This document shows, one piece after another, positions 1 through 64,000 of a stretch of 64,000 nt of DNA. The notes beneath the pieces were generated by a model. It worked only from the letters and a program-made list of their open reading frames with translations. It ran no database searches and was not told the DNA's origin. Origin of the DNA: Roseivirga sp. E12. Its GTDB lineage: Bacteria; Bacteroidota; Bacteroidia; Cytophagales; Cyclobacteriaceae. The stretch spans positions 1,488,001 through 1,552,000 of the forward strand of contig NZ_JAGFMD010000001.1 of NCBI RefSeq assembly GCF_017592825.1. Direction: 5' to 3'. Within the stretch, counting starts at the first letter, position 1, and each line of letters starts with the position of its first letter. The translations under genes and the position numbers were made by a program.

Positions 1-190
1 AAATGAGAATACCTGAAAGTATTTCCAGAACGCCAATAATGGTAGAAAACTCAGCACTGTATCCCCAGTTTTCAAAGCGTCTAACCATACCTTCAGAGGG
101 AGAAACCTTAGGATAGCCAGACCCAAGCATATACAAACCTGTTAGCATGCTTAGGATCCAGGCAACAATGTTTTTGACTTTAGAGCTCAT
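1..190 (-). CDS. DoxX-like small membrane protein, 3' end cut by window
   Basis: Reading the minus strand from an ATG at 190 gives an open frame that runs off the window edge: MSSKVKN, then a hydrophobic helix (about residues 8-25) ending in LYMLGSGYPK, then a loop and a second hydrophobic stretch (IIGVLEILSGIL). This N-terminus resembles DoxX-like membrane proteins of about 120-130 residues, which have four helices and mostly unknown roles in redox or membrane homeostasis. Only about 63 residues are visible, so the family call rests on the first two helices. It lies 165 bp upstream of the permease gene on the same strand, too far to assume co-transcription. Confidence 0.6.
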   Translation of the reverse strand, partial: MSSKVKNIVAWILSMLTGLYMLGSGYPKVSPSEGMVRRFENWGYSAEFSTIIGVLEILSGILI

Positions 191-354
191 AGTTTTTTTC
201 TACAAGCTATTGGATCACTAAGCCAAGATCAATCTCAAAATCTAATTATGTGGCGAAATTCAAGATTCGGGGGTGAATGATTAAAATCGGATTCGCCATA
301 CCCCAACTTGATTTACAAATAACACGAATGGCATATCGTTACATGGCAATTTAT

Positions 355-2742
355 CTACTCCTCTCTCAATGCCTCTACAGGATTTCTTATTGCCGCGCGA
401 TAGGTACGGTAACCGACCGTCAATCCAGCAACAAGAGCCATCATCAGTAATGCCACTATAAAGGTCAGAAGATTGATATTAGTATGGTAGGCAAAGCCAT
501 CAAGCCAACCTTCCATCACATAGTAAGCAACGGGGGCCGCAATGCAAAAGGCGATCAGCAAGAGCAGGCCAAAATCTCGAGACAATAGTAGCAGAATTCT
601 TCCAACAGAAGCCCCTAGTACTTTTCTTACCCCTACCTCCTTTATCCTATGCTGAACTCGGTGTGCAGCTAAACCATACAAGCCAAGGCAGGCAATTAGA
701 ATAGCCAAGCCAGTGAACCAATTGGCCAGTTCAGCAGTCTTAATCTCGCTTAGATAGGCTCGATCAAAGATGTCATCAAAGAAGTTGTATTCAAATGGGT
801 AAACAGAATTGAGCCCTGCATAAGCCTCCTCAATAGCGACAATAGTCTCGTTCATATCCGTTCCCTCAATTTTAATGGACACATTAAACTGCCCTGCCCT
901 GTGAAAAATTTGGACTGGCTCTATCTCAAGGTGTACTGAATGTGCATGAAAGTCTTTGAGTACACCCACCACAGTGCCGGTATCTCCAAACCACCGCATC
1001 ATCTGCTTACCAATAGGCTCTTCCCAACCCAATGCTTTTACTGCAGATTCGTTGATAAGCACGGCTTTTTCGTCTGTAGGAATGCTCAGATCAAAATTCC
1101 TTCCTTCTACAATTTCCAGACCATAGAGATCTACAAATTCATCATCCGCCACATTAGTATAAAGCACTACATCCTCTCCTTTCTTTTTCCCTACCCAGTT
1201 TACCGTGCCATTGGAACTAATATTGTTAGGTAATGAATTTGAAGAGGTCACATTCTTCACTCCAGGTATCTTCTTCAACTCTTCCTTGAAAACTTCTACC
1301 TTATTTCTGATACCCTCTCCTCTTTGACGAATGCCCATTACCAAAACCTGATCGCGCGTATAGCCCGTGTCTAAGTTTTGTATAAAGTTCAGTTGTTTAG
1401 TCAAGACTGAAGCGCCAAGAATTAGTGCGCAGGAGATAGCGAATTGAAAGACCACTAAAACGTTTCTAAATACAGTATTGCTCTTGGCTACACGGCCCTT
1501 TCCCTTCAAAGCTGAGATAGGTTTGAATCTAGACAGCATCATAGCAGGGTAAATACCAGATAATAACGTCATGCCAACACCGATCATAGCGATAAGTAAC
1601 CAGAACTGAGGCGCCATAAAGTCCATACTTATTTCCTTGTCAATGAAGACTGAAAAGGCAGGCAGAATCACCAAAAGTAGTAGTATTGAAAGCAGTATTG
1701 AAACAAAAACCAAAATCGTAGACTCAATCATAAAACGGATCATCAAGTCAGACCTCAGGGCACCAATGACTTTTCTAATACCAATTTCCTTCGTCATATT
1801 GATCGCCCTAGCCGTAGCCAAATTCACATAGTTGATACCCGCAATAATCAATATCATGAATGCGATTCCCATGTAGATATAAAGGGCCTGAGCATCGGCA
1901 TTTGGCGCAATATCAAAATTGACACCTTTGGTAAAGTGAACATCTGTCAATGCCTGCAGGTAGTAGATTGATTCTTGACCATCCTCATCGATAGGATCAT
2001 CGGCATACTTGGCTCTCATTTCTGGCAACCTTGCTTCTAAGGCAGCTGCATTGCTACCTTCAGCCAATAATACAAATGCATGGAAATTACTGTTGTTCCA
2101 GTTGTCCATTCTTCGATTAACTGCCGTGAGAATTCCCTCTAAATTGATGGCAATATCTATAACGAAGTGAGAGTTTTTCGGCATATCCTTGAAAACCCCT
2201 GAGATTTGAAGTGGATATTCATCCCTAAACCTAATCGTCTCTCCCACTACATCTGTTCTACCAAAGTATTTCATGGCAATCGTTTCAGAAATTGCCGCAT
2301 CCTTTAAACCAATCAGAATACTCTCTTTATCCCCTTGGGTTATCTCAAAATCCAACATTTTGAAAACTGTAGGATCCACAGCATGGATGGATGGCTCTAA
2401 GTAAACCTCACCTTCTGCCCGAATTACAGTATTTCCGTAAGAATCTATTCTAAAAAACTCCTCTACCTGGGGATAGTCATCTTTCATAGCTGGAGCCAAA
2501 GGGGTAGGCACTACGGCATACTTGTTTGACCCTTTGTAAAAATTACCATTGTCCTCTTTATAGACTCGATAAATCCTTTCCGCTTTTGAATGATACTTAT
2601 CATAACTGAACTCCTGCTGAGTATACAGGGTGATAAGTATGAAAACTATTAGGCCTGAGGTTAGCCCTAAAAGGTTAAGAATTGCATAAGACTTACTCTT
2701 GATGAGGGACCTGAAAATGGTTCTAATGTTGTTGGCTAGCAT
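355..2742 (-). CDS. FtsX/MacB-type ABC transporter permease (orphan)
   Basis: A 795-residue inner-membrane protein with the duplicated layout of the large Bacteroidota FtsX/MacB-like permeases: helix at about 18-40, a periplasmic MacB-like core domain (about 45-270), an FtsX three-helix block (about 285-405), a second helix and core domain (about 425-670), and a second FtsX block (about 680-790). Visible family motifs are EIGIRKVIGA in the first block, EVGVRKVLGAS in the second, and the C-terminal NPVEALREE. Such proteins normally work with a separate LolD/MacB-type ATPase to move lipids, lipoproteins or peptides, or to drive a periplasmic process mechanically. No ATPase gene lies nearby, and there is no N-terminal prefix domain. 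Substrate unknown. Confidence 0.9.
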   Translation of the reverse strand: MLANNIRTIFRSLIKSKSYAILNLLGLTSGLIVFILITLYTQQEFSYDKYHSKAERIYRVYKEDNGNFYKGSNKYAVVPTPLAPAMKDDYPQVEEFFRIDSYGNTVIRAEGEVYLEPSIHAVDPTVFKMLDFEITQGDKESILIGLKDAAISETIAMKYFGRTDVVGETIRFRDEYPLQISGVFKDMPKNSHFVIDIAINLEGILTAVNRRMDNWNNSNFHAFVLLAEGSNAAALEARLPEMRAKYADDPIDEDGQESIYYLQALTDVHFTKGVNFDIAPNADAQALYIYMGIAFMILIIAGINYVNLATARAINMTKEIGIRKVIGALRSDLMIRFMIESTILVFVSILLSILLLLVILPAFSVFIDKEISMDFMAPQFWLLIAMIGVGMTLLSGIYPAMMLSRFKPISALKGKGRVAKSNTVFRNVLVVFQFAISCALILGASVLTKQLNFIQNLDTGYTRDQVLVMGIRQRGEGIRNKVEVFKEELKKIPGVKNVTSSNSLPNNISSNGTVNWVGKKKGEDVVLYTNVADDEFVDLYGLEIVEGRNFDLSIPTDEKAVLINESAVKALGWEEPIGKQMMRWFGDTGTVVGVLKDFHAHSVHLEIEPVQIFHRAGQFNVSIKIEGTDMNETIVAIEEAYAGLNSVYPFEYNFFDDIFDRAYLSEIKTAELANWFTGLAILIACLGLYGLAAHRVQHRIKEVGVRKVLGASVGRILLLLSRDFGLLLLIAFCIAAPVAYYVMEGWLDGFAYHTNINLLTFIVALLMMALVAGLTVGYRTYRAAIRNPVEALREE

Positions 2743-2824
2743 GGAAGGTTGAGTTTTTGATGCTTAAAAGACACTTACTTTTAAAGACGGTTGCATCAAA
2801 ACTTCATTACACTTCTGCCATGTA

Positions 2825-3739
2825 TCAGCGTTTGAAATCCCCCCTAAGAAATCTGACAGCTTTGGAGACAATGTCTATTGCTCCTCCTACTTCCTTGAGT
2901 AGACTTTGATAGCTTTCGGCCAATTCGATGGCTTCATTTCTCAAGCACTGTCTGTATTCATAATTCAGCCTTTCGATCAAAGCCTTTCGTTCTGCTTTAG
3001 TTTTGCAGAGGTGAAATGCCTTTTGACAGACTTTTAAGGCAGAGGCCAATTGTTCATTTTGGGAGTGTCGATAGCGGTTGGCAGACATGCTTGTCTGAAG
3101 TTTTCGCTTTTGCATATGCACCTCATCAATGTAGGCGTAGTGCCAATAGCGAGAAGATCTTACCCAAAAATCAAAGTCCTCATAAGCAAGAGATTCATCA
3201 TAGCCACCAAGGCGATCAAAGACTTCTTTCTTTATGATCATTGTCGGTGTACAAATGAAATAGCGCCTCAAAACATTTTCAAAAATGTCGCCCTGAGCAA
3301 ATTCAGTTACCAGACCCTTGGCCAAAAGAGGTTCCTTATGATTCCCTATCGATTGGGAAGACTCATCAATGTAATCAGCATTTGAGTAAACAACTCCGGT
3401 TTTGTTCGGCTCTTGGATAAAACGATCGACCCCAGATTTCACAAAGTCTGGAAGCATAACGTCATCCAAAGCAAAATCTACAATAAAGTCTCCTTTCGCG
3501 TAAGCCAGTCCCTCATTGAAAGTCTTTGTATAACCAATGTTGCTTTCATGAGCGATAAACCGAATAGCATTATCCCCTAAAGTCGACTTTATCTCTTCTT
3601 GGCTATTGTCTGAACTTCCGTCATCCAGGACGATTATCTCGATACTCTCATAGCGCTGTGCTAACACAGACTTCAAAGCCTCTTGGATATAGGGCCCATG
3701 ATTGTACGATATGCAGATAATACTAACTAAGGGTTCCAT
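2825..3739 (-). CDS. Glycosyltransferase family 2
   Basis: A 304-residue GT-A fold transferase. The N-terminus (VSIICISYNHGPYI) opens the nucleotide-sugar binding fold; DDGSSD at about 39-44 and a DD pair in FALDDVM at about 92 fit nucleotide and metal binding; an acidic YEDFDFW motif near residue 186 fits the usual catalytic-base region. It should transfer one sugar from a nucleotide donor to a lipid-linked or surface glycan at the cytoplasmic face. The start overlaps the flippase end by 13 bp, so it is the last gene of the surface-sugar operon. Donor and acceptor cannot be read from sequence. Confidence 0.88.
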   Translation of the reverse strand: MEPLVSIICISYNHGPYIQEALKSVLAQRYESIEIIVLDDGSSDNSQEEIKSTLGDNAIRFIAHESNIGYTKTFNEGLAYAKGDFIVDFALDDVMLPDFVKSGVDRFIQEPNKTGVVYSNADYIDESSQSIGNHKEPLLAKGLVTEFAQGDIFENVLRRYFICTPTMIIKKEVFDRLGGYDESLAYEDFDFWVRSSRYWHYAYIDEVHMQKRKLQTSMSANRYRHSQNEQLASALKVCQKAFHLCKTKAERKALIERLNYEYRQCLRNEAIELAESYQSLLKEVGGAIDIVSKAVRFLRGDFKR

Positions 3740-4992
3740 CTGAAAAGCATTCGTCTATTGAACAACACAAGAATTAAGAAGAAACCGATATGACGCCACA
3801 TATAAGCAATGGTGAGCGCCTCCAGATCAAAGCGATCGATTAACAAAGTAATAAGACCTAGGTATATAGCTGCTGAGACTATTTGAGCACCAATATATTT
3901 CATGGTCTGAACTCGCGCGCTGAGCAAATAAGCTAGCAAGTATGAAATGATGGCAAAAAAGTCTCCAATGACTTGATAGCGCACTAGGTATGCTGCTTTC
4001 TCAAAACCGTTAGCAAAGAAGAGTTTAAGGATGAATTCCTTATTGAAATAGTAAACGCTTAGGCAAATCAAGGATACAAAAGCTACAAAACCCATCACCT
4101 TCAAGACGTATTGTTTTAGCTCAAGCGGCTTATGTATGAGCGATGCCATTTTAGGATAGTAGACTACTCCGACCGTTCCGGTGAAGACCAACATATAACT
4201 GGTAGACATTTTTACTACGGACTGCCAAAGGCCAGTCCTGTCAAGCCCATAGAGTTCAATTACATAGTTACGAACTCCAAAATCCAATAGGCGCCCCAAA
4301 GCGATAGCACTAATGGCCATGGCAATGAATTTCCAGATCTTCTTGATTGACTTAACATCTGGCCAGCCAACACCCAAATGGATGGATTTTCTGCGATATA
4401 TCAGATATACCAGCGCACTGAAAAACATAAGACCATATCCAATAACGAAGCTGAGTAAGGCCTGATCTAACGTGCCATAAGTGACACCGAAATAGACTAT
4501 AGCTACCAGCATGATAAGGCCTGACACATTAATTAGTGCATAGGCCTTCACCCTTCTTAAGGCAAGTATGACGGAGTTGAGATAACCCGATAGCAGCATC
4601 AGAATAACCGCGGGAATAAAGATCAACAAGAACTGTTGGGGTGTATACTCATTGATAAATCGGTCAAAAAAGTAGCTTCGATAACGGAAGTACAATACAG
4701 CTAATGTGGTCGCAAATATGACTGCCGTTACCCATATTCCCGTTTTAAAAAGCCGAAGTCTTTGCGTCTCATCAGTCTCTGGGTCTGACCAGTATTTCAT
4801 GATGCTTCTGTTCACTCCTTCGCTAGGAAGCTGAGTAAACAGGGCTGTCAAGTTTTGGAAGTGAGATAGTAAGGTGATCCCCGGTGTGCCTAAGAAAATG
4901 GCAAAGAGCTTATTGATAGTCAGTCCACCAAGTGCTCTGAAGGCTACTGCGGTAAATGACCAGGAAGAACTTCTAAAAAACTCCTTTTTCAA
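3727..4992 (-). CDS. WzxE-like O-antigen/lipid-linked sugar flippase
   Basis: A 421-residue polytopic membrane protein with about 12 hydrophobic segments. The N-terminus has the pattern ALGGLTINKLFAIFLGTPG, typical of WzxE-type O-antigen translocases of the MOP superfamily, which flip undecaprenyl-linked oligosaccharides from cytoplasm to periplasm. It overlaps the upstream acyltransferase by 4 bp (ATGA type) and the downstream glycosyltransferase by 13 bp, so the three are almost certainly translated together. Having an FdtA-type cupin in the same operon suggests the flipped unit carries a TDP-derived amino-deoxy sugar, as in enterobacterial common antigen-like clusters. That link is inference. 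Confidence 0.85.
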   Translation of the reverse strand: MKKEFFRSSSWSFTAVAFRALGGLTINKLFAIFLGTPGITLLSHFQNLTALFTQLPSEGVNRSIMKYWSDPETDETQRLRLFKTGIWVTAVIFATTLAVLYFRYRSYFFDRFINEYTPQQFLLIFIPAVILMLLSGYLNSVILALRRVKAYALINVSGLIMLVAIVYFGVTYGTLDQALLSFVIGYGLMFFSALVYLIYRRKSIHLGVGWPDVKSIKKIWKFIAMAISAIALGRLLDFGVRNYVIELYGLDRTGLWQSVVKMSTSYMLVFTGTVGVVYYPKMASLIHKPLELKQYVLKVMGFVAFVSLICLSVYYFNKEFILKLFFANGFEKAAYLVRYQVIGDFFAIISYLLAYLLSARVQTMKYIGAQIVSAAIYLGLITLLIDRFDLEALTIAYMWRHIGFFLILVLFNRRMLFRWNP

Positions 4993-5945
4993 TTGCTCAC
5001 GGTTTTATGGTTAAGTTTTTTCTCCCAGCTCACAGCTTCTGATGTCTTCCCTCCTAAATGCTCTTTGAAATTGGCCAATGATTCCTTCATCTTCATATCC
5101 ACATAAGAAGTCCCCAAATCAAGCACTCTAATAGAGTTATCCTGACACCATTTGTATAGGTTATTTACTAGAAATACCATGGGACTATATTTTCTATAGT
5201 GTCGAAATTCGACATCACTCGCGGGCATAAAATGATAAACAGCTTCATCATTCACCACTACTACTACTGTGGCGGCCAACATGAAATCATCCATATAGAC
5301 GCCAAAGACACGGTACATTTTAGGGTTGAGTGAATTGGTATTTTCGAGATCAGCCCATGACATGGAAGGTGGTTTGTAGTCTAACTCTCTGAACCTGTTG
5401 ATCCATTGGAAGACCTTCTTTTTATCTCTTTTGACCTCTTTAAATGTAGCTCCTCCATCAACACACTTTTTATTCTTGCGTTGCTCCATTTTATGCATCC
5501 GGTCCAGGAGGTCCGATTCATCAACAGCAATAGTATGGAAGACTCGTTCTTGAATACTTTGGTATTCGCAATCGATTAAAGCAGAGGCAATCTTAGACTG
5601 ACTAAAGTAAGTATCTGGTGCCTGGTGAATTCTGACACGATTAATTTTCATTGTTACCAAAGCCTGCTCGACATTCAGGAGAAAAGCCGTAATGTCTTCT
5701 TCAGAAAGGGCTTCAGATACTTCTAAGCCACCGAAAGGAAGTTTATGCGGGCTATAAGCGATATCGTCAACAATGGAGAAGGCGACATGGGCATGGGCTT
5801 CGTCCGCTTGATCATCTATCCAATAGAAATGTACCTTATCAAAATCATTATTCGTGTTCAGAAATGCCGGATCGTTATAAGCATAGGAGATATAAGAGAC
5901 CTTAGTCTTTGAACTCAATACATCATATAGCCTATAGTTCGACAT
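4989..5945 (-). CDS. FemAB/GNAT-like acyltransferase of sugar cluster
   Basis: A 318-residue soluble protein resembling the double-GNAT FemAB-like proteins common in polysaccharide loci. The C-terminal half holds the acetyltransferase-like core: AATVVVVVNDEAVYHFMPAS (about 230-249) as central strands, then the region ending VLDLGTSYVDMKMKESL (about 280), a FemAB-like signature before a final KEHLGG. Likely role: acyl or aminoacyl modification of a sugar or lipid-linked precursor. It starts directly after the FdtA-type gene with no gap and overlaps the flippase by 4 bp. In related gammaproteobacterial clusters this slot is filled by a sugar N-acyltransferase, which fits. The exact donor is not predictable. 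Confidence 0.7.
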   Translation of the reverse strand: MSNYRLYDVLSSKTKVSYISYAYNDPAFLNTNNDFDKVHFYWIDDQADEAHAHVAFSIVDDIAYSPHKLPFGGLEVSEALSEEDITAFLLNVEQALVTMKINRVRIHQAPDTYFSQSKIASALIDCEYQSIQERVFHTIAVDESDLLDRMHKMEQRKNKKCVDGGATFKEVKRDKKKVFQWINRFRELDYKPPSMSWADLENTNSLNPKMYRVFGVYMDDFMLAATVVVVVNDEAVYHFMPASDVEFRHYRKYSPMVFLVNNLYKWCQDNSIRVLDLGTSYVDMKMKESLANFKEHLGGKTSEAVSWEKKLNHKTVSN

Positions 5946-6332
5946 CTAAAAATCTGTTCGGTTCCTGATATAATCGTCCTCTGAAAATTCGTCTGAGGCC
6001 AAGCCTAGTAGCATTGCCTTTCCTTTAAACAACATCTTACCCCACCACAGTGGTGGAATGTAGAGCCCAGCATTTGGCTGATCCAAAGTATAAGACAAGC
6101 GCTCCCCGGCCTGCGACTCGAGTACTACTTCTATGGTGCCTTGAATACAGATTATCACCTGTTCGCCTGTCTTATGTGCATGACCACCTCGTACCTGTTG
6201 CTCTGGCACTTCACTAAGCCAATAGACTCTTTTCACCTCGAATGGCACATCTTTCAATTCTTCGAGAAACGAGAGGTTACCCCTACGATCTGCGATTTGA
6301 GTGAATGAATAAAGCTCTGGTCTTTTTGCCAT
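5946..6332 (-). CDS. FdtA/WxcM-like cupin (TDP-4-oxo-6-deoxyhexose 3,4-ketoisomerase family)
   Basis: A 128-residue single cupin. The opening IADRRGNLSFLEE, the RGGHAHK motif with His51 and His53, and the IPPLWWGKM segment are characteristic of the FdtA/QdtA/WxcM family. Members convert TDP-4-oxo-6-deoxyglucose to the 3-oxo isomer on the way to 3-amino-3,6-dideoxy sugars (Fuc3NAc, Qui3NAc) of surface glycans. Length is close to that of stand-alone family members. It sits 3 bp after the ATPase gene and directly before the FemAB-like gene. The PLP aminotransferase that normally follows (FdtB/QdtB type) is absent here, so either it is encoded elsewhere or the cupin has another role. Confidence 0.82.
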   Translation of the reverse strand: MAKRPELYSFTQIADRRGNLSFLEELKDVPFEVKRVYWLSEVPEQQVRGGHAHKTGEQVIICIQGTIEVVLESQAGERLSYTLDQPNAGLYIPPLWWGKMLFKGKAMLLGLASDEFSEDDYIRNRTDF

Positions 6333-6335
6333 TTG

Positions 6336-7451
6336 CTAAAAATTGAATTTTAAATAATGCCCCAAAAACACATCATACAGTCGGTAGAAATCTCCATCCT
6401 TTATGATGATCTGCTTCTCTTCGAGTGCTTTTACTGCCCTTCTCATACTACTAGAATTAGTGAAATTCGCCAACCTCAAAAATTCAGAACCCGTTGGTGA
6501 GGTCACCTTACCCGCCTTGGCAAAGGCTTTAGTCACCACAAATTGTTGAGGTGTTATACGCTGGGGCAACTCGGCATAGAACACTCCTTTTTCTTCTATA
6601 AATGGGTAATACACCTGTTCAAACTCTTGCCAGGTCGATGGCACTTTGGACAAGCCAAACAAATAGTTAAAAATTGCCTGCACATAATATGTATGCAGAT
6701 ATGCATAGTCTAAGATGTTCTCAACCAAAGTTTCGTTGATTGGCTTCTTACCTTTTTTAAAATGGTTTACGATGAACTTCTGATACTCCTGCTTCGGGAT
6801 AGACCCTAGTTGCATCATACGCGTGCTTTGGTAAAACGGCCTACTATGCGTATTGAATATCTCATTAATCAGGTGATACTCACTTCCACTATAGATGAAA
6901 CGAACGTTCTGACTGTTTTGCGTTAGCTTTCTTAAGGTTGCCTCGATTGGCATTTTGGCCGAATCGTACTTCTTGATTTCTTGAAACTCATCGATAGCCA
7001 AAACAACAGGTCTATCTTGATTATCTAAGAAAGCGATTACCTCTTCCAAACTTTTAAAGATGCTATGCTGATCGTTATAGATCACATCGATAGAAGGCCT
7101 ACCATCCAAACCGATGGTAAAGGATGTACCGATAGATTTGATAAACTCTTGTAGACGCTGGCCAATCCCTCTTTTTGAAAAAATGTTGCTTTTGACAATG
7201 CCATTAGACAGTTCTCTAAGGAAATCAGAGACTGAGCTTGTTCCCCAGATATCAGCATAAATAAAGTAGAATTCCTTTCCTACCTGACCCTCCACATGCT
7301 TTAGCAATGCTGACTTACCCAATCTGCGGTAAGCATGAATAGTTAGGTCTTGCCGATTGCGAATGGCGGTAATGATCTTTTCCGTCTCCTCCTCCCTATC
7401 ACAGAAGTAGGCAGCACTTAGATAGCCTTTGATCAGAAACGGATTTGTCAT
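6336..7451 (-). CDS. STAND/archaeal-type ATPase with C-terminal winged helix
   Basis: A 371-residue P-loop ATPase of the type often called archaeal-like ATPase. The Walker A region is AYRRLGKSALLKH (about 40-52), with the RR-x-GKS form usual in this family; Walker B is PVVLAIDEFQEI (about 148-159); a sensor-like FIYSGSEYHL follows near 205. The C-terminal 100 residues contain a winged-helix-like region (TSPTGSEFLRLANFTNSSSMRRAVKALEEKQII) that could bind DNA or a partner. Family members lack a general known function; some relate to defence or regulation. The start codon is 7 nt after a TAnnTTTG box, so the mRNA may be leaderless, and a four-unit repeat array covers the promoter. The sugar cluster follows only 3 bp downstream. 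Confidence 0.8.
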   Translation of the reverse strand: MTNPFLIKGYLSAAYFCDREEETEKIITAIRNRQDLTIHAYRRLGKSALLKHVEGQVGKEFYFIYADIWGTSSVSDFLRELSNGIVKSNIFSKRGIGQRLQEFIKSIGTSFTIGLDGRPSIDVIYNDQHSIFKSLEEVIAFLDNQDRPVVLAIDEFQEIKKYDSAKMPIEATLRKLTQNSQNVRFIYSGSEYHLINEIFNTHSRPFYQSTRMMQLGSIPKQEYQKFIVNHFKKGKKPINETLVENILDYAYLHTYYVQAIFNYLFGLSKVPSTWQEFEQVYYPFIEEKGVFYAELPQRITPQQFVVTKAFAKAGKVTSPTGSEFLRLANFTNSSSMRRAVKALEEKQIIIKDGDFYRLYDVFLGHYLKFNF

Positions 7452-7458
7452 GCAATAC

Positions 7459-7489
7459 CAAAATTAAGTATACAGGCTGTAATTTACAA
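7459..7489 (-). promoter_or_regulatory. Promoter of the STAND-like ATPase operon
   Basis: On the minus strand the box TAATTTTG (7466-7459) matches the Bacteroidota -7 consensus TAnnTTTG, with a TTG (7489-7487) 20 bp upstream as the -33 element. The last G of the box is 7 nt from the ATG at 7451, so transcription should begin at or just before the start codon. Repeat units 1 and 2 of the TACA-N3-TGTA array occupy the spacer and the -33 element. Confidence 0.6.
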
Positions 7490-7526
7490 GTTGTAATATA
7501 CATTATGTATTATACAAGTTGTAATA
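7471..7526. repeat. Four tandem 14-bp TACA-N3-TGTA units (candidate operator array)
   Basis: Four contiguous 14-bp units with no gaps: TACAGGCTGTAATT (7471), TACAAGTTGTAATA (7485), TACATTATGTATTA (7499) and TACAAGTTGTAATA (7513). Every unit has TACA at positions 1-4 and TGTA at positions 8-11, a small dyad with a 3-nt centre, followed by an A/T-rich trinucleotide. Units 2 and 4 are identical. The array lies between divergent genes, on top of the ATPase promoter and 50 bp before the GTG of the EamA gene. BlaI/MecI-family operators also use TACA/TGTA half-sites with a different centre, so a regulator of that kind is possible; the binder is unknown. Confidence 0.75.
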
Positions 7527-7576
7527 TTTTGTATCAACAATGAAGTGCGTCATTCTTTTGATTAATTTCACGCACT

Positions 7577-8473
7577 GTGTTTTACCTGCTCCTCACCATA
7601 CTTGCCAACGTAGCCATTTTCATGGCATTCAGGTCATTTAGCAAGTTCTCCATTAAGACCTTCCCTGCCATTATTACCAATTATGGTGTATGCGTAATCA
7701 CCGGAACCCTTTATACCGGATTTAACCACGTTACCAACGAGCTTGATACCTCATCTAATTGGTTTTACATGGCGATCGGATTAGGGATAGTATTTGTCAG
7801 CACTTTCTATCTAATGGCCCGAACCACCCAACTCAGGGGAGTTTCTGTGGCTTCGGTCGCAAGTAAAATGAGCTTGGCCATACCTGTCGTTTTCAGCCTT
7901 TTTATCCTTAAACTTGGCACAAATGACCTTGACATTTGGAACTACGTAGGTATTGCTCTCGCATTCGTTGCGATTCTACTGGTAAGTCGAAAGAAATCAA
8001 GTATCCACTCCAAGAAACAAGCGCTAACACTGAGTTATATTGCCTTACCCTTAGCCGTATTCTTTTTAGGGGGAATTATCGATACCTCCCTAAACTATGC
8101 TAATCATCACTTTGTCACAGCCTCTACTGAGTCTGTATTCCCAATTTTCATCTTTGGCTTCGCCTTTATCATCGGTTTAACTGTAGCATTAATTCAGGGT
8201 GTAAAATTTAGGCGGAAGGATATTCTAGGGGGTATTTATCTTGGCGTACCGAACTATTTTTCGATTTACTTTCAGCTGAAAGCACTCAGCGCCTTCGATA
8301 ATAATGGTGCCATCCTGTACCCTTCTTTAAACATTGGCATTATCATCGTTTCAACCCTCGCGGCAGTCGTTCTATTCAGAGAGAAACTCAGCAAGGCCAA
8401 CTGGCTTGGGGTTGGCCTAGCCATAATTGTCATTCTTCTGCTGAGCCATCAGGAAATACTGAAGGCCATCTAA
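7577..8473 (+). CDS. EamA/DMT-superfamily transporter
   Basis: A 298-residue membrane protein with about ten hydrophobic segments in two similar halves, the usual layout of drug/metabolite transporters of the EamA group. The second half ends with GVGLAIIVILLLS, the typical last helix. The GTG at 7577 is taken as start because it gives a complete first helix (VFYLLLTILANVAIFMAF); the first ATG at 7622 would cut that helix. The substrate is not predictable. It heads a plus-strand run of four genes: the next gene begins 3 bp downstream. The tandem operator array lies upstream. Confidence 0.8.
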   Translation: MFYLLLTILANVAIFMAFRSFSKFSIKTFPAIITNYGVCVITGTLYTGFNHVTNELDTSSNWFYMAIGLGIVFVSTFYLMARTTQLRGVSVASVASKMSLAIPVVFSLFILKLGTNDLDIWNYVGIALAFVAILLVSRKKSSIHSKKQALTLSYIALPLAVFFLGGIIDTSLNYANHHFVTASTESVFPIFIFGFAFIIGLTVALIQGVKFRRKDILGGIYLGVPNYFSIYFQLKALSAFDNNGAILYPSLNIGIIIVSTLAAVVLFREKLSKANWLGVGLAIIVILLLSHQEILKAI

Positions 8474-8475
8474 AT

Positions 8476-9090
8476 ATGAAGGATAGCTTCTTAACCATAT
8501 CGACTCAATCTGAAGGCCTTTACAAGGAAAAAGGCAGCAAATTTATTGCGGTCGCCTTTCCAGTTGAAAGCGTGGATGAGGTAAAAGAAAGGCTCGAAGG
8601 TTTAAGGAAAGAATACTATGATGCTCGTCATCATTGCTACGCCTACGTTTTGGGACATGCCGGAGCCGAAACTCGGGCCAATGATGATGGAGAGCCTAAT
8701 CACTCTGCTGGTGACCCCATTCTCGGTCAAATCAAATCTCGTGAACTCGCCAACGCTTTAGTAGTCGTGATTCGCTATTTCGGGGGCACCAAACTAGGTG
8801 TAAGTGGACTAATCCATGCCTATAAAACGGCAGCGGCCGAAGCACTCGATGCTAATCAAATCGTTAAAAAGGATATTACTGAGCAGGTGACGCTTCGCTT
8901 TCCTTATGACGAAATGAATGAGGTAATGAAACTGGTGAAAGACCTCGACTTAAAAGTCAAAGGACAAGACTACGATTCACTATGCGTTATGCATCTGGAA
9001 GTAATTATAAGCCAGATGGACAAACTGGATGAAAAGGTCACGTTATTGAATAATTTGAGTCATTCTATTGAACTAAAACATAAAAAATGA
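8476..9090 (+). CDS. YigZ/IMPACT family protein
   Basis: A 204-residue protein of the YigZ/IMPACT family. Diagnostic motifs are DDGEPNHSAGDPIL (about 71-84) and YFGGTKLGVSGLIHAY (about 99-114), with the N-terminal KGSKFIA and DARHHCYA. The C-terminal 70 residues are the DUF1949-like ferredoxin-fold domain. Bacterial members are conserved and their role is poorly known; the eukaryotic homologue IMPACT works in translational stress control. It starts 3 bp after the transporter and its stop overlaps the next gene (ATGA), so it lies within an operon. Confidence 0.93.
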   Translation: MKDSFLTISTQSEGLYKEKGSKFIAVAFPVESVDEVKERLEGLRKEYYDARHHCYAYVLGHAGAETRANDDGEPNHSAGDPILGQIKSRELANALVVVIRYFGGTKLGVSGLIHAYKTAAAEALDANQIVKKDITEQVTLRFPYDEMNEVMKLVKDLDLKVKGQDYDSLCVMHLEVIISQMDKLDEKVTLLNNLSHSIELKHKK

Positions 9091-9434
9091 CTTTCATCAC
9101 TGTGGCCATATTTCATTTACCTCAAGATGCCTACATCATCAAGGCAAGGCTTGAATCTGAGGGCATTCCAGTCTTTTTGAAAGACGAATACAGTGTGCAA
9201 ACAGAAAATTTTCTCTCAAATGCCATTGGAGGAGTAAAACTACAAGTCGATGAGCATGATGCTCTGGCTGCTACTGAAATTTTGAAAGCACAAGGTGTCG
9301 AGTTACCAGGCGAATCTGACAAAAACCATAAAGGAGGACTCAAAAAAGACCAAAAGCTGATCTTAATTTTCGGGGTTCTCCTTATTGTAGTTCTTTTTCT
9401 ATTCCTATACTTTAACGGCTCACTCGACTTTTAA
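9087..9434 (+). CDS. DUF2007 domain protein with C-terminal membrane anchor
   Basis: A 115-residue protein. Residues about 1-70 form a DUF2007-like domain (VAIFHLPQDAYIIKARLESEGIPVFLKDE, here given as the segment from residue 7 to 35 only in outline), a small ferredoxin-like fold proposed to be a signal-transducing module. A polar linker (about 72-88) leads to one transmembrane helix (about 90-110, LILIFGVLLIVVLFLFLYF), so the domain is probably tethered to the cytoplasmic face of the inner membrane. It overlaps the IMPACT gene by 4 bp and precedes the GNAT gene by 10 bp. Confidence 0.85.
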   Translation: MTFITVAIFHLPQDAYIIKARLESEGIPVFLKDEYSVQTENFLSNAIGGVKLQVDEHDALAATEILKAQGVELPGESDKNHKGGLKKDQKLILIFGVLLIVVLFLFLYFNGSLDF

Positions 9435-9444
9435 CTCATCCAAT

Positions 9445-9984
9445 ATGCTCATTCACGAATACCAACTACCTATTGAATCAGAAAGGCTCTACTATCGTCC
9501 CATAACAAAGGATGACACCAAACCTTGGGAAGCCTTTTTCATCGACAACCCACATCTCCATTTTGTGGGCATTGACGACCCTAAAAGTCCAGAAGAGGAA
9601 GCCATCATTTGGACTGAAAGACAAATGAAACGCTATGAAGAAACAGGCATTGGTATGTTGGCGACTATTGAAAAGTCAACTGATCAATTAATCGGTAATG
9701 TGGGGTTGATTTTGAGGGAAAACATAATGGGTGAAGACTATTTTGAGATTGGCTACTCGGTAATCCCTAGTCGTTGGGGAACGGGTTATGCTTCCGAAAT
9801 GGCCATGAGATTCAGAGCCTACTTCGAAGAGCAGGGTTTAGACGAGCGCGTGATTTCAATCATTAGCATTGACAATGTTGGTTCCCAAAAGGTGGCGGAA
9901 AAGAACGGCATGAAGCGAGGCCCTCAATTCGATTTCAATGGTTCTCAGTGCTATAAATACTTTGCTCAGATTGGGAATCGATAA
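9445..9984 (+). CDS. GNAT N-acetyltransferase, RimJ/RimL type
   Basis: A 179-residue GNAT protein of the RimJ/RimL-like group. The N-terminal ESERLYYRPITKDD is the typical first strand; IGNVGLI, then YFEIGYSVIPSRWGTGYASE (about 100-119) carries the acetyl-CoA binding turn in degenerate form; NVGSQKVAEKNGMK (about 149-162) is the usual 'N-x-x-S-x-x-V-x-E-K-x-G-M' end motif. It acetylates an amine on a protein or small molecule; the substrate is unknown. Last gene of the EamA-IMPACT-DUF2007-GNAT run. Confidence 0.88.
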   Translation: MLIHEYQLPIESERLYYRPITKDDTKPWEAFFIDNPHLHFVGIDDPKSPEEEAIIWTERQMKRYEETGIGMLATIEKSTDQLIGNVGLILRENIMGEDYFEIGYSVIPSRWGTGYASEMAMRFRAYFEEQGLDERVISIISIDNVGSQKVAEKNGMKRGPQFDFNGSQCYKYFAQIGNR

Positions 9985-10054
9985 TTGCCACTTGTAAGAA
10001 TACTGTAGAGCGAATTCCAAAAATCTATATCTTCCCCCCTTCAACCTCAGGAAG

Positions 10055-12271
10055 ATGATCAACCAATTCAACAAACTTAAAAAGCTCAATAGCCTACCCA
10101 AACAACCTAAAACCTCCAAGGAAGGGTTTTTGAAGGGTGCTTTTTGGGGCTTGCTCTTATTGTCTTTGTTTATCATGGCTTTTGCCGGTTTCTATTTTAG
10201 AACTGGGCTATCTCCCTATCTACAAGTGGTCGTTTACCTTCTAACCGGCATCATCGCTTTCTACCTATTCCGTTGGCTAGGCACACTGGCAAGCGCTATT
10301 TCCAAATCACTACCCACCAATTATATCTCGCTGATTCTAGCTGTTATTGGGGTCTATCTACTAGCCCGCTACATGAGGCTCAGCTGGCCGCAAGGACAAG
10401 TAAACATCACGCTCGGATTGGGAATATTGGGCATGGCACTGATTGGAGGTTCATTAAATAACCTAATCAAAGGCATGGGGAGTAAAATGATTTATGGACT
10501 ACTGACCATGGTGGGCCTTGCATGCCTTTATATTCCGGTATCAGAGATCGTTTCAAGTGGAGAAGATCCCTACCCTTTGAGTTTCGAAGGCACTGCTCAA
10601 GTTGATCTTGCAAGCTTAGGGATTGATAACCCTGCTAGCACTGGAGCATATGAAGTGGACGCCTTTACCTACGGAAGTGGTACTGATACTCGAAGGCCTG
10701 AGTTTGCCGAAGAGGTTAAATACAAGACGGAACCCGTAGATGGAAGTCTTCTTCTTCCTGAGTGGAAGGGTAAGCGCAAGAAATGGCGTGAACGTTACTG
10801 GGGTTTCGGCATAGACAAGGCTCCTATCAATGGACGTGTCTGGATGCCTAGAAAAGAAGGCAAACTGCCTTTAATCCTTATCGTGCATGGAAACCATGGC
10901 ATGGAGCATCATTCCGATCCCGGCTATGCATACTTAGGTGAGCTTTTGGCAAGCCGAGGGTTTATCACTGTATCGGTTGATGAAAACTACATCAATGGCA
11001 CATGGTCGGGCGATTTTCGAGGAAGGGAAATGCCTATTCGCGCATGGCTACTCCTCAAACACTTAGAGCAATGGCAGTCCTGGTCTGAAGATCAATCATC
11101 GGACCTGTTTGAAAGAGCGGACCTAAATCAAGTTATGCTAATGGGCCACTCACGTGGTGGCGAAGCAGTAAGCATTGCGGCAGCCTACAATCGCCTTCCC
11201 TACTTCCCTGACAATGCTCAGGTCAAGTTCAACTTCAACTTTGGGATCAAAGGTATAGTGACGATTGCTCCAACCGATCAGCGCTATTTCAGGCGAATGA
11301 AATTGGAGAATATTAATTACCTATCTCTTCAAGGTAGTTATGACGCAGACGAGGCCAGTTTCTTCGGACTGAGGCAATATCAGCGGATTAAGAATAATGA
11401 TTCCACCGACTTTTTTAAAGCGGGTGTTTTAATCCACAAAGCGAATCATGGGCAGTTCAACTCCATTTGGGGAAGACGAGATTTTGGCGAGCCCTTCGGA
11501 TGGTTTTTAAATACTGGAGCACTTATCACCGGGGAAGAACAGCGCCAAGCGGCCAAAGTCTTTATCAGCGCATTTGCTGAAAGAACATTCAATAAGGAAA
11601 AGGCCTATGATGAAGTTTTTAAGAATGCTTACAGTGCTAAGAACTGGTTACCAAAAACGGTGTTTTTGAATAATTATCAAGATGCACATGATCAAGTGCT
11701 GTTTGATTTCGAAAGAGACATCGACTTGAACACAGGCGAATCGGGAATGATCCAAACTGAAAACCTAAAAGTTTGGAGGGAAGAAGCATTAAAAATGAGA
11801 GGTGGCGAAACGCAGGGTACCAATGCTGTGGTCATTGGTTGGGAAAAAGACTCCACAGAGAAGGTAGCCAAGTACAAATTTGATCTAGATCAACCCTTTG
11901 GCCTATCATCTAATGACGAATTGATTTTTACGATTGGCAGAGCTAGCGACAGTGAATTGAAAGTCAAAGACACAGTTTTAGTCGACTTTAACATTAACCT
12001 TGTTACCAGCACTTCAGATACGGTAAAAACCAGTCTTGCTCAATACAAAAAACTAGCTCCGAAGCTTAAAGTCAAGTATATGAAGCTTGATAAAATGAAT
12101 GGCTCCTTTGGTGGTGCGTGGGAAATCGCAATGGAAAGCGTTACTCTTCCTTTAGCAGAGTTTCCAGCGGATTCTGCCGGTATAACTGCCATCGAGTTTG
12201 TCTTTGACAAAACCGATCAAGGGCTAATTGCCCTTGATAATGTCGGTTTTAGAAAGTCTTCAAAGAAGTAG
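10055..12271 (+). CDS. Alpha/beta hydrolase with N-terminal membrane domain
   Basis: A 738-residue protein in three parts. Residues about 28-165 hold five hydrophobic helices. Residues about 250-510 form an alpha/beta hydrolase: the oxyanion-region IVHGNHG (about 277-283), the nucleophile elbow GHSRGGE with Ser366, a later acidic YDADEASF, and a candidate catalytic His in KANHGQFN. The last 200 residues are beta-rich and unassigned. Related 'alpha/beta hydrolase family' proteins have esterase- or lipase-like folds with unknown substrates. An AGGAAG ribosome site precedes the ATG. Its TAG stop is directly followed by the reversed stop of the convergent permease gene, with no base between them. 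Confidence 0.8.
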   Translation: MINQFNKLKKLNSLPKQPKTSKEGFLKGAFWGLLLLSLFIMAFAGFYFRTGLSPYLQVVVYLLTGIIAFYLFRWLGTLASAISKSLPTNYISLILAVIGVYLLARYMRLSWPQGQVNITLGLGILGMALIGGSLNNLIKGMGSKMIYGLLTMVGLACLYIPVSEIVSSGEDPYPLSFEGTAQVDLASLGIDNPASTGAYEVDAFTYGSGTDTRRPEFAEEVKYKTEPVDGSLLLPEWKGKRKKWRERYWGFGIDKAPINGRVWMPRKEGKLPLILIVHGNHGMEHHSDPGYAYLGELLASRGFITVSVDENYINGTWSGDFRGREMPIRAWLLLKHLEQWQSWSEDQSSDLFERADLNQVMLMGHSRGGEAVSIAAAYNRLPYFPDNAQVKFNFNFGIKGIVTIAPTDQRYFRRMKLENINYLSLQGSYDADEASFFGLRQYQRIKNNDSTDFFKAGVLIHKANHGQFNSIWGRRDFGEPFGWFLNTGALITGEEQRQAAKVFISAFAERTFNKEKAYDEVFKNAYSAKNWLPKTVFLNNYQDAHDQVLFDFERDIDLNTGESGMIQTENLKVWREEALKMRGGETQGTNAVVIGWEKDSTEKVAKYKFDLDQPFGLSSNDELIFTIGRASDSELKVKDTVLVDFNINLVTSTSDTVKTSLAQYKKLAPKLKVKYMKLDKMNGSFGGAWEIAMESVTLPLAEFPADSAGITAIEFVFDKTDQGLIALDNVGFRKSSKK

Positions 12272-14638
12272 CTATTCGCTTCTTAATGATCTCGCGGGGT
12301 TGGCTAATGCCGCCCTTCTTGCTTGATTGATTACTACAGCCAAGGCAAACGCAAGTGCCACAACTCCGGTTAGAGCAAAGATCCACCAGTCGATTGACGT
12401 TCTTATCGTGTATCGGCCCAAATATTGATCTAGACCAAAGTATGCCAGTGGAGAGAATATGACGAATCCGATCATTACCAGCTTAGCAAAATCAATCGAT
12501 ATCAATCTTATCAAGTTGGTGACTGAAGCACCTAAAACTTTACGAATTCCGATCTCCTTAATTCTTTGCTCAGCCATATAGGATGCTAGACCAAATAGCC
12601 CGAGTCCGGTGATGAATATGGTGAGCACCGCAAAAATGCTAGCAAGATTTCTGGTAAGGTTGATGGTAGTATATTTTCGTTCGAAGTCAACATCTGCAAA
12701 CCTGTATTCAAATGGGTAGGCAGGATTGTATTGTTCGAACACCTCTTGAATTTGACTTAAGTTGGCCTGCACATTATTGGTAGCTGGCATTCTCAGTGTC
12801 ATCGAACCATAGCCCCAGTCATCAAGAATAATAAACATTGGCCTTACCTGCTCATATGGAGACCCCATCAGGATATTATCAACCACTCCTACCAAGGTTC
12901 TATCCTGCCCCCAAAGGTCCAATTGTGTGCCGATGGGATTCTCTAACTGCATAATGTCTAAAGCAGCTTGGTTAACAATGATCGCAGCTGTATCAGTAGC
13001 AAACTCCTTAGAGAAATCACGACCCATTAGCATTTTAGCTCCTACAGTTTCTGCATAATCATAGTTAGCCACAATCGTAACAAACATCACACGCTGCGAC
13101 TCTGGCTTTCCAGGCCAGCTTAAGAAATTGTTTGAATTTACACTCGTCACACTACTATTAGAGCGCGTCATATTTAGGATAGCTCCTTTTCTGATAAGTT
13201 CTTGCTTGATCACATCATAGTTCTCAAGCGTTTCGGCTGTGCCCGGTACGGTGATCAGCCCTTCCTGCTCATAGCCAAGGTCTCGGCTTTTCGCAAGGTC
13301 TATTTGCTTAACGATAACAATCGTACCTACGATAAGCACAACAGCTACACCAACTTGAAAAATGACTAAAATCTTACGCGGTAAATTGGCGTTTTTGCCT
13401 ACGCTCACTTTACCCTTCAATGTCTTAATTGGGTTGAATGATGATAAGTATAGTGAAGGATAACTACCTGAAACGATGCCTGTAATTAGAATGATCACAA
13501 AGGAAAAAATCCAGAACTGACTCGATTGAAAATCAACGACCAGACTCTTATCCACCAAATTATTGTAAGCAGGTAAAAGTGCCAGCACCACCAAAATAGC
13601 GATCAGGTAAGAAATAATGGAAATGACGATCGATTCGCCATAGAACTGGAAAATCAGCTGACTTCTTTTGGACCCAAGGCTTTTTCTAATGCCCACTTCA
13701 CGCGCTCTCTTTTCTGATCTGGCCGTGGCCAAATTCATAAAGTTTATACAGGCGATCACCAAAATAAACATGGCAATAGCCGTGAACAGAGTCACGTATT
13801 CGTGTTGCCCACCGGCCTCGACACCATTTTCGAAATTACTATGCAATCTCCACCTTGTCATTGGATGAAGGAAAAATGCCCGTTCAATATCGTCTTGACC
13901 TTTCTCCATTAGCATACCTTTTACACTCTCTTCTACCTCAAGTTCATCCGCATCACCATTGAGTTCCAGAAAAACCTGAAACGAGTAATTACCCCAGTTG
14001 GTAGTGTTGTCCCTAACCCATTGCTGAGTAGCCTCTCTGTGCTTCCAAGGGATTAAATAATCAAATTGAAAAGTTGAATTTTCCGGAACATCTTCGAAAA
14101 TACCGGTAACCTGTAAAGTGCTGGAGTCATCTACTTTGAGAAATTTACCGATAGGATCTTCATCCTTAAAAAGTACTCGTGCAAGCTCTTCAGAAATCAC
14201 AATGGACGATGGATCGTCCATCACTGTGCTTCTATCTCCCTTGACCATAGGAAATTCGAACATCTCAAGGAATTCCTTGCTGGCGAAATAACCATTCTTC
14301 ATTATTCGGTTATCCTCTCTGGCAATTAAGCGCTGGCCTCCCCAACCCGTGACTACTGAGTTGACAATCTTAGCGTGAGCACCCTTCATTTCCATATAGG
14401 TAGGAAGAGGTACTGAATTCCAAGACTGAATGCTATTGTCAAAATGAGCATTCACCCAGACTTGATGAATCTTATTGACTTTGGGAATGAATCTATCGAA
14501 GGAAGTTTCGTCTTGGACCCATAATAAAATGAGTACACTACAAGCGATGCCTATTGATAGACCTGAAATATTAATGGCGGAGTAAAGGGTATTCCTGCGC
14601 AAATTGCGCAGGGTTACCAGTATGAAATTTTTGAGCAT
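12272..14638 (-). CDS. FtsX/MacB-type ABC transporter permease (orphan)
   Basis: A 788-residue permease with the same duplicated plan as the other large permeases here: first helix about 18-40, MacB-like periplasmic core, FtsX block with EVGIRKSLGSKRSQL near 315, second core, and a C-terminal FtsX block with EIGIRKVLGAS near 690, ending NPARSLRSE. No N-terminal prefix domain is present. Such proteins need an ATPase partner, which is not encoded nearby. It is followed upstream on the same strand by the DUF4097 gene (84 bp apart). That neighbourhood, permease plus DUF4097 protein, suggests envelope-stress function, but this is only inference. Confidence 0.9.
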   Translation of the reverse strand: MLKNFILVTLRNLRRNTLYSAINISGLSIGIACSVLILLWVQDETSFDRFIPKVNKIHQVWVNAHFDNSIQSWNSVPLPTYMEMKGAHAKIVNSVVTGWGGQRLIAREDNRIMKNGYFASKEFLEMFEFPMVKGDRSTVMDDPSSIVISEELARVLFKDEDPIGKFLKVDDSSTLQVTGIFEDVPENSTFQFDYLIPWKHREATQQWVRDNTTNWGNYSFQVFLELNGDADELEVEESVKGMLMEKGQDDIERAFFLHPMTRWRLHSNFENGVEAGGQHEYVTLFTAIAMFILVIACINFMNLATARSEKRAREVGIRKSLGSKRSQLIFQFYGESIVISIISYLIAILVVLALLPAYNNLVDKSLVVDFQSSQFWIFSFVIILITGIVSGSYPSLYLSSFNPIKTLKGKVSVGKNANLPRKILVIFQVGVAVVLIVGTIVIVKQIDLAKSRDLGYEQEGLITVPGTAETLENYDVIKQELIRKGAILNMTRSNSSVTSVNSNNFLSWPGKPESQRVMFVTIVANYDYAETVGAKMLMGRDFSKEFATDTAAIIVNQAALDIMQLENPIGTQLDLWGQDRTLVGVVDNILMGSPYEQVRPMFIILDDWGYGSMTLRMPATNNVQANLSQIQEVFEQYNPAYPFEYRFADVDFERKYTTINLTRNLASIFAVLTIFITGLGLFGLASYMAEQRIKEIGIRKVLGASVTNLIRLISIDFAKLVMIGFVIFSPLAYFGLDQYLGRYTIRTSIDWWIFALTGVVALAFALAVVINQARRAALANPARSLRSE

Positions 14639-14721
14639 TTGACGTTTGAGTTACTGACCGTTGACCTATTGACTGAAAAGTTCTCAGATCGTTACACTCA
14701 ATCTGAAAAAAGTGAAAGAAC

Positions 14722-15693
14722 TTAGCCTTTCACCACTGCGCGACCTGACCCACTGCTAATTTTGATGAGTATGTCTTTGTTGCCAACCTTGGCTTCTTTG
14801 ACCCATCCATTTCTTCTTCCTCTTCGACTGTAGCTTCTGTTTCTGTCATCTTCATATTCCTTGTCGAATCTGAATGGTGCTCTAATATCATCCTTGTCAC
14901 TGGCGCCCATTACAAATTCCCCGGCAATGTCTTGACCATTAAAGTCGAGAATTGCGTTACCAGAACCTGTGTTCACTGATAAATCGTGATCTAAAGGACC
15001 CGCCAAGCTAACCTCAGCCGTTCCAGAGCCAGTATTAAAAGTTGATGACCCCGTGATCACGGCATCAGTCACATCAATATTACCACTACCAGTATTCATT
15101 GATAATTCGCCTTCAATACCTCTGCTTCGGATATTACCGCTACCAGTATTCAAATCAGCATCTCCTTTTGTTCTATCTAATCGGATTGATCCTGATCCGG
15201 TATTCGCATCTAACTGCCCTTCTACCTGATCAAAAGTGATGTTACCAGAGCCTGTGTTTGCTCTAATTTCTCCGTTCACTTCTTCGATATCTATATTACC
15301 AGAACCAGTGCTGCTACGCACTTCGATGTTTACACCAGAGACTTCAATATTCCCAGAACCTGTTTTAAAATCTAGTTCGATACCGTCAGGTACTTCTAGC
15401 GTCCATTCAGAATAGCCCTTAGTCCAACGACTTCTTTTAAAGTCCTCATCGATGTAAAGTCTGTCTCCTTTCTGCTCGAAAGAAGGCTCATAAACATCTT
15501 CATCATAGGTATATCTTAGATGAACTTTCACCTCAGCAGTGTTGCTCTTCTTAATGGTTCCGTTACCAGAAGCAGTCGTTAAGCGAATGCTTTTGATTCC
15601 TGTGTATGTCTTTTCAATCGTCTCTTGAGCATAGGCCGTTGTCACTGCCAAAAGAAAGAGAACAATAAAGAGTGTTGGTTTGAGTTTTTGCAT
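14722..15693 (-). CDS. Secreted DUF4097-type beta-repeat protein
   Basis: A 323-residue exported protein: signal peptide about 1-22 (ending TTAYAQ), then about ten repeats built around (N/S)TGSGNI every 19-20 residues between positions 50 and 250, and a charged segment rich in Arg (YSRRGRRNG) before a final SSGSGRAVV. The repeats fit a right-handed beta-helix or solenoid of the DUF4097/DUF2807 kind found in putative adhesins. The Gly-Ser-rich turns and repeat length are clearly visible; function is not established for the family. Probably periplasmic or surface-exposed. A 63-bp divergent region separates it from the DinB gene. Confidence 0.88.
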   Translation of the reverse strand: MQKLKPTLFIVLFLLAVTTAYAQETIEKTYTGIKSIRLTTASGNGTIKKSNTAEVKVHLRYTYDEDVYEPSFEQKGDRLYIDEDFKRSRWTKGYSEWTLEVPDGIELDFKTGSGNIEVSGVNIEVRSSTGSGNIDIEEVNGEIRANTGSGNITFDQVEGQLDANTGSGSIRLDRTKGDADLNTGSGNIRSRGIEGELSMNTGSGNIDVTDAVITGSSTFNTGSGTAEVSLAGPLDHDLSVNTGSGNAILDFNGQDIAGEFVMGASDKDDIRAPFRFDKEYEDDRNRSYSRRGRRNGWVKEAKVGNKDILIKISSGSGRAVVKG

Positions 15694-15756
15694 GATTAGT
15701 AAGTTTTTTCATATAGACATCATTAGATTAGAAAGGATGCATCTCACTAGAATAAT

Positions 15757-16272
15757 ATGACAGCTAATACTAACTTTTTAATCCATGAGCTTTCGGCAAA
15801 TGCTCTTGTTTTCGAACGACTATTCGAAGTACATGAAGCTAAACAAGCACTTTGGAAGCCTGATAAAGATAAATGGTGCTTATTAGAAATTGTATGCCAC
15901 TTGGTAGACGAAGAGGTTCTGGACTTCAGAACTAGGGTCAAAACCTCACTTTACCCAGATCAATATGACTTTGTACCGATCGATCCGGTAGGCTGGGTAA
16001 CATCCAGAAATTACATTGAGCAAGATTATCAAGAAAGGACTCAAACTTGGCTGAATGAAAGACAGCAGTCAATCGCATGGCTCCGGTCTTTGGACAGTCC
16101 CGACTGGAAAAGCTGTTTGGCCCATCCCGAATTAGGAGAAATGAGTGCTTGGCAGTTTTTAGAAAACTGGGTCGCACATGACTACATACATCTAAGGCAG
16201 ATTATTCGAACCAAAAGAGCCTATCTGAATCATCTAGCACAAGAGGACTTGAGTTATGCGGGAAAATGGTAA
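15757..16272 (+). CDS. DinB family protein
   Basis: A 171-residue four-helix-bundle protein of the DinB/YfiT-like superfamily. Candidate metal ligands are His in EIVCHLVDEEV (about 48) and two His in HDYIHLRQI (about 143-148), the usual three-His arrangement. Family members include metal-dependent thiol transferases such as the bacillithiol transferase BstA and many uncharacterised enzymes. It is transcribed away from the DUF4097 gene, and its end is 13 bp from the convergent M28 peptidase gene with no hairpin between. Confidence 0.85.
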   Translation: MTANTNFLIHELSANALVFERLFEVHEAKQALWKPDKDKWCLLEIVCHLVDEEVLDFRTRVKTSLYPDQYDFVPIDPVGWVTSRNYIEQDYQERTQTWLNERQQSIAWLRSLDSPDWKSCLAHPELGEMSAWQFLENWVAHDYIHLRQIIRTKRAYLNHLAQEDLSYAGKW

Positions 16273-16285
16273 TCTAGACATCAAG

Positions 16286-17998
16286 CTACTTCAATTGCCT
16301 TAAAATCAAGTTTGTAAAGCCCATAAGGGCATCTTTAGTATTTTCTAGATTGTCTTTGAACATCCCTCCTTTAGGATCGAGATCATTTACAGTATCAAAA
16401 ACCTGTCGGTAATAATCAGACCAGGTGCTTAGGATATCAACCTCTTTCTCACGATCGCCACCATTGCTCAGGGCCTCCTTACTCAGTCTTAGCTCATCCT
16501 GCAACCTATAGGTTGCTGCGGTTGATGCAGCTAGCAGAACTCTATTAGCCAGCATTGGTTTATTCTCTGTGAGCATTAGAGCAATCATTAAGGCTCCAGT
16601 CCCCACATTATGTAGGGTCTCCTTTGACACTTTATCTAATCGATCTTGGTCGGTATGATAGAATTGATCTGTGAAATGCCAAAGCAACAAGCCTGGAATA
16701 TTGGCAGATAGAAAAGGAACGTGATCACTCCCTCCTTCAAATGGGTTGAAGTTGACTTTCCAATCTTTCTTCTCACCAATACTCTCAAACACACCGATGG
16801 TTAGATCATTGAAGTAGTGCGGTTTTAAATCCTTCTTTTGTAAAGGCCTGCCACCCCATTCTGTATGCTTCTCTACCCCTCTAATCCAGATAGCTCCTGG
16901 GTCGGGCATTTTTTCAATGAGGAAGGTACCACCAGTTTTTTCCGTGTCTTCACCCACCATATCCAGACTCATACCCCATTTGATACCCTTAGCTCTTTCT
17001 GGGTCTTCTTGAATAAATCTTCGCGTAGACGTAATCTCATCGCCAAACAGATAAGTGATCGTTCTTTTAGGATCAATTTTTCCAGCTTCTAGCAATCGGG
17101 CACTCGTTTCGGCCGCTTCAAGTAGCACTCCAACACCACTCGCGTTGTCATTGGCTCCAGGTTCTTGAACGTGAGCACTGAATACAAAACGTTCGTCTGG
17201 AAGTTCACTACCCCTAAGCTCAGCTACCACGGTAAGCTCAGTAGACTTATAGACTTTAGTATCTAGATTGATCTTAATTTTATTGTTACCAGCAGCGATG
17301 GCTGCTTTCAATTTTTCTTTGGCTTGGTAAGAGAGTAAAAGCCCAAATGACTTGTTGACGCTATCCCTTGGGATTGCACTAAACTGAATTGAATTGACAT
17401 TAACCTCTGGCTTTGTATAACTCGGTAAACTGTAGCCAATTACACCCGCAGCTCCATATTTATCCACAACTATGGCAAATAAAGAACCCACGCTTCTTTC
17501 GGCAAAAACCACCTTGCCTTTCAGGTCTTGGTCTAAGTTCAGGTTTCTGCCAGCTCCAACATACACCACTTCATATTCCTGTTCTCCATCGGTTGGGTAG
17601 GAATTGATCGCTATCATATTTCTGTTGGTTGAAAAATTGAGCAACTCTTCATCCCCGAGTTTCAAACTTGCATTGTAAGGCTGCCAAGTATTGTTTCTCA
17701 GAGGCTTTTCCTCCAGCCTGTAGATAAGTCTTTGATCTTCTTTAGCCAGCCTTTCAGGAACGAATCCGGCCTTCTGGAGATTCATTTCCACCCACTGTAT
17801 TCCCTGATTAAAGCCTTCATTGCCCACAACTCTGAAATGAGATTCAACAAACTCAATGGTCTTGTAGGCTTTTTCCTTGTCAAACTCAGCATTGACTAAC
17901 TCATAATATGGATCAGTAAATTGCTCGATTTGATAGGCCTGAGCCGAGAAACTGTTAAGGCAGGCAAGGACAACAATCAGTGAAAAAAATCTCTTCAT
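16286..17998 (-). CDS. Secreted M28 family zinc peptidase
   Basis: A 570-residue exported peptidase. Signal peptide about 1-22. A protease-associated-like region (about 120-235) precedes the catalytic domain, where metal-site motifs of the M28 family are visible: FSAHVQEPGANDNASG (His and the bridging Asp, about 273-288), FGDEITST (catalytic and metal Glu region, about 319), LDMVGED, and GGSDHVPF with the last His (about 423). It should cleave N-terminal residues from peptides in the periplasm or outside the cell. The first metal motif has Gln where His-x-Asp is common, but the bridging Asp is kept. Monocistronic by spacing. Confidence 0.9.
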   Translation of the reverse strand: MKRFFSLIVVLACLNSFSAQAYQIEQFTDPYYELVNAEFDKEKAYKTIEFVESHFRVVGNEGFNQGIQWVEMNLQKAGFVPERLAKEDQRLIYRLEEKPLRNNTWQPYNASLKLGDEELLNFSTNRNMIAINSYPTDGEQEYEVVYVGAGRNLNLDQDLKGKVVFAERSVGSLFAIVVDKYGAAGVIGYSLPSYTKPEVNVNSIQFSAIPRDSVNKSFGLLLSYQAKEKLKAAIAAGNNKIKINLDTKVYKSTELTVVAELRGSELPDERFVFSAHVQEPGANDNASGVGVLLEAAETSARLLEAGKIDPKRTITYLFGDEITSTRRFIQEDPERAKGIKWGMSLDMVGEDTEKTGGTFLIEKMPDPGAIWIRGVEKHTEWGGRPLQKKDLKPHYFNDLTIGVFESIGEKKDWKVNFNPFEGGSDHVPFLSANIPGLLLWHFTDQFYHTDQDRLDKVSKETLHNVGTGALMIALMLTENKPMLANRVLLAASTAATYRLQDELRLSKEALSNGGDREKEVDILSTWSDYYRQVFDTVNDLDPKGGMFKDNLENTKDALMGFTNLILRQLK

Positions 17999-18079
17999 GA
18001 CATTCTGTGGTTTGTCATAAAATTAAGAGGAATAAAGACTCAAACGTCAGATTCGGAATAATTATCAACCGACAAGTGC

Positions 18080-18979
18080 CTAACCAATGTTATTGATGAA
18101 TTCTCGCAGATTGTCTTCTTGTTTCAATCCCAGTTTCCTCTTCAATCGGCTGAGTGCTCGCCTCACGGAAGCACTTTCAACATTAGTTAGGGCCGCAATC
18201 TCCTTATTCTCGAGACCAATCTTTATGTAAGCACAAATACGGCTTTCATTATTCGTGAGACTCCAATTTTCATTAAGCTTATCAAAGAAATTTGGATGAA
18301 CTTGATTGAAGTGTAACTGAAAGCCTGCCCAACTTTTACCTAAATTGATGTAGCCATCTATCTGTCTGGTGATTTGACGAATATCCTTTGAATACGCATA
18401 CTGAGTGAGTTTATCAATATGCTTTACTTTATCTACCAACTCAATCAATAGTTGGTTTTTTTGATAGTCAATCAAGGTAGCTGAGCTCAGTTCTCTCGAT
18501 TTTAAATCGAGATTCTCTTTGAGTAGTTCCTTTTCTCTCCCTGTCAGTTCAAGTATTTCGCTGTGCTGTTTTCGAACTTCTTTTCTAGAAAACGACAATC
18601 GCAAAGCACTGTCCACTCTCGCTTTGAACTCAATTTTGTCAAAAGGCTTTTTCAAGAAATCGATAGCCCCCGCGTCCAAAGCAGTCTTGAGGTCAATAGA
18701 CTCCCTCATAACTCCGGTGGCAATTATGATGGGAATGTGCTTGGTCTGTTTGTTTTGAGCGAGAACTTTAATGGTCTCGATGCCATTCATAATCGGCATT
18801 TCCCAGTCCAAAATAATTAGATCTGGTGTTTCATTAATAGCAATTTCAACAGCCTTTTGGCCGTGTGGGGCGTAAAGAACATCTAGCTGATCCGCATCTA
18901 GAAAATCGAGCATGACTTCCAGGTTCAATGGATCGTCATCGGCAATCAGGATTTTTGCTGGCTTATCAAATAGACTCAT
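18080..18979 (-). CDS. Response regulator with LuxR-type DNA-binding end
   Basis: A 299-residue regulator. The receiver domain (about 8-125) has the acidic pair in IADDDP, phospho-acceptor Asp58 in LIILDWEMP, Thr88 in IIIATGV and Lys111 in FLKKPF, all required residues. A coiled linker (about 125-225) leads to a C-terminal helix-turn-helix of LuxR/GerE type (LTNNESRICAYIKIGLENKE onward, about 236-285). The gene overlaps the end of the kinase gene by 14 bp, so the pair is translationally coupled and the kinase is the obvious partner. The long linker is longer than in NarL-type regulators. Confidence 0.92.
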   Translation of the reverse strand: MSLFDKPAKILIADDDPLNLEVMLDFLDADQLDVLYAPHGQKAVEIAINETPDLIILDWEMPIMNGIETIKVLAQNKQTKHIPIIIATGVMRESIDLKTALDAGAIDFLKKPFDKIEFKARVDSALRLSFSRKEVRKQHSEILELTGREKELLKENLDLKSRELSSATLIDYQKNQLLIELVDKVKHIDKLTQYAYSKDIRQITRQIDGYINLGKSWAGFQLHFNQVHPNFFDKLNENWSLTNNESRICAYIKIGLENKEIAALTNVESASVRRALSRLKRKLGLKQEDNLREFINNIG

Positions 18980-21386
18980 TGCTTTGCCGGTTTAATATGT
19001 CAAGCAGTTCATCGTATCGATCTTGGTCAGCATTATAGACTGCAGATTGAAGACTTTTCAACCACTTAGATTGGATACCTTCTTTTTCCAGAGCTTTGAG
19101 TATTCTGGAAATTGCACTGACTTGATGAACTTTCAATTCCCTTAAGAATTCCGCTTTCGAAGTCAATATTGGTAGCTCCTCATCAATCAAGATGTCTTTC
19201 GATGAATCATACCCTTCGTCAATGTTCAATGACTCTTCGCAGGGTTCGGTTGTAGATATGGGTATCGTAAAGAAGATAGCTGTGCCTTTTCCTATTGCTG
19301 ATTCGACCCAAATCTTTCCACCATGTGCCTCAACAGTCATTTTACAAAAAGTCAGTCCCAGACCTGTTGAAGCAGCAAAACCAGAATCCTTTGCATTGGA
19401 CTGCCAAAACTTATCGAATACATGGGGGAGTCGATCTTCTGGTATGCCTGCTCCTTGATCAGTGACTTTTAACTGAATCATTCCTTCTTCAATTGCCACC
19501 TTCTCAATAACAACATGACCTTGATTAGGAGAGTACTTGATGGCATTGGAGAGTAAGTTCACAAATACTCTTTGAATCCCTTTTACATCAATTCGAACGC
19601 AAGTCTTTTTCGGAATTAGGCTCTCAAAACTAATTTCCTTTGCCTCCATCAGTATCTCGACTTGCCGCTTGGCCTCCAGAATCACTTTATCAAGAGATAC
19701 AATAGTTGATTCCGGTTTGTACTCGGTAGTATCATACTTGTCGATCTCCAACATGTTGGTAACAAGGTTCAACAGTTGATAACCTGACCGTGTGATATTT
19801 CGAACTCTCTTATCCTGACTTTCCCCATTGGACAGACCTATGATTGCATTCAAGGGGTTCTTCATATCGTGAGCAATCATATTAGTGAGGTCAGACCTAA
19901 ATTCTGCCAGCGCTTTGAGTTGAGAGTTGACCAATAGGAGTTTGTCTGTTTTAAAAGCAAGCTCGTCATGTTGACTAGAGATAAGTGCATTTTTCTCTCT
20001 TAGCGCTTTATTTGAAAGCCTCTTACGCTGGTAACTTCTGTAAAGAAAAACACCCAGAACAATCACCGTAATAGTGAAAACTGCAATGATTAATTGAATA
20101 AGCCGCTGTTTCTCTATTCTGGCTTCAGATGTTTCCAGATCATTCTTTAACAGAAGGTTCTCGTTTTCCTTTTGTTCTGACTCATACTTTACTTGTAACT
20201 CGTTGATTCTATCTTTTGAATCTTCGGTTAAAAGAGAGTCTTCTATGGTTTTAAAGCGTTGATATTTGACCAGGGCAGATCTAAAGTTTCCGCGGATAGA
20301 ATCAATTTTGTAGAGACTTGCGAGTGCATTCTTTTCACGAACAGCAAGTCGGCTTTCGATAGCATTTTTGAGCGATTTATTAAGCCAGCTTTCCGCTTGG
20401 TTCAATTGCCTTAATTCTAAATAAGTATCACCTATTTGATGTTCAATCCGCGAGAGCCAATCTTTACTCTTTGTAGTCAAATAGTACTCATAAGATTCCT
20501 TGAAGTAATCGAGTGCCTCTTCTAACAAATTATTGTTCTTATAGAGTTTACCCAAACTAATAAGCGCATTACCTCGATAGTGTAAATAAGACTCGGTAGT
20601 GTCTTTAACTATCTCTAGATAGTACGATCTACTTTTCTCAAAGTCGAAGTTATCCGTCTGGGCATAAACACTCCCTAGTCCAGCATAAGCCTCATATTTA
20701 GCTCTGAGAAGACCTTTTTGCTCTCCTAATGCCAGCTTTGCTTCAAAACTCTCGATTGCTTTGTCATATTCTTTTATGAAAACATAATAGTCTCCTACAC
20801 CACCATAAGCCATTGCCCGAATACCACCAAGAGAATCGTATTCAGGCGTTTCATTGACTACCCGTAAGGCTTCCAGATAATATTCCAATTCAGATTCACG
20901 GTTATCTAATTGACCATGAATAAAACCCAGATTCACGAGTGTTACGGGATATCTTTTCGGTACATACTGTTTGGCCAGCTCTGCTGATCTGGCGTAATAG
21001 ACAAGACTAGAATCATAGGCACTCATCTCAAAATAGATAAGCGCCACCTGATTTGAGGCATTAATTGAAGTTTGATACTCCTGAACCTCTAGCCCAAGAG
21101 GTAGTAGCTTGAGTGTATTTCTTAGACTACTATCGAGATCACTCCTGAAAAAATACAGACGAGAAAGTGTATAAGAAGCACGGCCTTCAATGTAACTGTC
21201 ATTCTCTTCTCTGGCTCGGGCGATTAATTGCTTTGCGAATGCAATGCCATCAGTCAGATCACCCTCACGCTCATATGTAAATAGGGAGTCATATTGCTCG
21301 CGCAAATCTGACGTCACCTCTTCTTGGCTATAAGCCGAAAAAGAGGAAATTAGGAGTAGAATAAGCAGCCAGCCAAAACGTCTCAC
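18966..21386 (-). CDS. TPR-sensor histidine kinase
   Basis: An 806-residue kinase: signal peptide or anchor (about 1-20), a periplasmic array of tetratricopeptide repeats (about 30-390), coiled segment, one transmembrane helix (about 428-450), then HisKA with His506 in MIAHDMKNPLNA, and an ATPase domain with N-box FVNLLSNAIKYSPN, G1 VTDQGAGIP and G2 STGLGLTFCK. About 95 residues follow the ATPase domain: an acidic linker and a helical tail (EFLRELKVHQVSAISRI onward) of a kind seen after receiver domains in Bacteroidota hybrid kinases, here without a receiver. The regulator gene follows with 14-bp overlap. Ligand unknown. Confidence 0.92.
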   Translation of the reverse strand: MRRFGWLLILLLISSFSAYSQEEVTSDLREQYDSLFTYEREGDLTDGIAFAKQLIARAREENDSYIEGRASYTLSRLYFFRSDLDSSLRNTLKLLPLGLEVQEYQTSINASNQVALIYFEMSAYDSSLVYYARSAELAKQYVPKRYPVTLVNLGFIHGQLDNRESELEYYLEALRVVNETPEYDSLGGIRAMAYGGVGDYYVFIKEYDKAIESFEAKLALGEQKGLLRAKYEAYAGLGSVYAQTDNFDFEKSRSYYLEIVKDTTESYLHYRGNALISLGKLYKNNNLLEEALDYFKESYEYYLTTKSKDWLSRIEHQIGDTYLELRQLNQAESWLNKSLKNAIESRLAVREKNALASLYKIDSIRGNFRSALVKYQRFKTIEDSLLTEDSKDRINELQVKYESEQKENENLLLKNDLETSEARIEKQRLIQLIIAVFTITVIVLGVFLYRSYQRKRLSNKALREKNALISSQHDELAFKTDKLLLVNSQLKALAEFRSDLTNMIAHDMKNPLNAIIGLSNGESQDKRVRNITRSGYQLLNLVTNMLEIDKYDTTEYKPESTIVSLDKVILEAKRQVEILMEAKEISFESLIPKKTCVRIDVKGIQRVFVNLLSNAIKYSPNQGHVVIEKVAIEEGMIQLKVTDQGAGIPEDRLPHVFDKFWQSNAKDSGFAASTGLGLTFCKMTVEAHGGKIWVESAIGKGTAIFFTIPISTTEPCEESLNIDEGYDSSKDILIDEELPILTSKAEFLRELKVHQVSAISRILKALEKEGIQSKWLKSLQSAVYNADQDRYDELLDILNRQSNESI

Positions 21387-21709
21387 AATGACAATGTATT
21401 AAAAAATTATAAAGGCAGTTATCCGAATATATAAGAATTAAGTTCTTGTCTTACATGGGTTTAGGCAAGTCCATAAATGGAAAGAGCCGTCCCCGTATGG
21501 GTCAGCTCTACTCACCAAAACACATAGTACTAAACTAAACTCGCTATTGTCTTCAGCTAAGGCTTCCCCTACACATACATTCAACACAACGTTAGCCGAT
21601 GGTCCAACAGACATATTACTAGCATGTCGAATGGACTAAACAAATGTAGTTTTAGAAGTTTGCCTATCGAAGTATTAGGCGTAGACAAGGAGTAGACCAA
21701 TTGAAAAAA
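21387..21709. other. Intergenic region upstream of the histidine kinase
   Basis: This 323-bp gap between the kinase start and the exonuclease stop holds no convincing gene. Two features are visible: an imperfect hairpin with AGAGC/GCTCT arms and an inner CCC/GGG pairing (about 21482-21508), and a minus-strand TACATTTG box (21648-21641) matching the -7 consensus but lacking a clear -33 TTG. If used, that box would give a kinase mRNA with a leader of about 250 nt containing the hairpin. Confidence 0.35.
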
Positions 21710-22294
21710 TCAAACATAGCCCCAAAAGGAGAGCTTCTTCTGAATCTCGAGACAGATCCAGGCATCCGTAGCGGCATACTTGATTTGTTTTTGGGCCAGC
21801 TGTTCAGCTTCCCAATTAGATGTTTGTGCGGATTTAGATATACGAATATCCAGCACCATGGCCGCTAGGTTTCTGGCGCCAATGTTTTCTGCTCCTAATT
21901 CTTGAAAAGTATCATTCAAATCGACAAAGCCATTTGGTTCAAAGGCTCTAAGTCTATTCAGTAGATTGAAATCATCCAATAGGCCTATCCCGACCTTTTT
22001 AATCTTTTCGTTTTGCAGAAAATGGTGAAGGCTATCTATCACACCGATATGATGCGTTCGGAGTAAGTATACTTTCTCATCAGTCGCGACCTGAATAAGG
22101 CTAATATTTCTGATTTGCCCTTTTTGGAAAGTTGGTTTTGCTTCAGTATCAAAACCTACCACATCGAATTGATTGATTTCTGATATGGCTTTTTCAGTAC
22201 TCTTTACATCCGCAGCAATGACCACCTTCCCTTCATAACTTTTGAGGGGACGATCCATTACTTCATCCTTTGTAATTGACAGGGGAAACATCAT
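21710..22294 (-). CDS. 3'-5' exonuclease, RNase D-like (DEDDy)
   Basis: A 194-residue DnaQ-fold exonuclease. Motif I is GFDTEAKP (about 51-58; Asp and Glu metal ligands), motif II lies in GIGLLDDFNLL (about 98-108), and motif III is YAATDAW (about 173-179; Tyr and Asp), which places it in the DEDDy class with RNase D and WRN-type exonuclease domains. It would remove nucleotides from 3' ends of RNA or DNA. It lacks the HRDC domain of full RNase D, as is common for small Bacteroidota forms. Its ATG overlaps the nhaC stop (ATGA), so it is translated with the antiporter gene. Confidence 0.9.
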   Translation of the reverse strand: MMFPLSITKDEVMDRPLKSYEGKVVIAADVKSTEKAISEINQFDVVGFDTEAKPTFQKGQIRNISLIQVATDEKVYLLRTHHIGVIDSLHHFLQNEKIKKVGIGLLDDFNLLNRLRAFEPNGFVDLNDTFQELGAENIGARNLAAMVLDIRISKSAQTSNWEAEQLAQKQIKYAATDAWICLEIQKKLSFWGYV

Positions 22295-23757
22295 GCTGCC
22301 ACTTCCATTTCTGACTTACCTTCTTTCAGCTTTTTGATCTTAATGTTGAGATAAGCAAAGGCAATAGTCATGACGGGACTGATAAGATTAAAGAAAGCAT
22401 AAGGGATATATGCCCCAGTTGCCACCCCGAGTACATTGGAATGATAAGCTCCACAAGTATTCCAAGGCACCAGCACGGATGTTACCGTACCGGAGTCTTC
22501 CAGCGTCCTACTCAAGTTTTCAGGAGCGAGTCCTTTCTTTTTATAAATGTCAGCATACATTCTACCTGGTACTACAATGGCCAAATATTGATCTGACGCA
22601 GTACCATTAAAGAAGATAGTTGTACCTGCCGTAGCGGCTACTAAAGATCCAGTAGACTTTACTTTTGTGATCACGGCTTCAGCAATTCTTTTGAGCAATC
22701 CGCTCGATTCCATCACTCCACCAAATATCATGGCTGAAACAATCAACCATACTGTCTTAAGCATACCCGCCATACCACCGGACTGGAGAAGTTCGTCTAC
22801 AATTCCATTTCCCGTTACTATGGCCACATCACCGAAAAGAGATTTCATCACACCAACAAACATCAGCTTAGCGGAACTACCTGTCCAGTCAGCAACACCT
22901 TTTACTACTTCGGGCTGAAATACTAATGCGAATACAGCACCAAGGAGTGCTCCTATTAATATTGCAGGAATAGCCGGCACCTTTTTGACGATCAAAAACA
23001 CAACCGTAGCTGGTACTAAGAAAAGCCAACCATTAATATTGAACTTACTATCTATTGCAGTCAAAATTGAAGCTGTCTCGGTCACTTCTCCAGAGCCTCC
23101 TTGCATAAACCCTAGTATCAAAAAGAGTATCAGGGCAATGGAGATCGAAGGAATGGTGGTAATCGTCATATACCTGATATGGGTAAAGAGGTCGGTCCCA
23201 GCCATAGCAGGTGCTAAATTCGTTGTATCGGAAAGCGGTGACATTTTATCTCCAAAGTATGCCCCTGACAAGACGGCTCCCGCAATCATTCCATCATGGA
23301 TTCCCAGCGCCTTACCTATGCCCATAAGGGCAATCCCAACTGTCGCGGCAGTAGTCCAAGAACTACCCGTTGCAATGGAAACTATAGCACAGACAATACA
23401 TGCGGCAAACAAGAATATTGTTGGGTTAAGAATTTGAAGACCATAATAAATCATGGCCGGAACAACGCCAGACAATAGCCAGGTTCCTGCGAGAGAGCCT
23501 ATCAACAATAGAATAATGATAGAAGCCATTGCAGAGCTTATTGTCTTTACAATACCCTTTTCAATATCACCCCATTTCATACCCAACTTCAGTGCAACGA
23601 TTGCCGCAACACCACCAGAAAGGATGAGAATTATTTGATTCGATCCATCTAAGGCTCCATCTCCAAATACAAGTACATTATAGAAGAGTGCAACAATTAG
23701 AAAGATGATTGGGATAAGGGCTTGAAGCAGCGTTGGCTTTTGATACTTGTAATCCAT
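22291..23757 (-). CDS. nhaC: NhaC-type Na+/H+ antiporter
   Basis: A membrane antiporter of 488 residues with about 11-12 helices. Family features include ATGSSWTTAATVGIALMGIG (about 137-156), SGAYFGDKMSPLSDTTNLA (about 169-187) and, in the second half, NGTASDQYLAIVVPGRMY. These match NhaC-type Na+/H+ antiporters, which export sodium using proton motive force, although related proteins exchange other ions or acids. The ATG at 23757 (MDYKYQKP) is chosen; the frame extends 29 codons upstream to 23844, but that stretch is hydrophilic and overlaps the oxidoreductase gene. It is 40 bp after that gene and overlaps the exonuclease gene by 4 bp. Confidence 0.88.
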   Translation of the reverse strand: MDYKYQKPTLLQALIPIIFLIVALFYNVLVFGDGALDGSNQIILILSGGVAAIVALKLGMKWGDIEKGIVKTISSAMASIIILLLIGSLAGTWLLSGVVPAMIYYGLQILNPTIFLFAACIVCAIVSIATGSSWTTAATVGIALMGIGKALGIHDGMIAGAVLSGAYFGDKMSPLSDTTNLAPAMAGTDLFTHIRYMTITTIPSISIALILFLILGFMQGGSGEVTETASILTAIDSKFNINGWLFLVPATVVFLIVKKVPAIPAILIGALLGAVFALVFQPEVVKGVADWTGSSAKLMFVGVMKSLFGDVAIVTGNGIVDELLQSGGMAGMLKTVWLIVSAMIFGGVMESSGLLKRIAEAVITKVKSTGSLVAATAGTTIFFNGTASDQYLAIVVPGRMYADIYKKKGLAPENLSRTLEDSGTVTSVLVPWNTCGAYHSNVLGVATGAYIPYAFFNLISPVMTIAFAYLNIKIKKLKEGKSEMEVAA

Positions 23758-23797
23758 GCGAGTTGATACGTGAGCTTTGAAGATAGTAATATTTTGA

Positions 23798-24916
23798 CTA
23801 TCGAAGCATTCTCTGGGCCAATTCAAAACCCATCTTGCTGCCAATGGCCACGCCCATTCCTCCGAGACGAATGCCTACATGTACATTTTCCGAGTAATTC
23901 TCTAGTATAGGTTGTTTATTCGGTCCAAATGCCATAATCCCAGACCACACATGGTCTATCTCAAATTTCTGGTTTGGAAGGATCATCTCTTTTAAGTCGA
24001 GTTTGAGTTTATTTATGAGCAGGTCTCGAACAGCAAACTCGGTTGTTTCTTCTCCTTTAACATCAAGGTTTCTACCACCTCCGAAAAGAATTCGATCTTG
24101 ATAATTTCTGAAGTAGTAGTAGCCCTCATCATAGTGAAAGGTCCCTTTGAACTTCAGGTTTGCAATTGGTTTTGTAACGAGAACTACTCCCCGACCTGGC
24201 GCCAAGTCAACCTCAGGTAGCAGACGTTTTGAAAAGGCGTTGGTACAAATAGCAAGTTTGCGGGCTTTGAAAGATATGCCTGAATCAGTCTGGACTTCAA
24301 TACCATCGGGCCCTTCATCAAACTGTGACACTGAGGTTCCCGTGAATATTTCCACTCCTAAACCAGTTGCCAGCGCTGCCAATGACTTCATCATTTTGCC
24401 ACTATGCAATTGCGCTTCGAAAGGGTTAAAAACTAACCCTTCGATCTTAGATGAATCAAAACCGAGCTTATCAAGCACTGATGTGCGATCGTGATAAACG
24501 GGTTCCTTAAAAAGTGGCAGTAACAGTTCATTGACTTTTTGCATTTCTTCAAATGCTGTCATATCTGGTGATCGCATGAGCTCATACCCACCCAAATTCT
24601 GATAATCAAGGGCTTTATCTCCTACTCTGGCTCTGAGCAGCTGTAAACCTTCCCACCTTAATTTCACCAAATTGAACACTTCTGATTCGGGCATAAGCTT
24701 TAAATCAGAGAGTATCTCAGTCAAACTACCAAAACAAGCAAACCCTGCATTCTTGGTTGATGCTCCTGTCGGAAAAGTACCTCTTTCCAGAACCAACACC
24801 CTGGCTTTCGGAGTACTCTCCTTAATACTTATGGCCGTTGAGAGACCTACTATACCAGCACCAATGACTATATGATCATAGTTTAAGAACTCATCTTTCT
24901 CCCAAAAACTCAGCAT
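23798..24916 (-). CDS. FAD-dependent oxidoreductase of the DAO family
   Basis: A 372-residue flavoprotein. The dinucleotide-binding fold is at the N-terminus (HIVIGAGIVGLSTAISIKE, about 15-33) with ELERGTFPTGAST-like second motif (LERGTFPTGASTKNAG, about 43-58). The C-terminal SGIMAFGPNKQPILE and IRLGGMGVAIGSKMG motifs are typical of the D-amino-acid oxidase/glycine oxidase/sarcosine oxidase fold. It likely oxidises an amine or amino acid; the substrate is unclear. First gene of an operon with nhaC and the exonuclease. Divergent from the DUF4442 gene over 49 bp. Confidence 0.88.
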   Translation of the reverse strand: MLSFWEKDEFLNYDHIVIGAGIVGLSTAISIKESTPKARVLVLERGTFPTGASTKNAGFACFGSLTEILSDLKLMPESEVFNLVKLRWEGLQLLRARVGDKALDYQNLGGYELMRSPDMTAFEEMQKVNELLLPLFKEPVYHDRTSVLDKLGFDSSKIEGLVFNPFEAQLHSGKMMKSLAALATGLGVEIFTGTSVSQFDEGPDGIEVQTDSGISFKARKLAICTNAFSKRLLPEVDLAPGRGVVLVTKPIANLKFKGTFHYDEGYYYFRNYQDRILFGGGRNLDVKGEETTEFAVRDLLINKLKLDLKEMILPNQKFEIDHVWSGIMAFGPNKQPILENYSENVHVGIRLGGMGVAIGSKMGFELAQRMLR

Positions 24917-24965
24917 AGCTTTTTATTCACTTAGAATCCCTAAATTAATTGAAATTCTGATTGAG

Positions 24966-25475
24966 ATGTTTGATACAACACAGTTAATAGAGCGCGCCAA
25001 AACCTCTAAGAAACATTTAGCCTTATTGAATTTCGGGTTGGCCCGAATGATCCCTTTCAACAAACCGCACGGCTTCAGAATTATTGAAATTGGTGACGAC
25101 TTCGTAAAGGTCAAAATCCCTTATAAAAGGATTAATTTCAATCATATAAACGGCATTCATGCCTGTGCATTAGCCACCGCTTCAGAGTATTCTACTGGCC
25201 TTGTTCTTTTGAACAAGCTAAATGTCAAGGAGTATCGCATTATCATGCAAAAGATGGAGATGAACTATCACTATCAGGGTAAAATGGATGTGATTGTCAC
25301 TTACGAACTTACCGATCAATGGCTTAATGAGCACATTATTAATCCATTGAAAACAGAAGAGTCAGTAGTAGTAAATTGCGAAGTAAAGTCTCACGACTCT
25401 GAAGGGAATCAACTCACAACTGGTAACATTTTTTGGCAGGTAAAACCATGGACTAAGGTTAAAACCAAGACATAA
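24966..25475 (+). CDS. DUF4442 hotdog-fold protein (thioesterase-like)
   Basis: A 169-residue protein matching DUF4442, a hotdog-fold family related to acyl-CoA thioesterases. The core segment runs from NKPHGFRIIEIGDD through FNHINGIHACALATASEYSTG (about 54-74), which holds the usual active-site region, to a final GNIFWQVKPWTKVK. The likely activity is hydrolysis of an acyl-CoA or related thioester, not shown for this subgroup. The TAA stop is followed in the same frame by 55 further open codons to 25643, which is discussed with the downstream gap. Confidence 0.85.
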   Translation: MFDTTQLIERAKTSKKHLALLNFGLARMIPFNKPHGFRIIEIGDDFVKVKIPYKRINFNHINGIHACALATASEYSTGLVLLNKLNVKEYRIIMQKMEMNYHYQGKMDVIVTYELTDQWLNEHIINPLKTEESVVVNCEVKSHDSEGNQLTTGNIFWQVKPWTKVKTKT

Positions 25476-25983
25476 CCCACTGATGCAAAAGTGATTACCA
25501 GTAATCAAACCGGGCAAAATGGGAGGTCCTATGATGTGTCCAGAAACTTTATGAGAACGACTATGTCAAGAAGTAGTCAGAATGAAGTCATCGAGCAATT
25601 CACGATCAAGATTGTGGAAACTTCTTCGGGAGGCAGCATCTAGCTGATTTGGTATCAAACAATCTATTCAGTCAACTTCAGCTTTTAGTAGTTCCATTCG
25701 ATAATCTTTTGAGGTAACACTTTATTCAATTTATCTGGCCAACCCAGCAGGTTTAGTCTCGGTATGTACATGTTCTTGCGTGTCCCTATGATTTTTTTCA
25801 ATTTTTATAAATACCGTTTTTTGCATTTTACATACATCATATTTTCATAAAAGCTGATTATTGCGTTTTTAGGCCGATTTTCACTGAAGATTGAATTAAC
25901 AAATTTGATTTTTCTCAGGTTGTTTCCCTATATTAGTATCGTCCTCCGGGACAATGTTTGACCTAAACACTTGATTAATTACG
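25476..25983. other. 508-bp gap with in-frame open extension and A/T-rich leader region
   Basis: Directly after the TAA of the DUF4442 gene, the same frame stays open for 55 codons (25476-25643). The deduced peptide is hydrophilic (for example SYDVSRNFMRTTMSRSSQNE, IEQFTIKIVETSSGG). It has no own ATG near its start and does not resemble the DUF4442 domain. It could be a gene remnant or chance; a 55-codon open run is not rare. From about 25780 the DNA is A/T-rich with poly-T tracts and probably carries the promoter of the next gene, but no clean TTG/TAnnTTTG pair was found. Confidence 0.3.
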
Positions 25984-26622
25984 ATGTGGACGCTGAGTTT
26001 TCCAGACTTCCCGCTGCTCTTTGGTTCCAAAAAGAGAAAGCTCTATAAACAGAGTCGTGCGGATTTTTACGAAGGTAGAAATGCCTTGGTATCTCATGCA
26101 TCTTTCGATTCAATCCTCAATCTCAATCATCTTGAATCTTTGAATACTGAAAAAGGAATCCAATTCTATGGACTTTCATTCGGTCAATCATTCAAAGAAA
26201 CTATTAAACGACTTGGTAAACCTAACTATATAGACAATCGCAAACTTGCTCTGAAGCACCAGAAAACAATTTATTATCGATTGACTATAAAAGAAGAAAG
26301 GTGCGTACTTCAAATGCACTTCCACAAGGATCGTTTCTTCTTTGGCAAAATGGAAATTAAGGGTAACAACCCGGTCGCCAAGCGAGATATTGGACAGTTG
26401 GTATGCCAGAAATATGGCATTGCCGAACAAGATTGGACTGGTTCGATAATAGATGCTAGCAATAACAAAATTCTCATTAAGGAAAATATTATACCGAACG
26501 TATGTTATATATCGGGTGATAAAGCACTACTTAACGAAATCAGAGTAGAGCTCAATTCAATCCTTAATGCTAAAAAATACAGACAAGTTGGGCAATCAGA
26601 ACTTTTGCTCGACATGGTCTAA
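25984..26622 (+). CDS. Hypothetical protein, 212 aa
   Basis: Not recognised. A soluble-looking basic protein without signal peptide or membrane helix. Visible features: a Lys/Arg-rich start (FGSKKRKLYKQSRAD), a central segment FYGLSFGQSFKETIKRLGKPNYID (about 61-84, listed here only in part) reminiscent of short lipoprotein-outer-membrane-assembly-like 'SmpA/OmlA' openings only in the G-x-S-x-x-x-V/I-x-x-x-L-G-x-P pattern, and a C-terminal alpha/beta stretch. It is monocistronic, ending at a clear terminator 30 bp downstream. Codon use seems normal for the window. Function unknown. Confidence 0.65.
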   Translation: MWTLSFPDFPLLFGSKKRKLYKQSRADFYEGRNALVSHASFDSILNLNHLESLNTEKGIQFYGLSFGQSFKETIKRLGKPNYIDNRKLALKHQKTIYYRLTIKEERCVLQMHFHKDRFFFGKMEIKGNNPVAKRDIGQLVCQKYGIAEQDWTGSIIDASNNKILIKENIIPNVCYISGDKALLNEIRVELNSILNAKKYRQVGQSELLLDMV

Positions 26623-26652
26623 AGATCCCCTTACACCTAAACACTCAATATC

Positions 26653-26684
26653 AAAAGCTAACCTTTCACCGGTTGGCTTTTTTT
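26653..26684 (+). terminator. Rho-independent terminator
   Basis: Stem AAAAGCTAACC (26653-26663) pairs with GGTTGGCTTTT (26671-26681) through one wobble, with a 7-nt loop TTTCACC, followed by a T tract. It lies 30 bp after the stop of the 212-residue gene. Confidence 0.85.
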
Positions 26685-26696
26685 CATTTCTCGGCT

Positions 26697-26726
26697 TTTG
26701 CGCTTACGATTCAACTGCTATCTTTG
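26697..26726 (+). promoter_or_regulatory. Bacteroidota-type promoter of the DUF3667 gene
   Basis: TTTG at 26697-26700 and TATCTTTG at 26719-26726, separated by 18 bp, match the -33 TTTG and -7 TAnnTTTG consensus. The ATG follows 26 nt after the -7 box. Confidence 0.75.
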
Positions 26727-26752
26727 ATTGAATGCCCGTTCGCATTTTTTAG

Positions 26753-27922
26753 ATGATAGAAAAGAAGCGCAAAAGCACAACCTGTAAGAATTGTAGTTCA
26801 TCGCTGGACGAGAACTATAACTTCTGCCCTACTTGCGGTCAATCGAATTCAGATAACAATGTGACCTTCGCCACATTAATGAAAGAATTCATTGATAACT
26901 ACCTTGGCATTGATTCTAAGATGGCTCATAGTGCTGTGCCTTTTCTAATCAGACCCGGAAACCTCACTAACCGCTTCCAAGAGGGGAAGGTTAAACACTT
27001 CATTCACCCAGTAAGACTCTACTTTGTAATGAGTCTCTTCTATTTCTTTACCATCAGTTACCTGCTATCGGGTATTGATTTAAGAACCATTCAGGATGAG
27101 CAGATAAACTACGGAGGGGAAGTAAAATTCAATCAGCTAAAGTATGATGACAGGTGGGGTGCCTTGAGCGATGCAAAAAAACTCGAAATCCTTTCTGACT
27201 CAATCATAGATCAATTCACCGACATACAGACTTTTGATCAATTGTACGACTCGATTCAATCTAAGGTGGGTCTTGATTCATTGAAGGAGATGGAAGTCAG
27301 TGTTAAGTCCACTCCGCTACCTGGTGGTGTAGAAAGTGATGTTGAGCGCTTTCATAGACTTGCCAGAGATCGTAGACTTACCGATCAGGCCTTTATGGAT
27401 TCACTTGGTGGTAATTTCTCTAACGATGGTTTCTTTGACGAAGGTCAACAGGCGCACATCAATAGTCAGGTGAGAAAAATCTTTGAAAATGATCAGGGAT
27501 TTAAGGGCTTTGTTCTAGGGAATCTCCCATTGATGATGTTCATCCTAATTCCATTATTTGCTGGTGTCTTGAAGTTCTTCTACGTTAGGCGTAAGCACCT
27601 GTACATTAAACATATTGTTCATGCACTGCATGTCCATTCTTTTGCATATATGGCCTATGGTATAGGGCTACTAATCATCTTCAAGATAGTGACTGAAGGG
27701 AATTTCCCTGACGCGAACATCACTGCTTGGCGAGGTATCATCGGAGGAATTTTCTTCATTGGTGTAAGTACCTACGTTTATACTTCTTTCTTGAAAGTGT
27801 ATAAACAAGGCTGGTTCAAGACCCTTATCAAGTTTAATCTAGTAGGCCTAATCTATTCTGTATTCCTACAGCTATTCTTCTATCTGGAAATCTTTATCAG
27901 CTTCTGGTATTACAACGGATAA
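26753..27922 (+). CDS. DUF3667 membrane protein with N-terminal zinc ribbon
   Basis: A 389-residue protein. The N-terminus carries a four-Cys zinc ribbon, CKNC (about 10-13) and CPTCGQ (about 26-31). A segment FIDNYLGIDSKMAHSAVPFL followed by RPGNLTNRFQEGKVKHFIHPVRLYF (quoted in parts) is the DUF3667 signature. One helix lies at about 85-105, then a large hydrophilic insert (about 108-250), and four further helices (about 255-385). The family is common in Bacteroidota; its function is unknown. A promoter is visible upstream. The TAA stop is 3 bp from the convergent hemL stop, with no terminator between. Confidence 0.88.
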   Translation: MIEKKRKSTTCKNCSSSLDENYNFCPTCGQSNSDNNVTFATLMKEFIDNYLGIDSKMAHSAVPFLIRPGNLTNRFQEGKVKHFIHPVRLYFVMSLFYFFTISYLLSGIDLRTIQDEQINYGGEVKFNQLKYDDRWGALSDAKKLEILSDSIIDQFTDIQTFDQLYDSIQSKVGLDSLKEMEVSVKSTPLPGGVESDVERFHRLARDRRLTDQAFMDSLGGNFSNDGFFDEGQQAHINSQVRKIFENDQGFKGFVLGNLPLMMFILIPLFAGVLKFFYVRRKHLYIKHIVHALHVHSFAYMAYGIGLLIIFKIVTEGNFPDANITAWRGIIGGIFFIGVSTYVYTSFLKVYKQGWFKTLIKFNLVGLIYSVFLQLFFYLEIFISFWYYNG

Positions 27923-27925
27923 GAA

Positions 27926-29218
27926 CTAATGAATTGCCTTGAGGGCGGTTCTGTTAGCTTCCACAATACGACCTACCAAATCTTCTGTTATCGATTTGGA
28001 GATAAACAATGTCTCATATTGTGAAGGGGCTAGGTATATACCCTGATTCAGCATCTCTCTAAAATATAATCCAAACTTCTCCATACTGGATGACTTGGCC
28101 TTTTCAAAATCTACCACCCTTTCGTTTGTGAAAAATAGACTGACCATAGAACCTATTCTATTCATGGTATAGCCTAAACCTAGCTCGTCCAAGTTACTCT
28201 GAAAACCTTCTTCAATCGCCTTGGTTCTGTTGGCTAAATCGGTATATAGGGATTTGTCTTCATTGATCTGAGTCAGCATAGCCAATCCTGCAGCCATTGC
28301 AACAGGATTACCTGATAGTGTTCCGGCTTGATAGACAGGTCCCTGAGGAGATACATAATCCATGATCTCCCGTTTACCACCATAAGCACCAACAGGCATG
28401 CCACCACCGATGATTTTACCCAATGTAGTTAGATCAGGTTTTACATTATAGACCCCTTGTGCTCCTGCTTTCGACAATCGAAAGCCCGTCATAACCTCGT
28501 CAAATATTAACACGATACCATTGGCATCACAAAGCCTACGCAACCCCTCAAGAAAGTCTTTTGCAGGTAAGACGCATCCCATATTACCAGCAACTGGTTC
28601 GACTATAATCGCAGCTACTTGATCCTCGTTTGCATTGATAACCTCTTCCACCTTGCCAAGATCATTATAAGGAACAGTCAACGTATCATTAGCCACTCCT
28701 CGAGTTACACCAGGGCTATCCGGTTCTCCTAATGTAATGGCTCCACTACCTGCTGCAATTAGAAAGGAATCTCCATGTCCATGATAACAACCCTCGAACT
28801 TGATCATCTTATCTCGGCCGGTGTAGCCTCTGGCCAATCGAATGGCAGACATAGTTGCCTCGGTACCCGAGTTCACCATTCTCACCTTTTCTATACTCGG
28901 CATCATGGAAGAGATTAGCTTTGCCATCTCCACCTCGATGGCCGTAGGAGCCCCAAACGAAAGAGAGTTTTCCACCGCACTTTTTACAGCTTCTGCAATC
29001 TTCTCGTTCCCATGCCCAAGAATCATCGGCCCCCAGGAATTGATCAACTCAATGTATTCATTATCATCCTGATCGGTAATAAAAGCTCCTTTTGCTGATT
29101 TAATGAAGAGAGGATTTCCGCCCACGGCTTTAAATGCTCTGACTGGGGAGTTCACTCCTCCTGGAATAAAGTGCTGAGCCTCTTCGAAAAGACGCTGGCT
29201 ATTTACTGGTGAATTCAT
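27926..29218 (-). CDS. hemL: Glutamate-1-semialdehyde 2,1-aminomutase
   Basis: A 430-residue PLP enzyme of the C5 haem pathway that converts glutamate-1-semialdehyde into 5-aminolevulinate in the cytoplasm. Family features: GGVNSPVRAFK near the start, VNSGTEATMSAIRLARGYTG (about 115-134), EPVAGNMG, FDEVMTGFR (about 239-247) and the Schiff-base Lys268 in TTLGKIIGGGMPVG. Length matches the family. It lies 5 bp after the LpoA-like gene, so it is the third gene of a guaA-LpoA-like-hemL transcript. That linkage is not a pathway link. Confidence 0.97.
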   Translation of the reverse strand: MNSPVNSQRLFEEAQHFIPGGVNSPVRAFKAVGGNPLFIKSAKGAFITDQDDNEYIELINSWGPMILGHGNEKIAEAVKSAVENSLSFGAPTAIEVEMAKLISSMMPSIEKVRMVNSGTEATMSAIRLARGYTGRDKMIKFEGCYHGHGDSFLIAAGSGAITLGEPDSPGVTRGVANDTLTVPYNDLGKVEEVINANEDQVAAIIVEPVAGNMGCVLPAKDFLEGLRRLCDANGIVLIFDEVMTGFRLSKAGAQGVYNVKPDLTTLGKIIGGGMPVGAYGGKREIMDYVSPQGPVYQAGTLSGNPVAMAAGLAMLTQINEDKSLYTDLANRTKAIEEGFQSNLDELGLGYTMNRIGSMVSLFFTNERVVDFEKAKSSSMEKFGLYFREMLNQGIYLAPSQYETLFISKSITEDLVGRIVEANRTALKAIH

Positions 29219-29223
29219 AATTA

Positions 29224-31050
29224 CTAATTTTTTCGAGGTACGATGGTAGCATCTTCGACCTTCAAGACTGGTATATAGCGATTATCATTGGAAAGTCTAT
29301 AATTGAACTTATCTGTAAGTTCCCCTCTGAAATCATCCCAACGTTTCACTCCTACCTGAAAGTACTTTCCATAATCTCCCAAGAGCCTCCCGAAAGTGAC
29401 CATGATATCATACCCGATATAGGCATCGCCCAAACGATCCTTCTTGATTGGGCTCTTTAAATAAGCTTCTACATATCTGGCTCTAAACTCACCGACCTCA
29501 TCTTTAGTGTAATCAATCAAGTTAGTCCCTAAGAATGTGGCATTCAATCGTTCCAACTGATCAAACGAAATAGAACTTTCAGCGGTTAAGAACCTTGTAG
29601 AAGAGAGGTATTCTACGGTGTCAGGCCTACCTTCGATTCCACTTAAGGCACTTGAAGCCAGCGATGAAATATCTGACGCAATAAAAACATGACCAATACT
29701 ATCAGGAAGTATTTTTAAGGTGTCATAAACGAAGTCTCTTTCACTATAAATTTCCCAATCTTCCTCGCCTGCTTCGCGCAGTGAATCCATCTCTGCAATC
29801 ATATTAGCAACCACAGCAGAGTCCTTGTCTACCTCTTCCTCCTCGGTCAACCACTGTTGAATATTTACGGATTCATTAGGTCTCACCTCTCGGAAGATTG
29901 TCACGTCAAATGAATCTTTTTCGATGATTTGACGATAAAGATCGGCACGTGACACATCGCTAAACCCACTATAAAAGACTGCGGCATTCTTGTTTCTGGT
30001 GAAATTCTGCTTTGCATATTCTGCAGCTTGTATGGCTATAGACTCATTGCTAGGGTAATAGAGAAAGGCGAAAGGGTTGTCTTCGAGAATATCACCATTA
30101 GAAGACAAAGGATTAATGATATTGATCTTTTGCTCTTTGGAAAACTTCGCGATCAGCTCAACGGCACTTTGCGTAACAGGGCCAATAATCAAATCTAAAT
30201 CAGAAAAAGCCCCATCTTCTACTTGATTCTGAAGGCGTTCCTCTAAGCTTTGGGTATCGATCGTTATGAGGTTAATGTCTATCTCTTCCTCCTTTAGTTT
30301 TTGTACTCCTAAGGCAACACCCTCGTACATTCTGGTAGTCCAGTTGGACATTGCACGTACCAACATGGCTGAATCTGTACTATACCTAAAGGGTAAAAAG
30401 AGACCCACATTATAGGTAGACTTTTTTGGAGAGTGTTCAATACCCTCAATCCCCAGGTCAAGGTTTAGTGCATATTCAGACTGAAGATTTGACAGCAACA
30501 AAATATCTTGCTCCTCCACGGGAAGCGCCAACACCTCATTGGCAAGCTGAGAGGCGATGAGGTTATCTTCAGGGTATTCATCAAGCAGCTTCTGAAGTGC
30601 TTTCAAATCGGTCATGTTAGATAGTAAACCTGCCTTCAAAGCCTTTTTGCTTGCCTCAAGTCCAGATCGATTTACCAAGCCAAGGTATCGAAATGCTCCT
30701 TCGACATCTCCCTCTTCCGAGGCGAGGAAACCCAGCCAGTAGTTTACATCTTCTTTGACTTCCCAATTAGGGTATTTCTGAAGCACCTGTTTGAACATAT
30801 TCTTGGCACTCGTATTATCACCCGATTTGTGTGCTGCAATGGCATAGTAATAAGAAGAATACTTCACCAAATCATTGTCTTGACTCATTGAGGTCAATGG
30901 AGCAAACTTCCCTAAGGCCAAGGCATACTGCTCTTGATCAAAGAGTTTTTTACCCTCATCAAAAAGTGTCTTTACGTCTTGTGAGAAGCCAAGGCTTACC
31001 CAAAACGACAAAATGACTACTACTATAAATAATCTCTTTATTACTCCCAT
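29224..31050 (-). CDS. TPR plus type 1 periplasmic-binding-fold protein (LpoA-like/ABC substrate-binding-like)
   Basis: A 608-residue exported protein. Signal peptide about 1-23 (ending LGFSQ). Residues about 25-200 are tetratricopeptide-like ([35 protein letters not shown]). From about 212 ([10 protein letters not shown]) to the end a type 1 periplasmic-binding fold follows ([30 protein letters not shown]). This TPR-plus-PBP layout resembles LpoA-type penicillin-binding-protein activators as well as Leu/Ile/Val-binding-protein-like lipoproteins, but no lipobox Cys is obvious. Its ATG overlaps the guaA stop region by 10 bp. Ligand or partner unknown. Confidence 0.78.
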
Positions 31051-32570
31051 TCGATGGTTGCTGGTGGCTTAGAACTGATATCATAAACCACTCTATTTAC
31101 TCCTTTTACCTTATTGATGATCTCGTTTGAGACATCTTGTAAAAAATCATAAGGTAGATGACACCAATCTGCTGTCATTCCATCTACGCTCGTAACGGCA
31201 CGTAGCGCCACCACTCTCTCATAGGTTCTTTCGTCACCCATCACTCCGACCGATTGGATCGGTAGAAGCATAGATCCTGCTTGCCAAACATCGTCATAAA
31301 GACCATTGTCCTTCAAACCTTGAATGAAAATGTAATCTACCTCTTGCAAGATAGCTACTTTCTCGGCAGTGATGTCTCCCAGAATTCTAATCCCTAATCC
31401 AGGTCCCGGGAATGGGTGTCTTCCCAAAATGTTCTGATCTATTTCTAGACTCCTTCCAACATTTCTAACCTCATCTTTAAAAAGTGTATTCAAAGGTTCA
31501 ACCACCTTCAAATTCATCTTCTCTGGCAATCCTCCAACGTTGTGATGAGATTTTATTGTTGCCGAAGGACCCTTCACAGAAACTGACTCAATAATATCTG
31601 GATAGATTGTTCCCTGACCCAACCACTTGGCATCTTCTACTTTCTGAGCTTCTTGATCAAATACTTCGATAAATACACGACCGATCGCTTTTCTCTTTCC
31701 TTCCGGGTCAGTAATTCCAGTCAAGGCAGAATAGAATTGTTCCTTGGCGTCTACGCCTTTTACATTCAAGCCCATACCCTTGTACGACTCAAGCACAGAA
31801 TCAAACTCGTTCTTTCTTAAAAGGCCATTGTCAACAAAAATACAATGAAGGTTTTCACCGATAGCCCTGTGTATCAAGACTGCCGCAACAGAAGAATCAA
31901 CTCCTCCCGAAAGCCCCAGAATCACTTTGTCATTACCTAACTTTTCTTTAAGCGTTGCAATGGTGGATTCAGCAAATAGGTCTGGTGTCCAATCCTGTGA
32001 ACAGCCACAGATATGAACCACAAAATTTCTTACTAGTTCTTTTCCTTCCTCTGAGTGAGTCACCTCTGGGTGAAACTGGATACCGTAAGTCTCTTCTCCT
32101 TGAATCTTGAAGGCGGCCTTTTCAACACTGGATGTACTAGCAATGATATCAAACCCTTCTGGTAGTTCTGAAATAGTATCGGCATGAGACATCCACACTT
32201 GAGAATCCAAGCTGATTTCTTTGAGAAGAGGATAGTGTCCATCGACTCTACTCAGTCTAGCGCGACCGTATTCTCGAATTTCTGAAGGCATTACATTACC
32301 TCCATACTTTTGAGCCATCAATTGGGCACCATAGCAAACGCCTAAAACAGGCATCTTACCTCTGAATTGATCTAAGTCCAAATCGGGTGCATCTTCTTCT
32401 CTAACAGAGCAAGGACTGCCCGAAAGAATAACTCCTTTTATGTCATCCGTAATCTCAGGAATGTGGTTAAAAGGGTGAATTTCACAATAAACGTTAAGCT
32501 CTCGAACTCTTCTGGCAATCAGCTGGGTGTATTGGGAACCGAAGTCGAGAATGAGGATCTGTTCTGCCAT
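31041..32570 (-). CDS. guaA: GMP synthase (glutamine-hydrolysing)
   Basis: A 509-residue enzyme converting XMP to GMP with glutamine and ATP. The N-terminal class I amidotransferase has the nucleophile Cys79 in GVCYGAQ and the His-x-Glu in QFHPEVTHS. The ATP-pyrophosphatase domain has the loop LSGGVDSS, and the dimerisation domain ends with the invariant-type PPATIEWE. The ATG at 32570 (MAEQILIL) is chosen; a TTG two codons upstream also fits but is less likely. A TATTTTTG box lies 3 nt before this ATG and no ribosome site is visible, so a leaderless mRNA is possible. First gene of the guaA-LpoA-like-hemL run. Confidence 0.98.
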
Positions 32571-32573
32571 GCG

Positions 32574-32581
32574 CAAAAATA
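32574..32581 (-). promoter_or_regulatory. Candidate -7 box of guaA
   Basis: Minus-strand TATTTTTG fits TAnnTTTG and ends 3 nt before the guaA ATG. No TTG sits 18-20 bp upstream, so only half of the promoter pattern is present. Confidence 0.4.
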
Positions 32582-32631
32582 ATATTAGCCTCGACTAATC
32601 ACTAATATTTAGACAGTAATTCTAAGGACAA

Positions 32632-32675
32632 ATGAAGCAGTATCATTCTGCTAATAAAGAATGATACTGCTTCAT
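32632..32675. repeat. Perfect 18-bp inverted repeat, 8-nt loop
   Basis: ATGAAGCAGTATCATTCT (32632-32649) is the exact reverse complement of 32658-32675, with GCTAATAA between. It lies 16 bp after the permease stop and 62 bp before the guaA ATG, on the same transcription direction. It could form a strong RNA hairpin at the permease 3' end. No T tract follows on the minus strand, so it is not a classical terminator. Confidence 0.8.
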
Positions 32676-32690
32676 AGAGTTTCGAAAGTA

Positions 32691-35321
32691 TCACTCCATT
32701 CTCAGAGCCTCAGCGGGATTGGATTTGGCTGCTTTAAGAGACAAATACCCAACAGAAAGCCATGAAAGCAACAAGGTGATCAGTAACCCCAAAACAAAAA
32801 CATAAGGTCGAACACCAACTCTATACTGAAAGTTCTCGAGCCAACTTTCCATGGCGAGATATGCCACAGGTATCGACACAAAAGCAGCTACTAAAATAAG
32901 CTTAAGATAATCTTGTGATAAGAGTCTAAGAATACCACCAACGGAGGCTCCTAACACTTTCCTCACCCCTATTTCTTTAGTCCTTCTTTGCGCTGTAAAG
33001 GTTACAAGACCTATTAAGCCTAAACATGAAACCACTATAGCCATTGAGGAGAAGACTCTAAAAACGGCTGCAAAGTATTGATCTGATTTATAGTACTGGT
33101 CTATCTTTTGGTCAAGAAATTCATATTCAAATGGAAACTCAGGAACAACAGCCGACCAAGTATCTTCCAATTGATTGAGTGTTTGACTGGTATTGTCAGG
33201 TGCCAATCGCACTGCTATACTCCAATAACCCCACTGATTTCGATCATTTTCATGCATCACCAATGGTTCAATCTCATTATGCATTGACTTGAAATGGTAA
33301 TCCCTGACAACACCTAGTATTTTACCCTTCTGCCCATTTCTCGAAAGCGGTAATCCAATGGGACTCTCTAATCCATAATGCTTTACGAATGCTTCATTTA
33401 CCACGAACCCTTCTTCTCTATCTGTTTTATAATTGTTTGAAAACCACCGCCCCTCTTTCATTTCTAGCCCCAGAGTCTCTTTAAAGTCATCATCCACAGC
33501 CAACACTTGAAGCATTTGTGCGGTAGTTTCATCACCCACCAGAACCCCGTTGCCACCCATTCCTCCGTCTCCTAAAGAGTTGCCAGTCAAAGAAGCTGCA
33601 ACCACACCGCTTTCTTTTATAAACTCTGTATAAAGCAGGTTTCCATACTTAGCTGAAATTCGATTATCTAAGGGGATATACACCACTTGTTCCTTGTTAA
33701 AACCTAAATCCTTCTGACTCATAAACCTCATCTGATCCGTGATGATTAGGGTTGCCACTATAAGTGTGATTGAAGTTGCATATTGTAAAGCGACAAGTAC
33801 CTTCCTGAAAAAACCTCCTCCTGACCTAGCTGAACTGCCAGTCTTAAGCAAAATATTGGTTTTTATTTTGGACAAGTACCACCCTGGATAAGCACCGCAA
33901 AGCAAACTCACCACTAAAACCAGCACCAGGAAGCCTAGCATGTTTAGAAAATCACCAGTAAGACCTAGACTAAGGCCCAGGGAGAAATTAGCATTAAGAA
34001 AAGGGATAAGAAGGAGAACAAAGACCAATGCAAGGACCATACTCAAAAGACTGGTCATTGTGGCTTCTACTAAAAACTGAACAATAAACTGCCGCCTTCG
34101 AGCACCTATTACTTTTCTGATACCTACTTCTTTTAGCCGAACAGAGGCCTGTGCGGTCGTCAGATTTACATAATTGATACAAGCAATCACAACAATTATA
34201 ATTCCTATAAGTACGAATAATCGGAGTTGACCAAGGTTACCCTTCGATTCAATGCCATACTCGTTTTTGTTCAAATGAATATCCGAGATAGGTTGAAGAT
34301 AATGCTCATACCAAATCTCCCCACCATTGCGTCTCACTACTAGTTCATTGATCTTTTGGGCCACTTCTTTGGCTGACGTGCCCTTGTTTAGCCTGACATA
34401 GCTTGATCCATTAATTGAAGACCAAGAAGGGGTGTTATTGGTAATTCCTAGGGAAGTTTCCCTAGAAACCAATAGACTAAACTTGGTCCAGTCCCCGTAG
34501 CCAAAGTGCGTATTAGTTGGCAAGTCTTCATAAACACCTACAACTTCAAGTTTTAATTCCTTGCCACTCATGCTGATCTCAATAGATTCACCAATTGGAT
34601 CTGCCTCTCCAAAGATCATTAGCGCTCTGCTCTCCGAAAGAATTACAGTATTTAGATTTGAAAATGCATTCTGAACATCCCCCATTATCGATTTGAGCCC
34701 TATCATAATAGGAAAGTCAGCTGTAACCCCTGACAACTGGTAGTCAAAGAATGCCTTTTCCTTCCATTTAAGGGGTTGATTAATGATTGTAAGTGTAACA
34801 TTAGAAGATGCCTCAACTTCCGGAATATCCTCTTGAATAGCAGGTATTAAATTCCAGGAGGCAGATGTTATATGGGCAGGTGTCTGACCTAAGTTTGAAA
34901 TCGTATTGATTCGATAAAGCCTATCTACTTCAGGATAGTGCTTATCAAAAGAGTGCTCATATTTTAAATATAGGCCAATAATTATACAAGCCGTGAGAGA
35001 GATCGTTAAGCCAAAGATGTTGATAGCCGAATTAATCTTATACCTCGAAAAATTCCTAAGTGCTACCTTAAGGTAGCTCTGTATCATGTCCATACTGCTT
35101 GTTTTACTAAGTTTTTCTAGTTCACGATTTGTGGAATTTGATCCCATCGGGATGCTTTCTATCACTTCAGAAAGTGCATTATCGAATGGTTCGCCTGAAG
35201 CTACCCTTTCTTCTACTTCGCAAGAAACGTAATCGATCAGTTCCTCCTCCATGGAGAAATTCTTGATGCCCCGCTTCTTGACGATCCTTGTAATATGATT
35301 GACCTGACCTTTACTAAGCAT
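32691..35321 (-). CDS. PadR-linked FtsX/MacB-type permease with N-terminal prefix domain
   Basis: An 876-residue permease. Residues 1-80 form a soluble helical prefix (VNHITRIVKKRGIKNFSMEE, YVSCEVEERVASGEPFDNAL) absent from the two simple permeases here; it is followed by the first helix (about 98-120), periplasmic core, FtsX block (EVGIRKVIGARRRQF near 395), second core and last FtsX block (EIGVRKVLGAS near 785), ending NPAEALRME. The prefix differs from that of the two permeases at 56.6-61.8 kb. The gene overlaps the PadR gene by one base (TAATG), so repressor and permease are made together. No ATPase gene follows. Confidence 0.92.
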   Translation of the reverse strand: MLSKGQVNHITRIVKKRGIKNFSMEEELIDYVSCEVEERVASGEPFDNALSEVIESIPMGSNSTNRELEKLSKTSSMDMIQSYLKVALRNFSRYKINSAINIFGLTISLTACIIIGLYLKYEHSFDKHYPEVDRLYRINTISNLGQTPAHITSASWNLIPAIQEDIPEVEASSNVTLTIINQPLKWKEKAFFDYQLSGVTADFPIMIGLKSIMGDVQNAFSNLNTVILSESRALMIFGEADPIGESIEISMSGKELKLEVVGVYEDLPTNTHFGYGDWTKFSLLVSRETSLGITNNTPSWSSINGSSYVRLNKGTSAKEVAQKINELVVRRNGGEIWYEHYLQPISDIHLNKNEYGIESKGNLGQLRLFVLIGIIIVVIACINYVNLTTAQASVRLKEVGIRKVIGARRRQFIVQFLVEATMTSLLSMVLALVFVLLLIPFLNANFSLGLSLGLTGDFLNMLGFLVLVLVVSLLCGAYPGWYLSKIKTNILLKTGSSARSGGGFFRKVLVALQYATSITLIVATLIITDQMRFMSQKDLGFNKEQVVYIPLDNRISAKYGNLLYTEFIKESGVVAASLTGNSLGDGGMGGNGVLVGDETTAQMLQVLAVDDDFKETLGLEMKEGRWFSNNYKTDREEGFVVNEAFVKHYGLESPIGLPLSRNGQKGKILGVVRDYHFKSMHNEIEPLVMHENDRNQWGYWSIAVRLAPDNTSQTLNQLEDTWSAVVPEFPFEYEFLDQKIDQYYKSDQYFAAVFRVFSSMAIVVSCLGLIGLVTFTAQRRTKEIGVRKVLGASVGGILRLLSQDYLKLILVAAFVSIPVAYLAMESWLENFQYRVGVRPYVFVLGLLITLLLSWLSVGYLSLKAAKSNPAEALRME

Positions 35322-35644
35322 TAACTGATCATTATAAGATTCATTAAACGAGAGAACTGGTAGTATTCTTCAATCTTCAAACGTGCAGTTTCCGCTCCCT
35401 GTGAAGTCAATGAGTAATACTTCCTTGTTCTATTATCAACTTCTTCAGAAGAGGTGGTGACAACTCCTTCTTTTTCCAACTTATGCAGAGTAGGATAAAG
35501 TGCTCCAAAAGTGAGATTGATTTCGTTGGAAGAAATCTCTTTCACCTTTTGAGTTATCTCATAACCATACATCCGGCCGTGTTCTGAAAGAAGCTTCAAT
35601 ACAATAGTCTTCAGCGTCCCCCTAATCAATTCTTTTGAATACAT
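35321..35644 (-). CDS. PadR family transcriptional regulator
   Basis: A 107-residue winged-helix regulator. The start LIRGTLKTIVLKLLSEHGRMYGYEITQ (about 5-31, quoted in outline), the wing segment LTFGALYPTLHKLEKEGVV (about 48-66), and RKYYSLTSQGAE are standard PadR motifs. It has a short C-terminal helix for dimerisation. It should repress its own operon and respond to a membrane- or cell-wall-active compound or another ligand, as PadR proteins do. A long dyad begins 7 bp before its ATG. The downstream permease overlaps by one base. Confidence 0.95.
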   Translation of the reverse strand: MYSKELIRGTLKTIVLKLLSEHGRMYGYEITQKVKEISSNEINLTFGALYPTLHKLEKEGVVTTSSEEVDNRTRKYYSLTSQGAETARLKIEEYYQFSRLMNLIMIS

Positions 35645-35650
35645 ATTTTT

Positions 35651-35686
35651 TATATAAGAAATTTAAATATATAATTTTCTTATATA
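35651..35686. promoter_or_regulatory. Candidate PadR operator (11-bp dyad)
   Basis: TATATAAGAAA (35651-35661) and TTTCTTATATA (35676-35686) are perfect inverted arms separated by 14 A/T-rich bases. The dyad starts 7 bp upstream of the PadR start codon and overlaps the expected transcription start, as expected for autorepression. Confidence 0.55.
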
Positions 35687-35943
35687 TAAATGAAATTGGC
35701 CTATATGTTTTGCATACCTACCCAATATCAGAATGACTTAAAGTCAGAGGAAATAATACTGGAAAATGAAGTTTAACTAAGAACCAAAATGCTAAATCGC
35801 TGATTCTGAGACTGTGCCAAATCAGAAGATAATTCTGTATTTGAATATATATAAAATATTATTCTGAATATGAAACATATTCCAAACATTATTCGTATAT
35901 ATAATTGTGTTTCAAAACAGAAACATCTAATCAAAACAAGGCG
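35687..35943. other. A/T-rich divergent intergenic segment with a 7-bp dyad
   Basis: This part of a 640-bp gap has no recognisable gene. It is very A/T-rich between about 35835 and 35920 and contains the perfect dyad GAATATG-AAA-CATATTC (35866-35882) and further TATATA runs. It probably holds promoter and operator sites for a plus-strand transcript (see the small ORF at 35944) or distal sites for the PadR operon. Confidence 0.4.
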
Positions 35944-36069
35944 ATGAACAAGCAATTTCACATTTCTCAGCAACACATCTCAAGCTCAATCTTGAGCAGA
36001 GATTATTGGGAGATTCTTGCCGAACCTCCTTCGAGGAAAATTAGATTTTCTAACGATAGTCAATTTTAA
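35944..36069 (+). CDS. Possible small ORF, 41 aa, unknown
   Basis: An ATG preceded by AAGGCG opens a 41-codon frame ending TAA. The peptide is polar with a few aromatic residues (MNKQFHISQQ, SRDYWEILAEPPSRK). No family is recognised. Support for it being real: A/T-rich promoter-like DNA in front, a plausible ribosome site, and a structured hairpin 1 bp after the stop. Against: short length, no homologue known to me. The coding segment itself contains a CTCAAG/CTTGAG pairing, so an RNA role is also possible. Confidence 0.3.
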   Translation: MNKQFHISQQHISSSILSRDYWEILAEPPSRKIRFSNDSQF

Positions 36070-36070
36070 T

Positions 36071-36110
36071 ACGCTTCTGATGCTGAACCATTCGGTTCAT
36101 TCTGAAGCGT
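36071..36110 (+). other. Interrupted hairpin after the small ORF
   Basis: ACGCTTC (36071-36077) pairs with GAAGCGT (36104-36110), and TGAACC (36084-36089) with GGTTCA (36094-36099) around an ATTC tetraloop; an internal loop separates the two helices. No T tract follows, so it is a structured 3' element rather than a typical terminator. Confidence 0.45.
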
Positions 36111-36285
36111 CAGTCAAACAAGTAGTCAAAACCTTCTGAACTGTATCTTTTGCCTCGAGCAAAGACAATTCGATCAGGACTAAATAGTCAAGACTGGCTA
36201 TCCCCTACACAATCATTTCAATCACTTATGCATTGGCCATACGGGTCGATCAGGAAAACTATGTTTCATCTCTAAATCTACATCT

Positions 36286-37650
36286 ATGATATTTTTTGGA
36301 ATCATTTTATTAATCCTAGGACTCATTACCCTTATTATGAGGCCTATGCTCTCGGAAGAGGATAAATTTACCGAGGACAAAGACGGGCAGCTCAAAAAAA
36401 CCGCATCGAAGGCACCAGCATGGTTATTAATGTTTACCAGACGGGTATCCACGACCATTTTAATCTCTGGACTTACTTTAATCACTTTACCAAATCTGTT
36501 CTTTTGGGCAGAACCAGGTTATCAGTACTTCCTAGTTTACCCAAGTGGTAAAAAGAGTGCGATTATGACAGAGGGTATTAAGTTTAGAGGCTTTGCCAAA
36601 ATAACGCCTTGGCAAAAGTTTATTGACGTAAAAGTTGTAAACCCAGGTGACGACACCGATGAGATCGAAGGGCAGATGGAGCCCATTCCCATACGATTCA
36701 TTGACCAAGTTACCGCCACTACGAAGCTATCAACTCGTTTTCAACTACCTGCGGACAAGGAGTCTTTCATCGAGTTGGCTATCGAGTTCCGTAGCCTACA
36801 AAATCTCGCACAAAACACCTTGATCCCAACAGTGCGCGAGGTAGTCTCTAATACTGGATATATGTTCGCAGCACAAGACTATATCTCAGGTTCAGCATCG
36901 GACTTTAGGGTCTCAATTGAAGAGCAGTTGAAAGACGGTGCATTCAGTGTCGAAAAGACGGAGTATCGCGATACAGTGATCACTGCCATAGAGCAAGGTG
37001 ACCGCGAAATCAAAGAAGTGCAAACGCGATATGAGGTAAACAAGCGTAAAGACGAGAATGGGTTATTCATTAGAATACCTCATGACATCAACGAAAACAA
37101 CATCATCGTAGCACAGGTAATCGTGGATGATGTAGTCCTTGAGCAAGTCTTTAAGCAAAGGCTGGAAGCGCAAAGGGACGAGTCTGCAAAGAGACAGCTT
37201 GAGCAGCAGAAGATTAAAACTGCTAAAGATGCACAAGCAAGGATTATAGCAGAGGGCGAGCGTGACAAAGCAGCTGAGCGAGTAACGCAGGAGAAAGAGC
37301 AAGTAAAGGCCTTGATCTCAATTGAGACAAAGCTAAAGCAAGAGGAGACTAACAAGAAGTTAGCAGCTATTGCACTTGAAACTGAGCGTTTAAAAGCCAC
37401 AGCTCAAAAGGTGAAAGCCGATGCAGAGTCTTACCAAAACGCCAAACTAGTTTCGGCAGGTTTGACCCCACAGCAGCAGGCGGAATTGCAAAAGCAAATT
37501 GCGATTGGCGTAGCCCAGCAGGTTGCTAAAATCAAATTCCCTACCACCATGATTATCTCAGGTGGTGACGATGGAGGAACTCCACTGGAGGCACTCATCG
37601 GGGCGGCCATGACCAAACAATTGACCAGTGCCGGCAAAGGCGGCAACTAA
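36286..37650 (+). CDS. SPFH/band 7 (prohibitin-like) membrane protein
   Basis: A 454-residue protein. Two N-terminal hydrophobic segments (about 1-17 and 44-68) anchor it; an SPFH/band 7 domain spans about 75-270 (FVLP-type strands, QVTATTKLSTRFQLPADKE, VVSNTGYMFAAQDYISG), followed by a long Glu/Lys/Gln-rich coiled coil (about 280-385) and a Gly-rich C-terminus with FPTTMIISGG. Such proteins oligomerise into membrane-microdomain cages and often assist membrane proteases. It is monocistronic with a strong terminator. A 10-bp direct repeat TCGATCAGGA occurs upstream at 36170 and 36246. Confidence 0.88.
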   Translation: MIFFGIILLILGLITLIMRPMLSEEDKFTEDKDGQLKKTASKAPAWLLMFTRRVSTTILISGLTLITLPNLFFWAEPGYQYFLVYPSGKKSAIMTEGIKFRGFAKITPWQKFIDVKVVNPGDDTDEIEGQMEPIPIRFIDQVTATTKLSTRFQLPADKESFIELAIEFRSLQNLAQNTLIPTVREVVSNTGYMFAAQDYISGSASDFRVSIEEQLKDGAFSVEKTEYRDTVITAIEQGDREIKEVQTRYEVNKRKDENGLFIRIPHDINENNIIVAQVIVDDVVLEQVFKQRLEAQRDESAKRQLEQQKIKTAKDAQARIIAEGERDKAAERVTQEKEQVKALISIETKLKQEETNKKLAAIALETERLKATAQKVKADAESYQNAKLVSAGLTPQQQAELQKQIAIGVAQQVAKIKFPTTMIISGGDDGGTPLEALIGAAMTKQLTSAGKGGN

Positions 37651-37653
37651 TAC

Positions 37654-37683
37654 AAAAGGAGAGTTTTTACTCTCCTTTTTTTT
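37654..37683 (+). terminator. Rho-independent terminator of SPFH gene
   Basis: Perfect 11-bp stem AAAAGGAGAGT (37654-37664) with ACTCTCCTTTT (37669-37679), loop TTTT, followed by a T run, 3 bp after the stop. Confidence 0.93.
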
Positions 37684-37719
37684 ATTCAATTTCAATCCAG
37701 AGAAACCCCAATATCACAC

Positions 37720-38154
37720 ATGCCTGAAAGTAAGCTTGTCCTCGAAGTCAACCCAGCTGTAAAAGCCAGGTTCGATAACTACCCTCCTGAGATAAAAGCA
37801 AAAATGGATAAGCTCCGAGAGCTGATCATTGAAGTGGCTGAAGAAACTGAGGGAGTTAGTCACCTAGAGGAAACTCTCAAATGGGGAGAGCCTTCTTACA
37901 TTACAAAAAATGGAAGTACACTGAGGATTGATTGGAAACCAAAAAGCCCAGATCAATACGCCATGTACTTCCAATGTACAAGCCAATTGGTTCCGACTTT
38001 CAGATTCGTTTTTGGAGAGACTTTTAAATATGAAGGCAACCGAGCTGTGGTACTTCCATTAAATGGAGACTTGCCGACCGAAGAAGTAAAGCAATGCATT
38101 GCCACGGTTCTCACCTATCATAAGGTCAAGAAGATGCCGACTTTAGGATTGTGA
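37720..38154 (+). CDS. DUF1801 domain protein
   Basis: A 144-residue protein of the DUF1801/YdhG-like fold. Family hallmarks: FDNYPPEIKAKMDKLRELI (about 14-32), LKWGEPSY (about 54-61) and DQYAMYFQC (about 79-87). Members are small soluble alpha/beta proteins of unknown function, sometimes proposed to bind iron or ligands. It has its own start after the SPFH terminator and ends 3 bp from the convergent gene stop. Confidence 0.85.
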   Translation: MPESKLVLEVNPAVKARFDNYPPEIKAKMDKLRELIIEVAEETEGVSHLEETLKWGEPSYITKNGSTLRIDWKPKSPDQYAMYFQCTSQLVPTFRFVFGETFKYEGNRAVVLPLNGDLPTEEVKQCIATVLTYHKVKKMPTLGL

Positions 38155-38157
38155 GCC

Positions 38158-39078
38158 CTATTCTATCGTCTTGAAGAAGTGACGATAGCCAATCGTTACA
38201 GTCTGCCAACCCCAGCTATTTAGACCTACATTGAAATTTGAGTACAAAGCAATGTGCTTGCTCAGTCGGTATTGGATTTGATTTCTCCAAAAGGAAGGTG
38301 TATCTCTATTCTGAATATAGCCATGGTAGCCTGAAACATCACTCCCAACAAGCCATTTGCCCTTAGTCCATTCTATGCCTACGCCATAAGTGCCCGCATC
38401 GTTCTGAAAGAAATCCGAGCCATTGGGAAGCCCGTTCTTATTGGTCTGCCAAGTATAGAAACCTAGCATACCCTTTATCAAAAGACTACTTTCCTCCGTC
38501 TTAATGATTGTCTTACTGACAGTAGCCTCCCAGAAGAACATGCTGGCATCGGTAAAACGAGCATTGCTGACATTGCCACCAGTTGTAGTTTTGGAATGGG
38601 CTCTGAAAGTAATGTTCGGCATACGCGACTTATCTTCATTGGCAATTCGCAGGATAATTCCGAAGGCCGTATCACCAGTATTCCAACCTATACCACTACG
38701 ACTGCGCATTCTTCGCTCATCGCGAATCTCATCAGTCACTTCCCAGTATTCCCAAGCAATGCTCTGAACGTATAACACGGCCTTATCTTTAGCCAATGGA
38801 ATATTAAATTCAGACCAATTGTTAATCGTCTGGTCGCCTCTTCCATAGCTATATTCAAATGTATTTTCAGACCATAACTCGTTATCTATTTTCCCATTTC
38901 GCAAGACAGGAATTCGCAACGCATTTGGCCCCATGTAGCCCGGAGAAATGCTGACATAGCGATCTCTATCCGTTCCGGCAGCATTAGGATAGTCATGCAA
39001 GGCATCCCACCAGTCGAGGTTTTGACCTGACACCTGATGTGTTAAAAGCACGATTAAAAGTGATAAAACGATCCTCAT
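38158..39078 (-). CDS. Exported hypothetical protein, beta-barrel-like
   Basis: A 306-residue protein starting at the ATG at 39078 (MRIVLSLLIVLLTHQVSGQ), which gives a clean signal peptide of about 19 residues; the frame extends ten codons further upstream without improving it. The mature part is rich in aromatic residues and alternating strands (SIAWEYWEVTDEIRDE, MLGFYTWQTNKNGLPNG, YSNFNVGLNSWGWQTVTIGYRHFF at the end, quoted in part), and ends in Phe-Lys-Thr after an F-rich strand, consistent with an outer-membrane barrel. No family recognised. Convergent with the DUF1801 gene (3 bp). Confidence 0.65.
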   Translation of the reverse strand: MRIVLSLLIVLLTHQVSGQNLDWWDALHDYPNAAGTDRDRYVSISPGYMGPNALRIPVLRNGKIDNELWSENTFEYSYGRGDQTINNWSEFNIPLAKDKAVLYVQSIAWEYWEVTDEIRDERRMRSRSGIGWNTGDTAFGIILRIANEDKSRMPNITFRAHSKTTTGGNVSNARFTDASMFFWEATVSKTIIKTEESSLLIKGMLGFYTWQTNKNGLPNGSDFFQNDAGTYGVGIEWTKGKWLVGSDVSGYHGYIQNRDTPSFWRNQIQYRLSKHIALYSNFNVGLNSWGWQTVTIGYRHFFKTIE

Positions 39079-39298
39079 GGTTGAATTTGAAGCTCGAATG
39101 TAAAACATAGGAGGCTAAAAGCGGAAAAAAATACGGCATAACTCATCACACCCGTGCTTCATTGGTCATTTGACTATCAATTTGATCTAGACATTTTTCC
39201 ATTTGGAAGATATATTCTGCCTGTAGGTATAATCTCTCAAATCACATGTTTACCTAGCTATCTCCTTGACTGTCTTCTCTTTAAACAAACCAAAGATT

Positions 39299-39697
39299 AT
39301 GAAGAAGACGAAAAAAATATCGACACAAAAATTAAGAGTAGTATTCATTGCCATCTTATTGACAACTGTAACTCAAATTGGCGTTATGGCTCAAAATTCA
39401 CAAGAGCAAGGTATTACCGTACCGAAAGACACCATGGAGCTCTATGTAGGAAGCTACGAAATGCAGAAGGACTCTTTTCTGAAGATTGAAATGCAGGAAG
39501 ATGAACTTAAAGCAATCGGTCCCGACAAAACAGTCTATGAGCTAGTACCAATCACTAACAGTCGCTTCTTTTTAAAGGCTTTTGGCGTTGACATCGCTTT
39601 TGTGAAAAATGACGACAACAAAATCACCAAACTCTTAATGATCCGTGAGGATGGCCAACAACTAGAGGCTATCCGCGTGGATAAAGAGGGAAAATAA
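39299..39697 (+). CDS. Secreted hypothetical protein (DUF3471-like fold)
   Basis: A 132-residue exported protein. The ATG at 39299 (MKKTKKISTQKLRV) is preferred because it gives a basic N-region and a signal peptide ending near GVMAQ (about residue 30). The remainder has the pattern ELYVGSYEMQKDSFLKIEMQ, then strands ending LLMIREDGQQLEAIRV, which resembles small beta-sandwich domains appended to beta-lactamase-like or SnoaL-like proteins (compare the C-terminal part of the gene at 61921). Stand-alone here. Function unknown. Ends 16 bp from the convergent hisB. Confidence 0.6.
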   Translation: MKKTKKISTQKLRVVFIAILLTTVTQIGVMAQNSQEQGITVPKDTMELYVGSYEMQKDSFLKIEMQEDELKAIGPDKTVYELVPITNSRFFLKAFGVDIAFVKNDDNKITKLLMIREDGQQLEAIRVDKEGK

Positions 39698-39713
39698 TTT
39701 CGTTTGACCGCGA

Positions 39714-40820
39714 TTACAGCAACCCTTTAGTACTCGGCAGAATATCGAGTTCATCAGGATTGCGCTTGACAGCCATTTTTATTGCCTTAGCAAAGGCTTT
39801 GAAAATGGCTTCAATTTTATGGTGCTCGTTGTCTCCTTCTACCTTTACATTCAGGTTGCACTTTGAAGTATCGGAAAAAGATTTAAAGAAGTGCATAAAC
39901 ATTTCCGTAGGCATATCTCCTACCTTTTCTCGTTTGAAATCAGCTTCCCAAACCAGCCAAGGCCTACCACTGAAGTCGATAGCAACCTGTGCCAGTGCTT
40001 CATCCATTGGCAATAGAAATCCATATCTATTAATTCCTTTCTTATCCCCTATAGCGTCTAGATAAGCTTCGCCTAAAGCCAGAGCAGTATCCTCTATGGT
40101 GTGGTGTTCATCAATATGTAAGTCGCCCTTCACCTTTACAGTGAGATCTGCATTTGAGTGCTTACCCAATTGGTCTAGCATATGATCAAAAAAGCCAAGT
40201 CCAGTATCATTATTACATTGCCCACAGCCATCGAGGTTCAGCTGGATCAGAATATCCGTCTCCTTGGTTACCCTATGAATTTCAGCAGTACGGTCTGGTA
40301 GTTGCAGAAAAGAGAAAATCTGATCCCAATTCGTTGTTGAGAGCGCAGCACGAACGTCAGCCGCATCTGAAATGAAAATGGCTTGAGCGCCTAGGTTTTC
40401 TGCCAATTGAATATCGGTTTTCCGATCTCCTAAGACATAAGAATTAGCCAGATCATAGTCACCTTCCATATACTTTGTCAAAAGCCCTGTCTGTGGCTTT
40501 CGAGTAGGCGCATTATCAGCTTCAAATGTTCTATCTATACAGACCTCATCAAAGACCACACCTTCGCCTTCCAGTGTTTTGAGCATCTTGTTATGTGCTG
40601 GCCAGAAGGTATCTTCTGGAAAGGAGTCTGTTCCCAAACCATCTTGATTTGTGACCATCACTAACTCAAAATCAAGCTGTTCAGCGATTTTCCTAAGGTT
40701 CGAGATTGCTCCAGGCAGGAACTCGAGTTTCTCAAGAGAGTCGATTTGAAAATCTACTGGTGGCTCCACGATTATGGTGCCATCTCTATCTATAAAAAGT
40801 ACTTTTTTCATTGTCTTCAT
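39714..40820 (-). CDS. hisB: Bifunctional histidinol-phosphatase/imidazoleglycerol-phosphate dehydratase
   Basis: A 368-residue fusion catalysing two steps of histidine synthesis. N-terminal HAD phosphatase: FIDRDGTI (about 9-16) and the later GDRKTDIQ. C-terminal dehydratase from about 185: [29 protein letters not shown] and [16 protein letters not shown], with the metal-binding His clusters. The start is at 40820; a second ATG at 40811 (MKKVLFID) is equally possible. It is separated from hisC by 152 bp of repeat-like DNA with two hairpins, so its expression from the his promoter may be reduced or independent. Confidence 0.97.
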
Positions 40821-40869
40821 TAATTTTCGCCACCCTGCTCCGAACCTTCGGAGTGTTTCAGGGTCTAGT

Positions 40870-40922
40870 CATCGAGATTCTGAAACCTGCCTTTGCCGCA
40901 GGCAGGCAAGTTCAGAATGACG
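40870..40922. repeat. Hairpin repeat with CGTCATTCTGAA end, between hisC and hisB
   Basis: TTCTGAA (40879-40885) and TTCAGAA (40911-40917) flank an inner CTGCCT/AGGCAG pairing, and the right end TTCAGAATGACG is the reverse complement of the start of the element at 45740. This is a short dispersed repeat of a kind common in Bacteroidota intergenic DNA. Confidence 0.6.
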
Positions 40923-40945
40923 TATTTATTCTACACCTAAGTTGT

Positions 40946-40961
40946 CCCCCGCTGGCGGGGG
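40946..40961. other. GC-rich hairpin after hisC
   Basis: CCCCCG (40946-40951) pairs with CGGGGG (40956-40961) around CTGG, 11 bp after the hisC stop. Both this and its surroundings (GGGGGTTAGGGGGTGG) are much more GC-rich than the neighbourhood. It may attenuate read-through into hisB; no T tract is present. Confidence 0.5.
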
Positions 40962-40972
40962 TTAGGGGGTGG

Positions 40973-42019
40973 TCACTTCAGCTTCCTCAAAGCATCAATC
41001 AACACCCTATTCTCTGACTTAGTCCCTACAGTAATTCTGATGCCATCATCACAGAGCACCACACTCGACCTATCTCTTAAAATCACCTGCTGCTCAATCA
41101 GCTTCTTGTAGACCGACTTTGCATTGTTAATTCTTACTAGAAAGAAGTTCGCATCGGTCGGATACACTTCTTCAATAATATCCAAGGCCTCCAATTCGGT
41201 TTTCAGTTCAGCCCTATTTCTTAGGATATCACTCACCATTTCGTCCTTAGAGGCAGCATTTGCCAATGCCTTCAGCACTGTGTCTTGAGTGAGGCCGCTC
41301 AAATTATAAGGCGCCTTAATCTTATTCAGAATGCTCAGGATTTCTTCTGAGCAAAAAGCCATTCCTAAACGCAAAGCGGCCAATCCCCAAGCCTTACTGA
41401 AAGTTTGCAATACGATCAGGTTTGGAAATTCAACCAAACGATCGGCAAAGGAAGCTCTATTGGTAAAATCTATATAGGCTTCATCCACCACAACCAATCC
41501 GTCAAAGCCTTTGATCACCTGCTCAATCTTACCTAAATCCACATCGTTTCCAGAGGGATTATTGGGAGAGCATATAAAGACAATCTTCGTTCGATTATCT
41601 GTAGCATTCAATATACCATTAACATCTAAGTCGAAGCCTTCGGTCATCAAAACCTCTCGGATTTCCACATTATTGATGTCCGCGCTCACCTTGTACATGC
41701 CATAGGTCGGAGGATTAATGATCACATTATCGACACCCGGTTCACAGAAGGCGCGAAACAATAAGTCGATCGGTTCATCTGATCCATTCCCTAGAAAAAT
41801 CTGCTCAGGATTAACACCCTTAATCTCGGCAATTCGAGCTTTCAAGTGTTTTTGATAGGGATCGGGATAGCGATTCCACTTTTCGGCAGTGATCGATCCA
41901 TAAGGGTTTTCATTAGCGTCTAAAAAGACACCTTCACTTCCTTTGTAGTCATCTCGTGCCGATGAATAGGGCACTAAGCTTCTCAGGTGTGGTCTTAAAA
42001 GTTGATTAGGGTCAAACAT
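40973..42019 (-). CDS. hisC: Histidinol-phosphate aminotransferase
   Basis: A 348-residue class I/II PLP aminotransferase. DANENPYG (about 34-41) near the N-terminus, SPNNPSG (about 151-157), VVDEAYIDF and the PLP-binding Lys209 in TFSKAWGLAALRLG identify it as HisC, which converts imidazole-acetol phosphate to histidinol phosphate. Its start overlaps the hisD end by 8 bp. Confidence 0.96.
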   Translation of the reverse strand: MFDPNQLLRPHLRSLVPYSSARDDYKGSEGVFLDANENPYGSITAEKWNRYPDPYQKHLKARIAEIKGVNPEQIFLGNGSDEPIDLLFRAFCEPGVDNVIINPPTYGMYKVSADINNVEIREVLMTEGFDLDVNGILNATDNRTKIVFICSPNNPSGNDVDLGKIEQVIKGFDGLVVVDEAYIDFTNRASFADRLVEFPNLIVLQTFSKAWGLAALRLGMAFCSEEILSILNKIKAPYNLSGLTQDTVLKALANAASKDEMVSDILRNRAELKTELEALDIIEEVYPTDANFFLVRINNAKSVYKKLIEQQVILRDRSSVVLCDDGIRITVGTKSENRVLIDALRKLK

Positions 42020-43301
42020 CGCCCACCTCCTTTAGTCTTAAGGTTACAGCATTTTTATGTGCTTCCAGCTCCTCGGCAGCAGCCATGGTCTCTACCACAG
42101 GCCCCAAGACTTTTAATCCCTCGGGAGTAATTTCCTGATAGGTGATTTTCTTAACAAAGCTGTCCAAAGAAACACCGCTGTACATTTTAGCATAGCCATT
42201 GGTGGGCAGCGTGTGATTGGTACCCGAAGCATAATCTCCGGCTGACTCAGGTGTATAATTTCCTAGGAAAACAGAACCCGCATTTACTATCCTATTGGCA
42301 ATATCCCAGGCCTGATTCACGGAGAGAATCAAGTGCTCAGCACCATATTCATTTAATAAGTCAATGGCATCGGTTCGCTTTGCAAGAACGATGGCCACAC
42401 TATTTGATAGTGCTTTTTGTGCAAACTCAGCTCTTGGCAAGTCCTTGAGTTGTTTATCAAGTTCAGCCTTTACTTCGCCTACAATAGCCTCCGAAGAAGC
42501 GACCAACACTACTTGAGAATCCACTCCATGTTCCGCCTGCGAGAGCAAATCAGCTGCTACGAAGACAGGTACAGCAGATTCATCTGCATAGACCGCCACT
42601 TCGGACGGCCCAGCCGGCATGTCGATAGACACGCCATACTTCATAGCCAATTGCTTTGCAGCTGTCACATATTGGTTTCCCGGACCAAAGATTTTATATA
42701 CTTGAGGAATGGTTTCTGTACCAAAAGTCATGGCAGCCACCGCTTGCGCACCACCTACTTTAAATATCTTGTCAATACCTACCAACTGAGCAGTATAAAG
42801 AATGGCTGGATGCACCTTCCCTTCTTTGTTCGGAGGTGTGCAAAGCACTAACTCACGGCAACCCGCAATCTTAGCCGGTACAGCCAACATTAACACGGTG
42901 GAAAACAAAGGAGCCGTTCCACCTGGGATGTACAAACCCACCTTGTCGATGCCTACTGACTTGCGATAACAGTTGACACCAGGCATGGTTTCCACTTTCA
43001 CAAAATCGTCTTTCTGAGCTTCGTGAAAAGTCTCAATATTCTTTTTGGCCACTGCAATGGCTTGTTTCAAACTAAGATCTACTTGCTCAGTAGCTTCAAT
43101 AACTTCCTGATCAGACACTTGAAGGTCAGTCAGGATCACGCCATCAAACTGCTGAGTGAACTCGCGTAAAGCGGCATCACCCCGAGACTGGACAGCCTCC
43201 ATCACCGGCTTTACCCTCCCCTCGATGGCTTCGAAGTTCATGGTTGGCCTTTCCAAAAGATCGGCCCAAGTGGATCTTGCTGGATTGATTACCGTTTTCA
43301 T
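42012..43301 (-). CDS. hisD: Histidinol dehydrogenase
   Basis: A 429-residue enzyme for the last two oxidations to histidine. Family landmarks: IPGGTAPLFSTVLM (about 124-137), GPGNQYVTAAK (about 206-216), MPAGPSEVAVYAD, the zinc-region AEHGVDSQ, GTNHTLPTNGYAKMYSGVS (about 361-379). It overlaps hisG by 4 bp (ATGA) and hisC by 8 bp, so the three are translationally coupled. Confidence 0.97.
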   Translation of the reverse strand: MKTVINPARSTWADLLERPTMNFEAIEGRVKPVMEAVQSRGDAALREFTQQFDGVILTDLQVSDQEVIEATEQVDLSLKQAIAVAKKNIETFHEAQKDDFVKVETMPGVNCYRKSVGIDKVGLYIPGGTAPLFSTVLMLAVPAKIAGCRELVLCTPPNKEGKVHPAILYTAQLVGIDKIFKVGGAQAVAAMTFGTETIPQVYKIFGPGNQYVTAAKQLAMKYGVSIDMPAGPSEVAVYADESAVPVFVAADLLSQAEHGVDSQVVLVASSEAIVGEVKAELDKQLKDLPRAEFAQKALSNSVAIVLAKRTDAIDLLNEYGAEHLILSVNQAWDIANRIVNAGSVFLGNYTPESAGDYASGTNHTLPTNGYAKMYSGVSLDSFVKKITYQEITPEGLKVLGPVVETMAAAEELEAHKNAVTLRLKEVGDV

Positions 43302-44158
43302 AGAATCATTTTCTCAATTGGTACCACTAGAATTCCTTCGGCACCAGCGCCTCTCAATTCTTCGATAATCTCCCAGAAATCATCTTCCCTGATTACAGTG
43401 TGTACCGAACTCCACCCCTCATCTGCCAAAGGCATAACGGTAGGACTCTTCATACCCGGAAGTATCTTGGTAATTTGATCAATGGCCGAATTAGGCACAT
43501 TCATCAAGATGTATTTGTTATTCTTAGCAGCTTGCACCGCCTCGATTCTGAAGATGAACTTCTCTAAAATGTCTCTCTTGGCTTGGCTCAAATTCTTATT
43601 GGCCAGCATCACTGCTTCCGACTTATAGATGACCTCTACTTCCTTAAGACCATTGCTCATCAGTGTAGAACCTGAACTCACTATGTCGCAGATTCCATAA
43701 GCCAAACCTATGCTTGGAGCGATCTCTACCGAACCACTGATCTCGTTGATTTCGGCATTGACGTTTTGTGATTTTAGGTAATCACCCAAAATTTTCGGGT
43801 AGGAAGTAGCTAAGCTTTTTCCTTCGAAATCCTGCACGCCATTATAAGGTTCGTTTTTATCGATCGCCAAAGACAATCTACATTTCGAGAAGCCAAGGTT
43901 TTTCACCGTGTCGACATCCTTATTTTTCTCTTCGGCCTCGTTGCCACCAACAATGCCTATATCGGCAATACCGTCTTGAACATAGCCTGGAATATCGTCA
44001 TCTCTGAGGAAGAGAAATTCCATTGGAAAGTTGGTAGAAGCGGCCTTTAACTTGCCTGTACCGTTATTAAACTTTATACCACACTCCTTGATAAGCTTCA
44101 AAGAGTCATCGCTCAGGCGACCTTTTTTTTGTACTGCAATGCGTAATGTATTATCCAT
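43298..44158 (-). CDS. hisG: ATP phosphoribosyltransferase, long form
   Basis: A 286-residue first enzyme of histidine synthesis, joining ATP and PRPP. The start LRIAVQKKGRLSDDS, the PRPP loop region EISGSVEIAPSIGLAYGICD (about 135-154) and SSGSTLMSNGL are typical. The C-terminal domain (about 215-286; SPTVMPLADEGWSSVHTVI) is the regulatory HisG_C domain that binds histidine, so this is the hexameric long form that is feedback-inhibited by itself without HisZ. Upstream lies the attenuator and leader peptide. Confidence 0.98.
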   Translation of the reverse strand: MDNTLRIAVQKKGRLSDDSLKLIKECGIKFNNGTGKLKAASTNFPMEFLFLRDDDIPGYVQDGIADIGIVGGNEAEEKNKDVDTVKNLGFSKCRLSLAIDKNEPYNGVQDFEGKSLATSYPKILGDYLKSQNVNAEINEISGSVEIAPSIGLAYGICDIVSSGSTLMSNGLKEVEVIYKSEAVMLANKNLSQAKRDILEKFIFRIEAVQAAKNNKYILMNVPNSAIDQITKILPGMKSPTVMPLADEGWSSVHTVIREDDFWEIIEELRGAGAEGILVVPIEKMIL

Positions 44159-44194
44159 CTGGATGTAAGAACTGTAATTAATAGAAAATGATTT

Positions 44195-44258
44195 AAAAAA
44201 GGGCGGAATTAAGTGACCGCGTAGGCCACATAGGGGTTATACATCTCTAAACGAGATG
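44195..44258 (-). promoter_or_regulatory. Candidate his attenuator (alternative hairpins)
   Basis: Between the leader peptide stop and hisG, three pairings are visible: CATCTC/GAGATG at the leader end (44242-44258); GTGACC/GGCCAC (44213-44229); and GCGG/CCGC (44203-44220) followed on the minus strand by six T. The last two share bases 44217-44218, so they exclude each other, as antiterminator and terminator should. The terminator stem is short, so the exact fold is uncertain. Confidence 0.55.
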
Positions 44259-44312
44259 ATGGAAGCGATGTGCATGAGCTGCGCGAAGGGCGATATATGA
44301 TTTCATTAACAT
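44247..44312 (-). CDS. hisL: his operon leader peptide
   Basis: A 21-codon frame, ATG at 44312, TAG at 44247-44249. The peptide is MLMKSYIALRAAHAHRFHHLV: four His in eight residues (HAHRFHH), as expected for ribosome-stalling attenuation under histidine shortage. A second ATG at 44306 is also possible. The start codon lies 6 nt after the TATCTTTG box, with no room for a ribosome-binding site, so translation would begin at the 5' end of the mRNA. It ends just before the alternative hairpins and 88 bp before hisG. Confidence 0.85.
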   Translation of the reverse strand: MLMKSYIALRAAHAHRFHHLV

Positions 44313-44318
44313 CGGCTG

Positions 44319-44349
44319 CAAAGATAGAGGTCGCCTATAAATGTGCAAG
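44319..44349 (-). promoter_or_regulatory. his operon promoter (Bacteroidota type)
   Basis: Minus strand CTTG (44349-44346), 19-bp spacer, then TATCTTTG (44326-44319): an exact -7 TAnnTTTG box and the preferred spacing to the -33 TTG. Best promoter in the window. Confidence 0.85.
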
Positions 44350-44463
44350 CCCGTCTATCAAAAGATTCAGTCTTATAGAGTAAATTGGTGCTCACAGAAG
44401 TTTTAGTCAACTTCCGTAAACAACCGTGTTAGGCACGTTATTAAATAAAAGAAGATACTGAGA

Positions 44464-45069
44464 ATGAAAATTCAAATTATTTATTGTCACCCAAGTCAGA
44501 AATCCTATACCTACGAAATACTTGAACAAGTAAAATCGACCCTTGTAAAGGAGGAACTAGAATTCGAAGTTTCAGATTTATATGCGATGAATTTTCAAAC
44601 TGATATGAGCGAGGAAGAATATGAACGAGAAGGTTTAGTCAATTTGGATTTATCAATACCTCATGATGTAAAGGAAGAACATCAAAAGATTGAAGCAGCT
44701 GATTGTATAATCTTCATCTATCCAGTTTGGTGGAGTGACTGCCCAGCAAAGTTAAAGGGTTGGTTTGATAGAGTCTATTCCGTTGGATATGCTTATGGTT
44801 ATGACGAACAGGCAGGAACAATTCAACCAATGAAAACAATACCATATGGAGTTGTCATTTGTACTGCAGGCCATCCTAATGAGTTTTTAGATGAAATTGG
44901 AATTGCAGAAAGCATGAGGAATGTAATGATAGACGATAGACTCGGAAAACGATTTACAAAGAAGGAAATGATAATTTTAGGAGGGACATTGAACAAAGAA
45001 GATGTTAGACTCAGACACATAGAAACAGTTAAAGAGGTGGGCGAAAAAATAAAAACATACTGTTCCTAG
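44464..45069 (+). CDS. NAD(P)H-dependent oxidoreductase, flavodoxin-fold (NQO/MdaB type)
   Basis: A 201-residue flavodoxin-like quinone or nitro-compound reductase. Start IQIIYCHPSQKSYT (FMN phosphate loop region), middle ADCIIFIYPVWWSDCPAKLKGWFDRV (about 79-104, quoted in outline) with the P-x-W-W motif, then YGVVICTAGHP. It likely reduces quinones with NAD(P)H as a stress defence. The gene looks more A/T-rich than its neighbours by eye, which might indicate recent transfer. It is divergent from the his leader over 150 bp. Confidence 0.85.
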   Translation: MKIQIIYCHPSQKSYTYEILEQVKSTLVKEELEFEVSDLYAMNFQTDMSEEEYEREGLVNLDLSIPHDVKEEHQKIEAADCIIFIYPVWWSDCPAKLKGWFDRVYSVGYAYGYDEQAGTIQPMKTIPYGVVICTAGHPNEFLDEIGIAESMRNVMIDDRLGKRFTKKEMIILGGTLNKEDVRLRHIETVKEVGEKIKTYCS

Positions 45070-45152
45070 CATTGAGCATTTAAGGATATCCACTTCCTAC
45101 TTTGCAACTACTATTCATCCATAGATAGGGCGAACATGCCAGTTGAGTCATT

Positions 45153-45160
45153 TATATTTG
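45153..45160 (+). promoter_or_regulatory. Candidate -7 box of greB
   Basis: TATATTTG matches TAnnTTTG, 40 bp before the greB ATG. No TTG at 18-20 bp upstream was found. Confidence 0.4.
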
Positions 45161-45200
45161 TACCCGTTATTTTTCTACAGACTGGCAACTAGTCAACACT

Positions 45201-45674
45201 ATGAGAACTCCCATGATTACCCCGGAAGGGATGCAAAAAATTAAGGACGAAATCGACCACCTTTGGCGGGTAGTACGTCCTGAGACGACAAAGAAAGTTT
45301 CATGGGCCGCTAGTTTGGGAGACAGGTCGGAAAATGCCGACTACCATTACAATAAGAAACGGCTTAGGGAGATTGACGGACGCATACACTACTTGAGAAA
45401 ATGCGTTGACAACTTTAAGGTGATCGACTACCACCCGCATCAGGAAGGAAAAGTAATGTTCGGTGCCTGGGTAGAAATCGAAAACGATAGGGGCTTAAAA
45501 AAACGACTTCGGATTGTGGGCTATGAGGAGCTTATCGGCATGAAGGATTATATTTCCATAGACTCTCCTATCGCTCAAGCATTACTGAAAAAACAGGAAG
45601 GTGATGAAGTACTGGTTAAGACTCCTGCGGCCAGTATCACATGGCGCATTCACAAAATAGAGTACGAGAAATAA
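45201..45674 (+). CDS. greB: Transcription elongation factor GreB
   Basis: A 157-residue transcript-cleavage factor. The N-terminal coiled coil carries the acidic tip GDRSENADY (about 39-47), which inserts into the secondary channel of RNA polymerase to rescue backtracked complexes; the C-terminal FKBP-like domain spans about 80-157. RVVRPETTKKVSWAASLGD and NKKRLREIDGRIHYLRK favour GreB over GreA. Starts after a TATATTTG box. Confidence 0.95.
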   Translation: MRTPMITPEGMQKIKDEIDHLWRVVRPETTKKVSWAASLGDRSENADYHYNKKRLREIDGRIHYLRKCVDNFKVIDYHPHQEGKVMFGAWVEIENDRGLKKRLRIVGYEELIGMKDYISIDSPIAQALLKKQEGDEVLVKTPAASITWRIHKIEYEK

Positions 45675-45739
45675 TCTTCCGCCCTTGTTGGTCAACTGGC
45701 TAATAAAATGAGAAAAATCAATTTATCATGACGCTAAAC

Positions 45740-45878
45740 CGTCATTCTGAACCCGAAGTATGAGGGTGAAAGAACCCCCATTTAAAACCTCCCATGCTAT
45801 GAACAGCCGAACTGCTACACCTAGCAGATTGCCACGTCAGAAAGTCTGTTATTACAGTCTTTCTTCCTCGCAATGACG
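45740..45878. repeat. MITE/REP-like element with CGTCATT ends
   Basis: A 139-bp non-coding block starting CGTCATTCTGAA and ending GCAATGACG, so the outer 7 bp are inverted repeats. Inside lies a hairpin AGAAAGTCTG/CAGTCTTTCT (45839-45864, one mismatch). The same end sequence occurs reversed at 40911-40922. A 14-bp direct repeat CGCCCTTGYTGGTC flanks it at 45680 and 45887. Such elements are frequent in Bacteroidota intergenic DNA. Confidence 0.65.
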
Positions 45879-45932
45879 ATAGCCCTCGCCCTTGCTGGTC
45901 TTGTGACCTTGAAAAAAGCTTAACTTTCTACC

Positions 45933-46739
45933 ATGATTCAGCACAGACGCATCGTATTCTCACTTCTATTGGCAGTCGGTCTATTAAGCCTTATCGCCTG
46001 CGATAGACAAAAAACCGCTAGCCTTAAAATCATGTCCTATAACATAAAGCATGGCGAGGGAATGGATGGAGTTTTGGACTTATCGCGTGCTGCTGCAATC
46101 ATCAAAGCACAGGCACCCGACCTATGTGGGCTGCAAGAGATTGACCATTATTGCTCGCGAACTGACAGCATTGGACAAACCGAGGTGTTGGCGCAAGAAA
46201 CTGACATGAACGGAACCTTTGGCAAGTTCATGGACTACCAAGGTGGTGAATATGGTATGGCAACCCTTTCTGCCAAGCCGTTAATTTCAACAGAAGTATT
46301 ACGACTGCCTGATGGCATTCATGAACCTCGTTCGGCCATAGTTCACGAGGTCGAGATTGCTAAGGGTTGTAGCATTGCATTTGTCAATGTTCATTTTGAT
46401 TGGATCAATAGTACCGAAGGTTCAGCTAGTCGTCTAAGTCAGGCAAAAACATTGGTCGAATTCCTTAACACCATGGATAAAGCTGTAATTATCACTGGTG
46501 ACTTTAACTGTACTCCGAGCTCCCCAACCATGCAATACTTTTATTCACAAGGCTTCGAGTTTGCGCAAAAAGGAGAAGATAACTTAAGCTTTCAGGGAGG
46601 CAACAAGAGTGAAATAGACCAGGTGATTTATCGAAGTACTGGAAGCCAAGAGATTAAGGTGAAAAGCATTGTGCTATTAGAAGAACCCCTCGTTTCTGAC
46701 CATCGTCCGTTAGTAGCCCAACTGGAAGTATTATATTAA
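45933..46739 (+). CDS. Endonuclease/exonuclease/phosphatase family lipoprotein
   Basis: A 268-residue exported protein. Lipobox SLIAC with Cys23. The catalytic fold is complete: MSYNIKHGEG (Asn), LQEIDHYC (Glu), FVNVHFDW (His), ITGDFNCTPSSP (Asp/Asn) and a final SDHRPLVAQL (Asp-His). The family includes DNases, phosphodiesterases and sphingomyelinases; substrate unknown. As a lipoprotein it would act on the periplasm or surface. The next gene starts 6 bp later. Confidence 0.9.
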   Translation: MIQHRRIVFSLLLAVGLLSLIACDRQKTASLKIMSYNIKHGEGMDGVLDLSRAAAIIKAQAPDLCGLQEIDHYCSRTDSIGQTEVLAQETDMNGTFGKFMDYQGGEYGMATLSAKPLISTEVLRLPDGIHEPRSAIVHEVEIAKGCSIAFVNVHFDWINSTEGSASRLSQAKTLVEFLNTMDKAVIITGDFNCTPSSPTMQYFYSQGFEFAQKGEDNLSFQGGNKSEIDQVIYRSTGSQEIKVKSIVLLEEPLVSDHRPLVAQLEVLY

Positions 46740-46745
46740 GGCTGT

Positions 46746-47246
46746 ATGAAAATAGTTGTCACTTTTCTTCTGGTCATGATTGTTCAGACTGCTGCATTCG
46801 GACAGAAACGTCAAGTTGTTGAAGACCCTGACATCGAGTTCAGCTACGAATTACCCAAAGGTTGGAAGACTTTCGATGACGAATATTACCTATACCTAAT
46901 CCCACGAAGTAGGCATGGCGATGAAAACTTTTCAATTACTTACCTAGAAACAAATAGAACAGACTTGGAGGAACAGTTTAAATCTACTTTGAAGCACTTT
47001 TATCCTCTAAACGAGCCCAGTTTTAAAGTGATTGACCAGGGGGATGAAACAGTGGGAGAATCCAAGGCCAAGTGGGCAATATTTGACTCTGAGTTTGAAA
47101 ATATTAAGTACAGAAGCTACCTGTTCTTTTTTATCCAGAATGGTCAAATATTCAAGCTTAGAGGTACGGCAAGACTCGATAATTTTGATAAACACAGAGC
47201 CAATTTCTTGAGGATTTCTAAATCCATTGAGTCAAAACGCAGGTAG
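46746..47246 (+). CDS. Secreted hypothetical protein, 166 aa
   Basis: A 166-residue protein with a signal peptide ending near AAFGQ (about 1-20). The body (FSYELPKGWKTFDDEYYLYLIPR, about 33-55; later strands and LRISKSIESK) resembles PsbP-like/DUF1795-type small alpha/beta domains found in secreted Bacteroidota proteins, but the match is only by pattern. It is 6 bp after the nuclease-family lipoprotein gene, so both may be exported and act together. Function unknown. Confidence 0.65.
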   Translation: MKIVVTFLLVMIVQTAAFGQKRQVVEDPDIEFSYELPKGWKTFDDEYYLYLIPRSRHGDENFSITYLETNRTDLEEQFKSTLKHFYPLNEPSFKVIDQGDETVGESKAKWAIFDSEFENIKYRSYLFFFIQNGQIFKLRGTARLDNFDKHRANFLRISKSIESKRR

Positions 47247-47338
47247 TCATTACCGAAAAGCTCATTGAAGGCATATTACTCGCCTATACGCAACCAGAGA
47301 CAGACTACGTTGTCTTTTCTATAAGCTTAAACCAACCC

Positions 47339-48409
47339 ATGCGAATTCTAGCCGTCCTCCTATGCCTCTGCATACTTGCACCTGCATATGCACAAATGCC
47401 CCCTGTTCCAAACTTGCCTTACACCAACCTTGAAGAAGCTGGGTTCAATAGGGACTCCATGAATGTCCTCTATGATAAAATTGACAATTTCGAACATGGT
47501 GACTTTACTGGACTAGTAATAATCAAAGATCACAAACTGGTCACAGAATGGCACTTCAATACTTATTGGAGAAAGCAAATCCTAGACATCCGATCTGCCG
47601 GCAAAAGCATTACTTCACTTTTATTAGGTGTGGCCATGAAAGAAGGCTTGGTACAAAGCCTAGATCAAGACATTTATTCATTCTTTCCTCAAGAAAAGTA
47701 CCCCAACATTCACGAAGACTATAAAAAGATTAAGCTTAGCCATGTACTTGATATGGCTTCTGGCTTAGATGCCGATACCGATAGATCCGAAACCCCAGGT
47801 CATGCCGTAAATTGGTCGGGAGGCGAAGAATGGACACAGTATATACTGACCATCCCATTAGCCGATAAACCAGGCGAAAAATGGGTTTATGCCGATATAA
47901 ATGCCGCGCTTGTAGGAGCAATCATAGAAGAAACGTCTGGAATGAGCTTAAGGGGCTTCGCTACAGAAAAGGTATTTAAACCCCTGGGCATTAAGCAATT
48001 TTTCTGGTTTACTAATGAAGCAAACCAGACGGTAGCTGCCGGAACTCTATACTTATCCACCTTGGACTTTGCCAAATTGGGCGTACTTGTTGCCAATGAA
48101 GGAAAGTGGGCAGATAAACAAATAGTGGATGCCGAGTACATCCAAAGGCTAATCGATAGAAGAGCTTTTGACCTCACCGATTATTGGCGCTTAACGGATT
48201 CGTATGGTATGCTTTGGTACAAGAAATCTAGAACCATTAATGGTCGCACATTTGATTACTCATGGGCTTCTGGCCGAGGGGGAAACCAATTAATTGTACT
48301 GCCCAATGAAGACATGGTTATCGCTTTGACCTCCACCGCCTATGGGCCAAGGTATGGGCATTCCAGGGCCTATGAAGTACTTGGCCATGTGCTGGGCGCC
48401 ATAAAGTAA
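47339..48409 (+). CDS. Secreted serine hydrolase of the beta-lactamase (class C-like) family
   Basis: A 356-residue exported hydrolase. Signal peptide ending APAYAQ (about 19). Catalytic Ser86 and Lys89 in RSAGKS (S-x-x-K), candidate Tyr184 in YADIN (the Y-x-N position, here stretched), and a GRGGNQL segment in place of the usual K-T-G/H-x-G motif. Such proteins are mostly esterases or D-peptidases rather than true beta-lactamases. Substrate unknown. Monocistronic by spacing. Confidence 0.85.
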   Translation: MRILAVLLCLCILAPAYAQMPPVPNLPYTNLEEAGFNRDSMNVLYDKIDNFEHGDFTGLVIIKDHKLVTEWHFNTYWRKQILDIRSAGKSITSLLLGVAMKEGLVQSLDQDIYSFFPQEKYPNIHEDYKKIKLSHVLDMASGLDADTDRSETPGHAVNWSGGEEWTQYILTIPLADKPGEKWVYADINAALVGAIIEETSGMSLRGFATEKVFKPLGIKQFFWFTNEANQTVAAGTLYLSTLDFAKLGVLVANEGKWADKQIVDAEYIQRLIDRRAFDLTDYWRLTDSYGMLWYKKSRTINGRTFDYSWASGRGGNQLIVLPNEDMVIALTSTAYGPRYGHSRAYEVLGHVLGAIK

Positions 48410-48456
48410 GGGCTCTCATAAGACCACGTTGTTAAAACCTAGTCAAAACAAGCAAA

Positions 48457-48957
48457 ATGATCAAAACCTCCTTTTTCAGAAAAACGCACTTTTTAGGTCT
48501 AATTCTTATTACACTATTCGCCTGCGGCAAAACCAATGAGTTTTCACTATCCGAAGAAAGAGATAAGATTTTGGCATTGCACAATCTTCAGAGGGACTAC
48601 CACTTCAATAAAGATTCTATTGCCTTCGCTAACCAATTTTCGGACGACTTTGTCTCCGTTAATAAGGGCGTGATTGCTCACCCCAGTAAAGAAGAAACCA
48701 TAACGCGTTACAATGGCTATTTCTCTTCCGTTGAATTTGTCAAATGGGATGACTTGAGTGAGCCCATCATTAAATTCTCAGATGATGGCAGTATGGCCTA
48801 TACCATTGTTGACAAAATTGTGTCCATTACATTTCAGGATGAAAATGGCGAGACACAAAGTGGCGAAACTCATTTTGCTTGGACGGCTATTTATAAGAAG
48901 TATGGTGACAATTGGAAAATCGCTGCTGTTACTTCAACTGAGGTGCCGAGTAATTGA
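48457..48957 (+). CDS. SnoaL/DUF4440-like lipoprotein
   Basis: A 166-residue lipoprotein: signal peptide with lipobox LFAC (about residue 23), then an NTF2-like alpha+beta barrel (LHNLQRDYHFNKDSIAFANQ, FSDDFVSVNKG, HFAWTAIYKKYGDNWKIA), the SnoaL/DUF4440 pattern. Members bind small molecules or catalyse polyketide-type reactions; many are uncharacterised. 47 bp after the serine hydrolase gene. A second relative is at 61921. Confidence 0.75.
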   Translation: MIKTSFFRKTHFLGLILITLFACGKTNEFSLSEERDKILALHNLQRDYHFNKDSIAFANQFSDDFVSVNKGVIAHPSKEETITRYNGYFSSVEFVKWDDLSEPIIKFSDDGSMAYTIVDKIVSITFQDENGETQSGETHFAWTAIYKKYGDNWKIAAVTSTEVPSN

Positions 48958-49037
48958 GGCTAAAAGCCCTTCTCAAATAGTAGAAGATTCTTTACATTCA
49001 TGGCGCCTGTCTTAACTGAAACTCGCGATTCTTAAAG

Positions 49038-49586
49038 ATGAATGACCAAAAAATCACCATCAATTATATCATTGTCGGAATACTCACAGTGGCTTTCACA
49101 TGGATATTTCATGAATTCATTCATTGGATTACCGGTGAACTCTTGGGCCATCGGCAAGCTATGTACCTCAATGGCACGGCATTTCTCAAGGGACAAGATC
49201 CAACTGAGGCACACAGAGCTATCATATCCATTTCCGCTCCAATAGCAACGGTTTTACAGGGCATCATCGCTTTTATATTCTTGAAATTGCGTGGATGGAA
49301 TAAACATGCCTACCTCCTACTCTTCTCGGCTTTTTACATGAGGCTTTTTGCTGGACTAATGAACCTGATCATGGCCAATGACGAAGCACGTGTTGGCCAG
49401 TATTTGGGCATTGGCACCTTTACCATATCCATTATCATCAGCATATTTCTATTCTTCTTGGTTTATAAGATATCATGGCAAAATAAGCTGAGTCGAAAAT
49501 TTCAGTTCTGGACGATCGGTACAATTCTCGTGTCAAGTTGGGTATTGCTCATCGTGGATCAGATGTTTAAGGTTCGGATAATCTAG
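49038..49586 (+). CDS. Small membrane protein with HExxH motif (putative membrane metalloprotease)
   Basis: A 182-residue polytopic protein with about five helices. The first contains H25-E-F-I-H29 (TWIFHEFIHWITGELLGH), the zinc site pattern of intramembrane metalloproteases. The third loop carries NLIMANDEARVG with Asp115 and Glu116, a possible third ligand position, although the NPDG-type motif of classical site-2 proteases is not present. It is small for an S2P enzyme. It could be a minimal M50-like protease or an HExxH hydrolase of another kind. Monocistronic. Confidence 0.6.
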   Translation: MNDQKITINYIIVGILTVAFTWIFHEFIHWITGELLGHRQAMYLNGTAFLKGQDPTEAHRAIISISAPIATVLQGIIAFIFLKLRGWNKHAYLLLFSAFYMRLFAGLMNLIMANDEARVGQYLGIGTFTISIIISIFLFFLVYKISWQNKLSRKFQFWTIGTILVSSWVLLIVDQMFKVRII

Positions 49587-49757
49587 TTTTCTCATACCAT
49601 TGGTACCTGCCAACAAGCTCTCTTTGTCCGTTTTTGTAAAAACATGCTAACGCAGTAACCCGCTGAGCAAAGATTCAATAAACCGACCTTCAAGGGCAAG
49701 TACGTGCTTTCATTTCAGCCTGATAATCTTGATATTCAAATCAAAAATCAGAGACAG

Positions 49758-50495
49758 ATGAATTCCCACGAAATAGATTACACACTGCATGGCGATGACA
49801 TGCAAATGGTAGAAATAGAACTTGATCCACAAGAAACCGTAATTGCCGAAGCTGGTGCCATGAATTGGATGCATCCAGAAATTCAGTTTGAAACCAAAAT
49901 GGGCGATGGTTCCGAGCCTAATCAAGGCATTTTTGGCAAACTACTCAGCGCGGGAAAAAGGGCACTTACTGGCGAGTCTATTTTTATGACTCATTTCACC
50001 AATCATGGATCAGGTAAAGGTGCCGTCACCTTCTCGTCCCCTTACCCAGGTAAGATTGTACCGATCGACTTAAGTGCAGTGGGTGGTGAGATTATCTGTC
50101 AAAAAGACGCCTTCCTATGTGCCGCTTTAGGTACACGACTGAGCATTGCGTTTGCAAAGAAATTTGGTGCTGGTCTCTTCGGTGGCGAAGGTTTCATTCT
50201 ACAAAAACTTGAAGGTGATGGCATGGCATTTCTTCATGCCGGTGGAACAGTCATTGAAAAGAAACTAGATAATGAAACCATCATGGTAGATACAGGATGT
50301 ATTGTGGGTTTCTCTTCAGGAGTAGACTATGATATTCAAAGAGCTGGCAACCTAAAATCTATGTTCTTTGGTGGCGAAGGATTGTTCTTAGCCACACTAA
50401 GGGGAACTGGAACTGTCTACTTGCAGAGTTTACCATTCTCTAGACTTGTAGATAGAATTATAAGCCAAATCCCTAAGCCTCAGAATAACGGTTAG
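49758..50495 (+). CDS. TIGR00266/AIM24-like protein
   Basis: A 245-residue protein of the AIM24/TIGR00266 family. The ATG at 49758 gives [20 protein letters not shown], the usual N-terminus; the frame extends 18 codons upstream without support. The body is a double beta-sandwich ([40 protein letters not shown]). Yeast AIM24 acts at the mitochondrial inner membrane; bacterial roles are unclear. The end is 4 bp from the convergent regulator gene stop. Confidence 0.9.
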
Positions 50496-50499
50496 ACGA

Positions 50500-51066
50500 T
50501 CAAAGATGTCTTCTCAACCTACTAAGGGTACTGTCAGTAATCCCTAAGTATGAGGCAATATGCTTCAAAGGCGACAGTCGAATAACTTCTGGTCTTTCCT
50601 TCAATAATTGTTCATACCGATCGCGAGCAGCATTGGTATGAACAGATAAATGAAACTGCTGCCTCTTCACTAAATAGCTCACCATCCATTCTCGTCCCCA
50701 AGTACCAAACGGACCATTTCCCTTCATAAATTCGCTAAAGCCTTTGAACGACACTTCCCAAGCCACGCAATCTGTTAATGACTGGATCGCTTCCAAGGAT
50801 CGCTTGCGCAGAAAAAAACCATTGAACTCCATGGCAATCTCTCGGGGTTCATAGAAATTAGTAGTTATGTCATCACCCGTTGGACTAATCACGAAAGAGC
50901 GCAGCAATCCCTTCTCTACTATCCAGTAGCTATCGCTATTCTCCCCAAGTTTCAACAGGTCCGTGCCCTTCTTAATATCACGTCTGTAGTGCAAATCGAT
51001 TAGCTCCTGTTTTTCGGCAGCACCTAACCCAACATGCGTATATATGGACTCAATAAATGCACTCAT
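50500..51066 (-). CDS. Crp/Fnr-type transcription regulator
   Basis: A 188-residue regulator. Residues about 10-115 form a cyclic-nucleotide-binding-like beta-roll (LKLGENSDSYWIVEKGLLRSF), with no obvious Cys for an iron-sulfur cluster. The C-terminus has a winged helix-turn-helix of Crp type (LKHIASYLGITDSTLSRLRR, about 164-183). It belongs to the Bacteroidota Crp-like group with unknown effector. It follows the DUF1569 gene by 5 bp on the minus strand, suggesting a two-gene operon. Confidence 0.9.
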   Translation of the reverse strand: MSAFIESIYTHVGLGAAEKQELIDLHYRRDIKKGTDLLKLGENSDSYWIVEKGLLRSFVISPTGDDITTNFYEPREIAMEFNGFFLRKRSLEAIQSLTDCVAWEVSFKGFSEFMKGNGPFGTWGREWMVSYLVKRQQFHLSVHTNAARDRYEQLLKERPEVIRLSPLKHIASYLGITDSTLSRLRRHL

Positions 51067-51071
51067 CTAAC

Positions 51072-51602
51072 TTAATCCTTTAGAATATCCCTTACAATTT
51101 TAAGGTGGTGTTTGGTATGTACTTCCAAAAATCTCTTTGTTCTTCTTCTATTGAGGTTCTTAAAGGCGAAGTGATAAAAAAAGCTCTTTTTAGGGAGGTC
51201 TTCCATCTTCTGAACCTTCGTCCTTGCCTCCTCTAGTTGAGCGTAGAGATCCTCAGTCTTGATATCATCTGGTGGTAAAACCACCTTTGGAGATTTAGCA
51301 ATACCTCTAGGGAAATCCCCCCAAAGAAAAACAAAAGGTCTGGCTAAGCTTAGTTGATATCTATATTCCGCAGGGTCGGACATCGCCAATGAGTCATAGA
51401 TTTTGTTCACCACCTTAAGCATATGATCTATATGCCAGGCTACATTTGAAGATGACACATCTACATTTAGACTATCCCTTTTAGGGATTAATGATTCAAT
51501 GGTATTAAAGTGTTCTTGCATTTTAGTGGTATTGGCTCTTTCCTGTCCTCGAGTCAACAACGGTGCGATCAAAAGCACAGAGATAACTAAATTTCTTTTC
51601 AT
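51072..51602 (-). CDS. Secreted DUF1569/DinB-like protein
   Basis: A 176-residue protein from the ATG at 51602 (MKRNLVISVLLIAPLLTRGQ), which gives a signal peptide of about 20 residues; the frame extends 15 codons upstream without ribosome site support. The mature part is all-helical with candidate metal His in NVAWHIDHML (about 56-63) and HTKHHLKIV (about 164-170), as in the DUF1569 branch of DinB-like proteins. Having a signal peptide is unusual for DinB-fold proteins. Likely co-transcribed with the Crp-type gene. Confidence 0.75.
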   Translation of the reverse strand: MKRNLVISVLLIAPLLTRGQERANTTKMQEHFNTIESLIPKRDSLNVDVSSSNVAWHIDHMLKVVNKIYDSLAMSDPAEYRYQLSLARPFVFLWGDFPRGIAKSPKVVLPPDDIKTEDLYAQLEEARTKVQKMEDLPKKSFFYHFAFKNLNRRRTKRFLEVHTKHHLKIVRDILKD

Positions 51603-51735
51603 AATGTTGAGTTTTCGAATGTTGCGAACGCAATTTAGAATGGTCAAAAACCAAACTTCTTGACCTAAGGCAAGAAATGCGCTTACAGAATTATGAGCTT
51701 AATAACCACATCCTATCTTCTGCGTATTTAGGGAA

Positions 51736-52449
51736 GTGAAAAAGGCTATCGTCATTGGAGCAAGTTCAGGAATAGGCCGCGCATTGGCTATACAGCTTGC
51801 TAAAGCCGACTATTGTGTGGGTATCACTGGCAGACGCAGTGCCGAACTTCAAGCGATCAAAGCACAGCAGCCTGATGCCTTTGTGGTCAGTGCTTTCGAT
51901 AATACCCTACCCGGGTTGGTTGAAAACCTTAATAGCCTTGTTACTACATTAGGCGGCTTAGACTTACTGATCATCTCCTCTGGTACAGGTGAGTTGAATC
52001 CTGACCTCGACTATGGTCTTGAAAAGCCCACCATCGATTTAAATGTAGATGCATTTACCGAGATAGCGAATTGGGGCTATGCCTACTTCAAGCAACAACA
52101 GTCTGGACACATGGTGGGCATCACTTCTCTGGCTGGATTAAGAGGCGGAAGACTTGCACCTGCCTATAATGCGTCTAAGGCTTACCAAATCAATTACCTA
52201 GAAGGGCTCAGACAGAAAGCGACATCAGAGAAATTAAACCTTGTTATTACCGATATCAGACCGGGTTTTGTGGATACAGCAATGGCCAAGGGTGAAGGCA
52301 TATTCTGGCTCGCTCATCCGGAAAAGGCAGCCAAGCAGATCTATGGATTGATCAGGCGTAAACGAAGTAAAGGCTATGTAACCAAGCGATGGAGACTCTT
52401 TGCCGGATTAGTAAAACTGATGCCGGGTGGGCTCTACAAACGTTTTTAG
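51736..52449 (+). CDS. Short-chain dehydrogenase/reductase
   Basis: A 237-residue SDR enzyme. Cofactor motif IGASSGIGRALA at the N-terminus, catalytic Ser in ITSLAGLRG (about 135) and Tyr-x-x-x-Lys in YNASKAYQ (about 148-152), followed by DIRPGFVDTAMA. The start is a GTG at 51736 with AGGGAA just upstream. The short C-terminal tail (KLMPGGLYKRF) may be membrane-associated. Substrate unknown. It is divergent from the DUF1569-Crp pair and ends near a strong hairpin. Confidence 0.92.
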   Translation: MKKAIVIGASSGIGRALAIQLAKADYCVGITGRRSAELQAIKAQQPDAFVVSAFDNTLPGLVENLNSLVTTLGGLDLLIISSGTGELNPDLDYGLEKPTIDLNVDAFTEIANWGYAYFKQQQSGHMVGITSLAGLRGGRLAPAYNASKAYQINYLEGLRQKATSEKLNLVITDIRPGFVDTAMAKGEGIFWLAHPEKAAKQIYGLIRRKRSKGYVTKRWRLFAGLVKLMPGGLYKRF

Positions 52450-52469
52450 AGTTCGACATTAAAATAAAA

Positions 52470-52498
52470 AGGCCACTTCACTGATTGTGAAGTGGCCT
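52470..52498. terminator. Bidirectional hairpin terminator
   Basis: Perfect 12-bp stem AGGCCACTTCAC (52470-52481) with GTGAAGTGGCCT (52487-52498), 5-nt loop. It separates the convergent SDR and TraB genes. The T-rich side is on the minus strand (complement of AAAATAAAAA), so it mainly ends the TraB transcript. Confidence 0.9.
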
Positions 52499-52520
52499 CT
52501 TCATGAATATAAATTGACAA

Positions 52521-53402
52521 CTAGTTCGTCATAGGCTTTACAGTATAGCCTGCTTCTCTAAGAAGTTTGATTACTCCGCTTCCACCTGCAAGATGCATTG
52601 CACCAACAGCGATAAATGTAGACTTATCTTTGGCCAACTCTGCAATCTTCGGAATCCAGGCATTGTTCCTATCATCCAATAATTCCTTTTCATATTTAGC
52701 ATACTCAGGAGACTCTCCCATACTTGCGTACAATGCTTTTAAATCTTGCGCCTTATAGCTAGCAACCATTTGATTCCATTCTGTCTTACTATCTCCTGAG
52801 TCACCCAGCATATCAGACAACCAACCTATTTGTTCTTCTACCGGAATGTTATCAAATAAAGCGACCTGCGAAGCAGCAGATTCCAGGCCTAGTACTTCTT
52901 TGTTTTGACCTTTGGCCATTGTGATAAAACTCAATTCATAAGATTCTGGTGTTCCACAGGCCATCATCTCTCCATAGAGTGCCGACATAATCCCAAAGGG
53001 CTTCATAATTCTCATTGTAGCCATTCCTTGTCCATAGTTAGCCTTCATAACTTCATCTAATCGATTATAGTCTTTTTCGGATAAGGTCCCCTTATAATCA
53101 AACCCAGCCATATCCACCATACCGGCCTGAAAAGCTTGCATTTCTGAAGGGTTATCTAAATCCACTTCTAAGGCAATTTGCTCTGCTTTAGCAAACGCGT
53201 CTTTTACTCCATCACTAATCACAAAATCCTCCTTACACATTAGGTGAATTGTTCCAAAGAGGTAAGAAGTCTTTTGAAGACCATTACCGGATATCTCCCA
53301 TAAAAGTGTTTTGGTTTCCTGAGCGGCACCATTTAATATAAAGGCCACTAGGACTACCATTGTCCAAAAAGCCTTGATTGCAACTGCTGATATTCTTTTC
53401 AT
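52521..53402 (-). CDS. TraB/GumN family protein
   Basis: A 293-residue exported protein: signal peptide about 1-26, then the TraB/PrgY/GumN signature with SYLFGTIHLMC (about 42-52) holding the first conserved His and STFIAVGAMHLAGGSGVI (about 262-279) the second. The family is thought to be metal-dependent proteases related to Tiki. Length is typical. It ends at a strong hairpin terminator and starts 130 bp from the SulP stop. A CCATCAG/CTGATGG hairpin (53445-53466) lies in its leader region. Confidence 0.9.
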   Translation of the reverse strand: MKRISAVAIKAFWTMVVLVAFILNGAAQETKTLLWEISGNGLQKTSYLFGTIHLMCKEDFVISDGVKDAFAKAEQIALEVDLDNPSEMQAFQAGMVDMAGFDYKGTLSEKDYNRLDEVMKANYGQGMATMRIMKPFGIMSALYGEMMACGTPESYELSFITMAKGQNKEVLGLESAASQVALFDNIPVEEQIGWLSDMLGDSGDSKTEWNQMVASYKAQDLKALYASMGESPEYAKYEKELLDDRNNAWIPKIAELAKDKSTFIAVGAMHLAGGSGVIKLLREAGYTVKPMTN

Positions 53403-53532
53403 ACCTGAATATGAATAGGGAAGTTCAGCCTACAGCGAAAGCATCCATCAGTGGTTTATCTGATGGTTGAAAGTAGCACAGGCATGACAGCCATATGCCG
53501 AAAGGAAGAAAGGAATGGTAAGAAGCTAAGGC

Positions 53533-55101
53533 TTAAATAGTGCCTCTATCTGTTTTCATCTTCCGTTCGTAGTCATTGATCGCTACAAAGTAATCTGGAT
53601 CTTCAACCACATTCACCTCACAGATTTCGCTGGCACGTTTCACCATTCTGATACAGTCTTTACTAAGATGCCTCAGGTGTATGGTCTTACCTTCAGATGT
53701 ATACTTCTCCGCTATCTTATTAATCGCCTCGATAGCAGACTGATCCATTACTTTAGATTCTTGGAAGTCAATAATCACAGAGTCGGGGTCATTCTTGGCA
53801 TCAAACTTTGAAAGGAAGGTGGTGACAGACGCAAAAAACAATGGTCCGAAGATCTCGTAATGCTTCACCCCATGTTCATCAATGTATTTCCTCGCACGAA
53901 TTCTTAAGGCATTCTCCCAGGCAAATGCCAAGGCAGAAATGATAACCCCTACTAATACTGCAACGGCAAGATCTTCAATAACTGTAATCACCGAGACGAT
54001 CACGATAACTGAAACATCTAGTTTAGGTACCTTATTCCAAACCCTCAAACTTGACCATTCAAAAGTAGCAATGGCCACCATAAACATGACGCCTACCAAC
54101 ACAGCGATCGGCACAACGGCAATGATTTCACCTAAAACAAGCATAAAGGATAACAAGAAGATTGCTGCTAAAAAGGCTGAAAGTCTCGCTCTGGCTCCAG
54201 AATTAATATTGATCATTGTTTGACCAATCATTGCGCAGCCGCCCATTCCACTAAAGAATCCTGTAACCACATTGGCAATACCTTGTGCCATTGATTCTCT
54301 GTTACCACTACCTCGCGTATCGGTCATCTCATCGACTAAAGTCAGTGTCAACAAACTCTCAATCAGGCCCACACCCGCTACTTTAAGAGCAAATGGAAGT
54401 ATGATTAAGAAGCTTTCCATAGTAAATGGAATAGCATCAAACATCATAAAGAACGGTGAGAACAAGCCGTCAGACATAGCGCTCATATCAGCTTTATCTC
54501 CTATAGTAATGGTATTTGGAAAGAAGAATATGGCGACTACCGATGCCACTACAATGGCAACGAGTGCCGAAGGAATTGCTTTCGTAAACTTCGGTAACAC
54601 AAACATTACCAACATGGTAATTGCGATAAGCGCACCGAAGGCGATCAAACCTGCATTGTCTAGTGCTCCACCTGTTTTACTTGTGAATTGGCTGAATTGC
54701 GCCATAAAAATCACAATGGCTAAGCCATTCACAAAGCCCAACATAACTGAGTGCGGCACCATACGAATGAACTTACCTAGCTTTAGAGCACCAACAGCCA
54801 TCTGAAGCAAGCCCGCTAAAATGATAGTCGGAAACAGGTATTCAACACCACTATGCATCACCAATGGAGCAATTACCACAGCAACGGCTCCAGTAGCACC
54901 GGTGATCATACCCGGTCTACCACCCAATAGCGAGGTAATCAACCCCATCATAAAGGCAGAAAATAGACCGATTTTAGCATCTACTCCAGCAATAATGGCA
55001 AAGGCGATGGCCTCTGGCACCAAAGCAATGGCCACCGTAAGTCCTGAAAGGATTTCGTCTTTGATGCTTCCCTGCTTTCGATTGATAAAGGTATAAGTCA
55101 C
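53533..55101 (-). CDS. SulP family anion transporter with STAS domain
   Basis: A 522-residue transporter with about 12 helices (SIKDEILSGLTVAIALVPEAIAFA near the start, GLITSLLGGRPGMITGATGA) and a cytoplasmic STAS domain at about 415-510 (VIIDFQESKVMDQSAIEAI). It should move sulfate, bicarbonate or another anion, perhaps sodium-coupled. The GTG at 55101 (VTYTFINRKQ) is chosen as start; a TTG at 55152 is in frame but lies upstream of a TACCTTTG box (55142-55135), which makes it unlikely. Monocistronic by spacing. Confidence 0.88.
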   Translation of the reverse strand: MTYTFINRKQGSIKDEILSGLTVAIALVPEAIAFAIIAGVDAKIGLFSAFMMGLITSLLGGRPGMITGATGAVAVVIAPLVMHSGVEYLFPTIILAGLLQMAVGALKLGKFIRMVPHSVMLGFVNGLAIVIFMAQFSQFTSKTGGALDNAGLIAFGALIAITMLVMFVLPKFTKAIPSALVAIVVASVVAIFFFPNTITIGDKADMSAMSDGLFSPFFMMFDAIPFTMESFLIILPFALKVAGVGLIESLLTLTLVDEMTDTRGSGNRESMAQGIANVVTGFFSGMGGCAMIGQTMININSGARARLSAFLAAIFLLSFMLVLGEIIAVVPIAVLVGVMFMVAIATFEWSSLRVWNKVPKLDVSVIVIVSVITVIEDLAVAVLVGVIISALAFAWENALRIRARKYIDEHGVKHYEIFGPLFFASVTTFLSKFDAKNDPDSVIIDFQESKVMDQSAIEAINKIAEKYTSEGKTIHLRHLSKDCIRMVKRASEICEVNVVEDPDYFVAINDYERKMKTDRGTI

Positions 55102-55112
55102 GCTTGTAGGTT

Positions 55113-55277
55113 TTACTCCTGAAAAATGAAGCCGCAAAGGTAGCTTTTCCAATTGAAAGCGCCTGTATAACCTCCAAAATTAGTGGAGCCATCGTTTGCA
55201 TCACTTTGATAATCAGCGACTATCGTTATTGAACCCGTACTTCCGGCTGTAGCGCTCCCGACAAAACTTGAGAACAA
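55113..55277 (-). pseudogene. Possible gene remnant upstream of SulP gene
   Basis: A 54-codon open stretch without ATG, ending TAA, gives a protein-like sequence (SATAGSTGSITIVADYQSDA, NDGSTNFGGYTGAFNWK). Its composition is that of a secreted beta-rich repeat. It may be the degraded tail of a lost gene, or chance. It overlaps the putative SulP promoter. Confidence 0.2.
55135..55142 (-). promoter_or_regulatory. Candidate -7 box of SulP gene
   Basis: Minus-strand TACCTTTG fits TAnnTTTG, 33 nt before the GTG at 55101. No good -33 TTG at the right spacing. Confidence 0.4.
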
Positions 55278-55324
55278 TTTTTATTCGATAGAACTCTAAC
55301 CTCGTGATCAAGGTTAGTCATCTA

Positions 55325-56101
55325 ATGACACAGCAGAAAAGGTTCTTTCTGAATTCAGTTTTTTCAATAGCCCTAGTACTATTTACACTGGGCTGTTCTA
55401 ATGATAATAGACCCGAAACAGGTAACCTACAGGCTTACCTTGAGACCAGTTCCACGATGATCAACGAGTTGATTGCCTGTGCAGCAGGAGGTTCATCCAA
55501 TGTGCTAGCCTCTCCGAGCCATCCAGTGTCTATCTTCTTTTTACCTGAAGGTCATGCTACCAACTTTCGATACTTTGAAACGGAGAATATAGCCGTGGCT
55601 AATGATGACTTTTCGGCATATAGCCAAGTTGATTTAAATGATGTCCCAGTATTTGGTGGCTTCCTCAGATACTTTGAAAGAGAAGCCATACAAACTGAAA
55701 AATGGGGTATCGTCACTTATGAGAATAATGGTGCGATTCACTATTCCAATCCTATTCGAATCAAGTTTTCAGAAAAACCAACAGAGGCGAACAACTCTCT
55801 TCTTAGCTTGGATCAGACAGAACCATTGTCACCCAGGTTTACTTGGAAAGACGGACTCATTCCTGAAAATGCCATCTACTTTCATGTCATCACCGGACCT
55901 GATGGAAACCTCCTCTCGGGCACCTATACCTTCGCTAAAACCTGGCAGTTTTACGATCTTTCTAATGTGGTTCTAAACATCCGAGATATAACCCCTCCTC
56001 CTGCCCTTAGCTCCAATAATAACTACCAATATACCATGCTAGCTGTCAGTCTCGACAACTGGGTCAATTTGATCATCCAGCGTGACTTCAATACTTTTTA
56101 G
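55325..56101 (+). CDS. Hypothetical lipoprotein, 258 aa
   Basis: A 258-residue exported lipoprotein. The ATG at 55325 (MTQQKRFFLNSVFS) gives a signal peptide with lipobox TLGC (Cys about 26); a GTG seven codons upstream is possible. After the Cys follow an Asn-Asp-rich linker (SNDNRPETG) and beta-rich segments (VSIFFLPEGHATNFRYFETE, RYFEREAIQTEKWGIVTYE, FTWKDGLIPENAIYFHVITG). No known family. Probably on the cell surface or periplasm. It precedes the PadR operon by 120 bp. Confidence 0.7.
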   Translation: MTQQKRFFLNSVFSIALVLFTLGCSNDNRPETGNLQAYLETSSTMINELIACAAGGSSNVLASPSHPVSIFFLPEGHATNFRYFETENIAVANDDFSAYSQVDLNDVPVFGGFLRYFEREAIQTEKWGIVTYENNGAIHYSNPIRIKFSEKPTEANNSLLSLDQTEPLSPRFTWKDGLIPENAIYFHVITGPDGNLLSGTYTFAKTWQFYDLSNVVLNIRDITPPPALSSNNNYQYTMLAVSLDNWVNLIIQRDFNTF

Positions 56102-56136
56102 AAATTAAACTTGTTGATAATCAGATACTTAAAAAT

Positions 56137-56216
56137 ATATTTACTACAATTAAGGTAAATATGCAACCAATTTCATCCAGTGGAGTCTATATTATTACTA
56201 CTTTTAAGGTAAATAT
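56137..56216. promoter_or_regulatory. Two tandem dyads upstream of PadR gene (candidate operators)
   Basis: Dyad 1: ATATTTAC (56137-56144), 10-nt spacer, GTAAATAT (56155-56162), perfect. Dyad 2: ATTATTAC (56191-56198), 10-nt spacer, GTAAATAT (56209-56216), imperfect on the left. The spacers are near-identical too (TACAATTAAG and TACTTTTAAG). The copies are 54 bp apart; the second ends 6 bp before the PadR ATG. This fits autorepression by the PadR protein. Confidence 0.65.
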
Positions 56217-56222
56217 AAAATC

Positions 56223-56561
56223 ATGGGTAAAAATCACTTAGGAGAATTCGAGGAAATCGTCATGCTCACCGTGGCCATCCTGCATGGTGAGGCGTATGGA
56301 GTCGCCATTATTGAAGAGATGGAGACTAGACTTAAACGCTCTGTAAGTATTGGTTCACTTCAGGTGGTTCTTAAGAGACTCGAGGACAAGGGCTTTTTAA
56401 AATCAGAGCTCGGAGAAGCGACCTCTGTGAGAGGCGGAAAGCGAAAGCGTTTTTTCACAGTAACCAATGTAGGTAAAGACATGCTTCGCACTTCAAAAGA
56501 ACAGAGAATGCAACTGTGGAATGCTGTTCCAGATGTGGCACTTGAATTCGTAGGGCTTTAA
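56223..56561 (+). CDS. PadR family transcriptional regulator
   Basis: A 112-residue winged-helix regulator (ILHGEAYGVAIIEEMETRLK, VSIGSLQVVLKRLEDKGFLKSE, RKRFFTVTNVGKDML). It is a PadR-like protein that binds DNA and probably a small ligand, and heads an operon with two permease genes (18 bp to the first). Two dyads in front of its start codon are candidate operators. It is distinct in sequence from the PadR protein at 35321-35644. Confidence 0.93.
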   Translation: MGKNHLGEFEEIVMLTVAILHGEAYGVAIIEEMETRLKRSVSIGSLQVVLKRLEDKGFLKSELGEATSVRGGKRKRFFTVTNVGKDMLRTSKEQRMQLWNAVPDVALEFVGL

Positions 56562-56579
56562 AATTAGCCAAAGAAGAAA

Positions 56580-59252
56580 ATGACTCAGTCTACTCCTTCA
56601 CCCCCAAAATTGCTACTCCAGTTTTTTCGGTTCTATTGCAATCCACAGTTGCTGGAAGCGATAGAGGGTGATCTAGTAGAACGATTCGAGATAAGAGCTT
56701 TGAAAAAAGGTCAAAAGAAAGCAAAGCAATTATTCATTAAAGATGTAGTCCAGCTCTTTAGGCCTGGCATCATCAGACCCATAACAGGGGCTCAAAAACT
56801 AAACAAATTCGGTATGCTTAAAAACAACATGGTCATTGCCAAAAGGCAATTATTGAGACACAAGATGTACTCAACTATTAAAATCGGTGGGTTCGCCATT
56901 GGTATTGCAGTTTGTCTGCTTATTACCCTCTTCATCAAAAATGAACTTAACTATGACAAGCACATTCCCGGCCACGAAAACCTATATCGTGTAGTAAATA
57001 ACTTTAATCAAGATGGTAATATAATTAAGTGGACATGGTTCGCTCCTCCATTTGCACAAGCCATTCAGGATGATTTTCCTGAAGTCACCCTGGCAGGAAG
57101 AACCAACGAGGGTAACAACTTTGGTGCTGGTAAAAACAATATCAGGATTGAAGGTGATATGCAGAATCACTATGAAGGTGATTTCATCTATGCAGATCAG
57201 CAGATTTTAGACCTCTTCCAGTTCGAAACGGTATACGGCAACATTAAGGAAGCCCTTGCGCAACCCAATACTTTGGTAATGACACGCAAAAAGGCCGATA
57301 AACTCTTTCCAGGAGAAAACCCGGTGGGTCGAACAGTTTATATCAACGACAACACCGATCGACCTTATAAAATTGGTGGTGTTTTAGAAGATCTACCATC
57401 CACAGGGTTCTTTCAGTTCGATTTCCTATGGACGCTAACCGCCAGAGAATTTTGGAATGGTGAGCAGGCCTCATGGGAATCTCAAAACTATCAGGTTTTT
57501 GTTCGAGTAAATCCAGGAACAGATTTGGACGAACTTAACCCAAGACTATCTGAAATAGGCACAAAGTATATTCTCCCGGTAGAAAAGCGTAATGGTAACC
57601 CGAATGCTGAAGAAGAGATGAAAAACATGAGCTTCAGCCTTCAGCCAGTTACCGATATCCATCTAAAGAGTCAGGACATTAGTGATCCATATCAAAAAGG
57701 GGATATCAAGTACATTTGGATATTCGGCATTATAGCGGCATTTATCCTTGGCTTAGCCTGCATTAACTTCATCAATCTTTCTACCGCCAAATCTGCAAAT
57801 AGAGCAAAAGAGGTGGGTTTAAGAAAGACCATTGGCTCATACAGGTCTCATTTGATTACACAGTTTCTAACTGAATCAATTTTATACAGTCTACTATCAT
57901 TTGCAATTGCCATTGGTATAGCCAGTCTTGTGATGCCTTATTTCAATGAATTGGCGGGCAAAGATCTCACTCTTCCATGGGCTGAGTTATGGTTTATACC
58001 GACCTTGGTAGTATCGGCTGTCATGATAGGCGTGGTTGCGGGTCTATACCCTGCTTTCTACTTATCGTCATTCAAGCCTGCGGCCGTTCTAAAGGGTAAG
58101 TTGAGCATGGGTAGCAAAAGTTCTAAGCTTAGAAACGCTCTGGTAGTATTTCAATTTACCGCCTCTATCGTATTGATCATCGGCACCTTCGTGGTTTACC
58201 AGCAGATGGAGTATATCTTAAATACAAAAACCGGCTTCAATAAGGAGCAAGTGATTCAATTAAGAAACACTGAGGTAGTTAGAAATCAGCCGGACAACTT
58301 CAAGAATGAGCTGTTAAAAACTCCAGAAATATTGAGCATCAGCATCAGTGATTACTTGCCTATTTCGGGAACAGCCAGAAATGGAAATACCTGGTGGAAG
58401 GACGGTCGTACCAAGATTGATGCAGGGAAGCCTGGCCAGAACTGGGAAATCGACTACGACTACATCAAAACCCTTGGCATTAGCTTAGTTCAGGGAAGGA
58501 ACTTTGACCGTGAAATGCGTACAGACTCAGCTGCCATTATCATTAATCAAAAAATGGCCAATGAATTAGGCATTCAAGATAATCCTATAGGGGCAAAACT
58601 CACCAATAGGACCAGTAACAGGTTCATTTGGACAGTGATTGGTGTGGTAGAAGACTTCAATTACGATCTGCTCACGGCTCCCGTAAGACCACTAGCCATG
58701 AGGCTTGGAGATGCACCTTCCACTACTTCTATTCTTGTTAATAGCCAAAATATGGCTGCTACACTTGGCGCAATACAAAAGGTCTGGGAAGAAATCGCTC
58801 CTAACCAACCTTTTATCTATGAGTTCATGGACCAGAGCTTTGCAAAGATGTATGTGGGTGTGGAACGGATCAGAAACATCCTTACATCCTTTGCCGTGCT
58901 GGCGATTATTATAGCCTGCTTAGGACTCTTTGGACTATCTGTTTTTATGGTAGAACAGCGAAGCAAGGAAATCAGTGTGAGATTGGTATTGGGCGCAAAG
59001 GTTACACAAGTGGTAAGTATGCTCAGCTTCAATTTCATGAAGCCAATATTCCTTGCCCTCATCCTTGCGACACCTATTGCTTGGTACATGATGAACGAAT
59101 GGCTAAACGACTTTGAGTATAAAATCAGCATGAGTATTGAGCTCTTTGTTTTTGCCGGAGTATCAGCCTTACTCATTGCCTTACTAACTATAAGCTTCCA
59201 ATCTCTTAAAGCAGCTTTCAGTAGTCCTGCGCAGGGCTTACGCAATGAATAA
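56580..59252 (+). CDS. PadR-linked FtsX/MacB-type permease with prefix domain, copy 1
   Basis: An 890-residue permease. The N-terminal prefix (about 1-75) contains LEAIEGDLVERFEIRALKKG and LFIKDVVQLFRPGIIRP, the 'permease prefix domain' that replaces a separate regulatory part in some Bacteroidota permeases. Then the standard helix (about 100-120), MacB-like core, FtsX block (EVGLRKTIGSYRSHL near 412), second core, and last FtsX block (EISVRLVLGAK near 800), ending SPAQGLRNE. No ATPase neighbour. It overlaps the next permease gene by 8 bp, so the two are likely partners. Confidence 0.92.
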   Translation: MTQSTPSPPKLLLQFFRFYCNPQLLEAIEGDLVERFEIRALKKGQKKAKQLFIKDVVQLFRPGIIRPITGAQKLNKFGMLKNNMVIAKRQLLRHKMYSTIKIGGFAIGIAVCLLITLFIKNELNYDKHIPGHENLYRVVNNFNQDGNIIKWTWFAPPFAQAIQDDFPEVTLAGRTNEGNNFGAGKNNIRIEGDMQNHYEGDFIYADQQILDLFQFETVYGNIKEALAQPNTLVMTRKKADKLFPGENPVGRTVYINDNTDRPYKIGGVLEDLPSTGFFQFDFLWTLTAREFWNGEQASWESQNYQVFVRVNPGTDLDELNPRLSEIGTKYILPVEKRNGNPNAEEEMKNMSFSLQPVTDIHLKSQDISDPYQKGDIKYIWIFGIIAAFILGLACINFINLSTAKSANRAKEVGLRKTIGSYRSHLITQFLTESILYSLLSFAIAIGIASLVMPYFNELAGKDLTLPWAELWFIPTLVVSAVMIGVVAGLYPAFYLSSFKPAAVLKGKLSMGSKSSKLRNALVVFQFTASIVLIIGTFVVYQQMEYILNTKTGFNKEQVIQLRNTEVVRNQPDNFKNELLKTPEILSISISDYLPISGTARNGNTWWKDGRTKIDAGKPGQNWEIDYDYIKTLGISLVQGRNFDREMRTDSAAIIINQKMANELGIQDNPIGAKLTNRTSNRFIWTVIGVVEDFNYDLLTAPVRPLAMRLGDAPSTTSILVNSQNMAATLGAIQKVWEEIAPNQPFIYEFMDQSFAKMYVGVERIRNILTSFAVLAIIIACLGLFGLSVFMVEQRSKEISVRLVLGAKVTQVVSMLSFNFMKPIFLALILATPIAWYMMNEWLNDFEYKISMSIELFVFAGVSALLIALLTISFQSLKAAFSSPAQGLRNE

Positions 59253-61839
59253 CCCCAAGAAGAATCACAAGTACCCGTCACGTTTAGTGATGGCCTTCTT
59301 CAGGTGGTTCTGTAGCCAGGATTTAGCAGAAACCATCGAAGGAGATTTGTTAGAGCGCTTTGATCAGCGGGTGGAAGAACTAGGTTATCCAAAGGCTAAC
59401 AAGTTGTTCATCCGCGATGTCATCCTGCTCTTCAGACCAGGAATTATTAGGTCATTTTCAATCAGTCAAAAAATCAATTTCACGACAATGTTCAAGCACA
59501 ACTTTATTCTCACCTTCAGAAATATCAGGAGGTATCCGAGTACCTTTCTCATCAACCTAATCGGTCTATCCACCGGCATAGCAAGTCTGTTACTCATATA
59601 CCTTTGGGTTTCTGATGAGGTCAGTACCGACAAGTTTCACCCGGATGACGACAGGTTTTATCAGGTATATACAAACTTCAAAACTCCTAATGGCCTTCAA
59701 TCCTGGAAAGGAGTTCCTGGTCTACTTCTAGAAGAAATTCAGGATCAGATACCAGAAGTAAATACCACAGTAGCCACTACAGACACGCATGAATATACCG
59801 TCTCTGCTGGTGAGACAGCACTAAAGGTTCAAGGGAAATTCGCCAGTCAAGACTTCCTTAAAGTTTTTAATTACCCACTTACGATTGGCAATGTCTCCAC
59901 TGTCCTTTCAGATAAGTCTGGAGTGGTAATCACTGAAGGCCTAGCACTAAACCTATTTGGAAAAACTGATGTAATTGGCGAAACCATAAAGCCAGAGTTT
60001 GGAAATAAGACTCGAGAATTTACCATAACCGGAATACTAAAAGACTTGCCAAAGAACTCTTCAGATCAGTTTGAAATGGTTCTTACCTGGGATTTCTACC
60101 ACAATGATCTTATTGACTTTAAGAATTGGGGCAATTTCTATGGCCGCGTTGTTGTTTCCCTAAATGAAGGAGCATCATTCGATTTGGTTGCTAAAAAAGC
60201 CGATGAAATTATTGATGAAAAGCAAGGTGGAGATCGAGTTGATCTAATGCTCGTCCCCTATTCCGATCAATACCTCCACGGCAATTTCGAAAATGGAGTG
60301 AGTATCGGAGGAAGAATAGAGTATGTTGAATTGTTTGCAATAGTCGGCACTTTTATTCTGTTAATCGCAAGTATCAATTTCATAAACCTTTCCACAGCAA
60401 AGGCATCACATAAGGTAAAAGAGACAGGCATAAAAAAATCACTAGGAGCTACCAGAGGTTCATTAATCAATCAATTCTTAACTGAATCTGTCGTCTTAAG
60501 CACCATCTCCTTAACTGTAGGCCTGATAATGGTTTATCTGTTTCTCCCACAGTTCAATTCCATCACAGGCAAACAACTTGTGTTTCTGTTCAATCAAGAT
60601 TTGGCAATTGCTTCTGTCATAATCATTTGTGCCATAGGTCTTTTAGCAGGAGCTTATCCAGCATTATACTTATCGAGATTTGATGTTATAAAAGTATTGA
60701 AAGGCAAATTCCTAAATTCTGGTGGTGCCATTGGCCGGAAGTCACTTGTAGTGCTACAATTTGCCCTTTCAACAGTACTCATTGTTTCGGTAATGATTCT
60801 TGGTAAACAAATGGAGTATGTCAAAAACTCAAATTTAGGCTACGATCGAGACAACTTAGTATACTTCGAGAGAGAAGGTACTCTTTTAACAAACGGAGGT
60901 TCATTCCTTGAAGCGCTAAAAAACATCCCAGGCGTTAGTAACGCTGCATTTTCTGGCTTTATGATTGGCGGTGGCAATGCTACTGGTGGCGTAGACTGGG
61001 AAGGAAAAGAGGAAGAGTCAAGAGTTCAGTTTTGGGAAATGAAATCTGGCGAAGGCATGTTAGACCTGATGGGAATGGAAATGGTAGCTGGTCGCGACTT
61101 CTCTTCGGACTTTGCCACAGACTCGACTGCCATCATTTTTAACGAAGCCGCGATTAAAGCAATGGGCATTGAAGACCCTATAGGGAAAACAATCACTCAC
61201 TACACAGGCACTAAGCGGATTATAGGAATAGTCAAAGATTTCAATTTCACTTCCCTCCACAGTCAAGTCGAGCCTACACTTTTTAGGTTTGAACCCGAAG
61301 ACACCAATTTCCTGATGGCAAGACTTGAAAAAGGAAATGAGGGAACTTCATTAAGCAGAATTGCCGATCTCTATGAATCATTCAATCCAGGCTTTCCCTT
61401 TAAACCTGTTTTCATAGACCAAGATTATCAGGCACTCTATGCAGCTGAAGACCGCGTAAACTCTCTCTCTAAGTACTTTGCGGTATTAGCCATCATCATC
61501 TCATGCCTTGGTCTCTTTGGCCTAACAGCCTTTATGACAGAACGAAGAATCAAAGAAATTGGGATACGCAAAGTCCTTGGTTCAAGTGTCTGGAACATAG
61601 TTTATCTACTCACTAGTGACTTTTCGAAAATGGTATTGATTTCCATCTTAATTGGCCTTCCAGTGAGCTATTACATAGGATCAAATTGGTTGGAAAACTT
61701 TGCCTATAGCATAGAACTACAATGGTGGTTCTTTGCCCTAGCAGGACTATCTACACTAATAGTTGCCTGGATCACGGTAGCTACTCAAACTTTAAAATCT
61801 GCCCGAATGAACCCCACCAAAAGCTTAAGAGCAGAATAA
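59245..61839 (+). CDS. PadR-linked FtsX/MacB-type permease with prefix domain, copy 2
   Basis: An 864-residue permease, a paralogue of its upstream neighbour with the same prefix pattern (AETIEGDLLERFDQRVEELG, LFIRDVILLFRPGIIRS, about 20-72), helix, MacB core, FtsX block (GIKKSLGATRGSL near 395), second core and last FtsX block (EIGIRKVLGSSVWN near 770), ending NPTKSLRAE. The two paralogues may form a heterodimer, since their genes overlap by 8 bp (ATGAATAA). It ends at a strong terminator. Confidence 0.92.
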   Translation: MNNPKKNHKYPSRLVMAFFRWFCSQDLAETIEGDLLERFDQRVEELGYPKANKLFIRDVILLFRPGIIRSFSISQKINFTTMFKHNFILTFRNIRRYPSTFLINLIGLSTGIASLLLIYLWVSDEVSTDKFHPDDDRFYQVYTNFKTPNGLQSWKGVPGLLLEEIQDQIPEVNTTVATTDTHEYTVSAGETALKVQGKFASQDFLKVFNYPLTIGNVSTVLSDKSGVVITEGLALNLFGKTDVIGETIKPEFGNKTREFTITGILKDLPKNSSDQFEMVLTWDFYHNDLIDFKNWGNFYGRVVVSLNEGASFDLVAKKADEIIDEKQGGDRVDLMLVPYSDQYLHGNFENGVSIGGRIEYVELFAIVGTFILLIASINFINLSTAKASHKVKETGIKKSLGATRGSLINQFLTESVVLSTISLTVGLIMVYLFLPQFNSITGKQLVFLFNQDLAIASVIIICAIGLLAGAYPALYLSRFDVIKVLKGKFLNSGGAIGRKSLVVLQFALSTVLIVSVMILGKQMEYVKNSNLGYDRDNLVYFEREGTLLTNGGSFLEALKNIPGVSNAAFSGFMIGGGNATGGVDWEGKEEESRVQFWEMKSGEGMLDLMGMEMVAGRDFSSDFATDSTAIIFNEAAIKAMGIEDPIGKTITHYTGTKRIIGIVKDFNFTSLHSQVEPTLFRFEPEDTNFLMARLEKGNEGTSLSRIADLYESFNPGFPFKPVFIDQDYQALYAAEDRVNSLSKYFAVLAIIISCLGLFGLTAFMTERRIKEIGIRKVLGSSVWNIVYLLTSDFSKMVLISILIGLPVSYYIGSNWLENFAYSIELQWWFFALAGLSTLIVAWITVATQTLKSARMNPTKSLRAE

Positions 61840-61864
61840 GTAAAACTTCTGCAACCTTTATTCA

Positions 61865-61908
61865 GCGACCGCTCTCTTATGCTAGCAAGAGGGCGGTCGC
61901 CTTTTTTT
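61865..61908 (+). terminator. Rho-independent terminator of the PadR-permease operon
   Basis: Stem GCGACCGCTCTCTT (61865-61878) with AAGAGGGCGGTCGC (61887-61900), one wobble, 8-nt loop, then a run of seven T. 25 bp after the stop. Confidence 0.95.
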
Positions 61909-61920
61909 AATCCCTGAAAA

Positions 61921-62703
61921 ATGTTCAAAAACTCAAACACACTTAAGCACACAACCTTATCACTTATTGTACTCCTACTGTTGGCATCAACCGGAGTAAA
62001 AGCACAAAGTATTTATGAGCAACCAGAGCAACTTAAAGAAGCTATTCTAGAAAAGGACAGCCAATTCTGGCAAGCCTATAACCAATGTAATGTCGATAAA
62101 ATGGTCTCCTTCCTAACGGATGACCTAGAATTCTACCACGATAAGAATGGCCTCACAAAAGGCCTCGCAGATTTCAAAAAAGCACTAACTGAAGGACTCT
62201 GCGCTAATGGGTCACAACTCAACAGGCAAGTCAAAGAAGGTTCAGTAGAAGTATTTCCTTTAAAAGGCATTGGGGCTATAATAAGCGGAGAACACTACTT
62301 TTTTATTGGCGATAGACCTGACGGACTGGCCAAATTCACCCATGTCTGGAATTTACAAGATGGTATCTGGAAAATGTCTCGGGTCTTAAGCTATGACCAT
62401 CAACCTGTGCCTTATGAAAACAAGCACACTGCAATTACACTAGATGACAAGGTGCTGGCAAAATACACTGGCAACTATACTGCTCCTCAGACAGGCAAGG
62501 TACTTTTCACTAAGCACGATGGTCAGTTGCAAATGACAGCTGGTCCGATGGAGTTAATTCTGAAACCCGAAAAAGAGAACCTCTTCTTTCATGAACAAAG
62601 CAGTCTTACTTTCGAGTTTGTCAGCAATGATAAGTCAGAGATTATTAAAGTGATCATTCGCGAAAATGGTCAAGTGGTGGAAGAAGCAAAACGAGAGAAG
62701 TAA
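61921..62703 (+). CDS. Secreted SnoaL/DUF4440-like protein with C-terminal beta domain
   Basis: A 260-residue exported protein. Signal peptide ending TGVKAQ (about 29). First domain (about 38-160) is NTF2-like: FWQAYNQCNVDKMVSFLTDD, then GIWKMSRVLSYDH. The second (about 175-258; LAKYTGNYTAPQTGKVLFTK) is a small beta-sandwich similar in pattern to the gene at 39299. Small molecules or esters may bind between them; function unknown. It starts 12 bp after the terminator. Confidence 0.75.
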   Translation: MFKNSNTLKHTTLSLIVLLLLASTGVKAQSIYEQPEQLKEAILEKDSQFWQAYNQCNVDKMVSFLTDDLEFYHDKNGLTKGLADFKKALTEGLCANGSQLNRQVKEGSVEVFPLKGIGAIISGEHYFFIGDRPDGLAKFTHVWNLQDGIWKMSRVLSYDHQPVPYENKHTAITLDDKVLAKYTGNYTAPQTGKVLFTKHDGQLQMTAGPMELILKPEKENLFFHEQSSLTFEFVSNDKSEIIKVIIRENGQVVEEAKREK

Positions 62704-62750
62704 GGCTATTTTCGATATCTTTATTCATTCTCAAGTCTAAAGCTATCGCT

Positions 62751-64000
62751 ATGCTCAAAAGAGTCTTCCTTTTTTCCTTACTGTCATTAGCAATTTTATC
62801 ATGTAAGCCTGAAGAGCAGGAAAGCACACTTATTGGTAGTGTTGCTTCTGCTCATCCTCTGGCTACACAGGCGGGATTGGAGATTCTGGAAAATGGCGGC
62901 AATGCCTTTGATGCAGCAATTGCAGTCGCATCAACACTGAATGTTGTCGAACCGATGATGTCTGGCATGGGAGGCTATGGAACAATCTTGGTCTATGATG
63001 TGGAGACAGATGCGGTCCGGTTTCTGAATGCCAGTGGCAGGTTTCCAGTCAATACCAATACGGACTTGATGAGGGCCCCCACTCCCGACTTTATGGTGAA
63101 TAGGACGGGACCAAAATCCATTTCTACTCCAGGGAACTTAAATGCCTGGACCGCCATGCACAAAAGCTATGGATCTGTGGAATGGAATGAGCTCTTTACC
63201 TCAGCCATTGACAGAGCAGAGAATGGCTTTACTATCGGTGGTGCAACGGCCAGTCAAATACAAAGGGCCTTTGACGACTTTTCCACATACTCTCAAGGAT
63301 TTTATGGTAAGGATGGAAGAGCGCTCCAGGAAGGCGAGCAATTAGTACAAGTAGATTTAGCAAACACTTTTAAACGCATTGCTAAGGAGGGTGCTAAACC
63401 CTTCTATCATGGTGACATTGCTACAGCCATTGACAAAGAGATGCAGCGAGTCGGTAGCTTTCTATCGCTAGAAGACCTAAAGCAAAATCAGGCTGAATGG
63501 TGGGAGCCTTACAAGTTCAAATACAGGGGTTACGATGTCTATACAGCATCTCTCCCTGCTAACTCCTTCCCTGCCTTTGTAAACCTTGGCATGATGCAGG
63601 AAGTTGAAGAGCAAGGTTTAGCACATAACTCTACTAAATACCTCCACCTCTTTGCGGAGATGACTAAGGAGTCATATAAGTCTCGACTTGCCTACTCTTT
63701 TGATCCAGAAGTCAGAGAGGCTCCCATTGATAGTATTTTATCCAAACCAGTTCTCAACGCGATGACTGCTGCAATTGATAGGGATAAAGCTTCGGAATTT
63801 GTTCTTCCTTTTGCTCCTGAGAGTAAGAATACCACCCACTTTACCATCATTGATAAATGGGGAAATATTGTGAGTGCTACCCAAACTTTGGGCAACCTAT
63901 TCGGAAGTCGAGTGATGGTAGAAGGCACCGGGGTTTGGCTCAATAACTCTATGGCTTACGCCACCTATGAACCAAAAGGAAACCCCATGGATGCATTTCC
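62751..64000 (+). CDS. Gamma-glutamyltransferase family lipoprotein, 3' end cut by window
   Basis: An open frame from the ATG at 62751 to the window end (416 codons visible). Signal peptide with lipobox ILSC (Cys about 18). Family motifs: ILENGGNAFDAAIAVASTLN (about 45-64), MSGMGGYG, and the autoprocessing site KNTTHFTIID with the nucleophile Thr361 (first Thr after Asn), followed by GNIVSATQTLGN. It should hydrolyse or transfer gamma-glutamyl groups, for example from glutathione, at the periplasmic face, after self-cleavage before Thr361. The end (MDAFP at the edge) is missing, perhaps 140 residues. Confidence 0.92.
   Translation, partial: MLKRVFLFSLLSLAILSCKPEEQESTLIGSVASAHPLATQAGLEILENGGNAFDAAIAVASTLNVVEPMMSGMGGYGTILVYDVETDAVRFLNASGRFPVNTNTDLMRAPTPDFMVNRTGPKSISTPGNLNAWTAMHKSYGSVEWNELFTSAIDRAENGFTIGGATASQIQRAFDDFSTYSQGFYGKDGRALQEGEQLVQVDLANTFKRIAKEGAKPFYHGDIATAIDKEMQRVGSFLSLEDLKQNQAEWWEPYKFKYRGYDVYTASLPANSFPAFVNLGMMQEVEEQGLAHNSTKYLHLFAEMTKESYKSRLAYSFDPEVREAPIDSILSKPVLNAMTAAIDRDKASEFVLPFAPESKNTTHFTIIDKWGNIVSATQTLGNLFGSRVMVEGTGVWLNNSMAYATYEPKGNPMDAF

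Follow-up and report, generated by a model that had tools for sequence, protein, structure and literature searches.

The putative promoter of an AAA+ ATPase gene in Roseivirga sp. E12 is overlain by a tandem array of four short dyads. We propose that this array is the operator of the adjacent ATPase, copies of which would bind it side by side and repress their own gene; we put the probability of this reading at roughly 0.78. Tandem dyads stand directly upstream of the start codon in many ATPase relatives from Bacteroidota, in a 14-bp register that becomes 15 bp in remote clades. Their half-site covaries with residue 338 in the predicted recognition helix of the ATPase, arginine at this position being paired with a CA/TG step.

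The dyad array and its surroundings

Features of the window, which denotes the whole analysed stretch of 64,000 nucleotides, are listed in Table 1. The unit TACANNNTGTA is found at 7471-7481, 7485-7495, 7499-7509 and 7513-7523. All four copies are exact and lie precisely 14 bp apart, in agreement with the original prediction of gapless TACA-N3-TGTA units with intact half-sites. Six matches to TACA-N3-TGTA are present in the window against 0.70 expected, and none of 100 shuffles reached six or more. Two of these matches are single dyads without a tandem partner (43394-43404 and 50291-50301), probably due to chance. A genome-wide search for tandem units, suggested in the original prediction, returned from the 4.7-Mb genome three overlapping in-phase pairs (two units, at most 2 mismatches) at the array and one other pair with 2 mismatches at C11:505956. 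Apart from 2-mismatch matches, tandem units were found at one place per genome, here as well as in the other four ATPase-bearing genomes of the genus, and there is no sign of a genome-wide regulon.

The array is situated inside the intergenic region 7452-7576. As had been noticed, this region is divergent, with the ATPase gene on one side (minus strand, start at 7451) and the gene of an EamA-type transporter on the other (plus strand, start at 7577). The proposed -7 box TAATTTTG (7466-7459, minus strand) is separated by 4 nt from the array and by 7 nt from the start codon. A candidate -33 TTG falls into the second dyad, 20 nt from this box. The -33/-7 assignment leans on the promoter consensus of Bacteroidota. 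Read in this way, the array extends over the putative -33 region and the larger part of the spacer of the ATPase promoter, just as the original prediction had placed it.

Table 1. Features at the dyad array (window coordinates)
Feature	Position	Strand	Basis
Four TACA-N3-TGTA dyads in 14-bp steps, proposed ATPase operator	7471..7523	.	exact matches; same place in 5/5 ATPase-bearing genus genomes
TAATTTTG, proposed -7 box of ATPase promoter	7459..7466	-	read from sequence
TTG, candidate -33 element within second dyad, 20 nt from -7 box	7487..7489	-	read from sequence
ATPase, 371 aa: AAA+ domain (PF01637) and predicted C-terminal winged helix (~301-358), residue 338 = Arg	6336..7451	-	Pfam, AlphaFold, Foldseek
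FdtA-type sugar isomerase, 3 nt behind ATPase	5946..6332	-	ORFs, Pfam
Acetyltransferase, next after FdtA-type gene	4989-5945	-	ORFs, Pfam
EamA-type transporter, divergent neighbour	7577..8473	+	Pfam

The ATPase gene heads a close-set run of minus-strand genes, the next two being of FdtA and acetyltransferase type. The FdtA-type gene is probably cotranscribed with the ATPase gene, and the close-set genes behind the ATPase may all share its promoter. Elsewhere in the family, the gene that follows the ATPase is on the same strand in 42 cases, on the opposite strand in 31 and missing in 1 (n = 74). Given this variation in strand, it is the ATPase gene itself that forms the constant companion of the array.

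Occurrence of the array within the genus

Comparison was made among 19 genomes of the genus including our own, 18 of which possess the transporter (E <=1e-40). The ATPase is located beside the transporter in five genomes and the array is present in all five, with the number of units ranging from two (G012, G017) over three (G007) and four (G000) to five (G001). In 10 of 13 transporter loci without adjacent ATPase, the dyad is absent from the fetched locus. For this reason the transporter was rejected as owner of the array, and it is probably not a target either.

In G015, three perfect units occupy the same intergenic spot without the ATPase. The same holds for G008 and G010, where one dyad is accompanied by a second one with one mismatch. 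A profile search for family ATPases came back empty for these three genomes, a result that proves nothing by itself. We read these loci as cases in which the ATPase was lost and the array left behind, yet they are the main observation against strict dependence of the array on the ATPase. The G015 units (locus L114) lie between the transporter and fdtA, now before fdtA; they are either a relic or a site kept for another binder.

The half-sites are invariant in all 16 units of the five genomes (128/128 bases) and only the three spacer bases vary. This behaviour of the half-sites supports the reading of the array as a regulatory site. Copy number, in contrast, varies from 2 to 5, as might be expected if the array were a neutral tandem repeat or a product of chance. 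Restriction of the changes to the spacer nevertheless speaks against neutrality, as does the register, which stays constant over many different half-sites (see below), and we regard this explanation as very improbable.

Tandem dyads in the ATPase family

The first set comprised 95 non-duplicate homologues with 150 bp of upstream sequence (L001-L003, L024, L025 and L045 were dropped as duplicates). Self-matches were observed at lag 14 in 39 upstreams, at the harmonic 28 in 14, at lag 15 in 3 and at any other lag in 0-1; shuffles gave values near zero. Alternating half-sites in 7-bp steps with a score of at least 15/16 were present in 43 of 95 upstreams versus 1 of 475 shuffles, and other steps gave 0-3 of 95. 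In control upstreams, taken from other ORFs of the same loci, lag 14 was matched in 10 of 285. Judged by locus name, four of these ten (L006-L009) probably belong to the divergent gene on the far side of the same array. Of the six remaining ones, five match at lag 7 too. Self-matches at lag 7, the pattern expected of 7-bp tandem repeats, were seen for other-ORF upstreams in L059, L060, L064, L084 and L096.

Twenty loci were added to give 115, L137 being kept although its protein is identical to that of L055. Dyad arrays were called above the 99% threshold derived from 115 shuffles, the best of which scored above the threshold itself. This yielded 57 arrays at 14 bp, 50 of them centred on a base, and 0, 4, 12 and 1 arrays at 12, 13, 15 and 16 bp, respectively; the 12 at 15 bp come from other loci. 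The second set (n = 83) contained 47 arrays at 14 bp and 18 others only at 15 bp; the counts for 12, 13 and 16 bp were 1, 0 and 1. The signal is weaker in the third set (n = 35), searched for base-centred dyads only, where 5 arrays at 14 bp and 6 at 15 bp (11/35 in total) but none at 12, 13 or 16 bp were detected. Since no array was called in 46/115, 18/83 and 24/35 loci of the respective sets, family arrays are common yet not universal. Some loci without a called array have single or differently spaced dyads, and none were seen in the L273-L280 cluster.

Half-sites differ among lineages. TACA is found in Roseivirga and CGCA at 53-55% identity, while more distant homologues have ACGTA, ACGAA, TTAC(C), ATCC and other words. 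Among 20 multi-copy genomes, compiled by hand and not exhaustively, arrays were called for two or more copies in 10, and half-site or register differs between the copies of each such genome. The second PF01637-like gene of our own genome (24% identity) has one longer dyad by appearance and no tandem array was seen before it. In a Vibrio plasmid homologue with 25% identity (L164), CTAAATACT occurs three times in 14-bp steps, in a stretch some 30-80 bases ahead of the gene at 1489. The arrangement may therefore extend outside Bacteroidota.

Distribution of the ATPase gene is patchy: 148 genomes of the phylum were sampled and it was found in 20, our own included (E <=1e-40). Relatives were also retrieved from 19 plasmid and 2 phage records. 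In genus g72 (L144, L145, L178-L180, L182-L184), the ATPase match is contained in a much longer open frame of 1319-1876 aa, hence the ATPase of this genus is likely to be fused to an additional domain.

Covariation of the half-site with residue 338

Covariation scans were restricted to base-centred 14-bp dyads; even-centred arrays and the truncated L148 were left out. In addition, the second set of 83 was reduced by 12 loci (4 identical to earlier ones, 8 of abnormal length), and L271, whose upstream sequence was absent, was dropped together with rows gapped at position 338.

Of 988 residue-by-column tests, the pairing of R338 with CA/TG in the half-site ranked first (phi 0.87, the next being 0.67). 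In the first set, 27 proteins with R338 are associated with CA/TG and 1 is not, against 2 with and 18 without among proteins lacking this arginine. The second set, consisting of loci unused for discovery, gave CA/TG in 11/11 cases with R338 and in 4/36 without (p 8e-8), and R338 again held rank 1, of 1219 tests, in this set alone. Corresponding counts were 5/5 and 1/6 in the third set, and 43/46 and 8/71 over all sets, uncorrected for kinship. The exceptions with R338 are L012, L020 and L036, although raw repeats of L012 do hold TACA. When half-sites of the form NCGXA are considered, X is C with R338 (13/13), T with threonine (12/14) and A with serine or alanine (7/7). The words found with lysine at position 338 are mostly TTAC(C), ATAC and ATCC.

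Kinship was taken into account by means of a tree built without the tested columns, on which independent pairs were drawn along supported branches. Seven such pairs differ in R338; on average 5.6 agree with the half-site and 0 go against it (median sign-test p 0.031, range 0.031-0.219). In the reverse direction, 13 pairs differ in CA/TG, of which 5.8 go with R338, 0 go against and 7.2 are the same at R338. The p value decreased from 0.25 with the first set to 0.0625 with the first two and 0.031 after the third, so that 0.05 was passed only once loci were added, and the test rests on few pairs.

The covariation concerns a single position and not domain-wide divergence. Whole-domain Mantel test on 50 arrays revealed no special link between winged helix and motif (rho 0.149 for AAA, 0.240 for lid, 0.134 for winged helix and 0.002 for the recognition-helix segment). 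In a mutual-information scan with lysine and arginine grouped, position 338 reached only rank 9 for CA/TG, and 334 led the ranking for CG. Because S334 is not at the top for CG at residue level, no claim is made for residue 334.

Fold and relatives of the ATPase

The window ATPase matches PF01637 with 37.7 bits (curated cut-off 33.2), a domain found in all 64 aligned rows (E <=0.001), and the Walker A/B residues G45, K46, D154 and E155 are invariant in 79/79 rows. The AlphaFold model (64 rows) is confident, with mean pLDDT of 92.3. Predicted helices 301-313, 322-327 and 333-345, followed by strands 349-352 and 355-358, are in winged-helix order, and residue 338 sits in the third helix, the presumed recognition helix. 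Among the 64 rows, Pfam detected LexA_DNA_bind in 3 and MarR_2 in 1.

The top three Foldseek hits are 2qen, 2fna (SSO1545) and the DNA-bound Orc1/Cdc6 pair 2qby, and profile comparison also points to SSO1545 (2fna, E 1.2e-16) and PABY2304 (2qen, E 1.8e-13). By profile and fold, the window protein is an SSO1545-type ATPase_2 protein, predicted to consist of an SSO1545/Orc1-like AAA+ domain and a C-terminal winged helix. The archaeal proteins SSO1545 and PABY2304 likewise combine AAA+ with a C-terminal domain and are its closest solved relatives; we know of no operator or DNA target for either of them.

The window protein matched no NCBIfam model. Of seven proteins compared with the NCBIfam orc1/cdc6 model, L055 scored 16.8 bits where 181.3 are required, and the window protein and the other five did not match. 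It is therefore not an Orc1/Cdc6 protein by family cut-off but may be alike in its action on DNA. The AAA+ and winged helix fold is shared with Orc1/Cdc6 initiators, whereas the candidate sites of the window ATPase lie over the promoter of its own gene. PADLOC gave no strong full-length defence match for the window protein, only two PDC-S01 models covering residues 17-57 and 23-68 (best E 0.00012). The best E value among seven proteins was 1.4e-8.

DnaA is a familiar case of an AAA+ protein that regulates its own gene through clustered sites at the promoter, as proposed here. It differs from the window ATPase in fold order and DNA-binding domain, and the DnaA box is near-constant, while the half-site described here is lineage-specific. 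Mycobacterial IniR is an example of an SSO1545-like ATPase that acts as a transcription factor; it binds a promoter, and its ATPase domain has been likened to SSO1545 (PMC5760070). IniR is unlike the window ATPase in its size of 818 aa, in its MalT-like domain and SdiA-like DNA-binding domain and in activating another operon (PMC5760070).

Candidate binders of the array

Judged from these comparisons, the ATPase is very probably the protein that binds the array. The original prediction had invoked an unknown regulator. A regulator separate from the ATPase is not supported, as the array accompanies the ATPase rather than the transporter and its half-site covaries with the ATPase's own residue 338. 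With the ATPase as the most likely binder, the "unknown regulator" would therefore be the product of the adjacent gene.

BlaI/MecI proteins had been named as candidates. Like the system described here, BlaI/MecI and CopY repressors combine TACA/TGTA dyads with a winged helix, and PF03965 (BlaI/MecI) has 12 matches in the genome, 10 of them over the cut-off. Together with the G015 array that persists without the ATPase, this would suit a separate DNA-binding regulator, of BlaI/MecI or another family, with the array as its binding site and the ATPase under its control. BlaI-type operators, however, have the spacing TACA-N2-TGTA, whereas 4/4 array units have N3, and the repressors lack the AAA+ domain. 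TACA-N3-TGTA is absent within 160 bp upstream of all five BlaI-type genes inspected out of the 12. BlaI/MecI was rejected as binder on these two grounds, spacer length and upstream regions. A regulator of any other family would also have to be reconciled with a half-site that shifts with ATPase lineage and with an array recurring in tandem nowhere else in the genome. We consider a separate regulator improbable, if less so than a neutral repeat. A single TACA-N2-TGTA dyad was observed 66 bases before one of the five inspected BlaI-type genes (L258). Several TAGGA-type dyads precede a BlaI/MecI-family gene in the same genome (L254) and are perhaps its own operator.

Promoter geometry and proposed mechanism

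Of 114 family arrays, 45 are followed by exact TAnnTTTG, compared with a mean of 4.2 and a maximum of 9 for shuffled tails, and 43 of these 45 extend over the -33 zone. The distance from the end of the -7 box to the start codon has a median of 14 nt in the family and is 7 nt in the window.

We suggest the following mechanism. The array would serve as private operator of the adjacent ATPase, whose C-terminal winged helix would read one half-site, here TACA. Copies of the ATPase would bind adjacently on the 14-bp dyads, most likely cooperatively, and cover the -33 element and spacer of their own nearly leaderless promoter. ATPase bound in this position should block RNA polymerase, hence repression of its own promoter, together with the genes transcribed from it, is the likely outcome. 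Nucleotide state of the ATPase may set the ease of assembly or release. Binding, cooperativity, repression over activation and the role of ATP are all what we infer from the arrangement of sites and protein. Three 14-bp steps amount to 42 bp or four turns of B-DNA, which by arithmetic gives a regular phase of 120 degrees; such winding would suit an AAA+ filament.

Provided that the ATPase binds, repression has a good chance of being its effect. Protein placed at and above -33 could also activate, or the array could mainly be a nucleation or loading site for AAA+ assembly, in the manner of initiators or partition systems, to which promoter overlap would be secondary. The similarity of the fold to SSO1545 and Orc1/Cdc6 and the presence of homologues in 19 plasmid records are in line with a loading site. 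Both possibilities are at odds with an array that adjoins the start codon and covers -33 almost wherever an exact -7 box is found, and the contigs of most fetched copies show nothing to mark them as separate replicons. We therefore judge loading or activation unlikely and favour autorepression by the ATPase.

Significance

Autoregulation in itself is ordinary. No description of arrays before such ATPases was found in open-access titles and abstracts, a search outside of which most subscription journals and preprints fall. A family of Orc-like ATPases with private tandem operators and a readable code for them thus appears to be unreported. At odds somewhat short of even, we tentatively suggest a large, apparently undescribed class of Orc1-like bacterial AAA+ ATPases, each of which acts on its own gene through a private tandem operator. 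Its members would assemble on these arrays as filaments that depend on nucleotide and take up a dyad every 14 or 15 bp, a simple code at one residue of the recognition helix would relate R, K, T or S/A to the fourth base of the half-site, and paralogues could thereby diverge and remain insulated within one cell.

These findings provide a handle on a widespread family annotated merely as "ATP-binding protein", as the expected DNA word can be read before many members' own gene. The many natural pairs of protein and site would make the specificity code of the winged helix and the evolution of insulated paralogues directly testable. Small bacterial AAA+/winged-helix proteins with predicted sites may further offer a route to how Orc-like ATPases assemble on DNA.
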